From: Lachnospiraceae bacterium MD335
GTDB taxonomy: Bacteria; Bacillota; Clostridia; Lachnospirales; Lachnospiraceae
Length of the DNA: 64,000 nt
Assembly (NCBI GenBank): GCA_000403335.2
Contig: KE159631.1
Coordinates: forward strand, 87,110-151,109
Reading direction: 5' to 3'
In this document: positions 1-64,000 of the stretch, piece after piece
Numbering within the stretch: position 1 is the first letter of the stretch
Layout of the letters: each line of letters starts with the position of its first letter
Made by a program: the position numbers and the translations under genes
Notes under the pieces: generated by a model
Told to the model about the DNA's origin: nothing
The model's input: only the letters and a program-made list of their open reading frames with translations
The model's database searches: none

Positions 1-63
1 CCTTACTATAGAGTGGCAGACTTATGCTCGCTTACGGCGCTTGTTGCAATCGCGGCAATTTGG

Positions 64-145
64 TTTTTTATGCACAACCCCATGCAGGGGAAGCATGCCG
101 TTAAGGCGGCGCATGGGGCGCGCGGCGAGTAGTGGAGAACTCGAT
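64..145 (+). repeat. Dispersed structured repeat, copy A
   Basis: One of four copies in the window (others at 35821-35931, 44046-44131 and 63236-63363). It begins with a T-run and ATGCACAACCCCATGCA, contains the hairpin GCCGttaagGCGGC closed by an outer CCCCATGC/GCATGGGG stem, and continues with CGCGCGGCGAGTAGTGG, which can form a second hairpin (CGAGT/ACTCG). It contains no reading frame. It occupies the space where a T-box leader would be expected before ileS. Function unknown. Confidence 0.75.
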
Positions 146-221
146 TGTAATAGAAAGCAAACAGGTAAAATAAAGAATAAATAGTATTGCGAATGAAAGA
201 GAAAGGTGGAGACAAAGAACA

Positions 222-3200
222 ATGTATCAAAAGGTTTCAACAAACATGAATTTTGTAGACCGTGAAAAAGAGGTCGAGAAGTTTTGGAAGGACAATGATA
301 TTTTCAGAAAGAGCATGGAAAGCCGTAAGCAGGGCGAAACATATACATTTTATGACGGACCGCCGACGGCAAACGGAAAGCCGCATATCGGGCATGTGCT
401 GACGCGCGTCATTAAGGATATGATACCGCGCTACCGCACCATGAAAGGCTACATGGTGCCGCGAAAGGCAGGATGGGACACGCATGGACTTCCGGTAGAG
501 CTTGAGGTGGAGAAGCTGCTTGGCTTAAACGGCAAGGAGCAGATTGAAGAGTATGGTATGGAGCCTTTCATTAAAAAATGTAAGGAATCCGTATGGAAAT
601 ACAAGGGCATGTGGGAGGATTTTTCCGGAACGGTCGGTTTTTGGGCGGACATGGATGACCCGTATGTGACGTATCATGATGATTTTATCGAGTCAGAGTG
701 GTGGGCATTAAAAGAGATTTGGAATAAAAAGCTCTTATACAAGGGCTTTAAGATTGTGCCGTACTGTCCGCGCTGTGGGACGCCGCTTTCTTCGCAGGAG
801 GTTGCGCAGGGATATAAAACCGTCAAGGAACGCTCAGCGGTTGTGCGTTTTAAGGTAATCGGAGAGGACGCATATTTCCTTGCGTGGACAACCACGCCGT
901 GGACGCTGCCTTCCAATGTTGCGCTTTGTGTCAACCCGGATGAAACTTATTGCAGGGTAAAGGCGGCAGACGGCTATACGTATTATATGGCGGAGGCGCT
1001 TTTGGACAAGGTGCTTGGTAAGCTTGCCGAGAATGAGGGTGACAAGGCGTATGAGGTTTTGGAAACGTACAAGGGTACAGATTTAGAGCGGAAAGAATAT
1101 GTACCGTTATTTGATTTTGCGGCAGGCATTATTGAGAAACAGCATAAAAAGGCACATTATATCACATGTGACAATTATGTTACCATGACAGACGGTACGG
1201 GCATCGTTCATATTGCGCCTGCGTTTGGTGAGGACGACGCAAATGTCGGCAGAAAATATGACCTGCCGTTTGTACAGCTTGTAAACGGCAAGGGCGAGAT
1301 GACGGAGGAAACGTTGTATGCGGGTGTGTTTGTCAAGAAGGCGGATCCGATGATTTTGAAGGATTTGGAGAGCAAGGGACTGCTGTTTGACGCGCCGAAG
1401 TTTGAGCATGATTATCCGCACTGCTGGCGCTGCGATACGCCGCTGATTTACTATGCGCGCGAGTCGTGGTTTATTAAGATGACGGCTGTGAAGGATGATT
1501 TGGTGAGAAATAACAATACGGTCAACTGGATTCCGGAATCCATCGGAAAGGGTCGTTTCGGCGACTGGCTCGAAAATATTCAGGACTGGGGTATTTCGAG
1601 AAACCGATACTGGGGAACGCCGCTCAATGTGTGGGAGTGCGAGTGCGGTCATCAGGAATGTATCGGCAGCAGGCAGGAGCTTGCGGACAGGAGCGGTAAT
1701 CCTGATGCGGCGAAGGTAGAGCTGCACAGACCGTATATTGATGAAATGACATTCAAATGTCCCGATTGCGGAAAAGAGATGCACAGGGTTCCGGAGGTTA
1801 TTGACTGCTGGTTTGATTCGGGTGCGATGCCGTTTGCGCAGCATCATTATCCGTTTGAAAATAAAGAATTATTCGAACAGCAGTTTCCGGCACAGTTTAT
1901 TTCAGAGGCGGTTGACCAGACGCGCGGCTGGTTCTATTCACTGATGGCGGAGTCAACGCTTTTGTTCAACAAGTCGCCGTATGAGAATGTTATCGTGCTT
2001 GGTCATGTGCAGGACGAGAACGGGCAGAAGATGAGCAAGTCGAAGGGCAACGCGGTTGACCCGTTTGAGGCGCTTGAGACATACGGTGCGGACGCGATTC
2101 GCTGGTATTTCTATATTAATTCGGCTCCGTGGCTGCCAAACCGTTTCCACGGTAAGGCGGTTCAGGAGGGACAGCGTAAATTTATGGGTACGCTTTGGAA
2201 TACCTATGCGTTCTTTGTGCTTTATGCAAACATTGACCAGTTTGACGCGACGAAATACACAAACTATACGTCGTATAGTTCGGAATATGAGAAACTTCCG
2301 GTTATGGACAAGTGGCTTTTGTCAAAGCTCAATACGGTAGTCGGCGAGGTTGACAGTAACCTTGAAAATTATCGGATTCCTGAGGCAGCGAGGGCATTGC
2401 AGGAGTTTGTCGACGAGATGAGCAACTGGTATGTAAGACGCAGCCGCGAGCGCTTTTGGGCAAAGGGTATGGAGCAGGATAAGATTAATGCATATATGAC
2501 GCTTTATACTGCGCTTGTGACGATTTCGAAGGCGGCAGCGCCGATGATACCGTTTATGACGGAGGATATTTACAGAAATCTTGTGTGCAGCATTGATTCG
2601 TCTGCACCGGAAAGCGTGCATTTGTGTGACTTCCCGACAGTTGACGATAAATTGATTGACAAGCAGCTTGAGGCGGATATGGAAGCGCTGTTAAAGACGG
2701 TTGTTATGGGACGTGCGTGCAGAAATACGGCAAACATCAAGAACAGACAGCCAATCAGCACGATGTTTATTAAGGCGCCGTTTACGCTTGGCGCGTTTTA
2801 TCAGGAGATTATCGAGGACGAGCTGAATGTCAAGAAGGTTGTGTTTACGGATGATGTGCGGGAGTTTACGACGTATACGTTTAAGCCGCAGCTTAAGACG
2901 GTCGGTCCGAAATACGGCAAACAGCTTGGCGGCATTAAGGAGAAGCTTTCTGCGATTGACGGAAACGCGGCGATGGACGAGCTGAAGACAAACGGTGTTA
3001 TCACGTTTGACGTGAACGGCACAGAGGTGAAGCTTGCGGAGGAGGATTTGCTGATTGACATTTCGCAGAAGGAAGGTTATGTCACGGAGGCGGACAACAC
3101 GGTGACGGTTGTGCTTGACACCAATCTGACGGACGAGCTGATTGAGGAAGGCTTTGTTTACGAGGTTATCAGCAAGATTCAGACGATGCGTAAGGATTCG

Positions 3201-3392
3201 GACTTTGAGGTTATGGATCATATCAATGTTTACATCAGTGGAAATGACAGGATTGCAGATGTGGTTAAGAAGAATGCGGATGCGATTGGCGAGAAGGTTC
3301 TCGCAAATGCAATTCGGTATGAGAACGGCGGAAACGCGAAGGAGTGGAACGTGAACGGCGAGAAGGTCATGATTGGCGTGGAGCGCGTTTAG
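222..3392 (+). CDS. ileS: Isoleucyl-tRNA synthetase
   Basis: Cytoplasmic class I aminoacyl-tRNA synthetase that charges tRNA-Ile with isoleucine and edits mischarged valine. The HIGH signature is PHIGH near residues 54-58 and KMSKS lies near residue 603; Cys pairs around residues 185 and 480 fit zinc sites. At 1056 residues, with an anticodon-binding C-terminal half rich in acidic residues, it looks like the longer eukaryote-like IleRS type often found in Clostridia rather than the roughly 930-residue type; that subtype is an inference. An AGGTGGAG ribosome site precedes the ATG at 222; an alternative ATG eight codons later also has a purine-rich site. No T-box motif (TGGNACCGCG) is visible in the 221 bases upstream. 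A strong terminator follows at 3419. Confidence 0.97.
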   Translation: MYQKVSTNMNFVDREKEVEKFWKDNDIFRKSMESRKQGETYTFYDGPPTANGKPHIGHVLTRVIKDMIPRYRTMKGYMVPRKAGWDTHGLPVELEVEKLLGLNGKEQIEEYGMEPFIKKCKESVWKYKGMWEDFSGTVGFWADMDDPYVTYHDDFIESEWWALKEIWNKKLLYKGFKIVPYCPRCGTPLSSQEVAQGYKTVKERSAVVRFKVIGEDAYFLAWTTTPWTLPSNVALCVNPDETYCRVKAADGYTYYMAEALLDKVLGKLAENEGDKAYEVLETYKGTDLERKEYVPLFDFAAGIIEKQHKKAHYITCDNYVTMTDGTGIVHIAPAFGEDDANVGRKYDLPFVQLVNGKGEMTEETLYAGVFVKKADPMILKDLESKGLLFDAPKFEHDYPHCWRCDTPLIYYARESWFIKMTAVKDDLVRNNNTVNWIPESIGKGRFGDWLENIQDWGISRNRYWGTPLNVWECECGHQECIGSRQELADRSGNPDAAKVELHRPYIDEMTFKCPDCGKEMHRVPEVIDCWFDSGAMPFAQHHYPFENKELFEQQFPAQFISEAVDQTRGWFYSLMAESTLLFNKSPYENVIVLGHVQDENGQKMSKSKGNAVDPFEALETYGADAIRWYFYINSAPWLPNRFHGKAVQEGQRKFMGTLWNTYAFFVLYANIDQFDATKYTNYTSYSSEYEKLPVMDKWLLSKLNTVVGEVDSNLENYRIPEAARALQEFVDEMSNWYVRRSRERFWAKGMEQDKINAYMTLYTALVTISKAAAPMIPFMTEDIYRNLVCSIDSSAPESVHLCDFPTVDDKLIDKQLEADMEALLKTVVMGRACRNTANIKNRQPISTMFIKAPFTLGAFYQEIIEDELNVKKVVFTDDVREFTTYTFKPQLKTVGPKYGKQLGGIKEKLSAIDGNAAMDELKTNGVITFDVNGTEVKLAEEDLLIDISQKEGYVTEADNTVTVVLDTNLTDELIEEGFVYEVISKIQTMRKDSDFEVMDHINVYISGNDRIADVVKKNADAIGEKVLANAIRYENGGNAKEWNVNGEKVMIGVERV

Positions 3393-3418
3393 GCGGATTA
3401 GAGAGGAACAATAAATAT

Positions 3419-3460
3419 AAAGAAATCCCACATATTTGGATGTATGTGGGATTTCCTTTA
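3419..3460 (+). terminator. Terminator after ileS, shared with convergent helD
   Basis: Inverted repeat AAATCCCACATA / TATGTGGGATTT with a short loop, followed by CCTTTATTTT. It lies between ileS and the convergent helD gene and can serve both strands. Confidence 0.85.
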
Positions 3461-3488
3461 TTTTGATAAGAAGAAATTCACAGCTTTC

Positions 3489-5561
3489 TTAATTCACAAC
3501 AAACAATTCATGCAGCGCTCTTGTTGCCGCCACATATAAAAGCTTTGCAGTCTTTGGATTATCGTGGAATCCAGCTAAATCCGGCTTCCACAGCAGCACA
3601 CAGTCAAATTCCAATCCTTTCGTTTCCGTAACATTCAGCACCAGTACTCCTTTACTGAATCCGCTTTTTGCGGCATCTGTCAGTGTTATTTGACGGCTCA
3701 GCCGTTTGGATACGGTTTTCTTGTCCTCATCAGTAAAACAAATTACTGCCATAGTTTCATATCCCTTAGTTCTCATGCGGTCAATAATTTCCGCGGACGT
3801 ACCAACAGCTTCCGCCACAGAAATACTGTCCATAAACTGCACTGGTTCCCCATGCCGGATAACCGGTTCTATCTGATACACGCCTCTTGAGGCGCTGCGC
3901 AGTATCTTTCCTGCAAAATTTGAAATTTCAATTGTGTTCCGATAACTCTTTGCCAAAATTTTAAAGGAATCCTTACCGCCGTGAAAAATCTTCTCCGTCA
4001 TGTCTTTCCAGTCATTCATGCCATATTCATAGTTTACATTCTGTGAAACATCCCCCATAATTGTGAAAAAACAGTCCGGCAATACGGTACGCAGTGCATA
4101 ATATACAGTTGGTCCAAAATCCTGCGCTTCGTCAATAAAAATTTGTCCAAACTCATCATCAGGTTTTTTCTGCAGTGCTCTGTAATAGATGATCAGCATT
4201 GCCGCTGCATCATAGACATCAAATATACCCTGCTGAATCGTTTTTAACAAATATGACATATCAATATAATATGTTTCTCCGTAAGCACGCAGAAAATCCA
4301 AATATAAATTCACCACGCTTCCCTGATAACAGTGTGAGCTGAAATGATTTTTATACTGTGACAGCTTCTTTTTACATATGTCAATCTCCTCACGTCCCGC
4401 ACACTGGAGCTTGATTCTATTGCGAAGCCTCTCATCTAACGTCAAAAGAAGTTTGTTGATGGAGTATGCGGGATTTCCTTTAATAAAATTATCATTGTTT
4501 TTTTGAGATAATAACATTCCGATGTCCTCATCATAAATAAAGCAGTTTCCGAGGATATAGTTGCGAAGCAGCTGCATGTATTCCTCAAGTTCCTCCATAA
4601 ACACCATTTTGCTTTTCCATGCCTGATCCACTGACGGTGCTGTTATTCTGTATTTCTTCTTCCATTCCCGGTGCAAAAGATAAGTCAGTATCTCGTCCAT
4701 GCGCATGTGCTTTACATTATAAACGTCCAATTCCGGCAGACCGCCCGTGATATAATCAATCAGGATATCGCTTCCGCCTACAATACAAAATTCATTAGAA
4801 GTAAAACGTTCCTTGTAATTGTACATAATATATGAAATGCGGTGCATGGCAACAGTTGTCTTGCCGCTTCCTGCCACACCCTGAACAATAATATTGTGAA
4901 ATGGGCTTTCACGGATAATTTCGTTCTGTTCCTTTTGAATGGTGGCAATAATATCTCCAAGAACCGCATCCCTGTTCTTACTGAGATATTTTACTAAAAG
5001 TTCATCATTTGCAGCTACATCACTGTCATAGAACCCTTTCAGGACGCCGTCTTCTATATCATAAGTACGTTTTAGGATAAGGTTTATGCGGTATTGCAGA
5101 CTCTTGTTCCTGTCCTTCGCATTACTGTCAGGAATTTCATAGCTCCCCTCTCCAAGTTCATTTTCATAGTAAACAGAGGCAATCGGCGCACGCCAATCTA
5201 CGACTTCCACATTAACTTTATCCTTTAAAACGCCGTGTTTGCCGATGTATATGGACTCAGACAGTTTGTTTTCCAGATTTTTATAATCAATCCTTCCGAA
5301 GAAGGGCCTGTCATAAGCAGCATTGTTTTTATTCAGCTGATTATAGCTGTGTTCCTCAAGGTTCCTTGACGTTATCATTTGGTCATACAGTTCCACATTG
5401 CCGCTTTGTACTTCATCAAATAATGCTTTTGTTTCTTTATGACGCTTATTGAACTGATGTTCATATTCCTTGATGTTTGCGGCAATCAATGCCCTGCACT
5501 CGCGCAAATGCTGCTCCTCACGCTGCCATTCTGTTGTTTTTTTCTGATTTTGTTCTGTCAT
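3489..5561 (-). CDS. helD: HelD-like superfamily 1 helicase / RNA polymerase recycling ATPase
   Basis: A 690-residue UvrD/HelD-type ATPase. A coiled-coil N-terminal region (about residues 1-75) precedes a split helicase core with Walker A GVAGSGKTT near residue 228, Walker B FIDEAQDFG near residue 475 and the C-terminal VAATRA motif near residue 680. In Bacillus, HelD binds RNA polymerase, prises off stalled complexes and recycles the enzyme; the same role is inferred here. An in-frame ATG 21 codons upstream exists, but the ATG at 5561 follows an AAAGGCAGGG site and begins MTEQNQKK, a more typical start. The gene is monocistronic and converges on ileS. Confidence 0.88.
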   Translation of the reverse strand: MTEQNQKKTTEWQREEQHLRECRALIAANIKEYEHQFNKRHKETKALFDEVQSGNVELYDQMITSRNLEEHSYNQLNKNNAAYDRPFFGRIDYKNLENKLSESIYIGKHGVLKDKVNVEVVDWRAPIASVYYENELGEGSYEIPDSNAKDRNKSLQYRINLILKRTYDIEDGVLKGFYDSDVAANDELLVKYLSKNRDAVLGDIIATIQKEQNEIIRESPFHNIIVQGVAGSGKTTVAMHRISYIMYNYKERFTSNEFCIVGGSDILIDYITGGLPELDVYNVKHMRMDEILTYLLHREWKKKYRITAPSVDQAWKSKMVFMEELEEYMQLLRNYILGNCFIYDEDIGMLLSQKNNDNFIKGNPAYSINKLLLTLDERLRNRIKLQCAGREEIDICKKKLSQYKNHFSSHCYQGSVVNLYLDFLRAYGETYYIDMSYLLKTIQQGIFDVYDAAAMLIIYYRALQKKPDDEFGQIFIDEAQDFGPTVYYALRTVLPDCFFTIMGDVSQNVNYEYGMNDWKDMTEKIFHGGKDSFKILAKSYRNTIEISNFAGKILRSASRGVYQIEPVIRHGEPVQFMDSISVAEAVGTSAEIIDRMRTKGYETMAVICFTDEDKKTVSKRLSRQITLTDAAKSGFSKGVLVLNVTETKGLEFDCVLLWKPDLAGFHDNPKTAKLLYVAATRALHELFVVN

Positions 5562-5831
5562 AATTACCCTGCCTTTCTTTACCCGCTGTATGCGGATTTG
5601 TATACGTACTTCTCCCGTCTGCATGGGAGGTTGCGTATTATGAACGGTGTTACATAAACAGTATAATTGTTACAGAAAAAATTACTAGACTTATATTTTA
5701 AATTATGATATAGTGGTTAATGTAAGTGTGCAAAAAAATATGAGCAACAGCTTCCTTATATATGAAGTTAAAGTTAACACAGTTCTTAATACATTTCAGA
5801 AGATGGTCTTGTACAAGTGCAATCGTGCTGT

Positions 5832-7757
5832 TTACTGTTTTGCCCGCGCAGACAGCAGCGTTCTTTGATATACCACAATGGAAAGTGCGCAAAATAATAC
5901 AAATACAATTAACACCACAACCGTACTGACAACATAAATCACAAACAAGTCGGCACGCATCATTTTCCCAAGTGCAAGGACAGAAAAATACGCGGATACT
6001 GTCATCACGACAAAGGGCAGCAGATACGCCGTCACCAGCTCATGCGCAATGGATGCCGAGAGCGTCCTTGTCGAAAATCCAAGCTTTTTTAAAACTGTAT
6101 ACCGCTCCGTTTCCTCAAACGAATCGTTGTACAGTTTCATAAACATAATGCAGCCGCTTGCCACGATAAACACCAAAAACATAAAGATACAAAGTGAATA
6201 AACCGCCTTAATCCATTCCTCCTCATTACTGAAAGGATCAATCGAAACACGCGCGGTATAGTTTTCGTCCGTATTGCTGACAATCGCGTCAAAGGCTGCG
6301 CGCGCCTCCCCAAAAACGCTGTCGTCCGCAAGCTTGTAATTACAGATATAATACAATCCGCTTTGCGCCTTTAACCGCTCATATTCCCTGTCGGAAACGA
6401 TGTAGAAACACGCCAGTTCCTTCTGCATATATCCCAAATAAGGCGTCATAATTCGCTGCGTCTGCCGATACGTTTTTCCCGCGATTGTGACAGGCTCCGC
6501 CTCCCCGTTTGTGATAAAGGACAGCAGAACCAAATGGGAAAGGTAGTAAACTTCGTCGTCCGCAGGTTCTGCAAACGCAAATGTCACGCCTGCCTCCTGT
6601 GCAATCCGCTGTATGTCGGAGTAGGAGAGCAGAAGGTGCATTTGCCGCACGTCAGAATAGGTGGACAAGAGCTGTTCGCTGTCAGGTGAAAGTGCGCAGA
6701 GCGCGCTTTGATAGGTAATCGGGCTTTTTCCGTCGAGCAGCGTTTGGGTGGTTTTTTCGATATTGCTTTGGTTGCTGATAAACTGAAAGGTATACTGATG
6801 ATTGAATGCAACCATGTTGTCGTAGCGGTCTCGCATCGCAAAGCCTGTTGCCAGTGCAGTGACGGAGCAAATACCCATAATGCACACCATTGCATATGTG
6901 CGGTAATTTTTGCGCATGCGGAAAATGGTCTGATTCACCCACAGACACCGCTGTCCGCGATATAAAAAGCCCTTGCATGCGGCAAGCATTTGAAAGACAA
7001 GCGGTATCAGACCGCCAAACAGCAGATATACGCCGATAATTACAAGCACGACTGCCAGCAGGGCATTTGTCAGTATGTCATTCCTGCCGCCCTTGTTCGC
7101 ATAATAATATCCCGACGCGAGTACGATTGCGCCCAAAGCGGCTTTCAGCAGCAAAACAACCGGTTTGACGTGCAGATATTCGTTTTGCTTTGCAGCCGAA
7201 ATCATATTCAGCACGCTGCTGTGGGTGATATTCCAAAAGCCCTTGAGGGCAAAAAACAGATACATGGACAAAAATGACACAGATGTCATTTTTATAGCTT
7301 TTATGGAAATTCCGAACCTGACATCGACTGTGATGTCGGAAACGGCGCCCATAATCATTTGAAACAGTCCTGCAAAGAGCGCGCCGAATACGATACCCAT
7401 TATAAGCGCGGTGGCACCCACAAAGCTGATTTCCACCAGATAAAGACTGCCGATTTTGCGGTTTGACATGCCCATAAAGATATAAATGCCGATTTCCCGT
7501 TTGCGCCTTGTCAGAAAGACGTTGGTCGCATACCAAAGGAAAAAGAAGAGAAAGCACAGGAGCACAGTCAGGCAGATTTGAATCAGCATGTCGATGTAGT
7601 CCTTGTTGCGCTGTCCCAATATTGCGAACGCGTCGGAATGAATGATATTTTGGAAGTTGAAAAATACCAGTATTGTAAACGCAAGGGACAGGACTAAGGA
7701 CAAGTAGCTTTTGAAGCTGTTTTTAAAATTCAAAAAGGCAAGCCGGACGATTTTCAT
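5832..7757 (-). CDS. bceB: BceB-type ABC transporter permease (FtsX family)
   Basis: A 641-residue membrane protein with about ten hydrophobic segments in the BceB arrangement: four N-terminal segments with an FtsX domain, a large extracytoplasmic domain (about residues 310-500) and a C-terminal FtsX domain. With its ATPase it forms an unusual ABC unit that senses lipid-II-binding peptides such as bacitracin and frees the cell-wall target, and it signals to the adjacent BceS-type kinase. Its start overlaps the end of the ATPase gene by four bases (ATGA), indicating translational coupling. The coding sequence contains one copy of the window's TGACACANNTGTCA palindrome at 7275. The actual peptide substrate cannot be told from sequence. 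Confidence 0.9.
   Translation of the reverse strand: MKIVRLAFLNFKNSFKSYLSLVLSLAFTILVFFNFQNIIHSDAFAILGQRNKDYIDMLIQICLTVLLCFLFFFLWYATNVFLTRRKREIGIYIFMGMSNRKIGSLYLVEISFVGATALIMGIVFGALFAGLFQMIMGAVSDITVDVRFGISIKAIKMTSVSFLSMYLFFALKGFWNITHSSVLNMISAAKQNEYLHVKPVVLLLKAALGAIVLASGYYYANKGGRNDILTNALLAVVLVIIGVYLLFGGLIPLVFQMLAACKGFLYRGQRCLWVNQTIFRMRKNYRTYAMVCIMGICSVTALATGFAMRDRYDNMVAFNHQYTFQFISNQSNIEKTTQTLLDGKSPITYQSALCALSPDSEQLLSTYSDVRQMHLLLSYSDIQRIAQEAGVTFAFAEPADDEVYYLSHLVLLSFITNGEAEPVTIAGKTYRQTQRIMTPYLGYMQKELACFYIVSDREYERLKAQSGLYYICNYKLADDSVFGEARAAFDAIVSNTDENYTARVSIDPFSNEEEWIKAVYSLCIFMFLVFIVASGCIMFMKLYNDSFEETERYTVLKKLGFSTRTLSASIAHELVTAYLLPFVVMTVSAYFSVLALGKMMRADLFVIYVVSTVVVLIVFVLFCALSIVVYQRTLLSARAKQ
7275..7288 (+). 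repeat. Palindrome TGACACANNTGTCA, copy 1
   Basis: TGACACAGATGTCA inside the permease gene, flanked by A-runs and T-runs so that the arms extend to 10 bp each. Encoded on the strand opposite to the gene. Confidence 0.8.
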
Positions 7758-8515
7758 GCGAAGTCACCTCCGATAGAAGTTTGTAAATCAATAATTCTGT
7801 TGTAAAATTCCTTGCGGTCATTTCCCCTGTTGATGCGGCATTTTATGGTGCCGTCGCTCAAGAGATACACGTCTTTTGCGTATGAGGCGCAGTATGGATC
7901 GTGCGTCACCATCAAAATCGTTGCCTGTCCGCTTTCGTTGACCTTGCGCAGACACTGCAGCAGGTCTTTGCCTGACTTGGAATCGAGCGCACCGGTCGGC
8001 TCGTCGGCAAAGATAATTTCAGGTTTTGTTATCAGCGCCCGACACACCGCGCCGCGCTGTTTCTGACCGCCTGAGAGCTGATAGGGATACTGGCGTAGCT
8101 GCTCCTCTAGTCCGAAGGTGGCGGCAAGCGTCTTTGTCCGCGCAAGAACATCCTTCGGCGCGGCGCCGTCAAGCGCGAGCGGGAGAGCGATGTTGTCCTG
8201 CAGCGTCATTGTGTCCAATAGGTTGTAGTCCTGAAAGATGAAGCCGATTTTGTCCTTTCGAAGATTTGCGAGCGCTTTATTGGAAATGCGCGTCACATCC
8301 TGCCCGTCGAGCATCACCATGCCCTGTGTCGGCTTGTCAATGGTTGAGAGAATATTTAAGAGTGTCGTCTTGCCGGAGCCTGAGGGCCCCATAATTGCAA
8401 TAAAATCCCCTTTGTAAATCGTCAGGTCAATCCCCTTTAGCACCGTCGTCTGAAAATCCCGCGCGCCGTAGCGTTTTATCAGATTTTTAATTTCCACTAC
8501 TTTTTTGTCGTTCAT
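7754..8515 (-). CDS. bceA: BceA-type ABC transporter ATP-binding protein
   Basis: A 253-residue ATPase of the MacB/LolD-like family that energises the BceB permease. Walker A is GPSGSGKTT (43-51), the Q-loop lies near residue 94, the signature LSGGQ at 147-151, Walker B IIFADE near 167-172 and the switch His in VTHD near residue 205. The ATG follows GGAGGTTTTCT. It is separated from the upstream kinase gene by 83 bases. That gap is AT-rich and may carry a promoter responding to the BceR-type regulator, but no operator can be named with confidence. Confidence 0.93.
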   Translation of the reverse strand: MNDKKVVEIKNLIKRYGARDFQTTVLKGIDLTIYKGDFIAIMGPSGSGKTTLLNILSTIDKPTQGMVMLDGQDVTRISNKALANLRKDKIGFIFQDYNLLDTMTLQDNIALPLALDGAAPKDVLARTKTLAATFGLEEQLRQYPYQLSGGQKQRGAVCRALITKPEIIFADEPTGALDSKSGKDLLQCLRKVNESGQATILMVTHDPYCASYAKDVYLLSDGTIKCRINRGNDRKEFYNRIIDLQTSIGGDFA

Positions 8516-8598
8516 AGAAAACCTCCGTTTGTGTTTTTGTATTTTAATATGATGTATGTATTGTAGTGTATTTTTTTGTAAAAATCCTTACAGCAGTC

Positions 8599-9618
8599 TT
8601 ACAGTTTTATGGAGTCCGCATTTTCGTTTTTACAGCCGCGCAGTGCAATCCGAAACCGCGTATACGCTCCGCAGACACTCTCAACAGACAATTCATGCTC
8701 CAGCTTTTTTGCAATCTGCATTGCCAAATACAGCCCCATTCCCGTGGACTTATACTTCCCGTTATGATAATTGCTCCCCGTATACCCTTTTTCAAAAATA
8801 CGCCGTATATCGCATTCTGCAATCCCTTCTCCGTTATCCTCAATCAAAAGTGCAATCGTGTCAGGAAACCGTTCACACCAAATCCGGATGCAGCGTTCCT
8901 CCTGCGCTTCCTCCGCCGCCTTCGCGTACTTCACCGCGTTGCTCAAAATCTGGTCCAAAATATATGTAAGCCACGTCTCATCGGTATAGACCGTCACTTC
9001 ATCACCGACCGTCATGTTCATCTGAAATTTATTCCGAATCAAAAAGAACTGATTGTTCCGAATGGACGCCCGCACACACTCTTTTAACGGCACCTGCCTG
9101 ATCTGCAAATCAAACAGCGGACTTTGCAGCCGGCAGCCCTGCAGCATATGATTGACCTGTAAATTCATGCGTTCAAGCTGTTCCTGCATTGAAATTCTGA
9201 CACTTGTGTCAGTTATTTTTTTCGACACCAAAAGCGCCGCCGTAAGCGGTATTTTATATTCATGACACCATTTTGCCACATAGTCCTGCAAATCGCAGTT
9301 CGCGTTAAAGCCATTTTGAATATGACGTTCCAAAATTGCAAAATCGTGTGCAAAAACCTCCCGGTCATCAGGCATGGAAAGTACATCGTATATCAATTCG
9401 TCTTCACTTAAAAAATTTGCTTTCCTGCGCTCTTTTTTCCAAAAAACAAAAAAAGCCGTACCTTCCGCAATCGCCCAAAAGACAAATAAAAGCAAATCAA
9501 GATACAACAGATATGTTACCTGCGATGTGCGCATTAATAACAGAAAATACAGATTAAAACTCAATGCAAAAAACAGCAGGACGGCATAATCGCGCCATTT
9601 TTTCTTTATCCATTTCAT
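8599..9618 (-). CDS. bceS: BceS-type intramembrane-sensing histidine kinase
   Basis: A 339-residue kinase with two close N-terminal membrane helices (about 12-28 and 35-59) and almost no external loop, the layout of kinases that sense through their partner BceAB transporter. The phospho-accepting His is H119 in WCHEYKIPL; the N box (NAVKYA) and G boxes (EDNGEGI, GMGLYLA) of the ATPase domain follow. It overlaps the response-regulator gene by four bases. The TGACACANNTGTCA palindrome is present in its coding sequence at 9198. Regulation of the downstream bceAB genes is inferred from the conserved arrangement. Confidence 0.9.
   Translation of the reverse strand: MKWIKKKWRDYAVLLFFALSFNLYFLLLMRTSQVTYLLYLDLLLFVFWAIAEGTAFFVFWKKERRKANFLSEDELIYDVLSMPDDREVFAHDFAILERHIQNGFNANCDLQDYVAKWCHEYKIPLTAALLVSKKITDTSVRISMQEQLERMNLQVNHMLQGCRLQSPLFDLQIRQVPLKECVRASIRNNQFFLIRNKFQMNMTVGDEVTVYTDETWLTYILDQILSNAVKYAKAAEEAQEERCIRIWCERFPDTIALLIEDNGEGIAECDIRRIFEKGYTGSNYHNGKYKSTGMGLYLAMQIAKKLEHELSVESVCGAYTRFRIALRGCKNENADSIKL
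9198..9211 (-). repeat. Palindrome TGACACANNTGTCA, copy 2
   Basis: On the minus strand it reads TGACACAAGTGTCA, inside the histidine kinase gene in frame as T-D-T-S-V. Confidence 0.75.
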
Positions 9619-10295
9619 TTTACAAAATACCCCAGCCCTTTCTTTGTAAAGATTACATCCTCGCCGCAGACTGTACTCAGCTTGCTGCGCAGCCTGCTGA
9701 TAATGGTTGTGAGTGCCGCGTCCGTCACATATTCATCCGTGTTCCATAGCTCCATCATCAATTCATCGCGCGTCACGACGTCCGGCTTGTTCTGCGCAAG
9801 ACGCGCAAAAAGCCGCCGCTCTGATTTTGTCAAATCAATCTCGTTCCCCGCAAAGTAAAGACTTTGCAGTGCACTGTCAAACGAAAGTCCCGCGCTTAGA
9901 AAAAGACGCTCCGTTACCTTATATTCGTAAGTCCTGCGCAGCAATGCCTCAATCTTTGCCTTTAACAGCTCCATATGAAAGGGCTTTTCCACATAATCGT
10001 CGCCGCCTTGTGCGACTGCCGTGATTTTATCCCGGTCGCCGCCGCGGCTGCTGATATAAATAATCGGCACTTTAGAAATCTGACGGATTTTGCCGCACCA
10101 GTAAAACCCGTCGTGATAAGGCAGATTAATGTCCATCAGTACGAGCTGCGGTTTTTCGTCCATAAATTCCTGAAGAAGATTTTCAAAATTTTGTGCCGTG
10201 ACTGCTTCATACTGCCATTTTGCAAGGCAGGCGCAAAGTTCCCGTGCGAGCGCCGCATCGTCTTCAATGATCATTAGTTTTAATTTGGTATCCAC
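9615..10295 (-). CDS. bceR: BceR-type OmpR-family response regulator
   Basis: A 226-residue two-domain regulator. The receiver domain has acidic D12/D13, phospho-acceptor D55 (LVLMDINLP) and conserved K104; the C-terminal winged-helix domain ends near residue 226. It is expected to be phosphorylated by the neighbouring kinase and to activate the transporter genes. The reading frame opens with a GTG at 10295, with GGAGG about twelve bases upstream, a rather long spacing; the next internal start would be the ATG of MIIEDD, which would cut into the first beta strand, so the GTG is preferred. Confidence 0.92.
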   Translation of the reverse strand: MDTKLKLMIIEDDAALARELCACLAKWQYEAVTAQNFENLLQEFMDEKPQLVLMDINLPYHDGFYWCGKIRQISKVPIIYISSRGGDRDKITAVAQGGDDYVEKPFHMELLKAKIEALLRRTYEYKVTERLFLSAGLSFDSALQSLYFAGNEIDLTKSERRLFARLAQNKPDVVTRDELMMELWNTDEYVTDAALTTIISRLRSKLSTVCGEDVIFTKKGLGYFVK

Positions 10296-10557
10296 AATTG
10301 TTAAAGTCCTCCGTTTTGGTGAGTTTGCTTATGACAATATTATAACGTTTTTGGGGTTTGCTGAAAACAGAAATTGCAAATGTTACAAAAGTGTAAGGTT
10401 GAAAGCAGAGTGGGGTGTTGTCGGATTTAAATACATGAAAGGAGCACCATCATGAGATTTCCTTGTTTATTCCTGCGTATTTGATATGGAAGTACGGTAT
10501 CTGTTATGTTAAAATAAAAATTAAGACAATGCTGTCTATTGGGAAAGGTGATCATAT

Positions 10558-10677
10558 ATGAGTAACATAATTATTTTTGTCGGCATGGTGCTTGTGCGCG
10601 GCGTGAAAGAAAAAGGTGATATTGTCGAAAATGCAGCGTTAAAAGAAGCATTTGAGTTGGGAATGTCCGTTGAGTAG
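10558..10677 (+). CDS. Small 39-residue reading frame, possible remnant
   Basis: ATG with an AAAGGTG site seven bases upstream opens a 39-residue frame beginning MSNIIIFVG and ending FELGMSVE. I do not recognise it. The N-terminus is a short hydrophobic strand and the C-terminus a helix, which could be a remnant of a larger enzyme. It lies 14 bases before the next gene and may only be decayed sequence. Confidence 0.3.
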   Translation: MSNIIIFVGMVLVRGVKEKGDIVENAALKEAFELGMSVE

Positions 10678-10691
10678 GGGGGGTAAGAATT

Positions 10692-10970
10692 ATGAAGTTT
10701 CCATTTGAAGACGCGCCAAACATGGCGACGATTACCTGCTGTCATGTTATCGATCGGGAAAAGCCCATTTTGTACGTTTCCCATGACGCTGACGACGGAA
10801 TGTGGCAGTTCCTTTGCGGGGAAGTGCACGAACTGGAGGACGGGAAAATAGTGTCCCTTTATAAAATTTTTGACATGGATAACACTGTCGGGGCACTGTA
10901 TAAAATGCCTTGCGGATATTGTGCGGAGAGGGCTGCGGTGACGGAGGGCTGGACTATTCGCAAAAAATGA
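10692..10970 (+). CDS. Small conserved cytoplasmic protein, DUF2185-like
   Basis: A 92-residue soluble protein with no signal or membrane segment. It has the pattern ITCCHV, PILYVSHD, GMWQFLCG and MPCGYCAERA, which I recall from a widespread family of small proteins (DUF2185/immunity-like) in Firmicutes and other bacteria; that assignment is tentative. The ATG follows a GGGGGG-rich stretch rather than a canonical site. Neighbours are unrelated small genes, so context gives no function. Confidence 0.6.
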   Translation: MKFPFEDAPNMATITCCHVIDREKPILYVSHDADDGMWQFLCGEVHELEDGKIVSLYKIFDMDNTVGALYKMPCGYCAERAAVTEGWTIRKK

Positions 10971-11147
10971 TGTGTCATGATGTTTCGCAAACTGCATTCG
11001 GCAGATTAAAGAGAAATGAAATCTGATGAACGTCAGGACAATGTTCTAACGCGCAGACAATGAAACAGGAAGCTTGCTGTTTGGCAGGACAAAGGAGCAT
11101 TGACATCTGTGGAAACAAAACGTATTTTTACGAAAAAGAGGTGAGTT

Positions 11148-11648
11148 ATGAAATCACATACCAAACGAAAAAAGCTTAAGATACTCCTTGTAATTCCGAT
11201 TATTTTGATGGAGTTATTTTACGGCTGCATACTTTATTATTTTGCGCTGCTTTCAGGAGTGCCGTTGGACTTTTCTCAAGACTACCGAAAAATTCAAGGA
11301 ATAGAAAATGTCGTATTTTGGAGAAATTGGGATAAGCAGTGTTATCGAAGATGCTTTTGGGGATTGCAAAAAACGGACGATACAGTTTCTGAGGACAAGG
11401 CGTATGTTTCTGACGCATCGCGGGACAGATTGCGGGATTTGGTTGAAATCGAACATGCACTCCAACAATCCGTTTATTCGCCGAATCAGGATTATATTTT
11501 ATATTGCGAAATCGACAATGATTATAACCATTCGGGGACGACGGACGACGAATACTGTTATTACAAAGTATATGAAATGGAAACGGGCAAGGTGATTACG
11601 GTTTTTCAAGGGTATAAGAACTGGTACAATTTGGTTTGGACAGAGTAA
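11148..11648 (+). CDS. Hypothetical single-pass membrane protein
   Basis: A 166-residue protein with a basic N-terminus, one hydrophobic segment (about residues 12-36) and a polar, aromatic-rich extracytoplasmic domain with several acidic Tyr-rich turns. The start follows AAGAGGTGAGTT. I do not recognise the domain. It sits at the edge of a region of decayed genes and is the last intact-looking reading frame before it. Confidence 0.6.
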   Translation: MKSHTKRKKLKILLVIPIILMELFYGCILYYFALLSGVPLDFSQDYRKIQGIENVVFWRNWDKQCYRRCFWGLQKTDDTVSEDKAYVSDASRDRLRDLVEIEHALQQSVYSPNQDYILYCEIDNDYNHSGTTDDEYCYYKVYEMETGKVITVFQGYKNWYNLVWTE

Positions 11649-11664
11649 GAGGGGACGGCGTTAC

Positions 11665-12769
11665 ATGGAAATTAAAGTAAATATCAAACAATTAGGAAAG
11701 CGTAAGGCGTCGGTTGTGCCTGTTTCGTATGACCTGCCTTTGGGGGCGGACGGATTTTTCACGGTTCGGGAATTGATTACGGAATTGGTGAAATCGGGCG
11801 TTGCGCAATATCATGAAAAATTAGAACAGCCGGAATTGTTAAAGTGCCTCACAAAGGAAGAAATCGACGACAAGGCGCAAAGCGGCAAAATTTCGTTCGG
11901 CGCTCCTTCCCGAGGAGTACCGCGCATCATTCTTCTATATTATTGATAAGCTCAACCGGTTTCCGTTTACGTTGGGGTGGCAGCGAAGGACAGTGCGCTC
12001 GGCAGATTATAAATTGTGCATTCGTCAGGCGTTTTCCGTTTTGAAAGCGTTTGATAATTTTGCGTGGAGCAACGCGTCTGTTGAGGATTTCCTCTATAAT
12101 CGGTTGAGCGAGGAAACGGCGGATTATATCCAACACACATGGAGCTACCGTTCCAATTTTAACTACCTCTACGCGGCGGAGATTGACAGGGGCAATCAGA
12201 AGGTTATCGACGCGCTCAAAAACTTGATATGGAGGATTGTCTGAAACGGCTTTTGACCGATAAGAAGGAGGAAAAACGCAGCGGCGGCTTAGATTTACTT
12301 CTGCGGCTCTCAAAGCGGGAGGAAAAGGCGGCGTTTTTTGCGCGTGAAACCGCTTGCGGATTTGGATTTTACAACCCGAATGCAAAAGAAGAAGTTAAGC
12401 TGCCAGCGCCCAGAACAAAGACCTTGCAGCAGTATGTGATACTGCCTGTGGAAAGTATCATTGAAAAGCTGAAAAAACTTGACGCGCTGATTGACGCGCA
12501 CAAAGACGACGAGTACCGGACGGTCGGGGGTGAAACGGAATTAATCGGGAACATGCTTTGTAAAATGAAACAAGGGGCTGAACGGCTGGAAAATTATCCG
12601 CTTGAAGAGGAGTTGCGCGATTTTTACAAAACACAAATCGGCGGCTATGGCGTGCTTTTGCAACTCGAGGCAGTCATGGCTTGGGATGACTGCGATTTGC
12701 TGGAAAACAGCCACCCGTTTTATGAGGCGGTTTTCGGGAAACAGTCGTTTGCGCGAAAGCCGTTTTCTT
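11665..12769 (+). pseudogene. Decayed DUF4132-like gene, N-terminal pieces in two frames
   Basis: Three coding pieces follow each other with frame changes. 11665-11911 encodes the start of a small protein (VNIKQLGKRKASVVPV, LTKEEIDDKAQSGKISFG) of a type I recall encoded next to DUF4132 genes. After a frame change, 11912-12238 encodes LPEEYRASFFYIIDKLNRFP onward, like the N-terminal part of a DUF4132/DUF5724 protein. After a second change, 12229 onward encodes a HEAT-like piece (CLKRLLTDKKEEKRSGG). The intact protein would be several times longer, so large internal deletions are inferred. A matching C-terminal piece is at 16146-16283. The family name is from memory; the frame breaks are visible directly. 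Confidence 0.55.
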
Positions 12770-12912
12770 TGAAATATGCGCCGCAGATTCTTTTACAGGG
12801 TAAGTGACTGGAACAGGCCGGATTCTTCGCAGGGGACAAAATCACCGTGAAATGCCAGTAGGGGCAGCTTATTATTACTAAAAACGAACTATCAGCAGAG
12901 CATGAAAAATAA
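12770..12912 (+). pseudogene. symE: SymE-like toxin remnant
   Basis: The C-terminal part of the preceding frame reads APQILLQGK, then a TGA, then LEQAGFFAGDKITVKCQ, then a TAG, then GQLIITKNELSAEHEK. Reading the TGA as a lost Trp codon gives LLQGKWLEQAGF, the core of SymE-family proteins, which are small AbrB-fold toxins linked to type I toxin-antitoxin loci. Two in-frame stops within about 35 codons make it non-functional. It is fused in frame to the DUF4132-like remnant upstream, so it marks a deletion joint. Confidence 0.6.
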
Positions 12913-12915
12913 ATA

Positions 12916-12943
12916 TAGACAAAGGCCGCTTTTGCAGTATAAT
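12916..12943 (+). promoter_or_regulatory. Promoter of the acetyltransferase gene
   Basis: TAGACA and TATAAT separated by 16 bases, 44 bases before the ATG at 12987. A good match to the housekeeping sigma consensus. Confidence 0.55.
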
Positions 12944-12986
12944 AGAAATGGCAACAAATCGGCCAGTGCGGGAGGAACATTTTAAA

Positions 12987-13496
12987 ATGATTGAAACGGA
13001 GAGCCTGATTCTTGATAAGGCAAAGTTTTCAGATTGGAAGGAAATGTATTGTAATGTCTGGTCACAGCCAGAAAGTGCAAAATATATGGAATGGAATATT
13101 ACTACAAGCGAAGAAAACGCCAAAATAAGAATCATGAAAACCATTGCATTTCAGAAAGAGCATGATACCTATTTGGTTTATGAAAAATCAAGCGGTAAGG
13201 CGATTGGGTTTGCTGGTGTAGAAAAAATCGAACCTTACATCTATCAGGAAGCAGGGATATGTTTGGGGCCGGATTATGTGGGAAAAGGGTTTGGCAAGCA
13301 GATTCTTCAAGGTTTGATACTATACTGCAAAGAAGAATTTAGTGCAAAAGAGTTTATTTATTCAACAAGAGAAGAAAACAGGGCTTCCAATCGGTTAGCA
13401 AAGTCATTAGGTTTTACAGTGATTTCTTCAGTACCTAAAACAGACAGCAAAGATGGACACAGTTATAATCTTTTGCAATATAGATTAAAACTTTAA
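12987..13496 (+). CDS. GNAT acetyltransferase, RimJ/RimL type
   Basis: A 169-residue N-acetyltransferase beginning MIETESLILDK. The family features are the early L-x-L-x-x strand, a GFAGV strand and an acetyl-CoA loop around GKGFGKQILQ. Ribosomal-protein-type or small-molecule acetylation is possible; the substrate is unknown. The ATG at 12987 follows GGAGGAACATTTTAAA; an upstream ATG at 12948 lacks a site and overlaps the promoter. The gene lies inside the composite segment that separates two pieces of a DUF4132-like gene. Confidence 0.85.
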   Translation: MIETESLILDKAKFSDWKEMYCNVWSQPESAKYMEWNITTSEENAKIRIMKTIAFQKEHDTYLVYEKSSGKAIGFAGVEKIEPYIYQEAGICLGPDYVGKGFGKQILQGLILYCKEEFSAKEFIYSTREENRASNRLAKSLGFTVISSVPKTDSKDGHSYNLLQYRLKL

Positions 13497-13552
13497 CTGC
13501 CCATTTAACAGAGCTGAATAGGCAATGAATGAAAAGTGGAAGGAGGGGCAAA

Positions 13553-13765
13553 ATGCCATACATTACAGTTGAAAGCGGTACTTTATCTGATAAGCAAAAG
13601 GAACTGCTGATAAAAAGATTGACAGAAGTATCTTCTGAAATTATGAATGTGCCGCAGGAATTTTTTGTGACTACGATTAAAGAACTGCCGGATAAGAACT
13701 TTGGGATTGGCGGTAAAACGATTGATAAAGTGAAAGCGGAATATATGCAGGCACATCAATCTTAA
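13553..13765 (+). CDS. 4-oxalocrotonate tautomerase family protein
   Basis: A 70-residue tautomerase-superfamily protein. After Met removal the N-terminus would be Pro (MPYITVESG), the catalytic base of this family, which interconverts enol and keto acids as small homo-oligomers. AAGGAGGGGCAAA precedes the ATG. It probably forms a transcription unit with the truncated metallo-hydrolase frame 19 bases downstream. The physiological substrate cannot be predicted. Confidence 0.85.
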   Translation: MPYITVESGTLSDKQKELLIKRLTEVSSEIMNVPQEFFVTTIKELPDKNFGIGGKTIDKVKAEYMQAHQS

Positions 13766-13784
13766 TGGGAAGGGATTGGAGATA

Positions 13785-13979
13785 ATGGATAACTGGTTTA
13801 CAATAGACAAGATTGATAATGAAACCATAATCATAAGCGAGTATCGGCATTGGGAAGAAACCCACTGTTATCTGTTGAATGGAAAAGAGAAAAGCCTGCT
13901 TATTGACACAGGACTGGGGATTTCCAATATATATGATGAAGTCCGTAAACTTACGGATAAACCGATTGCGGCGGTTGCC
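13785..13979 (+). pseudogene. Metallo-beta-lactamase-fold hydrolase, N-terminal fragment
   Basis: Encodes MDNWFTIDKIDNETIIISEY, NCYLLNG-like and LLIDTGLG strands of an MBL-fold hydrolase, then stops short after PIAAVAT, exactly where the metal-binding HxHxDH motif should begin. From about 13977 the sequence belongs to a divergent XRE regulator gene read from the other strand. The missing C-terminal two thirds are not found in the window, so the gene was cut by a rearrangement. It cannot make an active enzyme. Confidence 0.8.
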
Positions 13980-14233
13980 ACACCATCTACATAAATCTCC
14001 GTGTCCGGATGGTTCCTGTTCTCTGTCAGGCAGAGAAGGTAATCCGTTGACACTCCGTAAAACTTTGCCAGCTCCACAAGATTTTTGTGGCTGATTTCCT
14101 TTAGTTCGTCATTCTCATAGCTTCCTAAAGCTGATTTGGAAATCTTTGTAGCCACCGCCAGTTCCTCTGATTTTAAAGGCAGCTCCGTCCTTAAATCCTT
14201 TAACCGCTCCTGAATCGTTATCCCCTGTTTCAT
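13978..14233 (-). pseudogene. XRE-family regulator of a mobile element, C-terminally truncated
   Basis: From the ATG at 14233, with GGAGGGAGCAGGAAGTT upstream, the frame encodes about 85 residues of a helix-turn-helix protein: ERLKDLRTE, then the recognition region ISKSALGSYENDELKEI and the FYGVSTDYLLCLTENRNHPDT motif typical of regulators in Firmicute conjugative and mobilizable elements. The normal C-terminal tail is replaced by antisense metallo-hydrolase sequence at about 13977; the fused frame continues to 13868. The DNA-binding domain is intact and could still repress its own promoter. Confidence 0.7.
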
Positions 14234-14425
14234 AACTTCCTGCTCCCTCCCTGCGGCTAGATTTTGCCGCCATCCCCATTGTACCACATATCATGAACAC
14301 CGAAACACAACAATTTCACAGGGCGTAGTCTGCCCTGTCCGTAATACCAAGGGAGATTTTGGGGCGGCTCTACGGCTGTATTTCCCCTGAAAATCGCCCC
14401 GAAACGATACACAAAAAACCACTAC

Positions 14426-14468
14426 CCGCCCATTCCGGCTGTTACTGCTGAATCGGGCGGTTTTTCTA
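14426..14468 (+). terminator. Hairpin with T-run in the mobile-element remnant
   Basis: CCGCCCATTC pairs with GAATCGGGCGG, followed by TTTTTCT, just before the first rightward gene of the element. A second GC-rich inverted repeat (GGGGCG / CGCCCC) lies at about 14356-14400. Together they may mark a regulatory or transfer-origin region of the former element; that is an inference. Confidence 0.6.
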
Positions 14469-14481
14469 TGAGGGAGGCACT

Positions 14482-14649
14482 ATGCCGAGAATGTCAAAAA
14501 AGCGGAAGAAGGAGCTTGCTTTCTTCCAACGGAAATTTATTTCCGTTTATGACTGGGGACGCAGAAGCTACAATGAACTCTGCCGGAAATGCCAGCATGG
14601 GTGCAAGCAGAGTTTCCAGGCTGTCATTATCGACTGTCCCCGCTACTAA
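14482..14649 (+). CDS. Small Cys-rich protein of mobilizable element
   Basis: A 55-residue basic protein (KKRKKELAFFQRKFISVYD, then NELCRKCQHGCKQSF) with a CxxC-x3-C pattern that may bind zinc. I recall this type of short gene immediately before repA in Lachnospiraceae mobilizable and conjugative elements. GAGGGAGGCACT precedes the ATG. It is followed after 31 bases by the RepA-like gene. Confidence 0.55.
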   Translation: MPRMSKKRKKELAFFQRKFISVYDWGRRSYNELCRKCQHGCKQSFQAVIIDCPRY

Positions 14650-14680
14650 TCCAAACGAGCCAAAAGGAGGACACCACCCA

Positions 14681-15019
14681 ATGAATTGTGAATTTATAAT
14701 AGCCAGTACGCCCCTGCCGCCCTGTATGCCGTTTCCAAAGGCAATGCTCCGGCTTCCGGTCAGCAACACGGCAAAGGCCATGTATGCCTGCCTGCTGGAT
14801 GAAATCCTGACAAGGGGAACCGAGGACAGCAACGGGATTCTGTTCATCCGCTTCCCCGTCATGGAGATAGCGGCGGCACTCTCCCGAAGCTCCCAGACCT
14901 GCAAGCGTTCCCTGAATGAGCTGGAACAGACGGGAATGATTATGCGTGTCCGTCAGAGAATCTGGGAGGTCAGCCACATCTATATCCTGCTCCCCAGGGA
15001 GGACGCTGCACATGAATGA
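14681..15019 (+). CDS. RepA-like replication initiator of mobilizable element, short form
   Basis: A 112-residue protein starting MNCEFIIASTPLPPCMPFPK. It has a winged-helix region (SNTAKAMYACLLDEILTRG, then IAAALSRSSQTCKRSLNEL) resembling the N-terminal domain of RepA/replisome-organiser proteins of Firmicute integrative elements. AAAAGGAGG lies ten bases before the ATG. Family members I recall are often about twice as long, so this may be a short variant or truncated. Its end overlaps the next start by eight bases. Confidence 0.6.
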   Translation: MNCEFIIASTPLPPCMPFPKAMLRLPVSNTAKAMYACLLDEILTRGTEDSNGILFIRFPVMEIAAALSRSSQTCKRSLNELEQTGMIMRVRQRIWEVSHIYILLPREDAAHE

Positions 15020-15260
15020 GAAGCTGGAAAAACTGAATCAGGGGGTTGAAAAGACCGAAGCAAGGCTGCGGCGGGCGCAGCATAAGGAGAAAATGCTGGA
15101 ACACCAGATAAAGACGCTGAACCAGAAGGAACGGACACACCGGCTATGTACCAGAGGGGCAATGCTGGAAAGACATCTCCCCCACCCGGAATCCGTGACG
15201 GATGGGCAGGTCAGCACCATCTTAAAAGTCCTGTTCTGCCAGCTCCCCCTTTGTGGACTT
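15012..15260 (+). pseudogene. DUF3847-like mobilizable-element protein, C-terminus lost
   Basis: Begins MNEKLEKLNQGVEKTEARL with a coiled-coil of charged heptads, then THRLCTRGAMLERHLPHPES, the hallmark of DUF3847 proteins encoded between repA and the relaxase gene in these elements. After TILKVLFCQ the expected C-terminus is replaced by unrelated sequence, and the frame runs on, without a stop, into the separate acetyltransferase gene that starts at 15361. A 286-codon open frame spanning both is therefore a chimera, not a real fusion protein. Confidence 0.6.
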
Positions 15261-15360
15261 GCCGCCCGAAAATCTTTCAGAAAGCCTATTCCATCTAACA
15301 AGTTAAAGCTGTATAATAGTGCTAGCCACAAATCACAATTTGTAAAGGAGAGATATAAGA

Positions 15361-15806
15361 TGTATATCAGAAAAGCAATAATAGATGATTTATCAAGAGT
15401 AGCTGAAATATATGTATTCAATAATAGGATAAATTTTTTCCCTATATTCAAAGATGAAAGTTTTTCTTTTGGGGAGTTGCAAGTTGTTTCATTAGTAGAT
15501 AATTACTTCAAAAAAGATGAAATTATCAAAAACATATATGTATTTGATGATGGATTGGTAAAGGGTTTTATTCAAATGGACGGAACAGAAATTTGTAAAT
15601 TATATGTAGATACGTCTTTTCAAAGTGAGGGAATTGGCAATGAACTAATTGAATTTGCAATTAAAGAACTCCATGCAAATAATTTATGGGCATTAGAAAA
15701 AAATATTAGAGCAATTTCTTTTTACCAAAAGCATGGTTTTCATTTGACAGGTCAGAAAAAGTTGGAAGAAGATACCACCGAATATCTTGTTAAGTTAGAA
15801 AGATAA
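15361..15806 (+). CDS. GNAT acetyltransferase, AT-rich cargo gene
   Basis: A 148-residue N-acetyltransferase beginning MYIRKAIIDDLSRVAEIYV, with the acetyl-CoA-binding turn SEGIGNELIEFA and the C-terminal AISFYQKHGF motif. AAAGGAGAGATATAAG precedes the ATG and TATAAT sits at 15312. It is clearly more AT-rich than the element genes on both sides and separates the DUF3847-like gene from the relaxase piece, which are normally adjacent. This suggests acquisition as cargo. Confidence 0.82.
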
Positions 15807-15851
15807 ATTCCGGTTTGTCGAATTAACAGCCCATCAAAAAACTAAATACCT

Positions 15852-16141
15852 GCCGCCTGCCAAAGTGGCGAAAAGCTGTTCTCTGAATACGACCAAGAGC
15901 AGAAATACTATCCCTACAAGAACGAAGTCACCCACAAAGAAATCATGCTCCCGCCCCATGCACCGCCGGAGTATTCAGACCGCAACACCCTATGGAACTC
16001 TGCCGAAGCACAGGAAAAATAATGGAACTCCCAGCTTGCCCGGAGGTTCGTGCTTGCCATTCCGAGGGAAATCCCGCCGGAACAGTACGCCGACCTTCTC
16101 CGTGACTACTGCCGGGAGTTTTTTGTTTCCAAAGGCATGAT
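15852..16141 (+). pseudogene. MobA/MobL relaxase fragment
   Basis: Encodes QSGEKLFSEYDQEQKYYPYK, then EIMLPPHAPPEYSDRNTLWN and, after an in-frame TAA at about 16021, LARRFVLAIPREIPPEQYAD and FVSKGMI. These match the early part of MobA/MobL relaxases, which nick the transfer origin of mobilizable elements. The N-terminal catalytic Tyr region and everything after FVSKGMI are missing. At about 16142 the frame passes directly into an unrelated C-terminal piece. Confidence 0.7.
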
Positions 16142-16145
16142 TTCG

Positions 16146-16283
16146 GTACATAGTCAGAAGCGGGGAAGGCTGTTTTTGCCGTTTGTGGACGAGGATCCGA
16201 AGACGGCGGAGATTATGTCGAAGATTGTACTCTTGGCGGAGGACGGGAAGATTAAGGATCCGTCGATTTTGGGGCAGATGTAG
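16146..16283 (+). pseudogene. C-terminal piece of the DUF4132-like gene
   Basis: Encodes HSQKRGRLFLPFVDEDPKTA followed by EIMSKIVLLAEDGKIKDPSIL and a natural stop. I recall this as the usual end of DUF4132-type proteins, which would make it the tail of the gene whose head is at 11665. It is fused in frame to the relaxase fragment. If correct, about 3.3 kb of composite mobile DNA lies within the old gene. Confidence 0.5.
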
Positions 16284-16368
16284 AAGGAGTTTTGCTTTTG
16301 TATGCCGTATGGTGCGGTGGATATGGAAACGGGGTATCGGTTTGGGAGAATTAGAAAGGATAATGCAT

Positions 16369-16832
16369 AATGGGACTATTTGAAAATGAAAAGGAAGAGG
16401 AAGAAATCAATACAAGCGGTTGGGAGGTGACAGTCCGCTTGACGGTATCAGCATTTATGGCGGCGGCGCGTATTGGCATTTTGTGACGTATGGTCTGTCC
16501 GAGTTGTATGAGAAAGAAAGCGAGGACGAGGAAATAAGCGGGTATGGAATGGAGTTTACGTTTAAGCTGAAGAAAGAGAACTATGCAGATGAAGAGGCGG
16601 AACTGCAATGTGTCTGCGGAATTTTACAGTCCATTGCACGGATTACGTTTACGCAGGGCGAAGTGTTTAACGCGTATGAGTATGTATACACGGGACGGTG
16701 GATTTTGTGGAATTTATTGGTGTTACGAATGCGGAATTATTGGCGATTCGTGGTGGCGAGCTTGGTGTGGAAGACTTATATCGGAAATTGGGCAGTGATA
16801 TGACGGATTATCATAGGGAGTCGGTTTGTTAA
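16369..16832 (+). pseudogene. SUFU-domain protein with two internal deletions
   Basis: The pieces are MGLFENEKEEEEINTSGW at the ATG 16369, then in another frame GGDSPLDGISIYGGGAYWHF through FNAYEYVYTG, then in a third frame VDFVEFIGVTNAELLAIRGG and a natural stop after DYHRESVC at 16832. The middle piece is a suppressor-of-fused domain, which in bacteria often occurs as an immunity protein. The joints fall at short direct repeats (TTGGGA; possibly ACGGGA), consistent with slippage deletions. No functional protein is possible. Confidence 0.72.
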
Positions 16833-16967
16833 GGGTATTTATATGTAGGGAGGAACCACTGATATCAACAAAAGCACCTTCGCGGAATGAAAACCGATTA
16901 TTTGGGGAGCATAATTATATGTAAAATTTATGCGGAAAACGAACGGAAAATCCACGGAGGAAACGCT

Positions 16968-17513
16968 ATGTACGGAATTGATTTATTAATGAAAGAGCAT
17001 TTGAATATCATTGCCTTCACCGAATATATGAAAAACTGCTGCTGTGCCATTTTGGAGGGCGCGGACGTTGACGCGGCACAATTTATGGAATGTATTGATT
17101 TTGCGCGTTCCTATGCAGACAAGCATCATCATGGGAAAGAGGAACAAATTTTATTTCGCCATATGCTCGACAATCCCAGTTCTGCCACCGAAAAACTGGT
17201 GCGAAACGGAATGCTTGTTGAACACGATTTTGGGCGTTTTCATATCACGGAACTGGAAAACGCCCTCAAACTTTATACGGAATACCCCTGCACGAAAAAC
17301 AAACTAGGCGTTATCACCCATGCTGCTGCCTATGCGGATTTATTGCAGCGGCATATTCAAAAGGAAGACAACGTATGCTACACTTATGCGCAAAGAATGC
17401 TGTCAAACGCCGAGAAAAATCAAATTGACGCCGAGACAAAAGCTTTTGAGGAAGAAGCGGAGCAAAACGGTATTCTCCAAAAATATCTTGCATGGCTGGA
17501 TATGCGCGGTTAA
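16968..17513 (+). CDS. Hemerythrin-domain protein
   Basis: A 181-residue all-helical protein. His and Glu ligands of a hemerythrin-like di-iron site are visible: MKEHLNI near residue 9, DKHHHGKEEQILF near residue 50, MLVEHDFGRFH near residue 82 and LLQRHIQKED near residue 126. Such proteins bind oxygen or protect against oxidative or nitrosative stress in anaerobes. The ATG at 16968 follows CGGAGGAAACGCT; upstream in-frame starts have no site. This is an intact gene within a region of debris. Confidence 0.85.
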   Translation: MYGIDLLMKEHLNIIAFTEYMKNCCCAILEGADVDAAQFMECIDFARSYADKHHHGKEEQILFRHMLDNPSSATEKLVRNGMLVEHDFGRFHITELENALKLYTEYPCTKNKLGVITHAAAYADLLQRHIQKEDNVCYTYAQRMLSNAEKNQIDAETKAFEEEAEQNGILQKYLAWLDMRG

Positions 17514-17522
17514 AGGAATGTT

Positions 17523-17990
17523 TTAGAACGTAATTTCCGCATGAAACGGCGCGCCCTTCGCTATTTTTTCGGGCGAACCCTTTAATTCGTTCATATATTG
17601 CAGACAGTCACAGAGATAGACTTGCACAGTATCCGTGATGCTCCCGTAGGTGGAGAAGACTTCGGCATTATCCCCCTGCGTGTCCAAAATCTGACCATCC
17701 GCGTCGCAGATGACGGTAACGTAATCAGCTTCGTTTGCACCTTCGGGAAAAAGGGGCTGTGCAGTAATTTCGAATGCTGTCTTTTTCACGGAGGCAATGC
17801 CTAGACCGTCGGCGTTTGTCTGATTCATTGTAACTGTTTGCTACCCGTCTTCTGTTCTTGTAATATCCACTGCAAACGCCGTTTTCCGGTCCGCGCTTTG
17901 ATTTTTCCATTCCCGCGATGCCTTAATAGTCAATGCTGACAAGGGATAGAATGTCGTAATCAAACACGTAATCTTCCTGTTTGGTCTTAA
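17523..17990 (-). pseudogene. Decayed gene of unknown family with in-frame stop and frameshift
   Basis: On the minus strand 17940-17523 reads continuously as SALTIKASREWKNQ, TAFAVDITRTEDG, then TAG, QTVTMNQTNADGLGIASVKK and on to AEITF. Upstream of about 17940 the frame shifts, and EDYVFDYDILSL plausibly continues the same protein. One stop and one frameshift are thus visible. An ATG after the stop leaves a 101-residue frame (17828-17523) without a ribosome site. The beta-rich composition suggests a secreted or lipoprotein domain; I do not recognise the family. Confidence 0.55.
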
Positions 17991-18021
17991 TGAAATCAGC
18001 CGGAAAATCCTCCTCGTTTCA

Positions 18022-18321
18022 ATGCAGAGAGCGAGGTATAGCGCCTGTGCAGAGCAGTTGATTTCTGAAACGGTAACTGTGTGTGAAATATTTGACGAAC
18101 TGTATCCGAAGGAAATGCAGCCGAGTTGGTTGAAATATTGTATGTCGATGAAGGCTGCAAAGAATCAGGACAAAAACTGGGTGATAAAAATGGTATTGTC
18201 ACCGAAGCCAAAGTTAAAACCAAATCAGTATTTGCACTGGGAAGATGACGGAGTTTCGATATTGTTTGAAGTGGATCCGATAACAAAGGCAAAGTCCGCG
18301 GGAATGATGAGGCAAGGGTGA
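18022..18321 (+). pseudogene. Hypothetical fragment, 99 residues
   Basis: An open frame of 99 residues (VCEIFDELYPKEMQPSWLKY, then KLKPNQYLHWEDDGVSILFE) with a plausible soluble-protein composition but no ribosome site at its first ATG. It is bounded by decayed sequence on both sides, so it is probably the middle of a lost gene. Family unknown. Short frames continue to about 18487 (including MVMNPFTKKGLEFEDG), which may be further remnants. Confidence 0.35.
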
Positions 18322-18962
18322 TAGGAAATACCATAGAAGAGGATGAATTGAGATTTTAGAATGGAGGTTTGTGTAAATATATTATTGGATTGGCAAATAA
18401 GCTTCAAGTGAGAAATATGGTGATGAATCCGTTTACGAAAAAAGGATTAGAATTTGAGGATGGTCGATCAAAAGATTTGACTGCGTAATTCAAAAGTCGG
18501 ACGGATTGATTATGCTCAGGGATTGAAGGTCATTTGTGTCAGGACTGGACCACTGTCGGCGTTAGTCGGTAGTGGTTTCGTTTTTATACAGATAAATGAA
18601 TGAAACAGCCATGCCAAAACGGCAGAAACGGCTGCGTAGAAAGTCGGGAAGGTGTCCCGCAATAGCGGATTATAAACGGCGGTATAAACGATACACAATA
18701 ATTATATTGTAAAATTCGGGACTATGACGTAAAATAGTGGATAAGCGAATGAATAGACTGTGTTCCAAAATGCTTGTGGAGCTGAAATTTAAGGATACCG
18801 CCCATAGCGCCGCGGGGCAGGTGAAAAAGAAGCATTTTGCCGGAGCTGCTTTACCGGTTGGTATCAGCTATGATGAAAACAAAAAAACTGTCTGCAGGAT
18901 TGAAAATACTGCGGACGTTTAACGCACGACAATGCGGATTTGAAAGGAGAAGCAAGGATAAA
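18322..18962. other. Non-coding or decayed stretch
   Basis: No intact gene. It holds short broken frames up to 18487, a hairpin at 18549-18585, and a 61-codon GTG-initiated frame (18737-18922, VELKFKDTAHSAAGQVKKKH) without a ribosome site, likely a gene fragment. Confidence 0.5.
18549..18585 (+). terminator. Hairpin with T-run
   Basis: ACCACT / AGTGGT stem with an inner GTCGGC...GTCGGT extension, followed by TTCGTTTTT. It closes the decayed region. Confidence 0.5.
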
Positions 18963-19967
18963 ATGAACGATAAACAAGGCGTATTCAGTGGAGAAATGGA
19001 AACATATGTTCAACCGGGACAACCAACGCCGTCCCCACAATTCGGGCAGCAAGGCTATCCGCTGCAAGGTGCATATCCACAGCAGCCCCCAATGCAGCCC
19101 TTAGAGAAAAAACCGACCATTGCAGGCAAAATTTTCGGCGGAATTGCGTTGAGTTTTGTGATTATGATGCTTGCGATGGGCGTGCAGTTTGTCGTGGCAG
19201 TCGTGATGATGATTGTTCCGGCATTTCAGTATGCGATACAGGCGCCGGGAGATGTCGCCTATGTTACGCGCAAACTGACCGAAACCATACAGGATGAAAA
19301 TTTTATGGCGAACCTTACCGTGATTGCCACGGCAGTGTCAGCGGTGGTTATGCTGTTTCTCTACTGGATAATTTACGGACGCAAAAAGCCGCAGTACGAA
19401 AAACAGTATTTTCGGGAAAAAGTCTTAACTGAAAAGAATGCTTTGATGTTTGTCATCACAACCGTCGGACTGTATTTCCTTGCTCTCCTGATTTCGGAGG
19501 TGATTGGTTTCATCAGCCCTGATACAATGGAGGCTTACAATGAAATGATGGATATGGCATTCGGGGATAACATCATGGCGATGGTGCTTGCGGCAGTGCT
19601 TCTTGCGCCGATTTCCGAAGAGTGCGTTATGCGCGGTCTGATTTTAAAAAATTTGCAGAACTATTTTTCCGTCCCGGCAGTGATTATCATACAGGCAATT
19701 TTATTCGGAATATTCCATATGAATTGGGTTCAGGGCATTTATGTGCTCCCGGTGGGCGCCGTGCTTGGTTTTGTGGCGGTTAAAAGCAAAAGCGTTCTGC
19801 CAAGCATTGTGATGCATATGCTGTACAATTCCATGTCGCTTGTCGTGGGACTTTTGCCGGCATTCTGTCAAACCGCATGGTTCTATGTAATAGCCGTTGC
19901 AGTTTGTACAGCGGCAGTCTGGCTGATTTGGAAACGCATGGACAAGGCAGCAGAGCGTGCTGTCTGA
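18963..19967 (+). CDS. CPBP-family intramembrane metalloprotease
   Basis: A 334-residue protein with a Pro/Gln-rich cytoplasmic N-terminus (about residues 1-45) followed by about eight membrane helices. The CPBP/Abi signature motifs are present: EECVMRG near residue 218, FGIFHMNW near residue 250 and HMLYNS near residue 285, which form the active site of CAAX-protease-like enzymes. Bacterial members process peptides or confer bacteriocin self-immunity; the substrate here is unknown. The ATG at 18963 is preceded by AAAGGAGAAGCAAGGATAA; an open frame extending 42 codons upstream lacks a site. Confidence 0.87.
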   Translation: MNDKQGVFSGEMETYVQPGQPTPSPQFGQQGYPLQGAYPQQPPMQPLEKKPTIAGKIFGGIALSFVIMMLAMGVQFVVAVVMMIVPAFQYAIQAPGDVAYVTRKLTETIQDENFMANLTVIATAVSAVVMLFLYWIIYGRKKPQYEKQYFREKVLTEKNALMFVITTVGLYFLALLISEVIGFISPDTMEAYNEMMDMAFGDNIMAMVLAAVLLAPISEECVMRGLILKNLQNYFSVPAVIIIQAILFGIFHMNWVQGIYVLPVGAVLGFVAVKSKSVLPSIVMHMLYNSMSLVVGLLPAFCQTAWFYVIAVAVCTAAVWLIWKRMDKAAERAV

Positions 19968-20015
19968 ATACTTTCATATTGTAAACGAAAAAATAGGATA
20001 ATAAGGAGATGAAAT

Positions 20016-21788
20016 ATGAACTTTGATTTTTTTGACCTGCTCAAGATGATTGGCGGATTGGCATTGTTTTTATACGGAATGCATATGTTGAGTGAGGGAC
20101 TGGAAAAGATTTCGGGCGGCAAGCTGGAGCGCATTTTGGAGAAAATGACGGACAGCCGGTGGAAAGCGGTGCTTTTGGGCGCGGGCGTGACGGCGGTTAT
20201 TCAGTCATCATCGGCGACAACGGTTATGGTGGTCGGATTTGTCAATTCGGGCATTATGAAGCTTTCACAGGCAATCGGCGTGATTATGGGCGCAAACGTC
20301 GGTACGACTATTACGTCATGGCTGTTGAGTCTGACAGGACTTGAGGGGGACAGCTTCTTGCTCAAACTCATAAAGCCAACCTCATTCTCGCCGGTGCTTG
20401 CGATCATAGGCGTTGTGTTTATCGTATTTTTAAAAAATGCGAAAAAACGCGATATTGGCGGAATTTTGGTAGGTTTTGCAATCCTGATGACCGGAATGAA
20501 TACGATGTCTGACGCGATGAAACCGCTCAGCGAAAATCCCACGTTTACGGGACTTTTTACCATGTTTGCAAATCCCGTTTTGGGATTAATCGTGGGAGCG
20601 CTTTTGACGGCGGTTATCCAATCGTCATCGGCGTCCGTCGGTATTTTGCAGGCGCTTTGTGCAACGGGAAAAGTGACGTATGCGTCGGCGGTGCCGATTA
20701 TTTTGGGACAAAATATCGGAACCTGCGTGACTGCGATGATGTCGGGCGTAGGCGCCGGAAAGAACGCGAAACGCGCCGCAACCATTCATTTAATGTTCAA
20801 TGTCATCGGCGTGGCGGTATTTATGGCAGTGTTTTATACAATTAATTTCGTAATGCCGTTTGCATTTTTGGGTGAATCAGCGAACAGTGCGGGTATTGCG
20901 CTTGTCCATACCTGTTTTAATATTTTGGCGACGCTTGTGCTGCTGCCGTTTGCAAATCAGCTTGAGCGGCTGTCCTTTATTCTGATTAAGCCGGATGATG
21001 ACGAGAATGCGCGCAAGGAGGAGGACGAAATCTTTGCAAGGCTTGACGAGCGGCTTTTGGCGACGCCGTCCTTTGCGCTGGAGCAGACAAGCGCGTGTGT
21101 GCTCAAAATGGCGGATTTGGTGGAGGAGGCAGTCAACGAGGCAATGACGGTTATTCTCGATTATGACAAGCAGACTGTAAAGCGCATTGAGCAGCGGGAG
21201 AAGCTGATTGACCGTTATGATGATGAGGTGAGTGGTTATCTTGTAAAGCTTTCGGCGAGAAATCTGACAGAGAGTGATACGATGAAGCTGAATCAAATGC
21301 TCCATGGTATCGGCGATTTGGAACGGATTGCAGACCATGCAATGAACCTTGGAGAGCTTGCCCGCAGCATGAACAAAAAGGAACAGCATTTTTCCAACAA
21401 GGCAGCGGAGGAGCTGCGTACCTTTTCGCGTGCCGTGACAGATATTGTGCAGATGTCCGTGCAGATGTTTCAGGAGGGAGATTTGGCGTGTGCAAAGCTG
21501 ATTGAGCCGTTTGAGGAGGCAATCGACCGTTTGCAGAAGGATATGAAAAAGCGCCATACAAAGCGTTTGAAAAAGGGCAAGTGTACAGCGGAAATGGGCT
21601 TTGTGCTGTCCGACATTACGAATAATTACGAGCGGATTGCGGACCATTGCTCAAACCTTGCAATCGGCGTTATGCAGCTTTATGAGAACGACACGTACGC
21701 GCATGAATATGTGGACAGCCTGACAAAGGATGAAGGAAGTGAATTTGACGTGCTGTATCAGCAGTATTTGGCGAAATACAGGATATAG
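20016..21788 (+). CDS. Na+/phosphate cotransporter with C-terminal PhoU domain
   Basis: A 590-residue fusion. Residues 1-315 form a NptA/PNaS-type transporter with the two inverted QSSSA repeats (AVIQSSSATT and AVIQSSSASV) that line the substrate pathway. Residues about 340-570 are a helical PhoU domain with the ERIADH motif twice. It imports phosphate with sodium, or exports excess phosphate; direction cannot be inferred. AAGGAG precedes the ATG by eight bases. It starts 48 bases after the CPBP gene and may be cotranscribed. Confidence 0.92.
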   Translation: MNFDFFDLLKMIGGLALFLYGMHMLSEGLEKISGGKLERILEKMTDSRWKAVLLGAGVTAVIQSSSATTVMVVGFVNSGIMKLSQAIGVIMGANVGTTITSWLLSLTGLEGDSFLLKLIKPTSFSPVLAIIGVVFIVFLKNAKKRDIGGILVGFAILMTGMNTMSDAMKPLSENPTFTGLFTMFANPVLGLIVGALLTAVIQSSSASVGILQALCATGKVTYASAVPIILGQNIGTCVTAMMSGVGAGKNAKRAATIHLMFNVIGVAVFMAVFYTINFVMPFAFLGESANSAGIALVHTCFNILATLVLLPFANQLERLSFILIKPDDDENARKEEDEIFARLDERLLATPSFALEQTSACVLKMADLVEEAVNEAMTVILDYDKQTVKRIEQREKLIDRYDDEVSGYLVKLSARNLTESDTMKLNQMLHGIGDLERIADHAMNLGELARSMNKKEQHFSNKAAEELRTFSRAVTDIVQMSVQMFQEGDLACAKLIEPFEEAIDRLQKDMKKRHTKRLKKGKCTAEMGFVLSDITNNYERIADHCSNLAIGVMQLYENDTYAHEYVDSLTKDEGSEFDVLYQQYLAKYRI

Positions 21789-21856
21789 CGCCAATACACG
21801 GACAAAGTGCAGTATGGCTGGATTTTGCACTTAAAATGGTATATATGATATGGAAT

Positions 21857-21872
21857 GTGCGTTATAACGCAC
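21857..21872. promoter_or_regulatory. 16-bp perfect palindrome upstream of gdhA
   Basis: GTGCGTTATAACGCAC, 91 bases upstream of the gdhA promoter -35. No T-run follows, so it is more likely an operator for a dimeric regulator than a terminator. The regulator is unknown. Confidence 0.5.
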
Positions 21873-21962
21873 GTGAATTACCCGAAATAGTACCGAAAAT
21901 TGTGATTTCTGACGATTAATTTTAGTAAAATATACAAAATTACGCGACAGTGAAATTTTTTG

Positions 21963-21991
21963 TTGTACTTGAAAAAAAATTCTACTATAAT
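21963..21991 (+). promoter_or_regulatory. gdhA promoter
   Basis: TTGTAC and TATAAT with a 17-base spacer; the leader to the ATG is about 120 bases. Confidence 0.7.
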
Positions 21992-22071
21992 ATGAGTGTT
22001 GAGTTTAACGCATTACAGTGTTGAAACAAATAATTTAAATATATTGTTAGTTAAACATTTATTTATCATAA

Positions 22072-23451
<1,380 letters not shown>

Positions 23452-23498
23452 ATTTTCCTGTTAACGATTTAAAAATAATTTGTAAGATATTAATTATT

Positions 23499-23547
23499 AA
23501 AGTCCCATAAGCACATTTGATTGGTATAGGTGCTTGTGGGGCTTTTT
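23499..23547 (+). terminator. gdhA terminator
   Basis: AAGTCCCATAAGCAC pairs with GTGCTTGTGGGGCTT, followed by TTTGTGTTG. Confidence 0.85.
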
Positions 23548-23633
23548 GTGTTGAATATTAAAAGGATAGTATAATATATTGTGAAAAAAACGTATAAATA
23601 GTGAGAAATAGTACAAAATTATTGTGAAACAAA

Positions 23634-23662
23634 TTGACGAAAGTGAAAAAAACACGTAAAAT
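23634..23662 (+). promoter_or_regulatory. Promoter of the AAA ATPase / RloB pair
   Basis: TTGACG and TAAAAT with a 17-base spacer, 31 bases before the first ATG. Confidence 0.6.
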
Positions 23663-23692
23663 AGGGAAAAGAGATTGATTGGAGATAAAATT

Positions 23693-25075
23693 ATGTTAAT
23701 TCGGTTTAATGTGAAGAATTTTCTTTCGTTCCATGCAAAAGTTGATGAAACATCGGAAGAGTTTTCCATGATTGCGGGAAAAGTGCGAAGCAAGAAAGAG
23801 CATGTATTTGATGACGGAAAAGTGAAACTGTTGAAGTTTGCAGCAGTGTATGGTGCAAATGCGTCGGGAAAATCCAATTTGGTAAAGGCTATTGATTTTA
23901 TGAAATCTACCGTGGAATCAGGATTGCCAAGCGGTTGTGCGGATATGTACTGTAAAATAGAGGAGGGAAATAAGAAAAAACCAAGTTATTTTGAGGTGGA
24001 AATCAAGTTAAAGAACAAATATTACGCTTATGGGTTTGAAGTGGTTTTGAATAAAGGGGAATTTCTATCGGAGTGGTTAATTGAATTGATGCCTGATAAT
24101 AAGGAAAAATTGATTTTTAACAGGGATATTGAACATGGAAGTTATGAATTTGGTGGGGGTTTTAGGACAAAAGGATTGGCAGAGAAATTAGAAATGTATG
24201 CCGAGGATATTCAAGATGATACGGGGGCTTTGTTTTTGTCAATTATGAATAAAAACAAAAAGAATTTTTATCAGAATCATGAACGTGCACTGATGTTGCA
24301 GGATGTTTATCGGTGGTTCGTTAATTGTTTGAATATTAATTTTCCTGATGATTTAATATCAAGCTATTCTTATATGGCAGAGACGGATAATATAGAAGAA
24401 ATATGTAATATGATTGCTGCGTTTGGAACAGGAATTGCAGATTTCCAAATTGTAGATGTTCCGGATGAACAAGCGCTTTCCAATATGCCAAAGAAAGGGC
24501 GGGAAGAATTGGTTCTGGTTCTAAATAAAGATGCGGATTATATGAAAAGCAGTCTTAAAGTAAAAAGGATTTCTCATATTTTGCGTACTAGAAAGAATTT
24601 GTTTATTATATCAATTGACAGTGACGAGGAGGTTACCTTTAAGACAATAAAATTTTCCCATAATAAAAATAATGTTCTTTTTGAGTTATCGGAAGAATCT
24701 GATGGAACTGTAAGAATACTGGATTTATTGGAGATTTTACTTTCAGAGGAAGGCAAAACTTATGTTCTTGATGAATTGGATCGATGTCTGCACCCGAGCC
24801 TGACTTATAAATTTGTTGAAACGTTTTTGAAGCTAGCGGAACGAAAGAATATCCAACTAATTGTCACAACGCACGAAGCAAGATTATTGGACTTTGACTT
24901 GCTGCGCAGGGATGAAGTTTGGTTTGTTAATAAACGCAAGGGCGGAGAAAGTGATATTTATTCGTTGGAAGAGTACAATGCAAGATTTGACCAAAAGATT
25001 GACAAAGCATACTTAGAGGGACGTTATGGAGGCGTTCCAATATTCAGTACGATATTTCCGATTAAGGAGGCATAA
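23693..25075 (+). CDS. AAA family ATPase, AbiLi-like phage-defence component
   Basis: A 460-residue OLD/RecF-like ATPase. Motifs: MLIRFNVKNFLSF at the start, Walker A GANASGKSN near residue 55, ABC-like Walker B VLDELDRCLHP near residue 358 and a switch His in VTTHEARLLD. It has no visible nuclease domain. The RloB gene follows after three bases. This ATPase-RloB pair is the architecture I know as the two-gene AbiL abortive-infection system (AbiLi-AbiLii) and related RloA/RloB loci; a defence role is inferred, not shown. TTGGAGATAAAATT precedes the ATG; a TTG six codons upstream is less likely. Its base composition is lower in GC than gdhA, fitting acquired DNA. Confidence 0.85.
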   Translation: MLIRFNVKNFLSFHAKVDETSEEFSMIAGKVRSKKEHVFDDGKVKLLKFAAVYGANASGKSNLVKAIDFMKSTVESGLPSGCADMYCKIEEGNKKKPSYFEVEIKLKNKYYAYGFEVVLNKGEFLSEWLIELMPDNKEKLIFNRDIEHGSYEFGGGFRTKGLAEKLEMYAEDIQDDTGALFLSIMNKNKKNFYQNHERALMLQDVYRWFVNCLNINFPDDLISSYSYMAETDNIEEICNMIAAFGTGIADFQIVDVPDEQALSNMPKKGREELVLVLNKDADYMKSSLKVKRISHILRTRKNLFIISIDSDEEVTFKTIKFSHNKNNVLFELSEESDGTVRILDLLEILLSEEGKTYVLDELDRCLHPSLTYKFVETFLKLAERKNIQLIVTTHEARLLDFDLLRRDEVWFVNKRKGGESDIYSLEEYNARFDQKIDKAYLEGRYGGVPIFSTIFPIKEA

Positions 25076-25078
25076 TGA

Positions 25079-26032
25079 ATGAGGGAGCGCAGGACGTTTG
25101 CCGAGCGTACGAAAGCACTGAAGTCGGACGAAGCCAATAGAAAAGTTTTTCTTGTATATGAAGGCGCGGGCACGGAGGTATTATATTTTGACGCTTTAAA
25201 AACAAGAAAAGAGGATGTCGGCATTAATCCGCTGATTGAATTAGTCCCGATTATTAGAAGTTATAGCGAGGATGGCTGGAGTAATCCAAAAAAGATTTTA
25301 GATAGAGTAATTGAGAATTTAGAAGAGGATAAAACAGGACGGATTACGTATGAGTCTCTTTTGAACCGTATTATGGACTATTTCTATGATGAAAAAGTAT
25401 TGACGACAAGCAGAGTGCAGGCGGACGCTGTTTGGAAATTAATGAATGATGGGTGTAGGAACATACTGCAAAAACCGTTGTCTGCCGTTGTGGCAAATTT
25501 AGAAGAAGATTGCAAGTCGATTATAGCGTATCTTAATCAGGAATCGGAAATTGCCAATATTGTCGCAGATATTTCGGACATTATTAAGACCAGTGTTATA
25601 ACATATGCGGAAGGATTTGATAAAATCTGCCTGATTGTGGATCGGGATAAAGAGAGTTTTTTGGCGAAACAGGAGAACAATCAGTACCAGTATGTTTTGG
25701 AAAAATGTAAGGAAAAAGGGTTTGACTTTTATGTTACAAATCCATGCTTTGAGTTTTGGCTTTTGCTGCATTTTGATGAGGTAATGGAGTTGGAGCGGGA
25801 TATGCTGCTGGAAAATCCCAAAGTAACGGCAAAAAGAAGATACACGGAGCATGAATTAAGAAAATTGCTGAAGGGATATTGCAAAAGTCATTATAATGCA
25901 GTTTCTTTGATTGATAAAGTGGATACTGCTATTCGAAATGTAAAAGTATTTTGTAATGATATTGAGCGGCTAAAGGATGAAGTGGGGTCGAACTTAGGGG
26001 ATTTGATAATGGACTTGAGAGAACCAGAATAA
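25079..26032 (+). CDS. RloB domain protein, AbiLii-like
   Basis: A 317-residue protein. The N-terminus has a TOPRIM-like acidic loop (VYEGAGTEVLYFDAL, residues about 24-38), later CLIVDRDKESF near residue 184 and NPCFEFWLLLHFDE near residue 220, the set that defines RloB. These residues suggest a metal-dependent nuclease fold, as in OLD partners. AAGGAGG at the end of the ATPase gene serves this start at eight bases, so the two proteins are made together. A C-terminal helical domain (about 240-317) is basic. Compared with known pairs the length is somewhat above average, but no domain is obviously missing. Confidence 0.85.
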   Translation: MRERRTFAERTKALKSDEANRKVFLVYEGAGTEVLYFDALKTRKEDVGINPLIELVPIIRSYSEDGWSNPKKILDRVIENLEEDKTGRITYESLLNRIMDYFYDEKVLTTSRVQADAVWKLMNDGCRNILQKPLSAVVANLEEDCKSIIAYLNQESEIANIVADISDIIKTSVITYAEGFDKICLIVDRDKESFLAKQENNQYQYVLEKCKEKGFDFYVTNPCFEFWLLLHFDEVMELERDMLLENPKVTAKRRYTEHELRKLLKGYCKSHYNAVSLIDKVDTAIRNVKVFCNDIERLKDEVGSNLGDLIMDLREPE

Positions 26033-26039
26033 TTGTTAA

Positions 26040-26284
26040 AAATAACCGTAACATTCCTCCCGGTTAATAAATTGTGCAAAAATAGAAGCGCTTACCTGTA
26101 ATGATAATAACGGTTGCTGTAATTGATACATATCCTCCGAGTTCCTCTGATATGCCCATTCCGATTGCGTTGTAACGGATTTGGGTAATAATGTAATATC
26201 TTCTGTTTTGTTTAAGCCAAAGAGCAATGCTAAAGCAAGTATGCTGCAAATACTAGTCAATACGCCTGATAAAATTCCCAATAA
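26040..26284 (-). pseudogene. lrgB: lrgB/cidB fragment
   Basis: Reads GILSGVLTSICSILALALLF, ITLLPKSVTT, then after a one-base deletion AIGMGISEELGGYVSITATV, and a further frame break near 26090. This is the middle of an LrgB membrane protein, partner of the LrgA holin-like protein. The N-terminal two fifths are absent, and the piece joins directly to the lrgA remnant. Confidence 0.75.
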
Positions 26285-26624
26285 GATTAGTTTGCAGTTT
26301 TTTTTTAACAGTTCCAGTTGTTCATATAACGATACAGGTAGAGAGAATCGTGATTATCAAATATGGAACAAACACGGCTTTCATCGTATTCCAAGAGTCT
26401 AATAGTCCCACGGCAGCGGGAATAAACATAATCGGCATTATTTCGATTAAAAATGTTCCTGTTTCTTTTACCGCGCTTAGCGGAATCCATTTTCATTCCA
26501 ATCCAATCAGAAGAATAAGAATTCCATAAATGCTTGCGGGAATCGGCAGGGGGATCAGGGTATGCAGCAGTTCCCCGATAAATGATAAGAATAAAATAAT
26601 TCAAAACTGTTTCACGTACTTCAT
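26285..26624 (-). pseudogene. lrgA: lrgA/cidA with three in-frame TGA stops
   Basis: From an ATG at 26624 with GGAGG six bases upstream the frame reads MKYVKQF, TGA, IILFLSFIGELLHTLIPLPI, then GLE, TGA, KWIPLSAVKE, later MPIMFIPAAVGLLDSW and a third TGA before TTGTVKKK. This is a full-length LrgA/CidA holin-like membrane protein inactivated by point mutations; at least one stop replaces an expected Trp codon. The gene converges on the RloB gene. Confidence 0.8.
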
Positions 26625-26637
26625 TGTCAGCCTCCAT

Positions 26638-26921
26638 AATCCGATTGTTCTTTAGGAAAGTATGTCTCGAACTTGATCCTAGCTCTTTTGGAGAATTGGT
26701 TCAATGTTAATTTTGTATAATTGATTGGTGATTCTTACCGCATTCCTGTAAAAAGTTGATTAAAATAGCATTTTCTTTGCCGGCGGTATAAGAAACTTAA
26801 TATTTTTTATTTTTAAATTAATTGTATGCAAAAAATATGCATTTCTGTTTTATAATTACAATATAATATGCATTTCTGTATGACAAAAATTTTAATAATA
26901 CAGAAAATAGAGATAAGGGAA
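26638..26921. other. AT-rich intergenic stretch
   Basis: Very AT-rich, with two near copies of ATATGCATTTCTGT at about 26833 and 26868. No gene or clear promoter seen. Confidence 0.4.
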
Positions 26922-27190
26922 ATGATGCGAATGAAAACCAAAGCGGCTTTTATTGCACTCAGTTTTTCTACCTGTTTCTCGTCGGCTGCAGATACAAGAA
27001 AGGAGCGCAGAGCCGTTTGGCAGAAACAGCAGAAGGAACAAACATAGTCAACCGGTCGGAAATAGAGAAAACGACAGGCTGTTATGAAAATGACATATGT
27101 GTCATGAATATGGCGAAAGAAACGCAAGCCACTGACGAGATAATCGCATACGAAGAATTTCTGACAGAGCCTTCTTTGCTTAAAATAATA
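26922..27190 (+). pseudogene. Truncated, frameshifted lipoprotein paralogue
   Basis: MKTKAAFIALSFSTCF looks like a lipoprotein signal peptide; in a neighbouring frame the sequence continues FLVGCRYKKGAQSRLAETAE, giving a lipobox LVGC after a frameshift. It goes on to ENDICVMNMAKETQ and AYEEFLTEPSLL, which resembles NDTGVTNLFEETQ and AYEEFLTGKR inside the lipoprotein gene just downstream (about 28248-28340). It is therefore probably a deleted copy of that gene. It carries palindrome copy 3. Confidence 0.6.
27091..27104 (-). repeat. Palindrome TGACACANNTGTCA, copy 3
   Basis: On the minus strand TGACACATATGTCA, in the lipoprotein remnant, at a position homologous to copy 4. Confidence 0.75.
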
Positions 27191-27229
27191 TGGATTAAGA
27201 TAAAACAGATAAAAAAGGGGAATATTCAA

Positions 27230-29125
27230 ATGAAATCAAAAATTGTACTCACACTATGCATCAGTATGTTGATTCTGTCAACTGCCGCATGTCAGAATAA
27301 AAAAGATACAGTAGATGTAGCTTCAACGGAACCCATAACAACCATTTCGTTCGCCACAGAAACTGCCACAGAGCCGGAGGAACGCTCCTTCCTGTCTGAA
27401 AGCCGGTTTCATGAAATGGCAGCAGCGTTCTACAACCTGTCGGACACAGATGCAGGCGAATTGTACCAAAAAATAACGGACAGTAAAATCCTGGAAAAAG
27501 AAAATACTTGTCTTACCGGAGCGGTGATAAATGATTACGATCAAAACGGAAAAAATGACATGATTGTATGCCTCTATGAGGACACCGAAGACTCCGACAG
27601 CTACGCGGACGGCTGTCTTTATCTTTTTATGAACGATGACGAAACGCCGTATCCGATTTATGACGATTTCTGCTGCTACAGTTTTGGCAGTATTTTCGGC
27701 GATTTTGGGGCGGATATTGACGGCGACGGGAATACGGAGATTGTTTTTTGCGTGCAGGGAACGGGCTGCGGCGGCGCGGGGGACAGTCAGAAATTTATGG
27801 TAAAATATAAAGACGAGACAATTGAACGCATGGAAATTCCTACGGATTTTACGGATACGGACTCCGACTATGACGTCGGGCTTTTCGTTGATGTGGAGCG
27901 GGACAATGAAAATAATGTTTACAAAATCTCCTGTCCGTATCTGAATGATACGATTTTGATGGAGATTGCGGAGGACGATGAGGATTGGGGCGGCGGTGCA
28001 AACTGCAGAGGGTATCACACGCTTGCATTGCTTGAGCAGGACGGCAGACAGTATCTTGCGGGATATGAATATCTGTATGCGGGGAGCATTGCGGATGGAA
28101 TTGGAAATGCCGTGTTTTTATTTGACTGGGATGAGGACGGAAAAATTTATGTGAGCGATTGGTATGTTGAGGATTTTGAAGATAACAGATATGCTTCGAA
28201 TGGCATATGTGGGCTGCCGAAAGCGGATTCCGGGGACGTGTCAAAAAATGACACAGGTGTCACAAACTTGTTTGAGGAGACGCAGACAGGCGCAGAAGCG
28301 GCGGCGTATGAAGAATTTCTTACGGGAAAACGCACTGCAAAGATTGCAAATAACTGTTATACCGATATTTCTTACATCGGAGGGACGATAACGGACAGCG
28401 CCGCCAGGGAGGAGAAGGACGGTATTTCCTTAACGCAGCTGTATGAACGGATTTCCGATGAAATTGTTGAAGACAGGGGCGGGGGCAGCATCGGGCGCAT
28501 GGAGTACGCATTGATTGACTGCGGTGGTGACGGCAAAAAGCAGCTTGCGCTGCGCGCGTACGGCGTGAATATTTACGCACCGGACGATGACAGCGACCTT
28601 ACGATGGTGTTTGACTATCAGGACGGGGCGGTTTCCATGATATACGCGGTTGATTCGTGGGCACGCAGTGAGAATGAACTATACGATAATGGCTATGTGT
28701 TTGGCAGCGGGAGCGGCGGCGCATCGTGCCATTATGTGTGGGAAGGATTAATCGGCGCAGACGGCATTTATCATAAGGTTTATGACTGCCACATGGAAAC
28801 GGGGTGCGGATTGGCGGACATGAGTTCCTGCTGGGAGGTTTGGGATTCAAGCGATAACGAAGGATTTCCGGCGGAATTTTGCGAATATGAGATGGACGGG
28901 GAGACGCTTTATTCCTACTATATTTTAGATGACGTCACAGACGAGGAACGCAACATTGTAACGGATTACATTAAAGACAACGAAGCGCGTATGGGTATTC
29001 GTTTTCTCACGAGCGACGAAGCGTGGGCACGTGTGGAGAAAAACAGAACGGCGCTTGGCATTACGGAGGGAATGGATGCTGAGGAAAACAAAATTGCGTG
29101 GAAAACGCTCTCAATTACAAAATAA
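27230..29125 (+). CDS. Large Lachnospiraceae-type surface lipoprotein, two-part
   Basis: A 631-residue lipoprotein with a signal peptide and lipobox STAAC near residue 20. The first half has DYDQNGKNDMIVCLY and FGADIDGDGNTEIVF, calcium-binding-like Asp-rich loops as in VCBS/FG-GAP propeller blades. A linker with DTGVTNLFEETQTGAEAAAY leads to a second, related half (about 345-631) with MEYALIDCGGDGKKQLAL. It is probably exposed on the outer face of the membrane; no enzymatic role is visible. The ATG at 27230 is chosen because the signal peptide starts there; the open frame reaches back to 27017 through a remnant of a paralogue. Confidence 0.75.
   Translation: MKSKIVLTLCISMLILSTAACQNKKDTVDVASTEPITTISFATETATEPEERSFLSESRFHEMAAAFYNLSDTDAGELYQKITDSKILEKENTCLTGAVINDYDQNGKNDMIVCLYEDTEDSDSYADGCLYLFMNDDETPYPIYDDFCCYSFGSIFGDFGADIDGDGNTEIVFCVQGTGCGGAGDSQKFMVKYKDETIERMEIPTDFTDTDSDYDVGLFVDVERDNENNVYKISCPYLNDTILMEIAEDDEDWGGGANCRGYHTLALLEQDGRQYLAGYEYLYAGSIADGIGNAVFLFDWDEDGKIYVSDWYVEDFEDNRYASNGICGLPKADSGDVSKNDTGVTNLFEETQTGAEAAAYEEFLTGKRTAKIANNCYTDISYIGGTITDSAAREEKDGISLTQLYERISDEIVEDRGGGSIGRMEYALIDCGGDGKKQLALRAYGVNIYAPDDDSDLTMVFDYQDGAVSMIYAVDSWARSENELYDNGYVFGSGSGGASCHYVWEGLIGADGIYHKVYDCHMETGCGLADMSSCWEVWDSSDNEGFPAEFCEYEMDGETLYSYYILDDVTDEERNIVTDYIKDNEARMGIRFLTSDEAWARVEKNRTALGITEGMDAEENKIAWKTLSITK
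28249..28262 (+). repeat. Palindrome TGACACANNTGTCA, copy 4
   Basis: TGACACAGGTGTCA in the linker between the two halves of the lipoprotein, in frame as N-D-T-G-V. Confidence 0.8.
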
Positions 29126-29145
29126 GGATTGCCAAGGCAGGTACC

Positions 29146-30015
29146 TTATTTTGGATTGAGTGCGTCGGCGTTTGTTTTTTGCAGCCTCCGGTATTGCAAA
29201 GGTGACATTCCTGTCAGTTTTCGGAAATGTTCACTTAGGTTGCTGACATGGCGGTAACCTGTATCGATGGCAATTTCCGTGATGGTTTTGTCGGTGGACA
29301 GCAGCAGATGCTGCACGTGCTTTAACTTGATAACGGCGAAATAATCCGAATAGGATTTGCCAAGCTGCGCATGAAACAGTTTGGAAAAGTATGCGGGCGA
29401 ATAACCTGCAACGGTAGCCGTTTCCTCAAGAGAGGGGTTTTTGCTGTAGTTTTGCTCCATATAGAAGATTGCTTCAAGTATGGGAGGCGTCAGCGTTGTA
29501 TTGTGCGGAATGGAATCATCGTCGTCGAGACGCAGCCAGAGCACCGTCAATAAAAATTCATAGAGCATATATTGAAGAAGGGCGGTTTTCTGCGGAAAAT
29601 CGCTCTTATATGTTTCAAGCATTTTCCTAAGGTGCGCAAGTATTTTTTCGCTGTCTTCGGGAAGAAATTTTGAAACTCTGTGCGAATAAATATCATCAAA
29701 AACAGACTGACCTACGGAGGCAGTAAACGGTTCTATAAATTTAGGGGAAAACTTGACAAGGATACCCTCGTATGGTATACCTGCTTCGGGTGAGAGCGGC
29801 ATTGTCCTGTGATAGAGATACGGCGGCATCATTCCAAGCTCTCCCTTGCGGTGATAATAGGTGTGCTTCGGTGTGATGGTAAAGCGGTCGCCTGAGATGA
29901 CATATCCCATACCATAGTGGTCCGTGGATGCCTCCAATGCAGGCATTGCGTAGTCAAAAGGCAGGATTCGGTGTGTGATATAAAAGTCCTGTTGGGGTAA
30001 AAGCGGCAGCGGCAT
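29146..30015 (-). CDS. AraC-family transcriptional regulator
   Basis: A 289-residue regulator with an N-terminal cupin-like sensor domain (about 1-150) and a C-terminal AraC double helix-turn-helix: LEETATVAGYSPAYFSKLFH followed by ITEIAIDTGYRHVSNLSEHF. The ATG at 30015 has AAAAGGAGACATACACA upstream; an earlier in-frame ATG lies in the promoter region. It is divergent from the ABC exporter genes, which it probably regulates in response to an unknown ligand. Confidence 0.88.
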   Translation of the reverse strand: MPLPLLPQQDFYITHRILPFDYAMPALEASTDHYGMGYVISGDRFTITPKHTYYHRKGELGMMPPYLYHRTMPLSPEAGIPYEGILVKFSPKFIEPFTASVGQSVFDDIYSHRVSKFLPEDSEKILAHLRKMLETYKSDFPQKTALLQYMLYEFLLTVLWLRLDDDDSIPHNTTLTPPILEAIFYMEQNYSKNPSLEETATVAGYSPAYFSKLFHAQLGKSYSDYFAVIKLKHVQHLLLSTDKTITEIAIDTGYRHVSNLSEHFRKLTGMSPLQYRRLQKTNADALNPK

Positions 30016-30164
30016 TGTGTATGTCTCCTTTTTAAAGATTGCTATATTGATTAAAATGACATATAATTGTAAAAAAGTCAATGCAGTATGCAATAAATCG
30101 AAAGAAATTTATACTATAATGTGATATGTTTATATTTATACAGGATAAGAGAGGAAAAACGGAG

Positions 30165-31899
30165 ATGAAAAAACGAAAACGGTATTTTTTAAGTTACATG
30201 ATGCAATACAGTTACCTTCTGCTTGGCGCAGTGGTCTGCGTTTGCATGCTCAATCTCGCCATTGTGCGGGGAAACAGTGTGATTGGCAGCGTCATTGATG
30301 AAATGCTCAGCGGAAATGAGGTTCGGCTTGATGTGTTTTTGCCGGAGTTTATCGCGATTACGGCTGCGGGCTTTGCGCTTGCGTTTTTAGGGCAGCTGCT
30401 TGCGGGGTTATACAGTGTGAAGGTGTCGGGCACGTACAGAAAGCGTGTCGTGCAGAAGCTTTATCATATTGAATATGCATATCTTAAAAATGAAAATACG
30501 GCAACGATTATCAATAAAATCAATTCCGATATGGCAGAGGCGGAGAGCTTTCTGCAATATCCCCTGCCGATGCTGATTAGTGACATTACGGCAGTTATCA
30601 TCTACGCCGTGTACATCGGAAGTATGAACCTAAGTCTGCTGATTGTCATGCTGGTCAGTTATCCCGCGGTCTTTTGGATTGCGGGTACGCTGGTAAAAAA
30701 GATTAGCGTTTTAAGCGGTACATACCGTGCAAAGTCCGACGCGATTACAGGCATCGCACAGGACGCGCTTAGCGGCATTTTGGTGCTGCGCAGTTTTGGG
30801 CTTGAGGATTATTTTCAGGGGCAGATGCAAAAAGCGACAAAGGCGTTGGTGGACAATGAGGAAAAGCGGACACGTCTTTCCAATACGGCAATCGTCGTGA
30901 GAAACATGATACAATGGCTGCCGAATATTATCTGCGCGGTGTACTGCGTCGTGCTTGTGGGGCGTGTTCAGTCTTGGAAGCCTGCTCGCGTTTATCGTTG
31001 TGCTTGGGAAAATGGTGCAGTCGTTTATCGGCATTCCATGGTGCTTTGTGGACGCTGCCGGAAATATCGTGTGTATCAAGCGGATTGAGGAAATCTTAAA
31101 CACACCTGATGAAATCAGCGGAGATGAAACAAAGGGAAAAAATGACACAGATGTCATAATTTCATTGAAAGATCTTTGTTTTGCATATACGCAGGACAGT
31201 ACGGTATTAGACGGTGTGAACCTTACGGTCAGAGCAGGAGACAATATCGCGCTTGTCGGGGAATCGGGCGGCGGAAAGAGTACAATATTTAACCTTTTGT
31301 GCGGATTTTATGCGCCGAAGAGCGGTAGTTACAAGTTCTATGGAAGGGAGATTTCCGAGTGGAACGCGCAGGCGGCAAGGGAACGTTTGGCGTTAGTGTC
31401 GCAAAATGTCTTTCTCTTTCCGGCGACGATTGCCGAAAATGTCGGTTACGGCAATCCTGACGCGACGCAGGAGGAAATTGTCGAAGCGTGTAAAAAGGCA
31501 CAGATTCATGATTTTATCATGACGCTTCCGCAGGGTTATCAGACGATTACAGGAGAACGCGGCGCGCTGCTCTCGGGCGGTCAGAAACAGCGGATTTCGA
31601 TTGCGCGGGCAATCTTAAAAAATGCTCCGGTGTTATTGCTGGACGAGCCGACCTCGGCGGTTGACGTGGAAACGGAGGATCTGATACAAAAGGCGCTTGA
31701 AAACGTGATGGAGGGGCGCACCTGTATCACCATAGCGCACAGGCTTTCAACGATACAGAATGCAGACTGCATTTATGTTTTAAGCGGCGGGAAAATTGTG
31801 GAAAACGGAACGCACACAGAACTGCTCGATGCGGGCGGCGTTTATGCGAAGATGTACAGCATGAAGAATATTTCTGAATCTGTAAAAGACGCAGGCTAA
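30165..31899 (+). pseudogene. ABC exporter subunit 1, single frameshift in a G-run
   Basis: Membrane domain and ATPase domain of a heterodimeric-type ABC exporter. The frame from MKKRKRYFLSYM runs through about five membrane helices to CAVYCVVLVG; at a run of four G (30959-30962) the frame changes and continues as GVFSLGSLLAFIVVLGKMV to the natural end. Adding one G would restore a protein of about 578 residues with Walker A GESGGGKST, signature LLSGGQKQR, Walker B LLLDEPTSAVD and the H-loop AHRLST. It may be a real mutation, a phase-variable tract or a sequence error. The ATG at 30165 is preceded by GAGAGGAAAAACGGAG. Confidence 0.85.
31143..31156 (+). repeat. Palindrome TGACACANNTGTCA, copy 5
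   Basis: TGACACAGATGTCA at the linker between membrane and ATPase domains of ABC subunit 1, in frame as N-D-T-D-V. Confidence 0.8.
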
Positions 31900-31907
31900 G
31901 AAATGCT
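31869..31907 (+). repeat. 39-base hairpin repeat, copy 1
   Basis: Spans the stop codon of ABC subunit 1. It is about 80 percent identical to 42194-42232, with almost all differences being transitions. Both fold with an ATTTCT.../...AAGAAAT stem. Confidence 0.55.
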
Positions 31908-31977
31908 CTTTATGCCCGAAAATGTCATAAAAGGCATTTTTCACTTGTGGGAAAACGAAGGGAGCATGGAGGCAAAA

Positions 31978-33648
31978 ATGAAAAAGAAAATCAGTACATG
32001 GAACCTGCTTGTGAGAACAATCCGGGTTATGGGAAAGAGAAGTGTTTTATATTTGGTTTCGATTGTGATGTTGAGTGCATCCCTTGCAATGTTCGGCGTG
32101 TTTTCGGCATTGTTGATGAAATGTGTCGTTGACATTGCGCCGACAGGGGATATGCGCCGTCTGATTGGAACAATTCTTGCAATCGTGGCAGGCGGCGGGA
32201 TTTCACTTCTGATATATCGGTTTTTTTGTGTCCGCTATAACGTCGAGGCGAAGCGTGTGTACGGCGTGATTTATGAAAAGGTGCTGGATTTGGAAATGAA
32301 ACTTCCTTATGCGTATTATGAAAAACATCACAGCGGGGAAATTATGTCAAAGGTTTCTTTTGATTTGGGACGCATGGGAGATATTTACGGCTCACGCCTG
32401 CGCCGCACGATGACGCCGTTTTTGCAGGTCGTTGTATTTCTTGTGCCCATGCTCCTGTTAAGCTGGCAGCTTACGCTTTGTCTTGTGGCGGTAAACGGCA
32501 TCATGCTTGCGATTGACATGCTGATGGCGGATCCGATGCGCCGTGTAAGCCGCAGCCTTTCGGGCATTAACAGTCAAATGACGCAGCGGCTGTCCGACTT
32601 ATTGCAGGGTATGGAGCAGGCGCGTATGTATCGGACGGGAGAGCAGACCGTGCAGTCGTATATCAAGGAAAATGACAAATATGTCAGAAAATCAAGACGC
32701 GGTATCGTTTTCAATGCAATATTGTCGAGCAGCAGCAACGGGTTTGATTTGCTGTGCATGTTAGTTTTTCTGCTCCTTGGTGTGTTTTTTGTACAGAAGG
32801 GATTTACAACACTTGGCGCGCTTGCGGCGATTTATACTTTATATGGCAGATTTTCGGATCAGTTTTTGGAGCTTGGAAAATATTTTCCCGAGTTGATTGC
32901 CTATCTTGCATATGCGCAGAACATTTTTGATTTTTTGGAGGAGGAACGCGAGCCGGAGCACATGGGCGGATTAAAGGCGGCGGATAACGGCAATTCCGAT
33001 ATGGCAGTGAGTATGCAGGACATTGATTTTTCATACGAAACGGCAGCACAGCAGGACGGATTGCTGTTAAATCAGTTCTGTATGAACATTCGGCAGGGCG
33101 AATGCGTGGCAATTACGGGAGCGTCAGGCTGCGGAAAGACGACCGTTTCCAAGCTGCTTTTGGGGTTATATCCCATAAAAAGCGGCAGTATTTGTATTGA
33201 AGGGAAAAACGTGTTGAGCATGACAAAAAGAGAGTGGCGGAAGAACATTGCCTATGTGCCGCAGGAGCCGTATTTATTTTACGGAAGTGTCATGGAAAAT
33301 ATCCGTATGGGCAGGCTGGACGCAACGGACGAGGAGGTTATGGAGGCTGCAAGGCTTGCAAACGCGCACGATTTTATCATAAATTTGGAGAACGGATACG
33401 ATACGGAGGTAGGGGAGCGGGGCAGCCGTCTTTCGGGCGGACAGCGACAGCGCATTGCGATTGCGCGGGCAATTTTAAAACGTGCGCCGGTTATGCTGCT
33501 CGACGAGGCAACTTCCGCACTGGATAACGAGTCGGAACAGCTTGTGAACGATGCGATGAAAAAGCTGCAGCGGCAGATGACGATTATTATGATTGCACAC
33601 AGACCTTCCACGATTGCGCTTGCGGACAGGGTGGTGGAAATGGGATAG
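31978..33648 (+). CDS. ABC exporter subunit 2
   Basis: A 556-residue fused membrane-ATPase half-transporter: about six helices to residue 310, Walker A GASGCGKTT near residue 385, signature RLSGGQRQR, Walker B MLLDEATSALD and H-loop AHRPST. With subunit 1 it would form an LmrCD/BmrCD-like exporter for drugs, peptides or lipids. CATGGAGGCAAAA precedes the ATG at 31978. The protein stops at ADRVVEMG, about 20-30 residues earlier than usual; a few bases further the sequence reads DGKLKAF in another frame, so a small insertion may have clipped the C-terminus without touching catalytic motifs. Confidence 0.9.
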   Translation: MKKKISTWNLLVRTIRVMGKRSVLYLVSIVMLSASLAMFGVFSALLMKCVVDIAPTGDMRRLIGTILAIVAGGGISLLIYRFFCVRYNVEAKRVYGVIYEKVLDLEMKLPYAYYEKHHSGEIMSKVSFDLGRMGDIYGSRLRRTMTPFLQVVVFLVPMLLLSWQLTLCLVAVNGIMLAIDMLMADPMRRVSRSLSGINSQMTQRLSDLLQGMEQARMYRTGEQTVQSYIKENDKYVRKSRRGIVFNAILSSSSNGFDLLCMLVFLLLGVFFVQKGFTTLGALAAIYTLYGRFSDQFLELGKYFPELIAYLAYAQNIFDFLEEEREPEHMGGLKAADNGNSDMAVSMQDIDFSYETAAQQDGLLLNQFCMNIRQGECVAITGASGCGKTTVSKLLLGLYPIKSGSICIEGKNVLSMTKREWRKNIAYVPQEPYLFYGSVMENIRMGRLDATDEEVMEAARLANAHDFIINLENGYDTEVGERGSRLSGGQRQRIAIARAILKRAPVMLLDEATSALDNESEQLVNDAMKKLQRQMTIIMIAHRPSTIALADRVVEMG

Positions 33649-33751
33649 GAGACGGGAAATTAAAGGCATTCATGTGCAAAAAGAGATTTGATAAATTATG
33701 TGAAAGATAGTACAATAAAATAAAAATTCAAACCGGAAAGGCGGGAGTACA

Positions 33752-34093
33752 ATGGCTTCAACAAAAGAGTATTTAAATTATATATTAGGGCAGCTGTCCG
33801 AATTGGAAGAAATCACGCATTATGCGATGATGGGCGAGTTTATCATTTATTATCACGGGAAAATCGTAGGCGGGATATACAACAACCAACTGCTTGTAAA
33901 GCCCGTATCGGCTGCAAAGGAGCTTATGCCAAACGCACCGTTTACATTGCCGTATGAGGGTGCAAAGGAAATGCTGCTGGTGGAAAATGTCGACGATAAG
34001 CAGTTTTTAGCTCAGTTATTTGAAAAGATGTATCCGGAGCTGCCTGCGCCAAAGCCAAAAAAAACAAAAAAGAAGAAAACGCAGGCGGAATGA
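33752..34093 (+). CDS. TfoX N-terminal domain protein
   Basis: A 113-residue protein with the TfoX/Sxy N-terminal fold: MMGEFIIYYHGKIVGGIYNN, LLVKPVSAA and the strand-helix ending EKMYPELP, followed by a Lys-rich tail. In gamma-proteobacteria TfoX activates competence genes; isolated N-terminal domains in Firmicutes have no known role. The start follows AAAGGCGGGAGTACA. The next gene begins one base after its stop, suggesting coupling. Confidence 0.82.
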   Translation: MASTKEYLNYILGQLSELEEITHYAMMGEFIIYYHGKIVGGIYNNQLLVKPVSAAKELMPNAPFTLPYEGAKEMLLVENVDDKQFLAQLFEKMYPELPAPKPKKTKKKKTQAE

Positions 34094-34094
34094 G

Positions 34095-34550
34095 ATGGAA
34101 TACATAAAAGCGACGGATAAGGACTGTGAACAGATTTATAAAATTGTGCAGGATACGGTTACGGCAGTGTACCCGAGGTATTATCCCGGGGAAGTTGTCG
34201 ATTTTTTCTGTGCCCTTCATAACAGGGAAAACATTGCAAGGGATATTGTAAACGGAAACGTAGGCATTCTGAAAGACAATGACCAAATTGTCGGAACGGG
34301 AAGCCGCGACGGCAATCATATCACAAGAGTTTATGTTTTGCCCGAATTTCAGGGAAACGGATATGGAAGCTTCATTATGCAGTGTTTGGAAGCGGAAATT
34401 GCCAAAAGCAATTCCACGGCACGGCTAGATGCCTCCCTGCCCGCAAGCTGCCTGTACGAGCATAGAGGCTATCTGACAAAAAAACATGAACGATATCCGG
34501 TTGCAAACGGTGTTGTGTTGGTATATGAAGTAATGGAAAAGCAACTGTAA
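34095..34550 (+). CDS. GNAT acetyltransferase
   Basis: A 151-residue N-acetyltransferase beginning MEYIKATDKDCEQIYKIVQD, with strand ITRVYVLPEFQGNGYGSFIM carrying the acetyl-CoA loop (QGNGYG) and a C-terminal YEHRGYLTKKH. The start is immediately after the TfoX-like stop; a longer open frame starting within that gene is Lys/Arg-rich and is an artefact. Substrate unknown. Confidence 0.85.
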   Translation: MEYIKATDKDCEQIYKIVQDTVTAVYPRYYPGEVVDFFCALHNRENIARDIVNGNVGILKDNDQIVGTGSRDGNHITRVYVLPEFQGNGYGSFIMQCLEAEIAKSNSTARLDASLPASCLYEHRGYLTKKHERYPVANGVVLVYEVMEKQL

Positions 34551-34875
34551 CAAAGGAAAGCGCTATAATTTTGGTTATAATTGAGTAGAATTGTTTGATA
34601 ATATTGCAGAGGTTCTTTTTCTGTTCTATCATGTTCTATAAATGGAAAAGATGCCAAAAGCGTAATATTACATTCAGTCAGCACACCGAAACTGTTATTT
34701 ACTGTTATTTAAATATAAAAAATGTTAAAAGGTACTTGTCTACATAATATAAATATGATATAGTCTATCATGTTTTCTGATTTTTATAAATTCATGGCGC
34801 ATCGCCGAAAATTCACACAATTTTTTTAAATATTCCAAGGAAAAACAATTGAAACGGGCAAAAGGAGAAGCTATA
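34551..34875. other. Intergenic region upstream of the Rpn-type nuclease
   Basis: AT-rich, about 325 bases, without a gene; it holds the promoter at 34736-34764 and a long leader. Confidence 0.5.
34736..34764 (+). promoter_or_regulatory. Promoter of Rpn-type nuclease gene
   Basis: TTGTCT and TATAGT with a 17-base spacer; the leader is about 105 bases. Confidence 0.55.
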
Positions 34876-35730
34876 ATGAAAATAGTACCATTAAAGTACG
34901 ATTTCTGTATCAAGGAAATCATGGAAAACGAAATCGTAAGGACGCATTTTATCAGTGATGTACTGGATATTCCGATTGAAGACATTAAGACTGTACGAAT
35001 GATGAACACTTTTTTGTGGCGGCGCTTTCGAAGGCAGAAACAGGGGATTTTGGACATTCAGCTTGAACTCAATGACAGCACGAAAATCAATATTGAAATG
35101 CAGATGGAGCAGAAAGCGCATTGGAAAATGCGTACAGTGTTTTACCTTGCAAAAATGTTTACCGCGGATTTAAGGCGCGGTGAGGCATATAAAAAAGCCA
35201 AAAAATGCATTGCGATTACGATTTTGGATTTTGATTTGGACAAACGTGCACAATATCACAATGTATACACGCTGCGCGATAAGCTTGGAAACATCTATAC
35301 GGATATATTAGAGCTGCATACCATTGAACTGAAAAAGCAGCCCAATCAGGCGCAGCCAAGCCCGCTTGATGAATGGCACCGCCTGTTTAACGCAAAGACG
35401 CAGGAGGATTTGGATATGATAAAATCAAAGACAGGAAATATAGGAATTATGGAAGCCATTAAAGAATTGAAAGAGATAAGCGTTACCGACAGAATCCGAC
35501 TGGAGTATGAATATCGGCTGAAGGCAAAAAGAGACCGGGAGGCGGAAGATGAATTTGTATTTGAGGAGGGCAAAGCGCAGGGACTAGAACAGGGAATAGA
35601 GAAGGGCATAAAATCCTTAATTCATTCCATGCGCGCAATTGACGCTGCCGATGAGCAAGTGATTGCCGCCTTAATGACGGAATATCACTTAAGCCGCGAG
35701 GAAGCGCAGGGGAAGATTCAATCATTTTAA
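34876..35730 (+). CDS. Rpn/PD-(D/E)XK nuclease family putative transposase
   Basis: A 284-residue protein of the PDDEXK_2 (Rpn) family. The core is visible as DFCIKEIMENEIVRTHFISD, then ILDIQLELNDSTKINIEMQM (D...E-x-Q nuclease motif near residues 62-80) and YLAKMFTADLRRGEAYKKAK. The C-terminus has the EGKAQGLEQGIEKGIKSLIH helix typical of the family. Such proteins are DNA endonucleases that can promote recA-independent recombination; many copies occur in Lachnospiraceae. AAAGGAGAAGCTATA precedes the ATG. No inverted repeats flank the gene, so mobility is not evident. Confidence 0.88.
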   Translation: MKIVPLKYDFCIKEIMENEIVRTHFISDVLDIPIEDIKTVRMMNTFLWRRFRRQKQGILDIQLELNDSTKINIEMQMEQKAHWKMRTVFYLAKMFTADLRRGEAYKKAKKCIAITILDFDLDKRAQYHNVYTLRDKLGNIYTDILELHTIELKKQPNQAQPSPLDEWHRLFNAKTQEDLDMIKSKTGNIGIMEAIKELKEISVTDRIRLEYEYRLKAKRDREAEDEFVFEEGKAQGLEQGIEKGIKSLIHSMRAIDAADEQVIAALMTEYHLSREEAQGKIQSF

Positions 35731-35780
35731 ACAATATTGTATTATCTGCCAAATGCAATTATGAACCGAATAAAAAATCA

Positions 35781-35825
35781 AACTGCTACAAATACTGTTC
35801 TATAAAGCATTTGCAGCAGTTTTTT
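35781..35825 (+). terminator. Terminator of the Rpn-type nuclease gene
   Basis: AACTGCTACAAAT pairs with ATTTGCAGCAGTT (one mismatch), followed by TTTTT. It runs straight into repeat copy B. Confidence 0.7.
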
Positions 35826-35931
35826 ATGCACAGCCCCATGCAAATGTGAAAAACCATATATGTAAGCTTTTCACATTAGAAATATGCCACTGAAGTGGCG
35901 CACGGGTAGAGATAGGCATTTTGTCTGCCTG
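35821..35931 (+). repeat. Dispersed structured repeat, copy B with extra hairpin
   Basis: TTTTTATGCACAGCCCCATG, then an inserted hairpin AATGTGAAAA...TTTTCACATT, then the core hairpin GCCACtgaAGTGGC and CGCACGGGTA. The insert is shared with copy D only. The tail differs from the other copies and forms its own AGGCA/TGCCT hairpin. Confidence 0.75.
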
Positions 35932-35960
35932 ATTTGATAAAGGAGGGAAATTAACTCAAT

Positions 35961-36539
35961 ATGAAAAAGGATTACAGCAAGCTTTGGACGTTATTCAAAT
36001 CCATGTTTGTGCTAAGTGCGTGTACATTTGGCGGCGGCTTTGTGATTGTGTCGCTGATGAAAAAGCGGTATGTGGAGGAGCTTAGATGGCTTGAGGAGGA
36101 GGAAATGCTGGATGTGACGGCAATCACGCAGTCTGTTCCCGGTCCGCTTCCTGTCAATGCCTCAGTTATTATCGGCTACCGCATGGCGGGAATTGTCGGC
36201 TCACTGGTGGCGATTGGCGGGACAATTCTGCCTCCGATGGTGATTATCTCTGTTATCTCTTTATTTTATAATCAGTTCCGTACCAATCCGTACATTGCGA
36301 CGGCGCTGGAAGTCATGCGCGCGGGTGTTGCTGCGGTGATTTTTGACGTTGTGATTAATTTGGCGGGCAATGTCGTGAAAACGAAGCGCGTGCTCTATAT
36401 TGCGATGATGATTATCGCGTTTATCGCAACATATCTTTTGGACGTCAGTGCAATGCTCATTATTTTGGTTTGCTTGGGAATTGGTTTGATTGATTTGGTT
36501 GTGACGTTGAAGAATAATAAGAAAGGTGAGGCGGTGTAA
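35961..36539 (+). CDS. chrA: Chromate transporter, N-terminal half subunit
   Basis: A 192-residue short-chain CHR protein with about six helices. It has the FGGGFVIVSLM and TQSVPGPLPVNASV signatures of the ChrA family. In Firmicutes two short subunits encoded together replace one long ChrA; they export chromate or, more likely here, an uncharacterised anion. AAAGGAGGGAAATTAACTCAAT precedes the ATG. The next gene encodes the partner. Confidence 0.9.
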   Translation: MKKDYSKLWTLFKSMFVLSACTFGGGFVIVSLMKKRYVEELRWLEEEEMLDVTAITQSVPGPLPVNASVIIGYRMAGIVGSLVAIGGTILPPMVIISVISLFYNQFRTNPYIATALEVMRAGVAAVIFDVVINLAGNVVKTKRVLYIAMMIIAFIATYLLDVSAMLIILVCLGIGLIDLVVTLKNNKKGEAV

Positions 36540-36543
36540 GGAA

Positions 36544-37119
36544 ATGCTGTTGTTTAAATTATTTTTTGCGTTTATGCAGGTCGGATTATTCAGTGTGGGC
36601 GGAGGATACGCGGCAATTCCGCTGATTCAGGAGCAGATTGTCAACATTCACAAGCTGATGACGCTGGAAGAGTTTTCGGATTTGATTACGGTGGCGGAAA
36701 TGACGCCCGGTCCGATTTCCATTAATTCGGCGACGTTTGTGGGAATGCGCATTGCGGGGATTCCGGGGGTACTGCTATGCACGTTTGGGTGTATTATCCC
36801 GTCGTTTTGCATTTGCCTGATTTTGGCACATTTCTATTATAAATACCGCACGGTGAGCGGCGTGCAGATTGTACTTGGCTCGCTGCGCCCGGCTGTTGTG
36901 TCGCTGATTGCGTCGGCGGGGGCGTCTATTTTGATGCTGGGATTGTTTCAGGCGGAGCTGGGTGAAATCGTGTTTGGCAATCTGCGCGTTGTGGAGCTTG
37001 TGATTTTCGTTGCGGCACTGGTGATTTTGCGTAAATATAAGGTGAGTGCGATCGCAATTATTTTGGGAAGCGGCGTTGTAGGAACGGTGGTTTATACACT
37101 GCTTGGCGCACTGGCATAG
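36544..37119 (+). CDS. chrA: Chromate transporter, C-terminal half subunit
   Basis: A 191-residue partner subunit with GLFSVGGGYAAIPLIQEQ and AEMTPGPISINSATFVG, the second copy of the CHR signature, and about six helices. Its ATG at 36544 lies four bases after the previous stop with only a short AAGGA site, so it is probably translated by coupling. Confidence 0.9.
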   Translation: MLLFKLFFAFMQVGLFSVGGGYAAIPLIQEQIVNIHKLMTLEEFSDLITVAEMTPGPISINSATFVGMRIAGIPGVLLCTFGCIIPSFCICLILAHFYYKYRTVSGVQIVLGSLRPAVVSLIASAGASILMLGLFQAELGEIVFGNLRVVELVIFVAALVILRKYKVSAIAIILGSGVVGTVVYTLLGALA

Positions 37120-37201
37120 TGCATAAGTCTGTCAATTATGAATGAAATTGTGCCATATGCAGATACTAAGCCTGAAGTCAAGAGGACGGGAGGCATGTAA
37201 G

Positions 37202-37633
37202 ATTCAGGATGATACAATTCAATTATTAAGAGAATGCAACGCGGGAATCAAAATGGGAGTCTCTTCGCTCGACGAAGTGATGGAGCATGTGCAGGACCAA
37301 AAACTGAAAGCTCTTCTTATAAAGTCAAAGGAAACGCATACGGATCTTGGCAATATGACACATGCGTATCTGACGGAATTTAACGAAGATGGGAAAGAAC
37401 CTGCAATGATGGCAAAAGTGATGTCATGGGTGAAAACGAATGTAAAGCTGGGCGGCGATGACTCTGACAGTGCGGCAGCGGATTTAATCACGGACGGCTG
37501 CAATATGGGGGTAAAAAGCCTGCATAAATATTTAAATCAATATCCGGCGGCAGATGAAAAAATCAAAAAACTTGCAAAAGATGTTGCCAAAGCCGAAGAG
37601 ACGCTGGTTAAAGAGTTAAGACCTTATTTATAA
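37202..37633 (+). CDS. Conserved helical protein (ferritin-like fold suggested), unusual ATT start
   Basis: About 144 residues: QDDTIQLLRECNAGIKMGVS, SKETHTDLGNMTHAYLTEF, then LITDGCNMGVKSLHKYLNQY. I recall this as a widespread unnamed Clostridial family of four-helix proteins, perhaps DUF2383-related. GGGAGG at 37188-37193 stands eight bases before an ATT codon at 37202, where family members normally begin. The only in-frame ATG upstream (37142) has no site, and an ATG at 37195 is out of frame and followed at once by TAA. Either ATT initiates or the start was damaged by an indel. Confidence 0.65.
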   Translation: MQDDTIQLLRECNAGIKMGVSSLDEVMEHVQDQKLKALLIKSKETHTDLGNMTHAYLTEFNEDGKEPAMMAKVMSWVKTNVKLGGDDSDSAAADLITDGCNMGVKSLHKYLNQYPAADEKIKKLAKDVAKAEETLVKELRPYL

Positions 37634-37730
37634 AATGTGCAAAGATTTTTATTGGAAATATGCATAAAAAGGGCGTTCTATATTATACAAAATAGCCAAT
37701 ATAAAGTTATGTCAACTCGAAAATAATGGG

Positions 37731-37771
37731 GAAGTTATATGATAAATTTTCATCATATAACTTCATTTTTT
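37731..37771. terminator. Bidirectional-looking hairpin terminator
   Basis: Perfect 13-bp stem GAAGTTATATGAT / ATCATATAACTTC with an eight-base loop, followed by ATTTTTTG. Ends the preceding unit before glgP. Confidence 0.85.
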
Positions 37772-37785
37772 GTTGAATATATTTC

Positions 37786-37814
37786 TTTCAATATTTGGCA
37801 ATCTATAGTATAAT
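37786..37814 (+). promoter_or_regulatory. glgP promoter
   Basis: TTTCAA and TATAAT with a 17-base spacer, about 75 bases before the ATG. Confidence 0.55.
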
Positions 37815-37887
37815 GTAAAGTACGAGATTTTGTTTATCAGAAAGAAATAAGAAAAAAACAACAAAAGGAGAACGGGGAGGTACAAAA

Positions 37888-40338
37888 ATGCCTAAAAAAC
37901 CAATTATTGACAAGGAAATGTTTAAGCGCAGTGTTTTGTACAACGTAAAGACGCTGTACAGAAAGAGCATTGAGGAAGCGACAGACCAACAGATTTTCCA
38001 GGCAGTTTCATATGCCGTAAAGGATATGATTGTGGACAACTGGATTACCACGCAGGAAGCATACGATGAGAAGGACCCGAAGATTGTTTATTATATGTCA
38101 ATGGAATTTTTGATGGGACGTGCGCTCGGCAATAACATGATTAACCTTATGGCTTACAAAGAGTTCAGTGATGCGCTGGAGGAGCTTGGGCTTGACATCA
38201 ATGTGATTGAGGACCAGGAGCCTGATGCGGCGCTTGGAAACGGCGGTCTTGGCAGACTTGCGGCTTGTTTCTTAGACTCGCTTGCAACACTTGGCTATTC
38301 TGCATATGGCTGCGGTATCCGTTACCGCTATGGTATGTTTAAGCAGGAAATCCGCGACGGTTTCCAAAGAGAAGTGCCTGATGACTGGCTCAGAGACGGC
38401 AATCCGTTTGAGCTGAGACGTCCGGAGTATACAAAAGTGATTAAGTTTGGCGGCAATGTTGCGTGCAGGGAAGAGAACGGCAGGCTGATTTGGTATCAGG
38501 AGAATTATCAGTCCGTAAAGGCGGTTCCCTATGATATGCCGATTGTCGGATATGGAAACGGCATTGTCGATACGCTTCGTGTATGGGACGCGGAGCCGAT
38601 GGACTGCTTTAGTCTTGACTCGTTTGACAAGGGCGATTATCAGAAGGCAGTTGAGCAGACAAACCTTGCAAGAAATATTGTTGAAGTGCTTTATCCGAAC
38701 GACAATCATGTATCGGGTAAGGAGCTTCGCTTAAAACAGCAGTATTTCTTTATTTCGGCATCCGTTCAGACAGCGATTGAGAAATATATGTCAAAGCATG
38801 ACGATATTCATAAATTCCATGAAAAGGTAACGTTCCAGCTCAACGATACGCACCCGACAGTGGCGATTGCGGAGCTGATGCGTATTTTGCTTGACGAGTA
38901 CGGTTTGGAGTGGGACGAGGCATGGGAGATTACGACAAAGACCTGTGCATACACAAACCACACCATTATGGCGGAGGCGCTCGAGAAGTGGCCGGTTGAC
39001 TTATTCCAAAGACTGCTTCCGAGAATTTATCAGATTGTTGAAGAGATTAACCGCCGTTTCCTGCTCGATATTGTAAACAGATACCATGAGCCTGCTGACA
39101 AGATTAAGAAAATGGCAATTATATCCGACGGTCAGGTGAAGATGGCGCATTTGGCAATTGTTGCAGGATACAGTGTAAACGGTGTGGCAAGGCTTCATAC
39201 GGAAATCCTGAAAAACCAGGAGTTGAAGGACTTCTACGAGATGTTCCCTGCGAAGTTCAATAATAAGACAAACGGCATTACGCAGAGACGTTTCCTTCTT
39301 CATGCAAATCCGCTGCTTGCGGACTGGGTTACCAATAAGGTTGGCGAGGATTGGATTGTGGACCTTCCGGTGATTGAGGGGATTGCGAAGTACGCTGACA
39401 GCCCTGCGGCACAGAAGGATTTTATGGAGATTAAGCGCAAGAACAAGGTGCGTCTTGCAAAATATATTAAAGAGCACAATGGTATTGACGTTGATCCGGA
39501 TTCGATTTTTGACGTGCAGGTAAAGAGACTGCATGAGTATAAGAGACAGCTTTTAAATATTTTGCATGTAATGTATCTGTACAACCAAATGAAGGCGAAT
39601 CCGAGCATGGAATTTTATCCGAGAACCTTTATTTTCGGTGCGAAGGCGGCTGCAGGCTACAAGAATGCGAAGCTTACAATCAAGCTGATTAACGCGGTTG
39701 CGGATAAGATTAATAACGACCCGATTGTGAAAAACAGGATTAAGGTTGTATTTATTGAGAACTACAGAGTATCAAACGCAGAGCTGATTTTTGCGGCGGC
39801 GGATGTTTCCGAGCAGATTTCGACGGCTTCGAAGGAGGCGAGCGGTACCGGTAACATGAAGTTTATGTTAAACGGCGCGCTGACGCTTGGTACGATGGAC
39901 GGCGCAAATGTGGAAATCGTTGAGGAAGTCGGATTAGAGAACGCATTTATTTTTGGTCTGAGCTCTGATGAAGTTATCAGCTTTGAGAATTACGGTGGAT
40001 ACAACCCGATGGATATTTATAACAATGATGCGGATATTAAGAAGGTGGTTGACCAGCTTGTTGACGGCACGTATGCAAATGATAAGGAGCTGTTCCGCAG
40101 CCTGTATAATTCATTGCTTAATACAATTGACACTGACAAGGCAGACCGTTACTTTATCTTAAAGGATTTCCGTTCTTACGCGGATGCGCATAAGAGAGTG
40201 GAGAAGGCTTACAAGAACACGAGCGGTTGGGCGAAGAGCGCAATGCTGAACGTGGCGAAGGTAGGCAAGTTTACGTCTGACAGAACCATTCAGGAGTATG
40301 TGGACGACATTTGGCACCTTGATAAGGTAGAGATATAA
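37888..40338 (+). CDS. glgP: Glycogen/starch phosphorylase
   Basis: An 816-residue GT35 phosphorylase that releases glucose-1-phosphate from alpha-1,4-glucans. Visible motifs: EDQEPDAALGNGGLGRLAAC in the N-terminal half, the glucan-site LNDTHPTVAIAELMR and the pyridoxal-phosphate lysine in ASGTGNMKF near residue 658. The length is typical of the family. GGGGAGGTACAAAA precedes the ATG. It has its own promoter and terminator and is not in a glg operon here, which suggests use of stored or imported glucans independently of synthesis. Confidence 0.97.
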   Translation: MPKKPIIDKEMFKRSVLYNVKTLYRKSIEEATDQQIFQAVSYAVKDMIVDNWITTQEAYDEKDPKIVYYMSMEFLMGRALGNNMINLMAYKEFSDALEELGLDINVIEDQEPDAALGNGGLGRLAACFLDSLATLGYSAYGCGIRYRYGMFKQEIRDGFQREVPDDWLRDGNPFELRRPEYTKVIKFGGNVACREENGRLIWYQENYQSVKAVPYDMPIVGYGNGIVDTLRVWDAEPMDCFSLDSFDKGDYQKAVEQTNLARNIVEVLYPNDNHVSGKELRLKQQYFFISASVQTAIEKYMSKHDDIHKFHEKVTFQLNDTHPTVAIAELMRILLDEYGLEWDEAWEITTKTCAYTNHTIMAEALEKWPVDLFQRLLPRIYQIVEEINRRFLLDIVNRYHEPADKIKKMAIISDGQVKMAHLAIVAGYSVNGVARLHTEILKNQELKDFYEMFPAKFNNKTNGITQRRFLLHANPLLADWVTNKVGEDWIVDLPVIEGIAKYADSPAAQKDFMEIKRKNKVRLAKYIKEHNGIDVDPDSIFDVQVKRLHEYKRQLLNILHVMYLYNQMKANPSMEFYPRTFIFGAKAAAGYKNAKLTIKLINAVADKINNDPIVKNRIKVVFIENYRVSNAELIFAAADVSEQISTASKEASGTGNMKFMLNGALTLGTMDGANVEIVEEVGLENAFIFGLSSDEVISFENYGGYNPMDIYNNDADIKKVVDQLVDGTYANDKELFRSLYNSLLNTIDTDKADRYFILKDFRSYADAHKRVEKAYKNTSGWAKSAMLNVAKVGKFTSDRTIQEYVDDIWHLDKVEI

Positions 40339-40358
40339 TAGTTAGAAATCATGATTTA

Positions 40359-40390
40359 GAAATGCAAGCCTTAGGGCTTGCATTTCTTTC
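40359..40390 (+). terminator. glgP terminator
   Basis: Perfect 12-bp stem GAAATGCAAGCC / GGCTTGCATTTC with loop TTAG, followed by TTTC. Confidence 0.85.
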
Positions 40391-40418
40391 ATGCACATTA
40401 TGTGAAGGAGGGAATATT

Positions 40419-41207
40419 TTGGAGCAGAAGAAAAAGGAAAAAGCGGTTGTATACAGGCAGACGCAGAGGGCGACGGGGATTTACGATATGTGGATAGAGA
40501 CTTCGATTGCGGGGCAGGTACGCCCGGGGCAGTTTATCAGCGTATATACGCAAAATCAGTCAGCGCTTTTACCGCGTCCGATTAGCGTTTGCGAGACGGA
40601 CAAGGAAAAGGGCAGACTTCGCATTGTTTACCGCGTGGCAGGAACGGGGACACAGGAGTTTTCCGCTTATAAGTCAGGAAATCGAATTGATGTTCTTGGT
40701 CCGCTGGGGAATGGATTTCCGCTTGAGGAGGCAAAAGGAAAGCGTGTGTTTTTGATGGGGGGCGGTATCGGTATTCCGCCGATGCTCGAGCTTGCAAAGG
40801 CGATTTCGGATGCAGCGTCAAAAGATATTATTCTCGGTTACAGGAACAATGAGCTTTTTTTGGCGGAGGACTTGAAACGATACGGAAATGTGCATATTGC
40901 CACGGAGGACGGGAGCGTCGGGACGAGGGGAAACGTTATGAATGTGATTGCGGCAGAGGGCTTGAATGCGGATGTTATTTTTGCCTGCGGTCCGATGCCA
41001 ATGCTGCGCGCGATTAAGCAGTATGCACAGGAACAGGACATTCCGGCGTATATTTCGCTTGAGGAGCGCATGGCGTGCGGTGTCGGGGCGTGTCTTGGGT
41101 GTGTGGTAAAGACGAAGGAAATTGACCATCATTCGCATGTAAACAACGCGCGGGTTTGTACGGACGGTCCGGTATATCTTGCTTCGGAGGTAAATCTTGA
41201 AAATTAA
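40419..41207 (+). CDS. pyrK: Dihydroorotate dehydrogenase electron-transfer subunit
   Basis: A 262-residue FAD and [2Fe-2S] protein that passes electrons from dihydroorotate dehydrogenase PyrDB to NAD+. FAD-binding motif RPISV near residue 55, NAD-binding GGGIGIPPM near residue 110 and the iron-sulfur cluster Cys set CGVGACLGCVV plus VCTDGPVY at the C-terminus. The most likely start is TTG at 40419 behind GAAGGAGGGAATAT; an ATG further upstream falls inside the glgP terminator. It is followed by pyrD, its obligate partner, after a perfect hairpin. Confidence 0.93.
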   Translation: MEQKKKEKAVVYRQTQRATGIYDMWIETSIAGQVRPGQFISVYTQNQSALLPRPISVCETDKEKGRLRIVYRVAGTGTQEFSAYKSGNRIDVLGPLGNGFPLEEAKGKRVFLMGGGIGIPPMLELAKAISDAASKDIILGYRNNELFLAEDLKRYGNVHIATEDGSVGTRGNVMNVIAAEGLNADVIFACGPMPMLRAIKQYAQEQDIPAYISLEERMACGVGACLGCVVKTKEIDHHSHVNNARVCTDGPVYLASEVNLEN

Positions 41208-41221
41208 AATTTTCAAGATTA

Positions 41222-41249
41222 CAAGTTTGGGCATTGCAGCCCAAACTTG
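41222..41249. repeat. Hairpin repeat family H, copy 1 (pyrK-pyrD gap)
   Basis: Perfect 11-bp stem CAAGTTTGGGC / GCCCAAACTTG around ATTGCA, followed by GCAGGCT. No T-run. Related to 42247-42274 and 42391-42420. It lies between two genes that should be made in equal amounts, so it may stabilise or process the message. Confidence 0.65.
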
Positions 41250-41278
41250 CAGGCTATGAAAGGAGTTTGGTTATAAAT

Positions 41279-42184
41279 ATGATAAATACGAGAGTCAATA
41301 TTGCAGGTGTGGAACTGAAAAATCCCGTGATGACAGCGTCGGGAACGTTCGGCTCGGGAATGGAATATGCGGAATTCGTTGATTTAAACAAGCTTGGCGC
41401 GGTGGTCACAAAGGGCGTGGCAAATGTGCCGTGGGAGGGTAATCCAACGCCGCGCGTGTGTGAAACGTACGGCGGAATGTTAAACGCAATCGGGCTGCAA
41501 AATCCGGGGATTGACGTGTTTATTGAGCGGGATATTCCGTTTTTGAAGCAGTTTGACACGAAAATCATCGTCAATGTATGCGGACGTTCGGCGGCAGATT
41601 ATGTGGAGGTCGTGGAAAAGCTTTCCGACCAGCCGGTTGATTTGCTGGAAATTAATGTTTCCTGCCCGAATGTAAAGCACGGGGGAATTGCGTTCGGACA
41701 GGACCCAAAGTGTCTGTCTGAGATTACGAAAGAAATTAAGGCAAAGGCAAAGCAGCCGATAATCATGAAGCTTTCGCCGAACGTGACAGATATTACGCAA
41801 ATGGCAAAGGCAGCCGAGGCGGCGGGAAGCGACGCCGTTTCCCTGATTAACACGCTTACGGGCATGAAGATTGACATACATAAACACACGTTCGCTCTTG
41901 CGAATAAAACAGGCGGATTGTCAGGACCTGCGATAAAGCCTGTTGCGGTGCGCATGGTGTATCAGGTGGCAAATGCCGTGAAAATCCCGATTATTGGTAT
42001 GGGCGGCATTGCGAATGCGGAGGATGCGGTTGAATTTCTGCTTGCGGGAGCGACGGGGGTTGCGGTAGGAGCGATGAATTTTGTCAATCCGTATGCGACG
42101 GTTGAGGTTGCGGACGGAATTGCGGATTATATGAAACAGTACGGTATTGATAATATTGCGGAAATAATCGGCGCGGTAAAATAA
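41279..42184 (+). CDS. pyrD: Dihydroorotate dehydrogenase B, catalytic subunit
   Basis: A 301-residue FMN enzyme of class 1B that oxidises dihydroorotate to orotate in pyrimidine synthesis. Visible: VMTASGTFGSGMEY, EINVSCPNVKHGGIAFGQ with the catalytic Cys, and FMN phosphate loop PIIGMGGIANAEDAVEFLLAGA. AAAGGAG lies 13 bases before the ATG at 41279; an earlier frame extension comes from the repeat hairpin. It works with pyrK immediately upstream. No other pyr gene is in the window. Confidence 0.95.
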   Translation: MINTRVNIAGVELKNPVMTASGTFGSGMEYAEFVDLNKLGAVVTKGVANVPWEGNPTPRVCETYGGMLNAIGLQNPGIDVFIERDIPFLKQFDTKIIVNVCGRSAADYVEVVEKLSDQPVDLLEINVSCPNVKHGGIAFGQDPKCLSEITKEIKAKAKQPIIMKLSPNVTDITQMAKAAEAAGSDAVSLINTLTGMKIDIHKHTFALANKTGGLSGPAIKPVAVRMVYQVANAVKIPIIGMGGIANAEDAVEFLLAGATGVAVGAMNFVNPYATVEVADGIADYMKQYGIDNIAEIIGAVK

Positions 42185-42243
42185 TGTGAAGAGTATTTCT
42201 AAGCCTGCAAAGGACGCAGACTAAGAAATTCTAAAGCTTCACA
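42185..42243 (+). repeat. Long hairpin containing 39-base repeat copy 2
   Basis: TGTGAAG (42185-42191) pairs with CTTCACA (42237-42243), and inside it ATTTCTAAGCCTGC pairs with GCAGACTAAGAAAT. The inner part (42194-42232) is the second copy of the 39-base repeat at 31869. It begins directly after the pyrD stop codon and lacks a T-run. Confidence 0.6.
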
Positions 42244-42246
42244 TGG

Positions 42247-42420
42247 CAAATTTGTGCTTACGCCCAAATTCACAGGTTTCAGAAAGATTGTAATAATCGA
42301 GAGCTCTCGGACATACATTTAATTATTAGGATGATAGAAATAGAAGATATGCCGGGAGGATAGATTGAAATATCAAAGATTTTTCAATCGGCAAATTTGT
42401 GCTCGCGCCCAAATTCGCAG
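42247..42420. repeat. Hairpin repeat family H, copies 2 and 3
   Basis: CAAATTTGTGC-TTAC-GCCCAAATTCACAGG at 42247 and CAAATTTGTGC-TCGC-GCCCAAATTCGCAGA at 42392; stems AATTTGTGC/GCCCAAATT with one mismatch. Between them is a third hairpin, GATTGAAA/TTTTTCAATC, at 42363-42389. The repeats form most of the pyrD-sipL gap. Confidence 0.6.
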
Positions 42421-42444
42421 ACTTTGGCAGAACGGAGGTAATGA

Positions 42445-44016
42445 ATGGAGCTTTTGAAAAAGAATATTCACACCGAACGGATAAAGGCGAAAGCGCTTTT
42501 GCAGATACCGCTGGAGGAAGACATCAACGTATCGGATACAAAACCTGATGTGGCACGCATTATCTGTTGCAGCGGGCGCGTTAAGGTCGATGAAATCAAG
42601 ATGGGAATGAACAAGATTTGGGTGAAGGGCAGACTGGAATTCCAGGTGATGTATCAGGCGGAGGGTGTGGGCGCCGACCTTTCCGGCATGGAGGGGGAAA
42701 TTCCGTTTATGGAGGAAATTTACCTCGACAAGATGGAGGGTCAGGACCGCGTAATCTGCAAGGCGCAGCTTGACGATTTGCGCGTTCAGATTATTAATTC
42801 GAGAAAGCTCAATGTGCAGGCGGTTATCAGTCTTGAGCCGAAGGTAGAGGAAACCGTGTCTGATGAAATCTGTACGGAGCTTGAAGGGCTTGAGACAGGC
42901 GGAATGGAGGGCGGTTTGGAGTACCGCAAAAAGAAGCTGGATTATCTTGAGACCGTGGTGAAGAAGCGGGATTTGCTGCGTATTCATGAGGAGACGAAGC
43001 TTCCGGCAGGGATGCCGGATATGGGAGCCGCAATTTGGAAGAGCATGGATATTGCGCAGATCAGTTTTAAGGCAACGGATGAAAAGCTTGCGGTAAACGG
43101 TGAAATGAATGTCTTCGTGGTGTATCGTGAGGATAATTCGGATAAGATTAACTGGTACGAGGCGACGGTTCCGTTTAGCGGAAACGTGGAATGCCAAAAC
43201 AGCCGTGAGGGAATGCTTGCGGACGTTTCCTACGACATCGGACACGAGGAAATCAGCATCCGCGATGATTCGGACGGGGAGCCGCGCATTATCGGTATAG
43301 AGGCGGCGCTTGAGCTGGAAATCAAGCTTTATGAACGGACACAGGATCAGGTTGTTGCGGATGTGTACGGAGTGAGCTGTGAGGTGAACGCTGTCACGGA
43401 TAATCGCAGTTTCCGCGATTTGCTTGCGGATATGAATATCGAGGAAAAGCTGATGCGCAATATCAAGCTTGAGGATACGGAAAGCAAGGTGCTGCAAATC
43501 TGCCACTGCAATGCGCGCGCGGTGATAGAAGATATTACATTCGGTCAGGGCGAAGTCCGGATAACGGGCGCGGTGGAATTGAAGGTTCTGTATACGTCGA
43601 GTGCGGAAGGGCAGACCATTTGCTCCGTACATGACAGTCTTCCGTTTGAGGTTACGAGAGAGCTTGAGGGAGTGGACGGAGCGGACATTGAGCAGTATAC
43701 GACGGATGTGCAGCTTACACAGCAGAATGTCAGCATCAAGGACAGCTCACAGCTTGAGTGGCGTGGAATGCTGAATATCCGTGTGCTGATTTATGACAGC
43801 AAAACGGAGGCGATATTAATGGACCTGAAGCTTTCGCCGATACCAGCGGAGGTGCTTGAGGGACTTCCGGGATTTGCAATTTATTATGTAAACAATGGCG
43901 ACTCGCTTTGGCAGATAGGAAAGAAATATTATGTGAGCGTGGACCGGATTAAAGAAATTAATAATCTCACGGACGATGTGATTAAGGCGGGCGACAGGTT
44001 GTTGATTGTGAAGTGA
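42445..44016 (+). CDS. sipL: SipL-like spore coat assembly protein (DUF3794 + LysM)
   Basis: A 523-residue protein with repeated SPOCS/DUF3794 domains (DINVSDTKPDVARIICCSGR near residue 27; a related stretch near 180 and 330) and a C-terminal LysM domain (YYVNNGDSLWQIGKKYYVSV, about 475-523). In Clostridioides difficile the protein with this layout, SipL, binds SpoIVA and tethers the spore coat. The same role is expected here and implies that the organism makes spores. CGGAGGTA sits four bases before the ATG. No sigma-E promoter could be recognised with confidence among the hairpins upstream. Confidence 0.9.
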   Translation: MELLKKNIHTERIKAKALLQIPLEEDINVSDTKPDVARIICCSGRVKVDEIKMGMNKIWVKGRLEFQVMYQAEGVGADLSGMEGEIPFMEEIYLDKMEGQDRVICKAQLDDLRVQIINSRKLNVQAVISLEPKVEETVSDEICTELEGLETGGMEGGLEYRKKKLDYLETVVKKRDLLRIHEETKLPAGMPDMGAAIWKSMDIAQISFKATDEKLAVNGEMNVFVVYREDNSDKINWYEATVPFSGNVECQNSREGMLADVSYDIGHEEISIRDDSDGEPRIIGIEAALELEIKLYERTQDQVVADVYGVSCEVNAVTDNRSFRDLLADMNIEEKLMRNIKLEDTESKVLQICHCNARAVIEDITFGQGEVRITGAVELKVLYTSSAEGQTICSVHDSLPFEVTRELEGVDGADIEQYTTDVQLTQQNVSIKDSSQLEWRGMLNIRVLIYDSKTEAILMDLKLSPIPAEVLEGLPGFAIYYVNNGDSLWQIGKKYYVSVDRIKEINNLTDDVIKAGDRLLIVK

Positions 44017-44045
44017 ATTTTTTGGACGCGTATGTGCAATCAAGT

Positions 44046-44131
44046 AGGGGAAATGATTTTCTCCTACTTGCCGCGCGACCCGTGTGCCGCTTTAGCGGCA
44101 TATTTTCGTTGCATGGGTCTGCGCATAAAAA
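44046..44131 (-). repeat. Dispersed structured repeat, copy C
   Basis: On the minus strand it starts TTTTATGCGCAGACCCATGC, has the core hairpin GCCGCtaaaGCGGC, then GGGTCGCGCGGCAAGTAGG and a long closing hairpin CAAGTAGG/CCTACTTG. It is the best-preserved copy for the 3-prime hairpin. It lies between sipL and its terminator. Confidence 0.78.
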
Positions 44132-44169
44132 CAGGCAGGAAAATCAAATTGATTTTTCTGCCTGTTTTG
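44127..44169. terminator. Strong hairpin between sipL and convergent gene
   Basis: AAAACAGGCAGGAAAATCAA / TTGATTTTTCTGCCTGTTTT, nearly perfect 20-bp arms with T-runs on both strands. Serves sipL and the convergent gene at 44241. Confidence 0.85.
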
Positions 44170-44240
44170 CATCGTCTAAAGCAACGGTGTATATGATGTT
44201 AAATGCATGTGCGTTGGCACACGCTATTTATTCTGTTTAT

Positions 44241-44927
44241 TTATTCTGTCTTAGAAACAACGGTTCCGTCTTCTGAAGTAGTAACTTCCTCCTCAGCCTG
44301 AGGCTTCATCAATTTGTCAAAGCCTTCCAGCACTGCGTCATATGTACGCTTTGAGATGTCGGGAAGCTTTCCGCCCCAAGTCTTTTCTGCCTGCTCATAT
44401 CCCTTTAAGAATGCGTCGCGCATTTTCTCAAGGTTCTTTGAATCGTTTCCTGCAAGTGCAGTCGCAAACGAAAGAATACGCTCAGAAGTCTGCTTTACGC
44501 CCCAGTAGCCGTCCTCAGAAATGTCTTTCTGCGCCTGTGCTTTTGTAGCTGCGTCAACCGTGAAATTTCCTTTTGCAAGGAATTTCCAAATGTTGTTTGC
44601 CGCGCCGAAAGTGTTTGTCTGCTTTGAAATCATGTCTTGTACAAGACTGGTAAGCTGTGCCTGCCGTTTTTCCTGATCAGCCTTTAACTGGGAGACAATT
44701 GCTTTTCGGTCATCCTCAGAGAGGGTTCTCTTGTCATAAACTGCAGCAGAGTTGCTGTTGGGTTTTGTGGTTTCTGTTTTGTCCGTTGCAGTATTGTTTT
44801 TATCGGTTGTTTCCGTGGTTGTCTTGTCTGTCTCCGGTTTTGTTGTGACGGGTGTCTTGTCCTTTGCGGTTGTTCCGGTTGTGTAGACATTGCTAATATC
44901 GTTGCTGTTAATTCCTGTTACGCTCAT
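44241..44927 (-). CDS. Conserved Lachnospiraceae protein, DUF5610-like
   Basis: A 228-residue protein with a Thr/Lys-rich low-complexity N-terminus (about 15-60) and a helical C-terminal domain: DISEDGYWGVKQTSERILSF, then ALAGNDSKNLEKMRDAFLKG and GKLPDISKRTYDAVLEGF. I recall this C-terminal pattern from DUF5610 proteins, which are conserved in flagellated and other bacteria but have no assigned function. No signal peptide. The ATG follows GGAAGGGATACCC. Monocistronic. Confidence 0.65.
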   Translation of the reverse strand: MSVTGINSNDISNVYTTGTTAKDKTPVTTKPETDKTTTETTDKNNTATDKTETTKPNSNSAAVYDKRTLSEDDRKAIVSQLKADQEKRQAQLTSLVQDMISKQTNTFGAANNIWKFLAKGNFTVDAATKAQAQKDISEDGYWGVKQTSERILSFATALAGNDSKNLEKMRDAFLKGYEQAEKTWGGKLPDISKRTYDAVLEGFDKLMKPQAEEEVTTSEDGTVVSKTE

Positions 44928-45209
44928 GGGTATCCCTTCCTTTCCAATATTGAACCATCCGTGGTTGCATTGTTATCTGATGCCGTCAACATAAAGGACA
45001 TGTTTTGTAAACGGCATACATTCATTTTATTGTATATCGGCAGGTGTGGGGGAAAAGTTTATAGTTGTAAATAAATTTTTTGGCATTTTCTTCAAAAAGT
45101 TTTTGGAATTGCTGTTTCTATTTTAGGGTAATAATGGTACAATAATTATAATATAGATACTTTTTTAACAAAGAAAACGGCAGGCTTTTTATTAAGAGGG
45201 TGACAGAGG

Positions 45210-48098
45210 ATGAAGATTCTAAAGAAAACGGTGTGGCTGGTGATTGCCATACAGATTATCTTGGTGATATATGCTGTAACAACATTTCAGGTGGATGACA
45301 TGACGCTTGTGAAGGGCGCAGTCAGCGATTTTAACACGGGTTGGACCGTATATTGGGAAGATGGTACGTATACTGCGGTGGATTGTCTTCCCTACACGGA
45401 CACAAGTGATGCCTATGAGACGGTGGTGATGGAAAATACCATACCAAAGGAATTTGCGGGACTTACAATGCGTTTTCTGACGGCGGATAAACAGTTCCGC
45501 GTGCTTGTGGACGGCGAGGAAATATACCAGTTTGGGATGCATGATGTAAGAAGCTTTGGACATACGGCGGGCAGCGTGATGAATTTTGTGGATATTCCGC
45601 AGACGCTTGGTGCGGGACAGATCCGGATTGAGATGTCGTCTCCTTATCGAAACTATGCGTCCTATATCAATACGATTGAGGTTGGCAGGCGTGACATCGT
45701 TATTTTGCGCATGATTACGTCGTCAATGCCCAAAATGGCTTGCAATATGGTTATTCTTTTTGCGTCGCTGATTTTGGGATCGGGGGGGATTCTGTGCGTT
45801 GTAAGCAAACGGCAGACAGGGGGACTTGCATATCTGTCGCCGTTTTGCTTTGTCAGCTTCCTGTATTTTTCCATTGAGACGAAGGTGCTCAATATCATGT
45901 ACGGAAATCAGACGCTGTATTCCATTTTGGTATTTTTGTGTCTGATGCTGCTGCCGATTTTGCTTCAGCTTTATATAGAACGGACACTGGAGGGCATACA
46001 TAAAAAAATATCGGGGGCGTTAATTTTTGTCTGCATTTTAAATGCGCTGCTGCAGATGCTGCTTCAGGTGCTGAATGCTGCGGATTTTATGGAACTGTCG
46101 GTCTTCTCGCATTTGCTGGTTTTTATCGCGACGGTGAGCGGCATGGTGATGTACATTGACCGGCTGCGAAAGGATCGGGAAAAGAGCTGGGAATCCATTC
46201 TGAACGCGGCGGCGATGGTGTCTGTCTGCGTTGGTACGACGGTCGATTTGGTGCGCGGGCAGATCGTCAAGGTTGGTGATTTGGCGATGTGCAGCCGTAT
46301 CGGGTTTACGGCGTTTGGAATCATTATGGTGTATATCCATATTATGCGTATCAGCAAAATGTTTGCGGCGGATGCCGAGAATGCGGCAATGATGCTGCAG
46401 CGTGAAATGACAAAGGTAGAGGAGCGCAACCAAATGCTTGTGCTTGCGCGTGAGGAGGCGGAAGAGGCAAAGCGGGAGGCGCAGGAGGCAAGCCAGGCGA
46501 AGAGCAGCTTTCTTGCGAATGTTTCGCATGAAATCCGCACGCCGATTAATGCGGTGCTTGGGATGGATACGATGATACTGCGCGAGAGCCGCCAGGAAAA
46601 CGTCAGGGAATATGCAAACGATATTCAGAGCGCGGGGCAAAATCTGCTTGCGCTGATTAACGATATTCTTGACTTTTCCAAAATTGAATCGGGAAAAATG
46701 GAGATTAAGCCGGTAAACTACGAGCTTGCGTCGCTACTTGGAGACTGTTACAATATGATACAGGTGCGTGCCAAGGACAAGGGGCTGTTTTTCAGAATGG
46801 AGAACAGCACGTCGATACCGCATCTGCTCTATGGCGATGAAGTGCGTGTTCGTCAAATCATTGTCAATCTTTTGACGAATGCCGTAAAATATACGGAAAA
46901 GGGAGAGGTTGTATTATCCGCGAATTGGGTAAAAACGGATGAAGAAAACATCCGGCTGATTGTTGCGGTGCGCGATACGGGAATGGGCATCAGGTATGAG
47001 GATCAGCAGAAGCTGTTTGATTCGTTTCAGCGTCTTGATGTGGAGCGCAACAGGAATATTGAGGGTACGGGGCTTGGTCTTGCGATTACGAAGCAGCTTA
47101 TTGAGATGATGAACGGTACGATTTTCCTTGAGAGCAGCTATGGGTGCGGCTCGACCTTTACGGTGGAGATTCCGCAGCGTGTTCGTTCTTTTGAACCGAT
47201 TGGGGATTTTCAGGCGCGGATACAGGAAAGCGCCGAGTTTGGAAAGCCCTGCCAAAGCAGCTTTCAGGCGCCCGACGCGCGGATTCTCGTGGTAGATGAC
47301 GTACCGATGAATTTGAAGGTTTTGTGTGAGCTGTTAAAGAGTACGCGCATTCAGATTGATACGGCTGAGAGCGGGAAGGAATGTCTTAGGGATATTACGC
47401 TGAAGAAGTATCATATGATTTTCATGGATCATATGATGCCGGAGATGGACGGTATTGAGACGTTAAAGAATATGAAGTGGGTTGCGGAAAATAAAAATAC
47501 CGATACGCCTGTCATTATGCTGACGGCAAATGCGATTATCGGTGCGCGGGACGAATATTTCAGCGCGGGCTTTGCCGATTATTTGGCAAAGCCGGTGAAG
47601 GAAGCCGAGCTTGAGCAAATGATACGCAAATATCTGCCCAAGGAGCTTGTTATTCTGCCCGAGGAAGAGATGCGTCCCGAGGAGGATGACGGCGGATTTG
47701 ATATGAGGACGCTTCTTTGGCAGCCGGAGGTAAAGCCGCAGATACAGCAGAGGAGTCTGATGCAGCGTTTGGACTTTATCGACGCGCGGGCGGGCGTGAG
47801 TTACTGTGCCGGAAGCGAGGCAATTTACAGGGAGGTTCTGCAGTCTTATGCGCTTGGAAAGCTGCGTGAGGAAATTGCGGACTATTATGCAAAAGAGGAC
47901 TGGAAGAGTTATGGCGCCAAGGTGCACGCGCTCAAGAGCGCTTCACTGGGCATCGGAGCGGTGGAGCTGTCGGAGTTTGCAAAGGCGCTGGAAAATGCGG
48001 CGAGAAACGGAAATATCGGTTATGTAAAGGCGCAGCATGAGAATATTATGAAAGAGTATGACGAGCTGCTTGAGAAGCTGCGAGAGGTACTGGAATAG
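45210..48098 (+). CDS. Hybrid sensor histidine kinase with receiver and Hpt domains
   Basis: A 962-residue membrane kinase. Residues 1-25 are an anchor, about 26-175 an extracytoplasmic beta domain like the DISM ligand-binding module, about 180-385 seven membrane helices, then a coiled coil, HisKA with phospho-accepting H440 (NVSHEIRTPINA), HATPase (NAVKYT, DTGMGI, GTGLGLAI), a receiver with D740 (MIFMDHMMPEMDG) and an Hpt domain with H906 (VHALKSASLG). It can run a complete phosphorelay. Its output regulator is not adjacent. AGGGTGACAGAGG precedes the ATG. Confidence 0.92.
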   Translation: MKILKKTVWLVIAIQIILVIYAVTTFQVDDMTLVKGAVSDFNTGWTVYWEDGTYTAVDCLPYTDTSDAYETVVMENTIPKEFAGLTMRFLTADKQFRVLVDGEEIYQFGMHDVRSFGHTAGSVMNFVDIPQTLGAGQIRIEMSSPYRNYASYINTIEVGRRDIVILRMITSSMPKMACNMVILFASLILGSGGILCVVSKRQTGGLAYLSPFCFVSFLYFSIETKVLNIMYGNQTLYSILVFLCLMLLPILLQLYIERTLEGIHKKISGALIFVCILNALLQMLLQVLNAADFMELSVFSHLLVFIATVSGMVMYIDRLRKDREKSWESILNAAAMVSVCVGTTVDLVRGQIVKVGDLAMCSRIGFTAFGIIMVYIHIMRISKMFAADAENAAMMLQREMTKVEERNQMLVLAREEAEEAKREAQEASQAKSSFLANVSHEIRTPINAVLGMDTMILRESRQENVREYANDIQSAGQNLLALINDILDFSKIESGKMEIKPVNYELASLLGDCYNMIQVRAKDKGLFFRMENSTSIPHLLYGDEVRVRQIIVNLLTNAVKYTEKGEVVLSANWVKTDEENIRLIVAVRDTGMGIRYEDQQKLFDSFQRLDVERNRNIEGTGLGLAITKQLIEMMNGTIFLESSYGCGSTFTVEIPQRVRSFEPIGDFQARIQESAEFGKPCQSSFQAPDARILVVDDVPMNLKVLCELLKSTRIQIDTAESGKECLRDITLKKYHMIFMDHMMPEMDGIETLKNMKWVAENKNTDTPVIMLTANAIIGARDEYFSAGFADYLAKPVKEAELEQMIRKYLPKELVILPEEEMRPEEDDGGFDMRTLLWQPEVKPQIQQRSLMQRLDFIDARAGVSYCAGSEAIYREVLQSYALGKLREEIADYYAKEDWKSYGAKVHALKSASLGIGAVELSEFAKALENAARNGNIGYVKAQHENIMKEYDELLEKLREVLE

Positions 48099-48121
48099 CG
48101 GAAAGGAGCATGGTTATTAAT

Positions 48122-49492
48122 ATGAGATATGACGTAATTATTATTGGAGCGGGTCCGGGAGGAATTTTTTCGGCATATGAAATGGTGAGCAAAAGCAGTA
48201 CGCTTAAAATCGCGGTGTTTGAGTCGGGACATGCGCTTGAGAACCGCAAGTGTCCGATTGACGGTGAGAAGATTAAGAGCTGTATCCAATGCAAGAGCTG
48301 TTCAATTATGAGCGGCTTTGGCGGTGCGGGGGCGTTTTCCGACGGAAAGTACAATATTACGAACGATTTTGGCGGAACGCTGTTTGAACATATCGGAAAG
48401 ACGCAGGCGCTTGATTTGATGCGGTATGTGGATGAGATTAATATGAAGCACGGCGGCGAGGGCACGAAGATGTACACGACGGCGGGGACGCATTTAAAGA
48501 AGCTGTGTCTGCAGAGTAAACTCAATCTGCTTGATGCGTCGGTGCGTCATTTGGGAACGGACATCAATTATGTTGTGTTGGAAAATCTTTATGCCGGGAT
48601 GAAGGATAAGGTTGATTTTTACTTTGATACGCCGGTGACGGATGTGGAAGTAACGCAGGACGGGTACCGGATTTGCTGCCACGATGCGTCGTACGAATGT
48701 GACAGATGTGTCATTTCCGTGGGCAGAAGCGGGAGCAAGTGGATGGAGAAAATTTGTGAAAGTCTTGACATATCCACAAAGTCCAACCGCGTGGATATCG
48801 GCGTGCGCGTGGAGCTGCCGGCGGTGATTTTTTCGCATCTGACGGATGAGCTTTATGAGAGTAAGATTGTTTACCGCACGGAAAAGTTTGAGGACAGGGT
48901 GCGGACGTTTTGCATGAACCCGTACGGGATTGTGGTGAACGAGAACACCAACGGGATTGTCACGGTGAACGGGCACAGCTATGAGGATGAACAGAAACAG
49001 ACGGCGAATACGAATTTTGCGCTTTTGGTGGCAAAGCATTTTTCGGAGCCTTTTAAGGACAGCAACGGCTATGGCGAGAGTATCGCGAGGCTGTCCAATA
49101 TGCTGGGCGGCGGTGTGATTGTGCAGCGGTTCGGCGATTTGGTGCGCGGAAGAAGGAGCAATATGAAGCGTATTGAGGAGGGGCTTGTGACGCCGACGCT
49201 TGCGGCGACGCCGGGCGATTTGAGCCTTGTGCTGCCGAAGCGTATTTTGGACGGGATTATCGAAATGATTTACGCGCTTGACAAGATTGCGCCGGGGACG
49301 GCGAACGATGATACACTGCTTTATGGTGTAGAAGTTAAATTCTACAATATGGAGGTTGACATCGACGACAACCTTGAGAGCCGCTACAAGGGGCTTTATG
49401 TCATCGGCGACGGCAGCGGCGTTACGCATTCGCTGTCGCACGCGTCGGCGAGCGGCGTGTATGTGGCGCGGCAGATTTTGGGACAGATATAG
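48122..49492 (+). CDS. FAD-dependent oxidoreductase, COG2509 type
   Basis: A 456-residue flavoprotein starting MRYDVIIIGAGPGGIFSAYE, with the dinucleotide-binding GAGPGG motif at residues 9-14, a Cys pair cluster (KSCIQCKSCSIMSGFGGAGA) and a C-terminal FAD motif GLYVIGDGSGVTHSLSHASA. Its substrate is unknown; relatives are annotated as uncharacterised FAD-dependent dehydrogenases. AAAGGAG stands one base before an ATG at 48110 and 13 bases before the ATG at 48122; the latter matches the usual family start. It follows the kinase gene by about 20 bases. Palindrome copy 6 lies inside. Confidence 0.85.
   Translation: MRYDVIIIGAGPGGIFSAYEMVSKSSTLKIAVFESGHALENRKCPIDGEKIKSCIQCKSCSIMSGFGGAGAFSDGKYNITNDFGGTLFEHIGKTQALDLMRYVDEINMKHGGEGTKMYTTAGTHLKKLCLQSKLNLLDASVRHLGTDINYVVLENLYAGMKDKVDFYFDTPVTDVEVTQDGYRICCHDASYECDRCVISVGRSGSKWMEKICESLDISTKSNRVDIGVRVELPAVIFSHLTDELYESKIVYRTEKFEDRVRTFCMNPYGIVVNENTNGIVTVNGHSYEDEQKQTANTNFALLVAKHFSEPFKDSNGYGESIARLSNMLGGGVIVQRFGDLVRGRRSNMKRIEEGLVTPTLAATPGDLSLVLPKRILDGIIEMIYALDKIAPGTANDDTLLYGVEVKFYNMEVDIDDNLESRYKGLYVIGDGSGVTHSLSHASASGVYVARQILGQI
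48700..48713 (-). repeat. Palindrome TGACACANNTGTCA, copy 6
   Basis: On the minus strand TGACACATCTGTCA, inside the flavoprotein gene in frame as C-D-R-C-V. Confidence 0.75.
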
Positions 49493-49499
49493 AAATTTC

Positions 49500-49528
49500 T
49501 TGTGCAGCGCCCAATTCTCTGTTATACT
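49500..49528 (+). promoter_or_regulatory. putP promoter
   Basis: TTGTGC and TATACT with a 17-base spacer, directly after the flavoprotein stop. Confidence 0.6.
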
Positions 49529-49581
49529 CGAAAACGTAGGTTTTGTGAAACCGGAATATAAAATACGAGGGAGAATTGAAA

Positions 49582-51108
49582 ATGACACAGGCAAAAATCT
49601 GTATTTTGATAGCGATTGTGCTCTATTTGGGACTGGTGCTTTATATCGGCTATCGCTGTTCAAAGAAGAATAAAAACACGGACGACTTTTATCTTGGAGG
49701 AAGGAAGCTGGGACCGTTTGTCACGGCGATGAGCGCGGAGGCGTCGGACATGAGCAGTTATCTGCTGATGGGGATTCCGGGGCTGGCATATCTGAGTGGT
49801 ATTGCGGACGCAGGATGGACGATTATCGGGCTTTCCATTGGAACGTACTTAAACTTTCTGATTGTCGCAAAGAAGCTGCGGCGTTATTCCAAGATTGCGG
49901 ACAATGCAATCACACTGCCGCAGTTTTTTAAGAACAGATACCATGACAGCAGCAATTCACTTTTATTTATCGCTGCGATTGTTATCGTAGTCTTTTTTAT
50001 CCCGTACACGGCGTCGGGCTTTGCCGCGTGCGGAAAGCTGTTTTCCAGCCTGTTTGGCGTGAATTATATGGCGGCAATGATTGTCAGCGCGATTGTGATT
50101 GTGGGTTATACGACGCTCGGCGGTTTTTTGGCGGCATCCACGACGGACTTGATTCAGAGTATTATTATGACGATTGCACTGATTGTGGTGCTTTTGTTTG
50201 GCGTGAACGTGGCAGGCGGTTTTGACGTGGTGCTTGATAACGCAAAGTCGCTTTCGGGTTATCTGACGATGTTTGCAACGCACAACGCGGCGGACGGAAC
50301 CTCTGCGCCTTACGGATTTATCACGATTATTTCGACATTGGCGTGGGGACTTGGCTATTTCGGAATGCCGCATATTTTGCTTCGTTTTATGGCAATTGAG
50401 GATGAGGAAAAACTTTCCATATCAAGACGCGTGGCAATTGTATGGGTTGTCATTTCAATGGCAGTGGCAGTGTTAATCGGAATTGTCGGCTATAGCATGA
50501 GCGTGCAGGGCGCAATCGATACGCTTTCCGGTGCGGATTCGGAGACCATTATCGTAAAGGCTGCTGACCTGATGAGTCAAAACGGTGTGATTATGGCGCT
50601 GATTGCAGGTGTCATACTTGCAGGGATTATGGCATCCACGATGTCGACCGCGGATTCGCAGCTGCTTGCGGCATCTTCTGCGGTATCGTCGGATTTGCTT
50701 GGCGAAAAGCTGAAAACGAACGATAAGGGCGGAATGGTTGCGGCGCGGATTACGCTGCTTGTGATTTCTGTTTTTGCGGTGATTTTGGCAAGAGACCCGA
50801 ACAGCTCCGTGTTTGGCATAGTGTCTTTTGCGTGGGCAGGTTTTGGTGCGGCGTTTGGTCCGGTTGTGCTGTTTTCGTTGTTTTGGAGGCGTGCGAACCG
50901 TTTCGGTGCACTTGCCGGAATGGTGTCGGGCGGTCTGATGATTTTTGTTTGGAAATACCTTGTGCGTCCTTTAGGCGGCGTGTGGGATATTTATGAGCTT
51001 CTGCCTGCGTTTATCGTGGCGTGTATCTTTATCGTCGCTGTGAGTCTGGCAACGCCCGCGCCGGAGCAGAAGGTACTTGACGAGTTTGATTTGGTGTCAG
51101 GCAAGTAA
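49582..51108 (+). CDS. putP: Sodium/proline symporter
   Basis: A 508-residue SSS-family transporter with about 13 helices. Signature features: DFYLGGRKLGPFVTAMSAEA, SDMSSYLLMGIPGLAYLSG, and GIMASTMSTADSQLLAASSA in helix 8, which binds sodium. It imports proline with Na+. The ATG at 49582 follows ACGAGGGAGAATTGAAA; a TTG two codons earlier is less likely. A 28-residue membrane peptide gene follows after 76 bases. Confidence 0.93.
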   Translation: MTQAKICILIAIVLYLGLVLYIGYRCSKKNKNTDDFYLGGRKLGPFVTAMSAEASDMSSYLLMGIPGLAYLSGIADAGWTIIGLSIGTYLNFLIVAKKLRRYSKIADNAITLPQFFKNRYHDSSNSLLFIAAIVIVVFFIPYTASGFAACGKLFSSLFGVNYMAAMIVSAIVIVGYTTLGGFLAASTTDLIQSIIMTIALIVVLLFGVNVAGGFDVVLDNAKSLSGYLTMFATHNAADGTSAPYGFITIISTLAWGLGYFGMPHILLRFMAIEDEEKLSISRRVAIVWVVISMAVAVLIGIVGYSMSVQGAIDTLSGADSETIIVKAADLMSQNGVIMALIAGVILAGIMASTMSTADSQLLAASSAVSSDLLGEKLKTNDKGGMVAARITLLVISVFAVILARDPNSSVFGIVSFAWAGFGAAFGPVVLFSLFWRRANRFGALAGMVSGGLMIFVWKYLVRPLGGVWDIYELLPAFIVACIFIVAVSLATPAPEQKVLDEFDLVSGK

Positions 51109-51184
51109 AAGACAGGCGCGATGTCTTTGCTGCGTTAATTTTTAAAGTGTAAACTCTTTGGAGCGTAAGGAGGAGAAGAACGGA

Positions 51185-51271
51185 ATGGACTGGAATTTGA
51201 TCCTTTTGATTGCAATTGCAGCATTGACAGGAGCGACAGTGGCGTATTATGGAACGAATAAAAAGAAGTAA
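51185..51271 (+). CDS. 28-residue membrane peptide downstream of putP
   Basis: Begins MDWNLILLIAIAALTGA and ends TNKKK. It is a single hydrophobic helix with a basic C-terminus, so is predicted to sit in the membrane with its tail in the cytoplasm. A near-perfect AAGGAGGAGAAGAACGGA site precedes the ATG. Such tiny proteins next to sodium symporters have been described as small accessory subunits; that link is inferred from position and the strong ribosome site. Confidence 0.65.
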   Translation: MDWNLILLIAIAALTGATVAYYGTNKKK

Positions 51272-51340
51272 GATTTACGCAGCGCTGCTGTGCGTATTTG
51301 CCGAGCCGGAAAACGGGAATGATATAAATTGCTGATGAAC

Positions 51341-51369
51341 AAGCCGCCTTATCCTGGATAAGGTGGCTT
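51341..51369 (+). terminator. Hairpin between the putP unit and the DHH gene
   Basis: AAGCCGCCTTATC / GATAAGGTGGCTT, 13-bp stem with one G-T pair and a three-base loop, but no T-run. It overlaps the next promoter's -35. Confidence 0.5.
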
Positions 51370-51396
51370 GCGAAGCGTGGACACGTTTGCTATACT
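51368..51396 (+). promoter_or_regulatory. Promoter of the DHH phosphoesterase gene
   Basis: TTGCGA and TATACT with a 17-base spacer, 27 bases before the ATG. Confidence 0.6.
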
Positions 51397-51422
51397 AGGA
51401 TAAAAGGCAGGAGTGGGGAAAA

Positions 51423-52940
51423 ATGAGATTAAGAGATTTGTTAAAATATGAAACAATCGTAATCCAGTGCCATGATAACCCTGACGCGGACGCGGTTGCG
51501 AGCGGTTTCGGACTTTATACGTATTTTAAAAAGAACAACAAAAACGTCCGCTTCGTCTACGGGGGCAGGTTTGTCATTCAGAAAAGCAATCTGGTGCTTA
51601 TGCTGCGCGAACTTGCAATTCCCATCGAGTACGTGACGACGCTTGAGCCGCCTGACCTTCTGATAACAGTAGACTGCCAGTACGACGAGGGAAATGTCAC
51701 GCATTTTGACGCGAAAGAGGTTGCGGTAATCGATCACCATCAGGTGAGCGGTCCGCTGCCGCGTATGAGTGACGTGCGCAGCAGTCTCGGTTCGTGCTCT
51801 ACGCTGGTCCGCGAATTGTTGGAGCGGGAGGGCATGGACATCAATGAGGAGAAGAACCTTGCGACGGCGCTTTACTATGGGCTGATGATGGACACAAACC
51901 AGTTTACGGAGATTTATCATCCGCTTGACAAGGATTTGCGCGACGATGCGGCGTTTGACAGAAGCAGGATTACGATGTTCCGCAATGCCAATATTTCGCT
52001 TGCGGAGCTTGAAATTGCGGGCGAGGCTCTCTGCGGATATGAATATGAGGAAAAGTATCGTTATGCGGTTATCCAGGCAAGACCCTGTGACCCGAATATT
52101 TTGGGGATTATCGGGGATATGATGCTTGAGGTTGACGCGGTGGATTTCTGCGTGGTGTACAGTATCCTGCCGGTGGGGGTAAAGCTTTCGGTGCGCAGCT
52201 GCCGTAAGGAGACGCGCGCAAGTGAGCTTGCGGACTATCTGACGGACAAAATCGGCTCGGGCGGCGGACATGTTGAGAAAGCGGGCGGGCTGATACAGCC
52301 GGAACTTCTGCATCGTATGTATGCACGGGAATACGGCTCCATAGAGGATGCCAAGGCGCGGCTGAGAGAATTTTTTAGCAGGCGTCTGACCGCGTATTTC
52401 GAGGAATCGGAGGTCATTTATGCAAAGGATTATGCGGCGGACCTTTCCCAAATGCATGCGTACCGCAGAAAGAATTTGCGGCTTGGTTACGTGAAAGCAT
52501 CCGAGGCGTTTCAGGTGGGCACGAAAATCACCATCCGTACACTGGAGGGCGACCTTGAAACGCCGGTAACAGAAGATATGTATATATTGATTGGAATGGG
52601 AGGCGAGGTGCGTCTGACCGCGGAGGAAAACTTTCAGAAGAGCAATAAGGTTTTGGATGAGCCGTATGTGTTTGAGGGAGAATATAAACCTACGGTTAAG
52701 ACCTCATTTGACGGGAAAAACGTTTCGCTGATACCGTATGCCAAAACCTGTATGGCAAGAGGAGGGGTTGAAATCTATATCAAACCGTTGGATCACCGGG
52801 TTAAGGTATTTACGGAATGGGACGAGGAGAATTATATGCTCGGAAGAGCGGGCGATTATCTTGCGGTGAGAAAGGACGATCTGCACAATGTGTATGTGAT
52901 AGCGGGAGATACATTTGAACGTATGTACGAAATGGTTTAG
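51423..52940 (+). CDS. DHH-family phosphoesterase with extra C-terminal domain
   Basis: A 505-residue protein. Residues 1-320 match NrnA-type oligoribonuclease/pAp phosphatases: HDNPDADAV near residue 18, VDCQYDEG near 82, DHHQ near 104 and the DHHA1 GSGGGHVEKAGG near 278. It should degrade nano-RNA or pAp or a cyclic dinucleotide product with Mn2+. About 170 further residues follow, ending with GRAGDYLAVRKDDLHNVYVI, a PGDY-like motif not found in standard NrnA. The GTGGGGAAAA site before the ATG is weak. It is followed after 29 bases by a two-component system of different function. Confidence 0.85.
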   Translation: MRLRDLLKYETIVIQCHDNPDADAVASGFGLYTYFKKNNKNVRFVYGGRFVIQKSNLVLMLRELAIPIEYVTTLEPPDLLITVDCQYDEGNVTHFDAKEVAVIDHHQVSGPLPRMSDVRSSLGSCSTLVRELLEREGMDINEEKNLATALYYGLMMDTNQFTEIYHPLDKDLRDDAAFDRSRITMFRNANISLAELEIAGEALCGYEYEEKYRYAVIQARPCDPNILGIIGDMMLEVDAVDFCVVYSILPVGVKLSVRSCRKETRASELADYLTDKIGSGGGHVEKAGGLIQPELLHRMYAREYGSIEDAKARLREFFSRRLTAYFEESEVIYAKDYAADLSQMHAYRRKNLRLGYVKASEAFQVGTKITIRTLEGDLETPVTEDMYILIGMGGEVRLTAEENFQKSNKVLDEPYVFEGEYKPTVKTSFDGKNVSLIPYAKTCMARGGVEIYIKPLDHRVKVFTEWDEENYMLGRAGDYLAVRKDDLHNVYVIAGDTFERMYEMV

Positions 52941-52969
52941 CTTGTGGTAAAACCAAATGGAGGCGGGCG

Positions 52970-54538
52970 ATGCTAAAGATATTTTTGGTGGAAGATGAAA
53001 TGATTATGCGGGAGGGCATTAAAAACAATATCGACTGGGAGAAGGAGAACTTTTCGTTTGTCGGGGATGCTGCGGACGGAGAACTTGCGTACCCGCTGAT
53101 TATACAAAAAAAGCCTGATATTCTGATAACGGATATTAAGATGCCGTTTATGGACGGTTTGGAGTTAAGCCGTCTTGTGAAAGCGGAGCTTCCCGACATT
53201 AAGATTATTATTTTGAGCGGTTACGATGAGTTTGACTATGCAAAGGAAGCGATTGACATCGGGATTGCGGAATATCTGTTAAAGCCCGTCACGAGCGCAA
53301 AGCTGATTGAAACGCTCCACAGGGTCGGGAACATGATTTTGGAACAGCGGGAAAAGAATGCCGTAAAGGGCGGTGTGGACGCAGAGATGATGTTTTTCCG
53401 AAAGCTTGTATCAGGCAGCATGAGCGTGTCGCTGCTGCTAAAAGAGGGGCGTGAGCTTGGAATTGAGCTTGCGGCGTCGGAATATAATCTTTTGCTTTTA
53501 CAGCTCTTTTTAGGTACGGATGTGGACGAGTCGCACAACCGTATTGAAAAAATCAGGCAAGGCTTTTTGCAGTTGAAGGAGACCTGTCCGAATGTCGAAA
53601 TTGCCGACCGCGGCAGGGAAGAATTTTGGTTTTTATTAAAGGGAACGCAGGAGCATCCTTTAAGCGTTTTAGAACAGGACATCACGGCTGTGCTTCAAAA
53701 ACTGGTTCAGGATGAGAACGAAACGCAGTATTTCGGCGTGCTTGGAAAGCGTACGGAGAGGCTTGGGGATTTGAGCGTTTGTTATGAAGAAGCAAACAGA
53801 AGATTTGCACACCGTTTTTTAAAGGAGCGCAACCGGATTTATCACGCGGACGAGAGTGCGGGTCCTGCTATTGACCTTGGGAGCCTGAATTTGTCGCAGA
53901 CGGACAGAAAGGCTTTGGAGCAGTTTTTAAGCACGGGTTTAAAGGGCGATGCGGAATCTTTTATTGATGAATACTTTGATAAGGCGGGCGGTAAAAACAT
54001 ACAGTCCATTTTGTTCCGGCAGTATGTCGTGATGGACATTTATATCATAACGATTAACTTTTCACAGAAAATGGGATACAAAAAGCAGGAGCTTGCGGCG
54101 CTTTACGGTGACGAACAGGAGTTTATGAAGGTATTTACTTCTGTTGAGGATACCAAGGCGTACTTAAAAAAGCTCCTTGAGACGGCGATTGACCTTCGGG
54201 AAAAAGCGCTTCCGGGAAAATATGATACCGTTATAAAGCAGGCGCAGGAGTATATTGAGGAGCACTATAACCAGTATGATATTTCGCTCAATACCGTTGC
54301 GGCGAGCGTGAATTTAAGTCCCAATCACTTCAGCGCCATTTTCAGTCAGGAGCTTGGCGAGACCTTTATCGAATATCTCACAAGAGTCCGAATGGAAAGG
54401 GCAAAGGAGCTTCTTCGGACAACCTCAAAGAAGAGCACGGAGATTGCCTATGAGGTGGGGTATAAGGATGCGCATTACTTCGGAAGCTTATTTAAAAAGA
54501 CGCAGAACTGTACGCCGAAAGAATACCGTGCACATTAG
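52970..54538 (+). CDS. YesN-type response regulator with AraC output domain
   Basis: A 522-residue regulator. The receiver domain has VEDE at residues 7-10, phospho-acceptor D55 (LITDIKMPFMDG) and conserved Lys near 104; about 130-400 is a variable middle domain; residues about 420-522 are the AraC double helix-turn-helix (INLNTVAASVNLSPN-like and TTSKKSTEIAYEVGYKDAHY). With the YesM-like kinase downstream it probably controls the sugar transporter genes that follow. TGGAGGCGGGCG precedes the ATG. Confidence 0.92.
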   Translation: MLKIFLVEDEMIMREGIKNNIDWEKENFSFVGDAADGELAYPLIIQKKPDILITDIKMPFMDGLELSRLVKAELPDIKIIILSGYDEFDYAKEAIDIGIAEYLLKPVTSAKLIETLHRVGNMILEQREKNAVKGGVDAEMMFFRKLVSGSMSVSLLLKEGRELGIELAASEYNLLLLQLFLGTDVDESHNRIEKIRQGFLQLKETCPNVEIADRGREEFWFLLKGTQEHPLSVLEQDITAVLQKLVQDENETQYFGVLGKRTERLGDLSVCYEEANRRFAHRFLKERNRIYHADESAGPAIDLGSLNLSQTDRKALEQFLSTGLKGDAESFIDEYFDKAGGKNIQSILFRQYVVMDIYIITINFSQKMGYKKQELAALYGDEQEFMKVFTSVEDTKAYLKKLLETAIDLREKALPGKYDTVIKQAQEYIEEHYNQYDISLNTVAASVNLSPNHFSAIFSQELGETFIEYLTRVRMERAKELLRTTSKKSTEIAYEVGYKDAHYFGSLFKKTQNCTPKEYRAH

Positions 54539-54555
54539 CGCGAAAGAAGGGGTAG

Positions 54556-56010
54556 ATGCGGAACATGGGAAAAAAGGGCTATTCGTTGAAAAACAGGCTT
54601 TATATGCTGCTTTTGGTCAGTCTTTTGCCGCTTACAATCCTGATTATGTACTTGCTAGTCATGACAAACAGCATATCGGATCAGTATGACGGGATTGTGG
54701 AAAAAATTACAAAGGCAAATGCATACAACATTAACTTTAAGGATGACCTTGACTATTCCATGTACATCATTGTCGTGAACGCGGAGCGCGCAAACGAAAT
54801 TATTGACACAAATAAGCCGATGCAGATGATTGATGAGGCGCGCAAGGTGTTTGGCACGCTGTCAAAGGAAGCGGACACCGAGGCGGCGCGGACAAGGCTG
54901 AGCGGCATTATCAAAAGCCTGGATACACTGCGTGACCGTGTGGCGGAAATTGAGGAATCCGCTTTGGTGAGCGGAAGCTATGAGGTGAATTTGGAGCGCC
55001 TCGACCTTGACATCAGGGTGCTTACGGAGCTGATACAGGAGGAAATCCAATATTACATCTATGAGCAGACAAGAAATATGGAAACGCTGCGGGAGGGCAT
55101 CCGAAACAATGTAGAGCGTGCGATTTCCATTACGAGTGTACTGTTGATTGTTATTTTAATCGGTTCCCTGACAATCAGCCGTAAGATTGTGGAAGGCATC
55201 ACAAGCCCCATCCGCCATTTGTGCCATGCTGCGGAACGGGCGGGACGCGGAGACTTTGAAATACGTACCCACGAGGAACGGATTGACGAAATTGCCGTTT
55301 TAAGTGCAAGCTTTAACAGAATGGTGGAGGAAATCGGAAAGCTTGTCGAGGACATTCGCGTTGAGGAGTTAAATTTAAGGGCGGCGGAGCTTCGCCTCCT
55401 TCAGGAACAGATTAATCCCCACTTTTTGTACAATACGCTTGATAATATTATTTGGCTTGCAGAGTCCAATGAGACTGCGCAGGTCGTCAATATGGTGTCC
55501 GCTCTTTCTGATTTTTTCCGGACGACGCTCAGCAAGGGCAAGGATTACATTTCCGTGCGGGATGAGGAGGCGCATATCAACAGCTATCTGCAAATCCAGC
55601 AGTTCCGTTACCGCGATATTTTAACGTATGAAATTGATATGGATGAGGAAGTTTATGACTGCGAAATCTTAAAGCTTACGCTGCAGCCTTTGGTTGAGAA
55701 TGCGCTTTATCATGGGATTAAGGGAAAGCGCGGCTTGGGGCAGATTCGGATTACGGGCTGTATTCGCGGCGGACTTTTGGAGTTTCAGGTTAAGGATAAC
55801 GGCATCGGCATGAAGGAGGAGCGCCTGCGAGAGGTAAGAAGGATTATTATGGGGGAGATGGAGCATACGAAGGAAAAGGGCGGATTTGGGCTGTTTAATG
55901 TCAATGAGCGCATCCGGCTGAACTATGGACGCAAATACGGCTTGAGAATTGAAAGTACATACGGACAGGGAACGTGCATTTGGGTTACGGTTCCTGCCGT
56001 AAAAAAATAA
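54556..56010 (+). CDS. YesM-type sensor histidine kinase
   Basis: A 484-residue LytS/YesM-like kinase: membrane helix at about 15-35, extracytoplasmic helical sensor (about 36-190), second helix, HAMP domain (about 215-270), then the HisKA_7TM-type phospho-acceptor motif EQINPHFLYNTLDNI near residue 288 and HATPase motifs VENALYHGIK and DNGIGMKEE. Such kinases sense sugars directly or through a periplasmic binding protein. The start is 17 bases after the YesN-type gene. Confidence 0.92.
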   Translation: MRNMGKKGYSLKNRLYMLLLVSLLPLTILIMYLLVMTNSISDQYDGIVEKITKANAYNINFKDDLDYSMYIIVVNAERANEIIDTNKPMQMIDEARKVFGTLSKEADTEAARTRLSGIIKSLDTLRDRVAEIEESALVSGSYEVNLERLDLDIRVLTELIQEEIQYYIYEQTRNMETLREGIRNNVERAISITSVLLIVILIGSLTISRKIVEGITSPIRHLCHAAERAGRGDFEIRTHEERIDEIAVLSASFNRMVEEIGKLVEDIRVEELNLRAAELRLLQEQINPHFLYNTLDNIIWLAESNETAQVVNMVSALSDFFRTTLSKGKDYISVRDEEAHINSYLQIQQFRYRDILTYEIDMDEEVYDCEILKLTLQPLVENALYHGIKGKRGLGQIRITGCIRGGLLEFQVKDNGIGMKEERLREVRRIIMGEMEHTKEKGGFGLFNVNERIRLNYGRKYGLRIESTYGQGTCIWVTVPAVKK

Positions 56011-56103
56011 CCTTTTTTCGTAAGAAATTGAACATTTTTACTAAAAAATTGAGCAAATTATAAAAAGAAAATAAAAAAATAAACAAATTTCTTAAATTAA
56101 CAG

Positions 56104-56132
56104 TATACATAAAGAAAATTATGAGCTATAAT
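56104..56132 (+). promoter_or_regulatory. Probable promoter of the sugar transporter operon
   Basis: TATACA and TATAAT with a 17-base spacer. The -35 is only a partial match, as expected of a promoter needing an activator such as the YesN-type protein. Confidence 0.45.
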
Positions 56133-56171
56133 TATTTCGTAATCAAAAATGGTTACGAAATAATTTTTATT
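56131..56171 (+). promoter_or_regulatory. AT-rich inverted repeat in the transporter leader
   Basis: ATTATTTCGTAATCA pairs with TGGTTACGAAATAAT around AAAA, followed by TTTTTATTT. It overlaps the end of the proposed -10 and stands just before the ribosome site ACGGAGGGAAA. It may be the terminator of the yesMN unit, an attenuator or an operator; sequence alone does not decide. Confidence 0.55.
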
Positions 56172-56191
56172 TAAACGGAGGGAAATTCATT

Positions 56192-57307
56192 ATGAAAAAG
56201 AAATTGGTTGGTGCATTAATGTGCGTAGCAATGACAGCAACTGTACTTGCAGGATGCGGAAACTCATCTGAGCCTGCAGCAGCGCCTGCAGAGACAACAC
56301 CTGCAGCAGCGCCTGCAGAGACAACACCTGCAGCACCCGCAGAGACAATACCTGCTGAGGCTCCCGCAGAGACACAGGCAGCAGAGCCTGCAGCAAGCGG
56401 CGACGTAATTAAGGTTGGTTTTGCACAGGTTGGACATGAGTCAGACTGGCGTGCAGCAAACACAAAGAATTATCAGGATACATTCAGTGCAGAAAACGGA
56501 TATGAGTTATCATTTGTAGACTGCGATAATGACCATGCGGTTCAGATCGAGACAGTTCGTGGATTTATCGAGCAGGAATTAGATTATATCTGCATCGCTC
56601 CGATCCAGTCAGCAGGTTGGGATACCGTTCTTCAGGAAGCTCAGGACGCAGGCATTCCGGTTCTTATCGTAGACCGTGCAGTAGATGCTGATCCTTCTCT
56701 TTACACAACAGCTCTTGGCTGCGACATGGTAGCTGAGGGTGAGGCAGCAGGTAACTGGCTTGCAGAGTACTTAAACGGCGAAGATGCAAACATTCTTGTA
56801 ATCGAAGGTTCTGTTGGAGCATCTGCAACACTTGGACGTACAGAAGGCTTTAACAACATCGTTGCAAACAACTCGAACTGGACAGTTCTCGACTCGCAGT
56901 CAGGTGACTTTACACAGGCAGGCGGTCAGGAAGTTATGGAGTCATTCATTAAGTCTTACAGCGATTTCAACGTAGTTGTATGCCAGAACGACAACGAAGC
57001 ATACGGTGCAATGGACGCAATGGACGCAGCAGGAATTACATACGGTGTTGACGGCGATGTAATCATTATCTCATTCGACGCTACACACGACGGACTTCAG
57101 TACACATTAGACGGAAAGATTACATGTAACGTAGAGTGTAACCCTCTTCAGGCTGGTTTCGCAGAAGGCGTTATCAAGAAGCTTGAGGCAGGTGAAACAG
57201 TTGACGCATGGACACTCGTTGAAGACGAAGCATTCGTAGCGCCTGGTATCACAAGCGATTATGCAGTAACAATGAGCCAGGAAGTATTGGATGGTCGTGC
57301 TTACTAA
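56192..57307 (+). CDS. YtfQ-like sugar-binding lipoprotein
   Basis: A 371-residue solute-binding lipoprotein. Lipobox VLAGC with C22 as the lipidated residue, then an Ala/Pro/Glu/Thr-rich linker (about 27-68) made of repeats, then a periplasmic-binding-protein-1-like fold: KVGFAQVGHESDWRAANTKN, IAPIQSAGWDTVLQEAQDAG, IPVLIVDRAVD. The SDWRAANTK segment is characteristic of YtfQ/galactofuranose-binding proteins, so a furanose or related sugar is a reasonable ligand. CGGAGGGAAATTCATT precedes the ATG. Third-codon preference differs from nearby genes (many GCA, CTT, TTC), typical of a very highly expressed gene. Confidence 0.92.
   Translation: MKKKLVGALMCVAMTATVLAGCGNSSEPAAAPAETTPAAAPAETTPAAPAETIPAEAPAETQAAEPAASGDVIKVGFAQVGHESDWRAANTKNYQDTFSAENGYELSFVDCDNDHAVQIETVRGFIEQELDYICIAPIQSAGWDTVLQEAQDAGIPVLIVDRAVDADPSLYTTALGCDMVAEGEAAGNWLAEYLNGEDANILVIEGSVGASATLGRTEGFNNIVANNSNWTVLDSQSGDFTQAGGQEVMESFIKSYSDFNVVVCQNDNEAYGAMDAMDAAGITYGVDGDVIIISFDATHDGLQYTLDGKITCNVECNPLQAGFAEGVIKKLEAGETVDAWTLVEDEAFVAPGITSDYAVTMSQEVLDGRAY
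56276..56395 (+). repeat. Tandem repeats encoding the A-P-E-T linker
   Basis: Imperfect 24-27-base repeats (GCGCCTGCAGAGACAACACC and variants) encode repeats of APAETTPA. The copy number is likely to vary between strains. They tether the binding domain to its lipid anchor. Confidence 0.8.
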
Positions 57308-57427
57308 GATTAAGTTTAAAAAATAATAGGATGAGGGGAGAAAATCCCGAGAGGGATGGGGTATTCTCCCCTCATATTTTACAAAAATTCATACCCGGGA
57401 AGAAAAACTCTGGAAGGAGAAGTCTTT

Positions 57428-58945
57428 ATGGAAAATAATATTGTTTTAAGTGCAAAAGGAATCTGTATGACCTTCCCCGGTGTAAAAGCGTTGGAAAATG
57501 TGGATTTCAATCTGAGAAAAGGAGAGATCCGTGCGCTTATGGGGGAAAACGGCGCCGGGAAGTCCACACTGATTAAATGTCTTACCGGGGTAAATAAATT
57601 TGAAGCCGGAGAAATTCATTTAGACGGCATTGACGGTCCGGTTGTGAACAGGGACACGTTAGATGCGCAACGCAAAGGAATTTCCACGGTTTATCAGGAA
57701 GTAAACCTGTGTCCGAATCTTTCTGTGGCGGAGAATCTGTTTATCGGCAGAGAGCCGATGACAAAGTTCCATACGGTGAACAGAAGGAAAATGAACGAGA
57801 TGGCTGCAAAGCTGATGAAGGATTTGGATTTGGACGTTGATGTAACGCAGAATTTGGAAGAGTATTCATTGGCGCTGCAGCAGATGATTGCAATTGCCCG
57901 TGCGGTGGATATGGATTGTAAGGTTCTGATTTTGGATGAGCCGACATCTTCGCTGGACGATAACGAGGTGGCAAAGCTGTTCGTTATGATGAGAAGACTT
58001 CGTGATAAGGGCGTTGGCATCATGTTTGTAACGCATTTCCTGGAGCAGGTTTATGAGGTTTGTGACGGCATCACGGTTCTTAGAAACGGTACGCTGGTAG
58101 GGGAATACAGTATTGAAGAACTGCCGCGCGTGAAGCTGGTTGCAGCCATGATGGGTAAGGATTTTGACGATTTGGCAAGCATCAAGCAGGAGGGCAGCGG
58201 AGACAAGTCGAAGGAGCCGCTCGTCATTGATGCAAAGGGACTCAGCCATGCCGGAACAATCAAACCGTTTGATTTGGAGATACATAAAGGTGAGGTTATC
58301 GGACTGACCGGACTTTTGGGAAGCGGACGAAGCGAGCTGGCGCGTGCGATTTACGGTGCAGACAGGGCGCAGACCGGTACCTTGAAGGTAAAAGAGAAGG
58401 ACGTAACGATCAAGAATCCGATTGATGCCATGAACCTTGGCATGGGGCTTCTGCCGGATGACAGAAAAGCAGAAGGCATTATCGGAGATTTGTCCGTGCG
58501 TGAAAATATTATCCTTGCCATGCAGGCAAAACAGGGCATCTTTAAAAAAATTCCGATGGCAAAGCAGATTGAAATTGCAGATAAATTTATTGAGATGTTG
58601 CAGATTAAGACAGCGAGCAGGGAGACCCTGATTAAGCAGCTTTCCGGCGGAAATCAGCAGAAGGCGATTTTGGCAAGATGGCTTGCAACCGATCCGGATT
58701 TCCTGATCTTAGATGAGCCTACCCGTGGTATTGATATTGGAACCAAGACGGAAATTCAGAAGCTGGTGCTGAAGCTTGCGGACGAAGGAAAGAGCGTTAT
58801 GTTTATTTCTTCGGAAATTGAGGAAATGCTTCGAACCTGCAACCGTATGGCGGTGCTTCGGGACGGCGCCAAGGTTGGAGAGATCAGCGGCGATGATTTA
58901 ACACAGGAAGGCGTTATGAAAGCAATTGCGGGAGGTGGAAAATAA
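57428..58945 (+). CDS. Sugar ABC transporter ATP-binding protein (CUT2 type)
   Basis: A 505-residue ATPase with two ABC domains in tandem, as in RbsA/YtfR. The first has Walker A GENGAGKST near residue 40 and a weak signature LALQQ; the second has GLLGSGRSE in place of a normal Walker A and a full LSGGNQQ signature near residue 410. This asymmetry is normal for the family. AAGGAGAAGTCTTT precedes the ATG at 57428; an earlier in-frame codon lies in the leader. Its stop overlaps the permease start. Confidence 0.95.
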   Translation: MENNIVLSAKGICMTFPGVKALENVDFNLRKGEIRALMGENGAGKSTLIKCLTGVNKFEAGEIHLDGIDGPVVNRDTLDAQRKGISTVYQEVNLCPNLSVAENLFIGREPMTKFHTVNRRKMNEMAAKLMKDLDLDVDVTQNLEEYSLALQQMIAIARAVDMDCKVLILDEPTSSLDDNEVAKLFVMMRRLRDKGVGIMFVTHFLEQVYEVCDGITVLRNGTLVGEYSIEELPRVKLVAAMMGKDFDDLASIKQEGSGDKSKEPLVIDAKGLSHAGTIKPFDLEIHKGEVIGLTGLLGSGRSELARAIYGADRAQTGTLKVKEKDVTIKNPIDAMNLGMGLLPDDRKAEGIIGDLSVRENIILAMQAKQGIFKKIPMAKQIEIADKFIEMLQIKTASRETLIKQLSGGNQQKAILARWLATDPDFLILDEPTRGIDIGTKTEIQKLVLKLADEGKSVMFISSEIEEMLRTCNRMAVLRDGAKVGEISGDDLTQEGVMKAIAGGGK

Positions 58946-60006
58946 TGGATAGTGTTAAAAAAATAACGAAAATGAAGTTGTTCCTCCCGATTTTCAGCAT
59001 GCTTCTCGTGATGATGATTAACGTAATTTATGATGTTGCAAGCGGAAATGCTCCGTTTGGTTTCTTTTCGATCAGTATTAATAACGGTATTTTATACGGA
59101 CGTTTGATTGATATTTTAAATCGAGGCAGTGAAGTTGCAATTTTGGCGATTGGAATGACGCTTGTGGTATCTGCTTCCGCAGGTACGGATATTTCGGTAG
59201 GTTCCGTAATGAGTTTGTCCGGCGGTCTGTGCTGTATGCTGCTGGCGGGCTACGGTGTGACGAATGTAAGTAACTATGCCGTACCCCTTTGGGTAGGTAT
59301 GCTGGCAGGCGTTGCAATCGCATGTGTCTGCGGTCTGTTTAACGGATTTTTGGTTGCTTATATGAACATTCAGCCGATGGTCGCGACATTGATTTTATGG
59401 TCTGCGGGCAGGGCGATTGGTCTTTTGCTGTGTAACAGCAATATCGTGTATGTGCGTGTGCCTTCGTTCCAGTTTTTCGGCGCATACTGCGGTATTATTC
59501 CGACACCGATTATTATTGCGGCAGTCTGTGTTGCAATTGCATCGGTTGTGTTAAAATCGACAGCGCTTGGAACGTATATCCAAAGTGTCGGCATTAACAA
59601 AAGAGCTTCGAGAATTTCCGGTTTTAATTCTGCAAAGATTATTCTGTTATGCTATGTAATCTGCGGTCTGTGCGCAGGTATTGCAGGTTTGGTTGCAACA
59701 TGCAGAATTTATTCTGCCGATACAAACAACATCGGTCTGAATATGGAATTGGATGCAATCCTTGCGGTGGCGCTTGGCGGTAACAGCCTTGGCGGCGGTA
59801 AGTTTAATCTTGCCGGTTCCATTATCGGCGCATATACGATTCAGGCGATTACGACAACATTGTATGCGTTGGGCGTTTCTTCCGCGCAGGCGCCGGTGTT
59901 CAAGGCAATCGTAGTTATCTTGATCGTAGTCATCCAGTCACAGCCTGTAAAGGATTACTTCAAGAAGCTGTCTGCGAAAAAGGCAGTTGCAAAGGAGGTG
60001 GCATAG
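58945..60006 (+). CDS. Sugar ABC transporter permease (YtfT-like)
   Basis: A 353-residue BPD_transp_2 permease with about ten helices and the motif AGTDISVGSVMSLSGGLCCM followed by ALGGNSLGGGKFNLAGSIIG, conserved in RbsC/YtfT proteins. The ATG overlaps the ATPase stop by one base after GCGGGAGGTGGAAAATA. It pairs with the next permease to form a heterodimeric channel. Confidence 0.94.
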   Translation: MDSVKKITKMKLFLPIFSMLLVMMINVIYDVASGNAPFGFFSISINNGILYGRLIDILNRGSEVAILAIGMTLVVSASAGTDISVGSVMSLSGGLCCMLLAGYGVTNVSNYAVPLWVGMLAGVAIACVCGLFNGFLVAYMNIQPMVATLILWSAGRAIGLLLCNSNIVYVRVPSFQFFGAYCGIIPTPIIIAAVCVAIASVVLKSTALGTYIQSVGINKRASRISGFNSAKIILLCYVICGLCAGIAGLVATCRIYSADTNNIGLNMELDAILAVALGGNSLGGGKFNLAGSIIGAYTIQAITTTLYALGVSSAQAPVFKAIVVILIVVIQSQPVKDYFKKLSAKKAVAKEVA

Positions 60007-60008
60007 GG

Positions 60009-61028
60009 ATGAAAAAATTAAAGCTTGGGGGCAATAATATTTTATTGGCGATTACGGTAGTCCTGTTTATTGTCATGTATTTAGGCGGCTGCATCATATA
60101 TGCGGATAAGGGCTTTACACACCTTCAGACGTTTTTAAACGTACTGATTAACAATGCGGGACTAATTGCCGTTGCAAGCGGTATGACCTGTGTCATGCTG
60201 ACAGGCGGTATTGATATTTCTGTCGGTTCCCTGATTGCAATGGACTGTATGTTTTTGGCAGTCGGCATGGAGCAGTGGGGAATGAGCAGCCCTGTGCTGA
60301 TGATTTTGGTGTTAGTTATCGGAATCGTGTTCGGTATGGTTCAGGGATATTGTGTGGCTTATTTGGAAATTCAGCCATTTATTGTGACGATGGCGGGAAT
60401 GTTCTTTGCGAGAGGTATGACGGCGGTTATCTGTAAGGATCAGGTGAGTATCGTTTCGGATAAGCTGTTTACGGCAATCTCAAATATGAAAATCAGCATT
60501 CCGTTTGGAGGGTATACAAACAAAAAGGGTATTTATCAGGTTCCTTTTATCCGGCCGACGGTTGTCGTTGCACTTTTGGTAGTAGTTCTCGTGTTCTTAA
60601 TGTTGAAATACACCAAATTTGGAAGAAGTATTTACGCGGTGGGAGGCAATCAGGTATCAGCTACATTGATGGGACTTAATGTCCGCAGGACAAAGCTTCT
60701 CACATATACACTGTGCAGTCTTTTAACCTCGATTGGCGGTATCTGCTACTGCTTAAATACAATGTGCGGTACGACAACGCAGGCAACAGGACTGGAAATG
60801 GATGCGATTTCCTCTTCCGTTATCGGCGGAACGCTTCTGACCGGAGGTGTGGGAAATGTGCTAGGCTCCCTTGTCGGTGTGTTTATCAACGGAACCATTT
60901 CAACTTTGGTAAAATCGAACGGTAAGCTGGTAAGCTCATGGGCGAACATTATTACGGCGATCCTGTTATGTTTCTTCATTCTTTTGCAGGCGATATTTGC
61001 AAAAATTAAGGAAAGAAAGAAAGCATAA
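60009..61028 (+). CDS. Sugar ABC transporter permease (YjfF-like)
   Basis: A 339-residue BPD_transp_2 permease with about nine helices; TGGIDISVGSLIAMDCMFLA and GGTLLTGGVGNVLGSLVGVF match the family. It begins two bases after the YtfT-like stop behind AAAGGAGGTGGCATAGGG. Two different permeases plus a tandem ATPase match the galactofuranose system layout. A terminator follows. Confidence 0.94.
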   Translation: MKKLKLGGNNILLAITVVLFIVMYLGGCIIYADKGFTHLQTFLNVLINNAGLIAVASGMTCVMLTGGIDISVGSLIAMDCMFLAVGMEQWGMSSPVLMILVLVIGIVFGMVQGYCVAYLEIQPFIVTMAGMFFARGMTAVICKDQVSIVSDKLFTAISNMKISIPFGGYTNKKGIYQVPFIRPTVVVALLVVVLVFLMLKYTKFGRSIYAVGGNQVSATLMGLNVRRTKLLTYTLCSLLTSIGGICYCLNTMCGTTTQATGLEMDAISSSVIGGTLLTGGVGNVLGSLVGVFINGTISTLVKSNGKLVSSWANIITAILLCFFILLQAIFAKIKERKKA

Positions 61029-61036
61029 TTACCTTT

Positions 61037-61080
61037 TACCCCTGTCTTTTCCACAGTACAAAAGACAGGGGTAATTTTAA
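61037..61080 (+). terminator. Terminator after the transporter permeases
   Basis: TTACCCCTGTCTTTT / AAAAGACAGGGGTAA with a short loop, followed by TTTTAA. Read-through would feed the second binding-protein gene. Confidence 0.85.
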
Positions 61081-61098
61081 CGGCGGGAGGTGGCAGGC

Positions 61099-62136
61099 AT
61101 GTTAACGTGGGTCAGAAAAAATTTGTTCCTGTCGGCTTTTTTGTTTAGCTTTTTGCTTTTGCTCGCCGGATGTGCGCACGGGACAGAGAGTGACGGGGCG
61201 CTGCCGCAGGAGGAGTCAGAGAGCCAGCCAGACGAGGATGACATTGTGATTGGCATTTCGCAGGTCGGTTCGGAATCGGACTGGCGCATGATGAATACAA
61301 AGGCGTATATGGATACGTTTACGGAGGAAAAAGGTTATTATCTGATTTTTGAGGATGGACAGCAGAAGCAGGAAAATCAGGTGAAGGCGCTTAGGAAGTT
61401 TATTTTAAAGGGTGTTGACTATATCGTGCTTGCCCCGATTGTGGAAACGGGTTGGGACGCAGTGCTAAAGGAGGCACAGGACGCGGGCATTCCGGTGATT
61501 ATTGTGGACAGGGATGTATCGGTGGAGGACGAGAGCCTTTATATCTGCCGTGTTGGCAGTGATTTGATGCAGGAGGGCAGAAACGCGGGTGAATGGCTTG
61601 CGGATTATTTGGAATCGCGTGGCAGAAGAAATGAAAAAATTAACATTGTCACGCTGCAGGGAACGCCCGGATCCACTGCGCAGATTGGCAGGACGTCCGG
61701 TTTCGCAGAGGTTATGAAAAAACACGCGAATTGGAATATGCTGGAATATCAGTCAGGGGATTTCACGCAGGCGAAGGCGTATGAGGTGATGGAATATTTT
61801 CTTGAGACGTATGATGATATTGATGTAGTGATCTGTGAGAATGACAATATGGCATTTGGTGCGATCGAAGCAATCAAAGAAGCGGGATTAAAGCTTGGGA
61901 AAAACGGGGGTATCATAATGCTTTCGTTTGATGCGGTGCGCGATGCGCTGCTGCTGGTGCAAAAGGGGGAGATCATGGCAGATTTTGAGTGTAATCCGAT
62001 TATTGCGCCTTTAATAGAAGAAACCATCCAAAAACTGGAGCGCGGCGAGGCGGTTGAGAAAGTGCAGTATGTCGACGAAACGTATTTTGATTATAAAATG
62101 GATATAGGAACATTGCTTTTGGACAGGGAGTATTGA
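61099..62136 (+). CDS. Second YtfQ-like sugar-binding lipoprotein
   Basis: A 345-residue lipoprotein, signal peptide ending LLLAGC near residue 28, followed by a short acidic linker and the same binding fold as the first: IGISQVGSESDWRMMNTKAY, LAPIVETGWDAVLKEAQDAG, IPVIIVDRDVS. It is clearly paralogous to the protein at 56192 but lacks the Ala-Pro-rich linker. GGGAGGT stands seven bases before the ATG at 61099; a GTG three codons earlier overlaps that site. It lies beyond a terminator, so it is probably made at a lower level, either as an alternative binding protein or as the sugar sensor for the YesM-type kinase. Confidence 0.9.
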   Translation: MLTWVRKNLFLSAFLFSFLLLLAGCAHGTESDGALPQEESESQPDEDDIVIGISQVGSESDWRMMNTKAYMDTFTEEKGYYLIFEDGQQKQENQVKALRKFILKGVDYIVLAPIVETGWDAVLKEAQDAGIPVIIVDRDVSVEDESLYICRVGSDLMQEGRNAGEWLADYLESRGRRNEKINIVTLQGTPGSTAQIGRTSGFAEVMKKHANWNMLEYQSGDFTQAKAYEVMEYFLETYDDIDVVICENDNMAFGAIEAIKEAGLKLGKNGGIIMLSFDAVRDALLLVQKGEIMADFECNPIIAPLIEETIQKLERGEAVEKVQYVDETYFDYKMDIGTLLLDREY

Positions 62137-62150
62137 CAAAAGGAATAAGA

Positions 62151-62192
62151 AACAGGGCAGACTTTCCGTTTTTAGCGGGCTGCCCTGTTTTT
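62151..62192. terminator. Terminator between binding-protein gene and thrH
   Basis: AACAGGGCAG / CTGCCCTGTT with a long loop containing AAAACGG-type bases, followed by TTTAT. Lies between convergent genes. Confidence 0.8.
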
Positions 62193-62212
62193 ATGTGATT
62201 TAAATGCCGCAC

Positions 62213-62815
62213 CTAAATCATTGCCTTTTTGATTGCCGCCATCAGTTCATCGTAGGTATCAAACGCCGGAAGTTCCGGATTGTCCGCCTTGATTTTGTCA
62301 GGGCTTTTGAATAGAAAGCCTGCTTTGCCTGCTTTAATCATTGCGAGATCGTTATAGCTGTCGCCGCTTGCAATCGTTTCGTAGCCAATGGACTGCAGCG
62401 CTTTTACGGTTGTGAGCTTTGACTGCTCGCAGCGCATTTTAAAGCCCGTAATTTCCCCGTTTGGCGCAACTTCGAGTGAGTTGCAGAAAATTGTGGGCCA
62501 GCCGAGTTTTTTCATTAACGGTGTGGCAAACTGTTCAAAGGTGTCGCTGATAATAATGACCTGCGTAATGGAGCGCAATTCGTCCAAAAACTCCTTTGCG
62601 CCGGGGATTGGGTCAATTTTGGCGATGGTTTCCTGGATTTCCTTTAAGCCGAGTCCGTGCTCTTTGAGTATACCGAGACGCCATGTCATAAGCTTGTCGT
62701 AGTCCGGCTCGTCGCGGGTTGTTTTTTTGAGTTCGGGAATGCCGCTCGCCTCGGCGAATGCAATCCAAATTTCAGGCACGAGTACGCCCTCTAAGTCTAA
62801 GCATGTTACGTACAT
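62213..62815 (-). CDS. thrH: Bifunctional phosphoserine phosphatase / homoserine phosphotransferase
   Basis: A 200-residue HAD-superfamily enzyme starting MYVTCLDLEGVLVPEIWIAF, with the ThrH-specific DLEG form of the nucleophile motif (usually DxD), IISDTFEQF as motif II, a conserved Lys and GDSYNDLAMI as motif III/IV. ThrH can dephosphorylate phosphoserine and transfer phosphate to homoserine, linking serine and threonine synthesis. CGGAGGATTTATAT precedes the ATG at 62815, and TATAAT lies about 47 bases upstream. No amino-acid synthesis genes are adjacent. Confidence 0.92.
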   Translation of the reverse strand: MYVTCLDLEGVLVPEIWIAFAEASGIPELKKTTRDEPDYDKLMTWRLGILKEHGLGLKEIQETIAKIDPIPGAKEFLDELRSITQVIIISDTFEQFATPLMKKLGWPTIFCNSLEVAPNGEITGFKMRCEQSKLTTVKALQSIGYETIASGDSYNDLAMIKAGKAGFLFKSPDKIKADNPELPAFDTYDELMAAIKKAMI

Positions 62816-62937
62816 ATATAAATCCTCCGTGATAAGCTGTATTCTTTTTGAAACATGCCTATTATAGCATACTTTTTTGCGTGGGGAAAGTATTTTTCGC
62901 AAAGGACTTCGATCACTTCGTCTGGTATATTAGATGG

Positions 62938-63219
62938 TTATTCAATAAGAGTCAAAGGGTAGAGAGACATAGCAAAACAATAAGTCGCAATGCACAAAAC
63001 ATAATAAAAGAAAAGAAAATATAAAATTATTTTTGCAAACTGATTTTGACGTTTCTGCCATTTTCGTTTTTGCACTGCACTTTTTATATATGGAAAAACG
63101 GTTGTAGTCAGGAAACTGCTGCAAAACAGGTTATTCGGAAGATGAATAAGGGAAGGTGATTTTTTTAAATATTCATATTCCTGTTGCTGTTGCAGTATTT
63201 TTTTCATTTGCTCATTCAT
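62938..63219 (-). CDS. Hypothetical small membrane protein
   Basis: A 93-residue protein starting MNEQMKKILQQQQEYEYLKK, a polar coiled N-terminus, a basic middle and one C-terminal hydrophobic segment (about 65-85). AAAAGAGGACGCCT precedes the ATG at 63219. An upstream extension of the frame runs into repeat copy D and is not credible. I do not recognise the family. Confidence 0.5.
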   Translation of the reverse strand: MNEQMKKILQQQQEYEYLKKSPSLIHLPNNLFCSSFLTTTVFPYIKSAVQKRKWQKRQNQFAKIILYFLFFYYVLCIATYCFAMSLYPLTLIE

Positions 63220-63235
63220 AGGCGTCCTCTTTTCC

Positions 63236-63363
63236 TGTTTTTTTAATGTACAGCCCGATGCAAATGTGAAAGACCGTATATAAAAGCTTTTCACATTAGA
63301 AATATGCCACTGAAGTGGTGCATAGGGCACGCGACGAGTAGTGGAAAATAAATCTTCCCTGCT
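63236..63363 (+). repeat. Dispersed structured repeat, copy D with extra hairpin
   Basis: TTTTTTTAATGTACAGCCCG, inserted hairpin AATGTGAAA...TTTTCACATT as in copy B, core hairpin GCCACtgaAGTGGT, outer GCCC/GGGC pairs, then CACGCGACGAGTAGTGG and a final hairpin closing with CCCTGCTTG. It fills the gap between a hypothetical gene and a kinase gene. Confidence 0.75.
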
Positions 63364-63423
63364 TGATTATAGAAGTCACTCATTGGTATTAGAATGTGTC
63401 GTGACCAACATCCGATATAAGCA

Positions 63424-64000
63424 TTAAGAAAAAAGTCCTAAGTTGTAGGATACTATAAGGATGATTAGAACAATAAAAATTTTTAGGGTTAATCCAAGGC
63501 GGGGATAAGTACTCTTCCAATGCCCATATTGCGGAAATTTTTCTTCCAAATGAAATTTGCTAAATAGGACGAACAGAATGACAATTTGCATGAGCGAGAG
63601 AAGCATGGCAGATACGGAAGGAAACGGATTCGTCAAGCTGAGCGGTGCAACAATCAAATAAAAATAGTAGGTAATCGCAAGCGTCATCTTCCAGTATGTA
63701 TGGCTCCGAAATCCCGGAATCTTCCAAATCCATTTCGATAAGTTGCTGTCCTCCATTTGGATACCGCGCAGTGCGGCTGTTTTCAATTCCGATACATTCT
63801 TAAAACGATTTTCGTAGTTGGTTGTGCATTTATTGATAATACGCATCGTATTTTGGCTGAACTGCCGTTTGCGTGTGTTAATGTCTTCATTTTTCGGTGA
63901 TTGTCCTGTAAGCATATAGTAGAGAATACAGCCGAGTGAATAAATGTCAACGCGGTTTGTCGGATGTCTGAAATCCAAAATTTCCGGTGCGGCATAAGGT
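63424..64000 (-). CDS. Ser/Thr protein kinase, C-terminal part (runs off the window)
   Basis: The last 191 residues of a Hanks-type kinase: PYAAPEILDFRHPTNRVDIY contains the APE motif, SLGCILYYMLTG is subdomain IX, and the catalytic lobe ends near TTNYENRFKNVSEL. Four hydrophobic segments follow in place of the usual single helix with PASTA repeats, so this is a membrane-embedded variant with no extracellular sensor domain. The N-terminal ATP-binding lobe and catalytic loop lie beyond position 64000. Confidence 0.85.
   Translation of the reverse strand, partial: PYAAPEILDFRHPTNRVDIYSLGCILYYMLTGQSPKNEDINTRKRQFSQNTMRIINKCTTNYENRFKNVSELKTAALRGIQMEDSNLSKWIWKIPGFRSHTYWKMTLAITYYFYLIVAPLSLTNPFPSVSAMLLSLMQIVILFVLFSKFHLEEKFPQYGHWKSTYPRLGLTLKIFIVLIILIVSYNLGLFS

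Follow-up and report, generated by a model that had tools for sequence, protein, structure and literature searches.

Several of the described systems closest to the locus analyzed here pair an ATPase with a Toprim-like protein. AbiL is counted among these ATPase-Toprim systems in the available text of PMC12409363, and such ATPases are placed in the OLD family in that of PMC12839542. In PARIS, AriA sequesters AriB, and phage triggers release AriB, which then cleaves tRNA (PMC12409363). Two pairs are reported in which an AAA protein neutralizes an OLD-Toprim toxin, and a link has been drawn between RloB and OLD-Toprim proteins (PMC10440598); the mentions of autoregulation in the accessible part of that source concern other antitoxins. 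We found no description of a control region or operator for AbiL in the literature searched, the scope of which left subscription journals mostly outside.

Within the window (the whole 64,000-nucleotide stretch of Lachnospiraceae bacterium MD335 DNA that was analyzed), an earlier note had proposed a two-gene operon of AbiL type, and the AbiLi, AbiLii, and RloB models of PADLOC and Pfam all match the pair. An AbiLi-type OLD/Rad50-like ABC ATPase of 460 amino acids begins with an ATG at 23693 and ends with its stop codon at 25075 (+ strand), and after a 3-base gap, it is followed by an adjacent, codirectional reading frame for an RloB/AbiLii protein of 317 amino acids that is Toprim-like (25079 to 26032, + strand), the coordinates being as the note had given them. 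The ATPase matches PADLOC AbiLi as the best of 66 families (PDLC02335; E = 9.2e-81) and Pfam AAA_21 (E = 7.8e-31). Its partner matches Pfam RloB over positions 2 to 195 of the 195-position profile (PF13707; E = 7e-32; 111.5 bits against a cutoff of 31.5) and, as the sole PADLOC family, AbiLii (PDLC02337; E = 1.5e-17), a partial match whose best stretch covers profile positions 23 to 75 of 170, much as the AbiLii of Lactococcus phage proPhi7 covers positions 24 to 78. An NCBIfam search of the pair returned nothing above the cutoff. By these models, the two-gene locus is supported as an AbiL-type operon, and relatives likewise have the two genes side by side, with an RloB reading frame, adjoining the ATPase in the ORF listing, in 68 of 80 viral-contig loci that carry an AbiLi relative.

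The system is of a known kind, with an insertion variant of RloB and a putative operator. With the AbiL pair of proPhi7 (annotated as "abortive phage resistance protein"), it shares gene order, close spacing, PADLOC models, and Pfam domains, but identity is low (25% for the ATPase and 21% for RloB), the window RloB has 317 rather than 192 residues and contains a helical insertion, and no GTGA site of the kind described below accompanies the proPhi7 pair. As in PARIS, an OLD-type ABC ATPase adjoins a Toprim-like protein, and the AriA model matches the window ATPase (E = 2.6e-31); PARIS was nonetheless rejected because the second protein belongs to the RloB family and has no AriB (DUF4435) match up to an E value of 1. 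The ATPase fold of the AbiLi model is common to OLD nucleases, the PtuA of Septu and retrons, and Rad50/SMC heads, although here, unlike in OLD nucleases, the ATPase and the Toprim-like part reside in two polypeptides and, unlike in Septu, the partner is RloB rather than an HNH protein. Type II toxin-antitoxin loci are similar in having two genes, a putative neutralizer first, and palindromes over the promoter, but the window pair has no DNA-binding family above the cutoff, and its two sites lie six or seven helical turns apart.

Both proteins retain their motifs. The Walker A, Walker B, and switch histidine recognized earlier in the ATPase are indeed there, and 15 aligned AbiLi orthologs are invariant at all of them (GANASGKS at residues 54 to 61, D360/E361, and H394) except S58; the protein also has a signature-like SEESDGT at residues 333 to 339 and a C-terminal GRYGGVP. 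The Toprim-like acidic motifs likewise hold up, with E28, D188, R189, D190, and N221 to L228 of RloB invariant in 14 aligned long relatives and E28, D188, and D190 also invariant in 8 diverse RloB proteins; across a broader collection of 36, D188 never varies, E28 is conserved in at least 90%, and D190 falls below 90%. A further signature of RloB is NPCFEFW. Selection on both genes is purifying: dN/dS against genome G024, a sister species, is 0.081 for the ATPase gene and 0.057 for the RloB gene, compared with 0.032 for gdhA, ratios that are rough because synonymous sites are near saturation. The predicted AbiLi structure (pLDDT of 86.8) has SMC, Rad50, and retron PtuA heads as its best neighbors (Z scores of 18 to 19.5). 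Matches to the RloB model (pLDDT of 81.6) are all weak; the top one is the Toprim region of an OLD nuclease (6p74, residues 371 to 525; rmsd of 4.2 over 137 aligned residues), with a Z score of 6.1, which chance arrangements can also reach, and Foldseek returned no match for this model at an E value of 0.001. In the alignment, 6p74 carries D431 and D433, which we take to be its catalytic residues.

Alignment with shorter RloB proteins and predicted helices indicate that the window RloB is a variant with a helical insertion of roughly 90 residues between the acidic motifs (residues about 88 to 172; 25340 to 25594, + strand, limits approximate), the helices being predicted at residues 91 to 104, 112 to 129, 141 to 155, and 162 to 171. 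Among the matches listed for 299 family genomes, most full-profile RloB matches span about 550 to 600 bases, those of the window, G185, G230, G203, and G314 span 849 to 873 bases, and those of G138, G249, G251, and G352 are intermediate (774 to 777 bases). Searches with the window RloB, its own genome included, matched 7 of 60 relatives, at full length only its own genome, G024, and G041, and 29 of 392 genomes of the order, 6 of them at full length. AbiLi stands beside the long-form RloB in every locus that is long enough, L011 starting too close to RloB.

The earlier note gave the pair its own promoter, and this view is borne out by hexamers TTGACG and TAAAAT separated by 17 nt (23634 to 23662, + strand), which are conserved in related cassettes located elsewhere, and by a terminator-like hairpin with a T run after gdhA (23499 to 23550, + strand; fold of -24.2 kcal/mol, z of -4.73) that separates the pair from gdhA. 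By eye, the hairpin is also present, with changed bases, in the G024 alignment. A plain consensus promoter scan did not rise above chance (15 sites, compared with 11.9 in shuffles, standard deviation of 3.7), and that first scan found no terminator within its loop limits. Inside the promoter spacer lies an operator-like site, GTGAAAAAAACAC (23643 to 23655, no strand assigned), that agrees with GTGA-N5-TCAC at 7 of 8 arm positions, and 62 bp upstream is a distal site, GTGAAAAAAACGT (23581 to 23593, likewise unstranded), that agrees at 5 of 8. This layout of promoter and operator-like sites is the same in eight aligned relatives. No strict operator pair occurs in the window genome, which a one-site pattern matches 5 times, against 3 for the control.

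All 16 upstream regions of the long clade (that of G359 being only 123 bases) hold a site scoring at least 6/8, with 31 sites in total against a null mean of 6.6 and maximum of 15 in 300 resamplings. In 14 of the 16, the exceptions being G630 and G359, a site occupies the same register inside the 17-nt spacer, scoring 5/8 or 6/8 in L012, L015, G185, and G230. A second copy follows at 61 to 62 or 71 bp in 12 of these 14 (G203 and G041 are without one), although it reaches only 5/8 in the window, L010, and L014 and 6/8 in G185 and G314; L010 has an equal-scoring second copy at 75 as well, and the spacings in L015 and G230 were read from site positions, the script having chosen another proximal site there.

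Beyond this clade, the perfect palindrome GTGA-N5-TCAC occurs in 21 of 117 distinct AbiLi upstream regions (Markov null mean of 0.15, maximum of 1 in 100 runs), 10 in the long clade, where it was first seen, and 11 of 102 outside it; its frequency in random pieces of the same loci is 0.19%. Where it is paired, 11 of 13 spacings fall at 62 to 64 or 71 to 73 bp, that is, six or seven helical turns, the others being 135 and 190. A search free of any arm sequence (4-base arms, 5-base center) yielded pairs with identical arms 55 to 80 apart in 8 of 124 loci, against none in 20 null runs, at spacings of 62, 62, 63, 71, 72, 73, 73, and 73; seven have GTGA arms and one, in L136, has ACGA arms at 73. 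Seven other arm and center geometries gave 0 or 2 loci. Within the clade of L050 to L053, the spacings are 63, 73, 72, and 62, favoring helical phase over common descent alone. The relaxed form GWGA-N5-TCWC, chosen after seeing the data, is present in 39 of 124 loci (null mean of 0.8 loci, maximum of 4) and, after clustering at 50% identity, in 18 of 52 clusters, leaving 85 of 124 AbiLi upstream regions without even this motif, among them clusters of 13, 9, and 6 members. A weight-matrix count of 36 of 124 is not used as evidence, as the matrix was trained on the sites that it scores. In locus L123, a perfect 21-bp palindrome (5880 to 5900) lies upstream of AbiLi, and RloB was not found downstream.

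Taken together with the analogies above, these features make it likely, in our judgment, that the locus is an AbiL-type cassette in which AbiLi, the OLD/Rad50-like ABC ATPase, would act as sensor, scaffold, and antitoxin, RloB would be the Toprim-like nuclease effector, and an operator would control their shared promoter. In the resting cell, AbiLi would keep RloB inactive and the shared promoter low, probably as an oligomer that spans both palindromic operators across the six or seven helical turns between them; a phage trigger would alter AbiLi, freeing RloB and relieving the repression. If RloB behaves like the AriB of PARIS, it might then act by cleaving RNA. The restraint of RloB by AbiLi and a self-repressing role for the sites are what we infer from the available text of PMC10440598, PMC12409363, and PMC12839542, and the putative sites would then serve self-regulation by a protein of the cassette, perhaps AbiLi. 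A more specific version, which we regard as possible rather than probable, has AbiLi itself recognize the DNA sequence and repress its own promoter by bridging two GTGA-N5-TCAC operators, such that a single oligomer senses phage, restrains RloB, and controls the supply of both proteins. If so, triggering would release effector and promoter together, in a regulatory class that includes several, not all, AbiL clades.

As to which protein might bind, Pfam gave no DNA-binding family above the cutoff for either; below it, SLIDE matches the window RloB (E = 0.5) and DBD_HTH matches the proPhi7 RloB (E = 0.0037). The latter would point to RloB rather than AbiLi, whereas the palindrome of L123, a single case, favors AbiLi. 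The helical insertion is unlikely to be a DNA-binding part, since the palindrome also accompanies the short RloB proteins of L124, L125, L128, and L234; RhoGEF chains matched the insertion at E values of 0.03 to 0.1, which we judged to be chance. A pair of phased operators moving along with the cassette would offer a handle in the form of a binding fragment, a reporter for trigger screening, and a means of asking whether the ATPases in so large a family also regulate transcription. Should AbiLi bind DNA, one may speculate that a single surface could serve both for self-repression and, as in PARIS, for recognizing DNA-like phage proteins.

The sites might instead be bound by a conserved host transcription factor that the cassette merely exploits, which would accord with the lack of an above-cutoff DNA-binding family in the two cassette proteins. 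Single palindromes in the 14 carrier genomes also exceed the reversed control (57 against 24), and as just 14 of the 57 are cassette sites, the others may belong to a host regulator. On the other side, a survey of 38 genus genomes placed the one-site operator-promoter pattern only in the window genome (G000), once, and in G024, twice, in each case just upstream of the cassette, these being the only two genomes with this cassette among the 36 covered by the RloB search. The strict pair, by its coordinates, occupies one place in each of 6 of the 14 carriers, always just upstream of AbiLi (8 carriers have none), and is absent from the 391 class and 398 phylum genomes sampled, sets that overlap and include the window genome. 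In 344 order genomes, it has two AT-centered matches (G249 and G433), both at AbiLi promoters, besides three GC-centered repeats in G431, and a scan of viral contigs gave two matches, both within repeats. A Fusobacterium plasmid and diverse viral contigs further show the palindrome alongside AbiLi, and we consider a host factor unlikely.

Defense against phage may also not be the cassette's main task. Toxin-antitoxin loci typically carry operators at their promoters, and by eye, cassettes stand alone between apparent housekeeping genes, as might be expected of an addiction or stabilization module with little defensive role. Growth assays are reported to show relatives neutralizing Toprim toxins, and a test of one AAA-toxin pair in Escherichia coli yielded no hit among the BASEL phages (PMC10440598). 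The same source, citing Deng 1999, nevertheless describes Lactococcus AbiL as abortive infection, and a CBASS-type cyclase (L010, 7407 to 8084; E = 2.6e-52) adjoins the AbiL pair of one relative, so that a mainly addictive role appears quite unlikely to us. We give very little credence to the idea that the cassette is a decaying, inactive remnant. It could draw on the decayed lrgB beside the window pair and on broken RloB genes in relatives, that of L015 (4745 to 6037) being interrupted by an insert with transposase-like reading frames (IS630-like by eye) while its AbiLi is still open and that of L014 being split into two reading frames, but in the window neither gene is broken, the motifs are in place, and dN/dS is well below 1 for both.

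The AbiL-type cassette was also described in the earlier note as acquired DNA, more AT rich than gdhA and next to a decayed lrgAB pair. The GC contents agree (35.6% and 38.5% for the pair against 48.5% for gdhA and 45.2% for the window), and such low values fit a foreign origin, as does patchy presence. The arrival is not recent, however, and predates the split from G024, which has the pair at the same place and in the same order beside gdhA (AbiLi 78% and RloB 79% identical) and shares the upstream genes and a downstream lipoprotein-like gene, with neighbors 47 to 96% identical, a range that encloses the values for the pair. Of lrgAB, only the lrgB half stood: LrgB remnants in two frames (E values of 3.4e-6 and 7e-6; profile positions 82 to 119 and 119 to 144) lie beside the pair at 26036 to 26281 on the - strand and are absent from the matching G024 interval, but the single 110-amino-acid reading frame tested had no LrgA match. 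Elsewhere in the genus, 20 further gdhA loci were compared, and in none does the pair adjoin gdhA (L202 and L213, with under 450 bases downstream, are uninformative); since gdhA there also lacks the other window genes as neighbors, these loci offer no clean empty-site comparison, and the ATPase match of L210 is weak (31%) and lies about 9 kb from gdhA. By eye, no type I restriction-modification operon of the sort that surrounds Rlo loci was noticed in the ORF listing of 19 to 31 kb. The pair looks like a solitary, movable cassette, because its neighborhoods differ among relatives, ranging (by eye) over ribosomal-protein and integrase-like reading frames, a RecQ-like reading frame, and capsule-type genes.

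More distant AbiL pairs occur in G002 and G012. In G352, contig C30, two additional GTGA-N5-TCAC palindromes (593 to 605 and 989 to 1001) are located away from the AbiL pair. Proteins of about 100 amino acids replace RloB in L118 (1380 to 1691) and L120 (7380 to 7685), with no convincing Pfam and no PADLOC match, and L120, whose neighbor has 101 amino acids, has no operator site. In a Treponema plasmid (L235), a NUDIX protein (2904 to 3323; PADLOC PDC-S07; E = 7.6e-43) follows AbiLi in place of RloB, and the operator site there is weak, its 5.1 bits exceeding more than 95% but less than 99% of the null bests.
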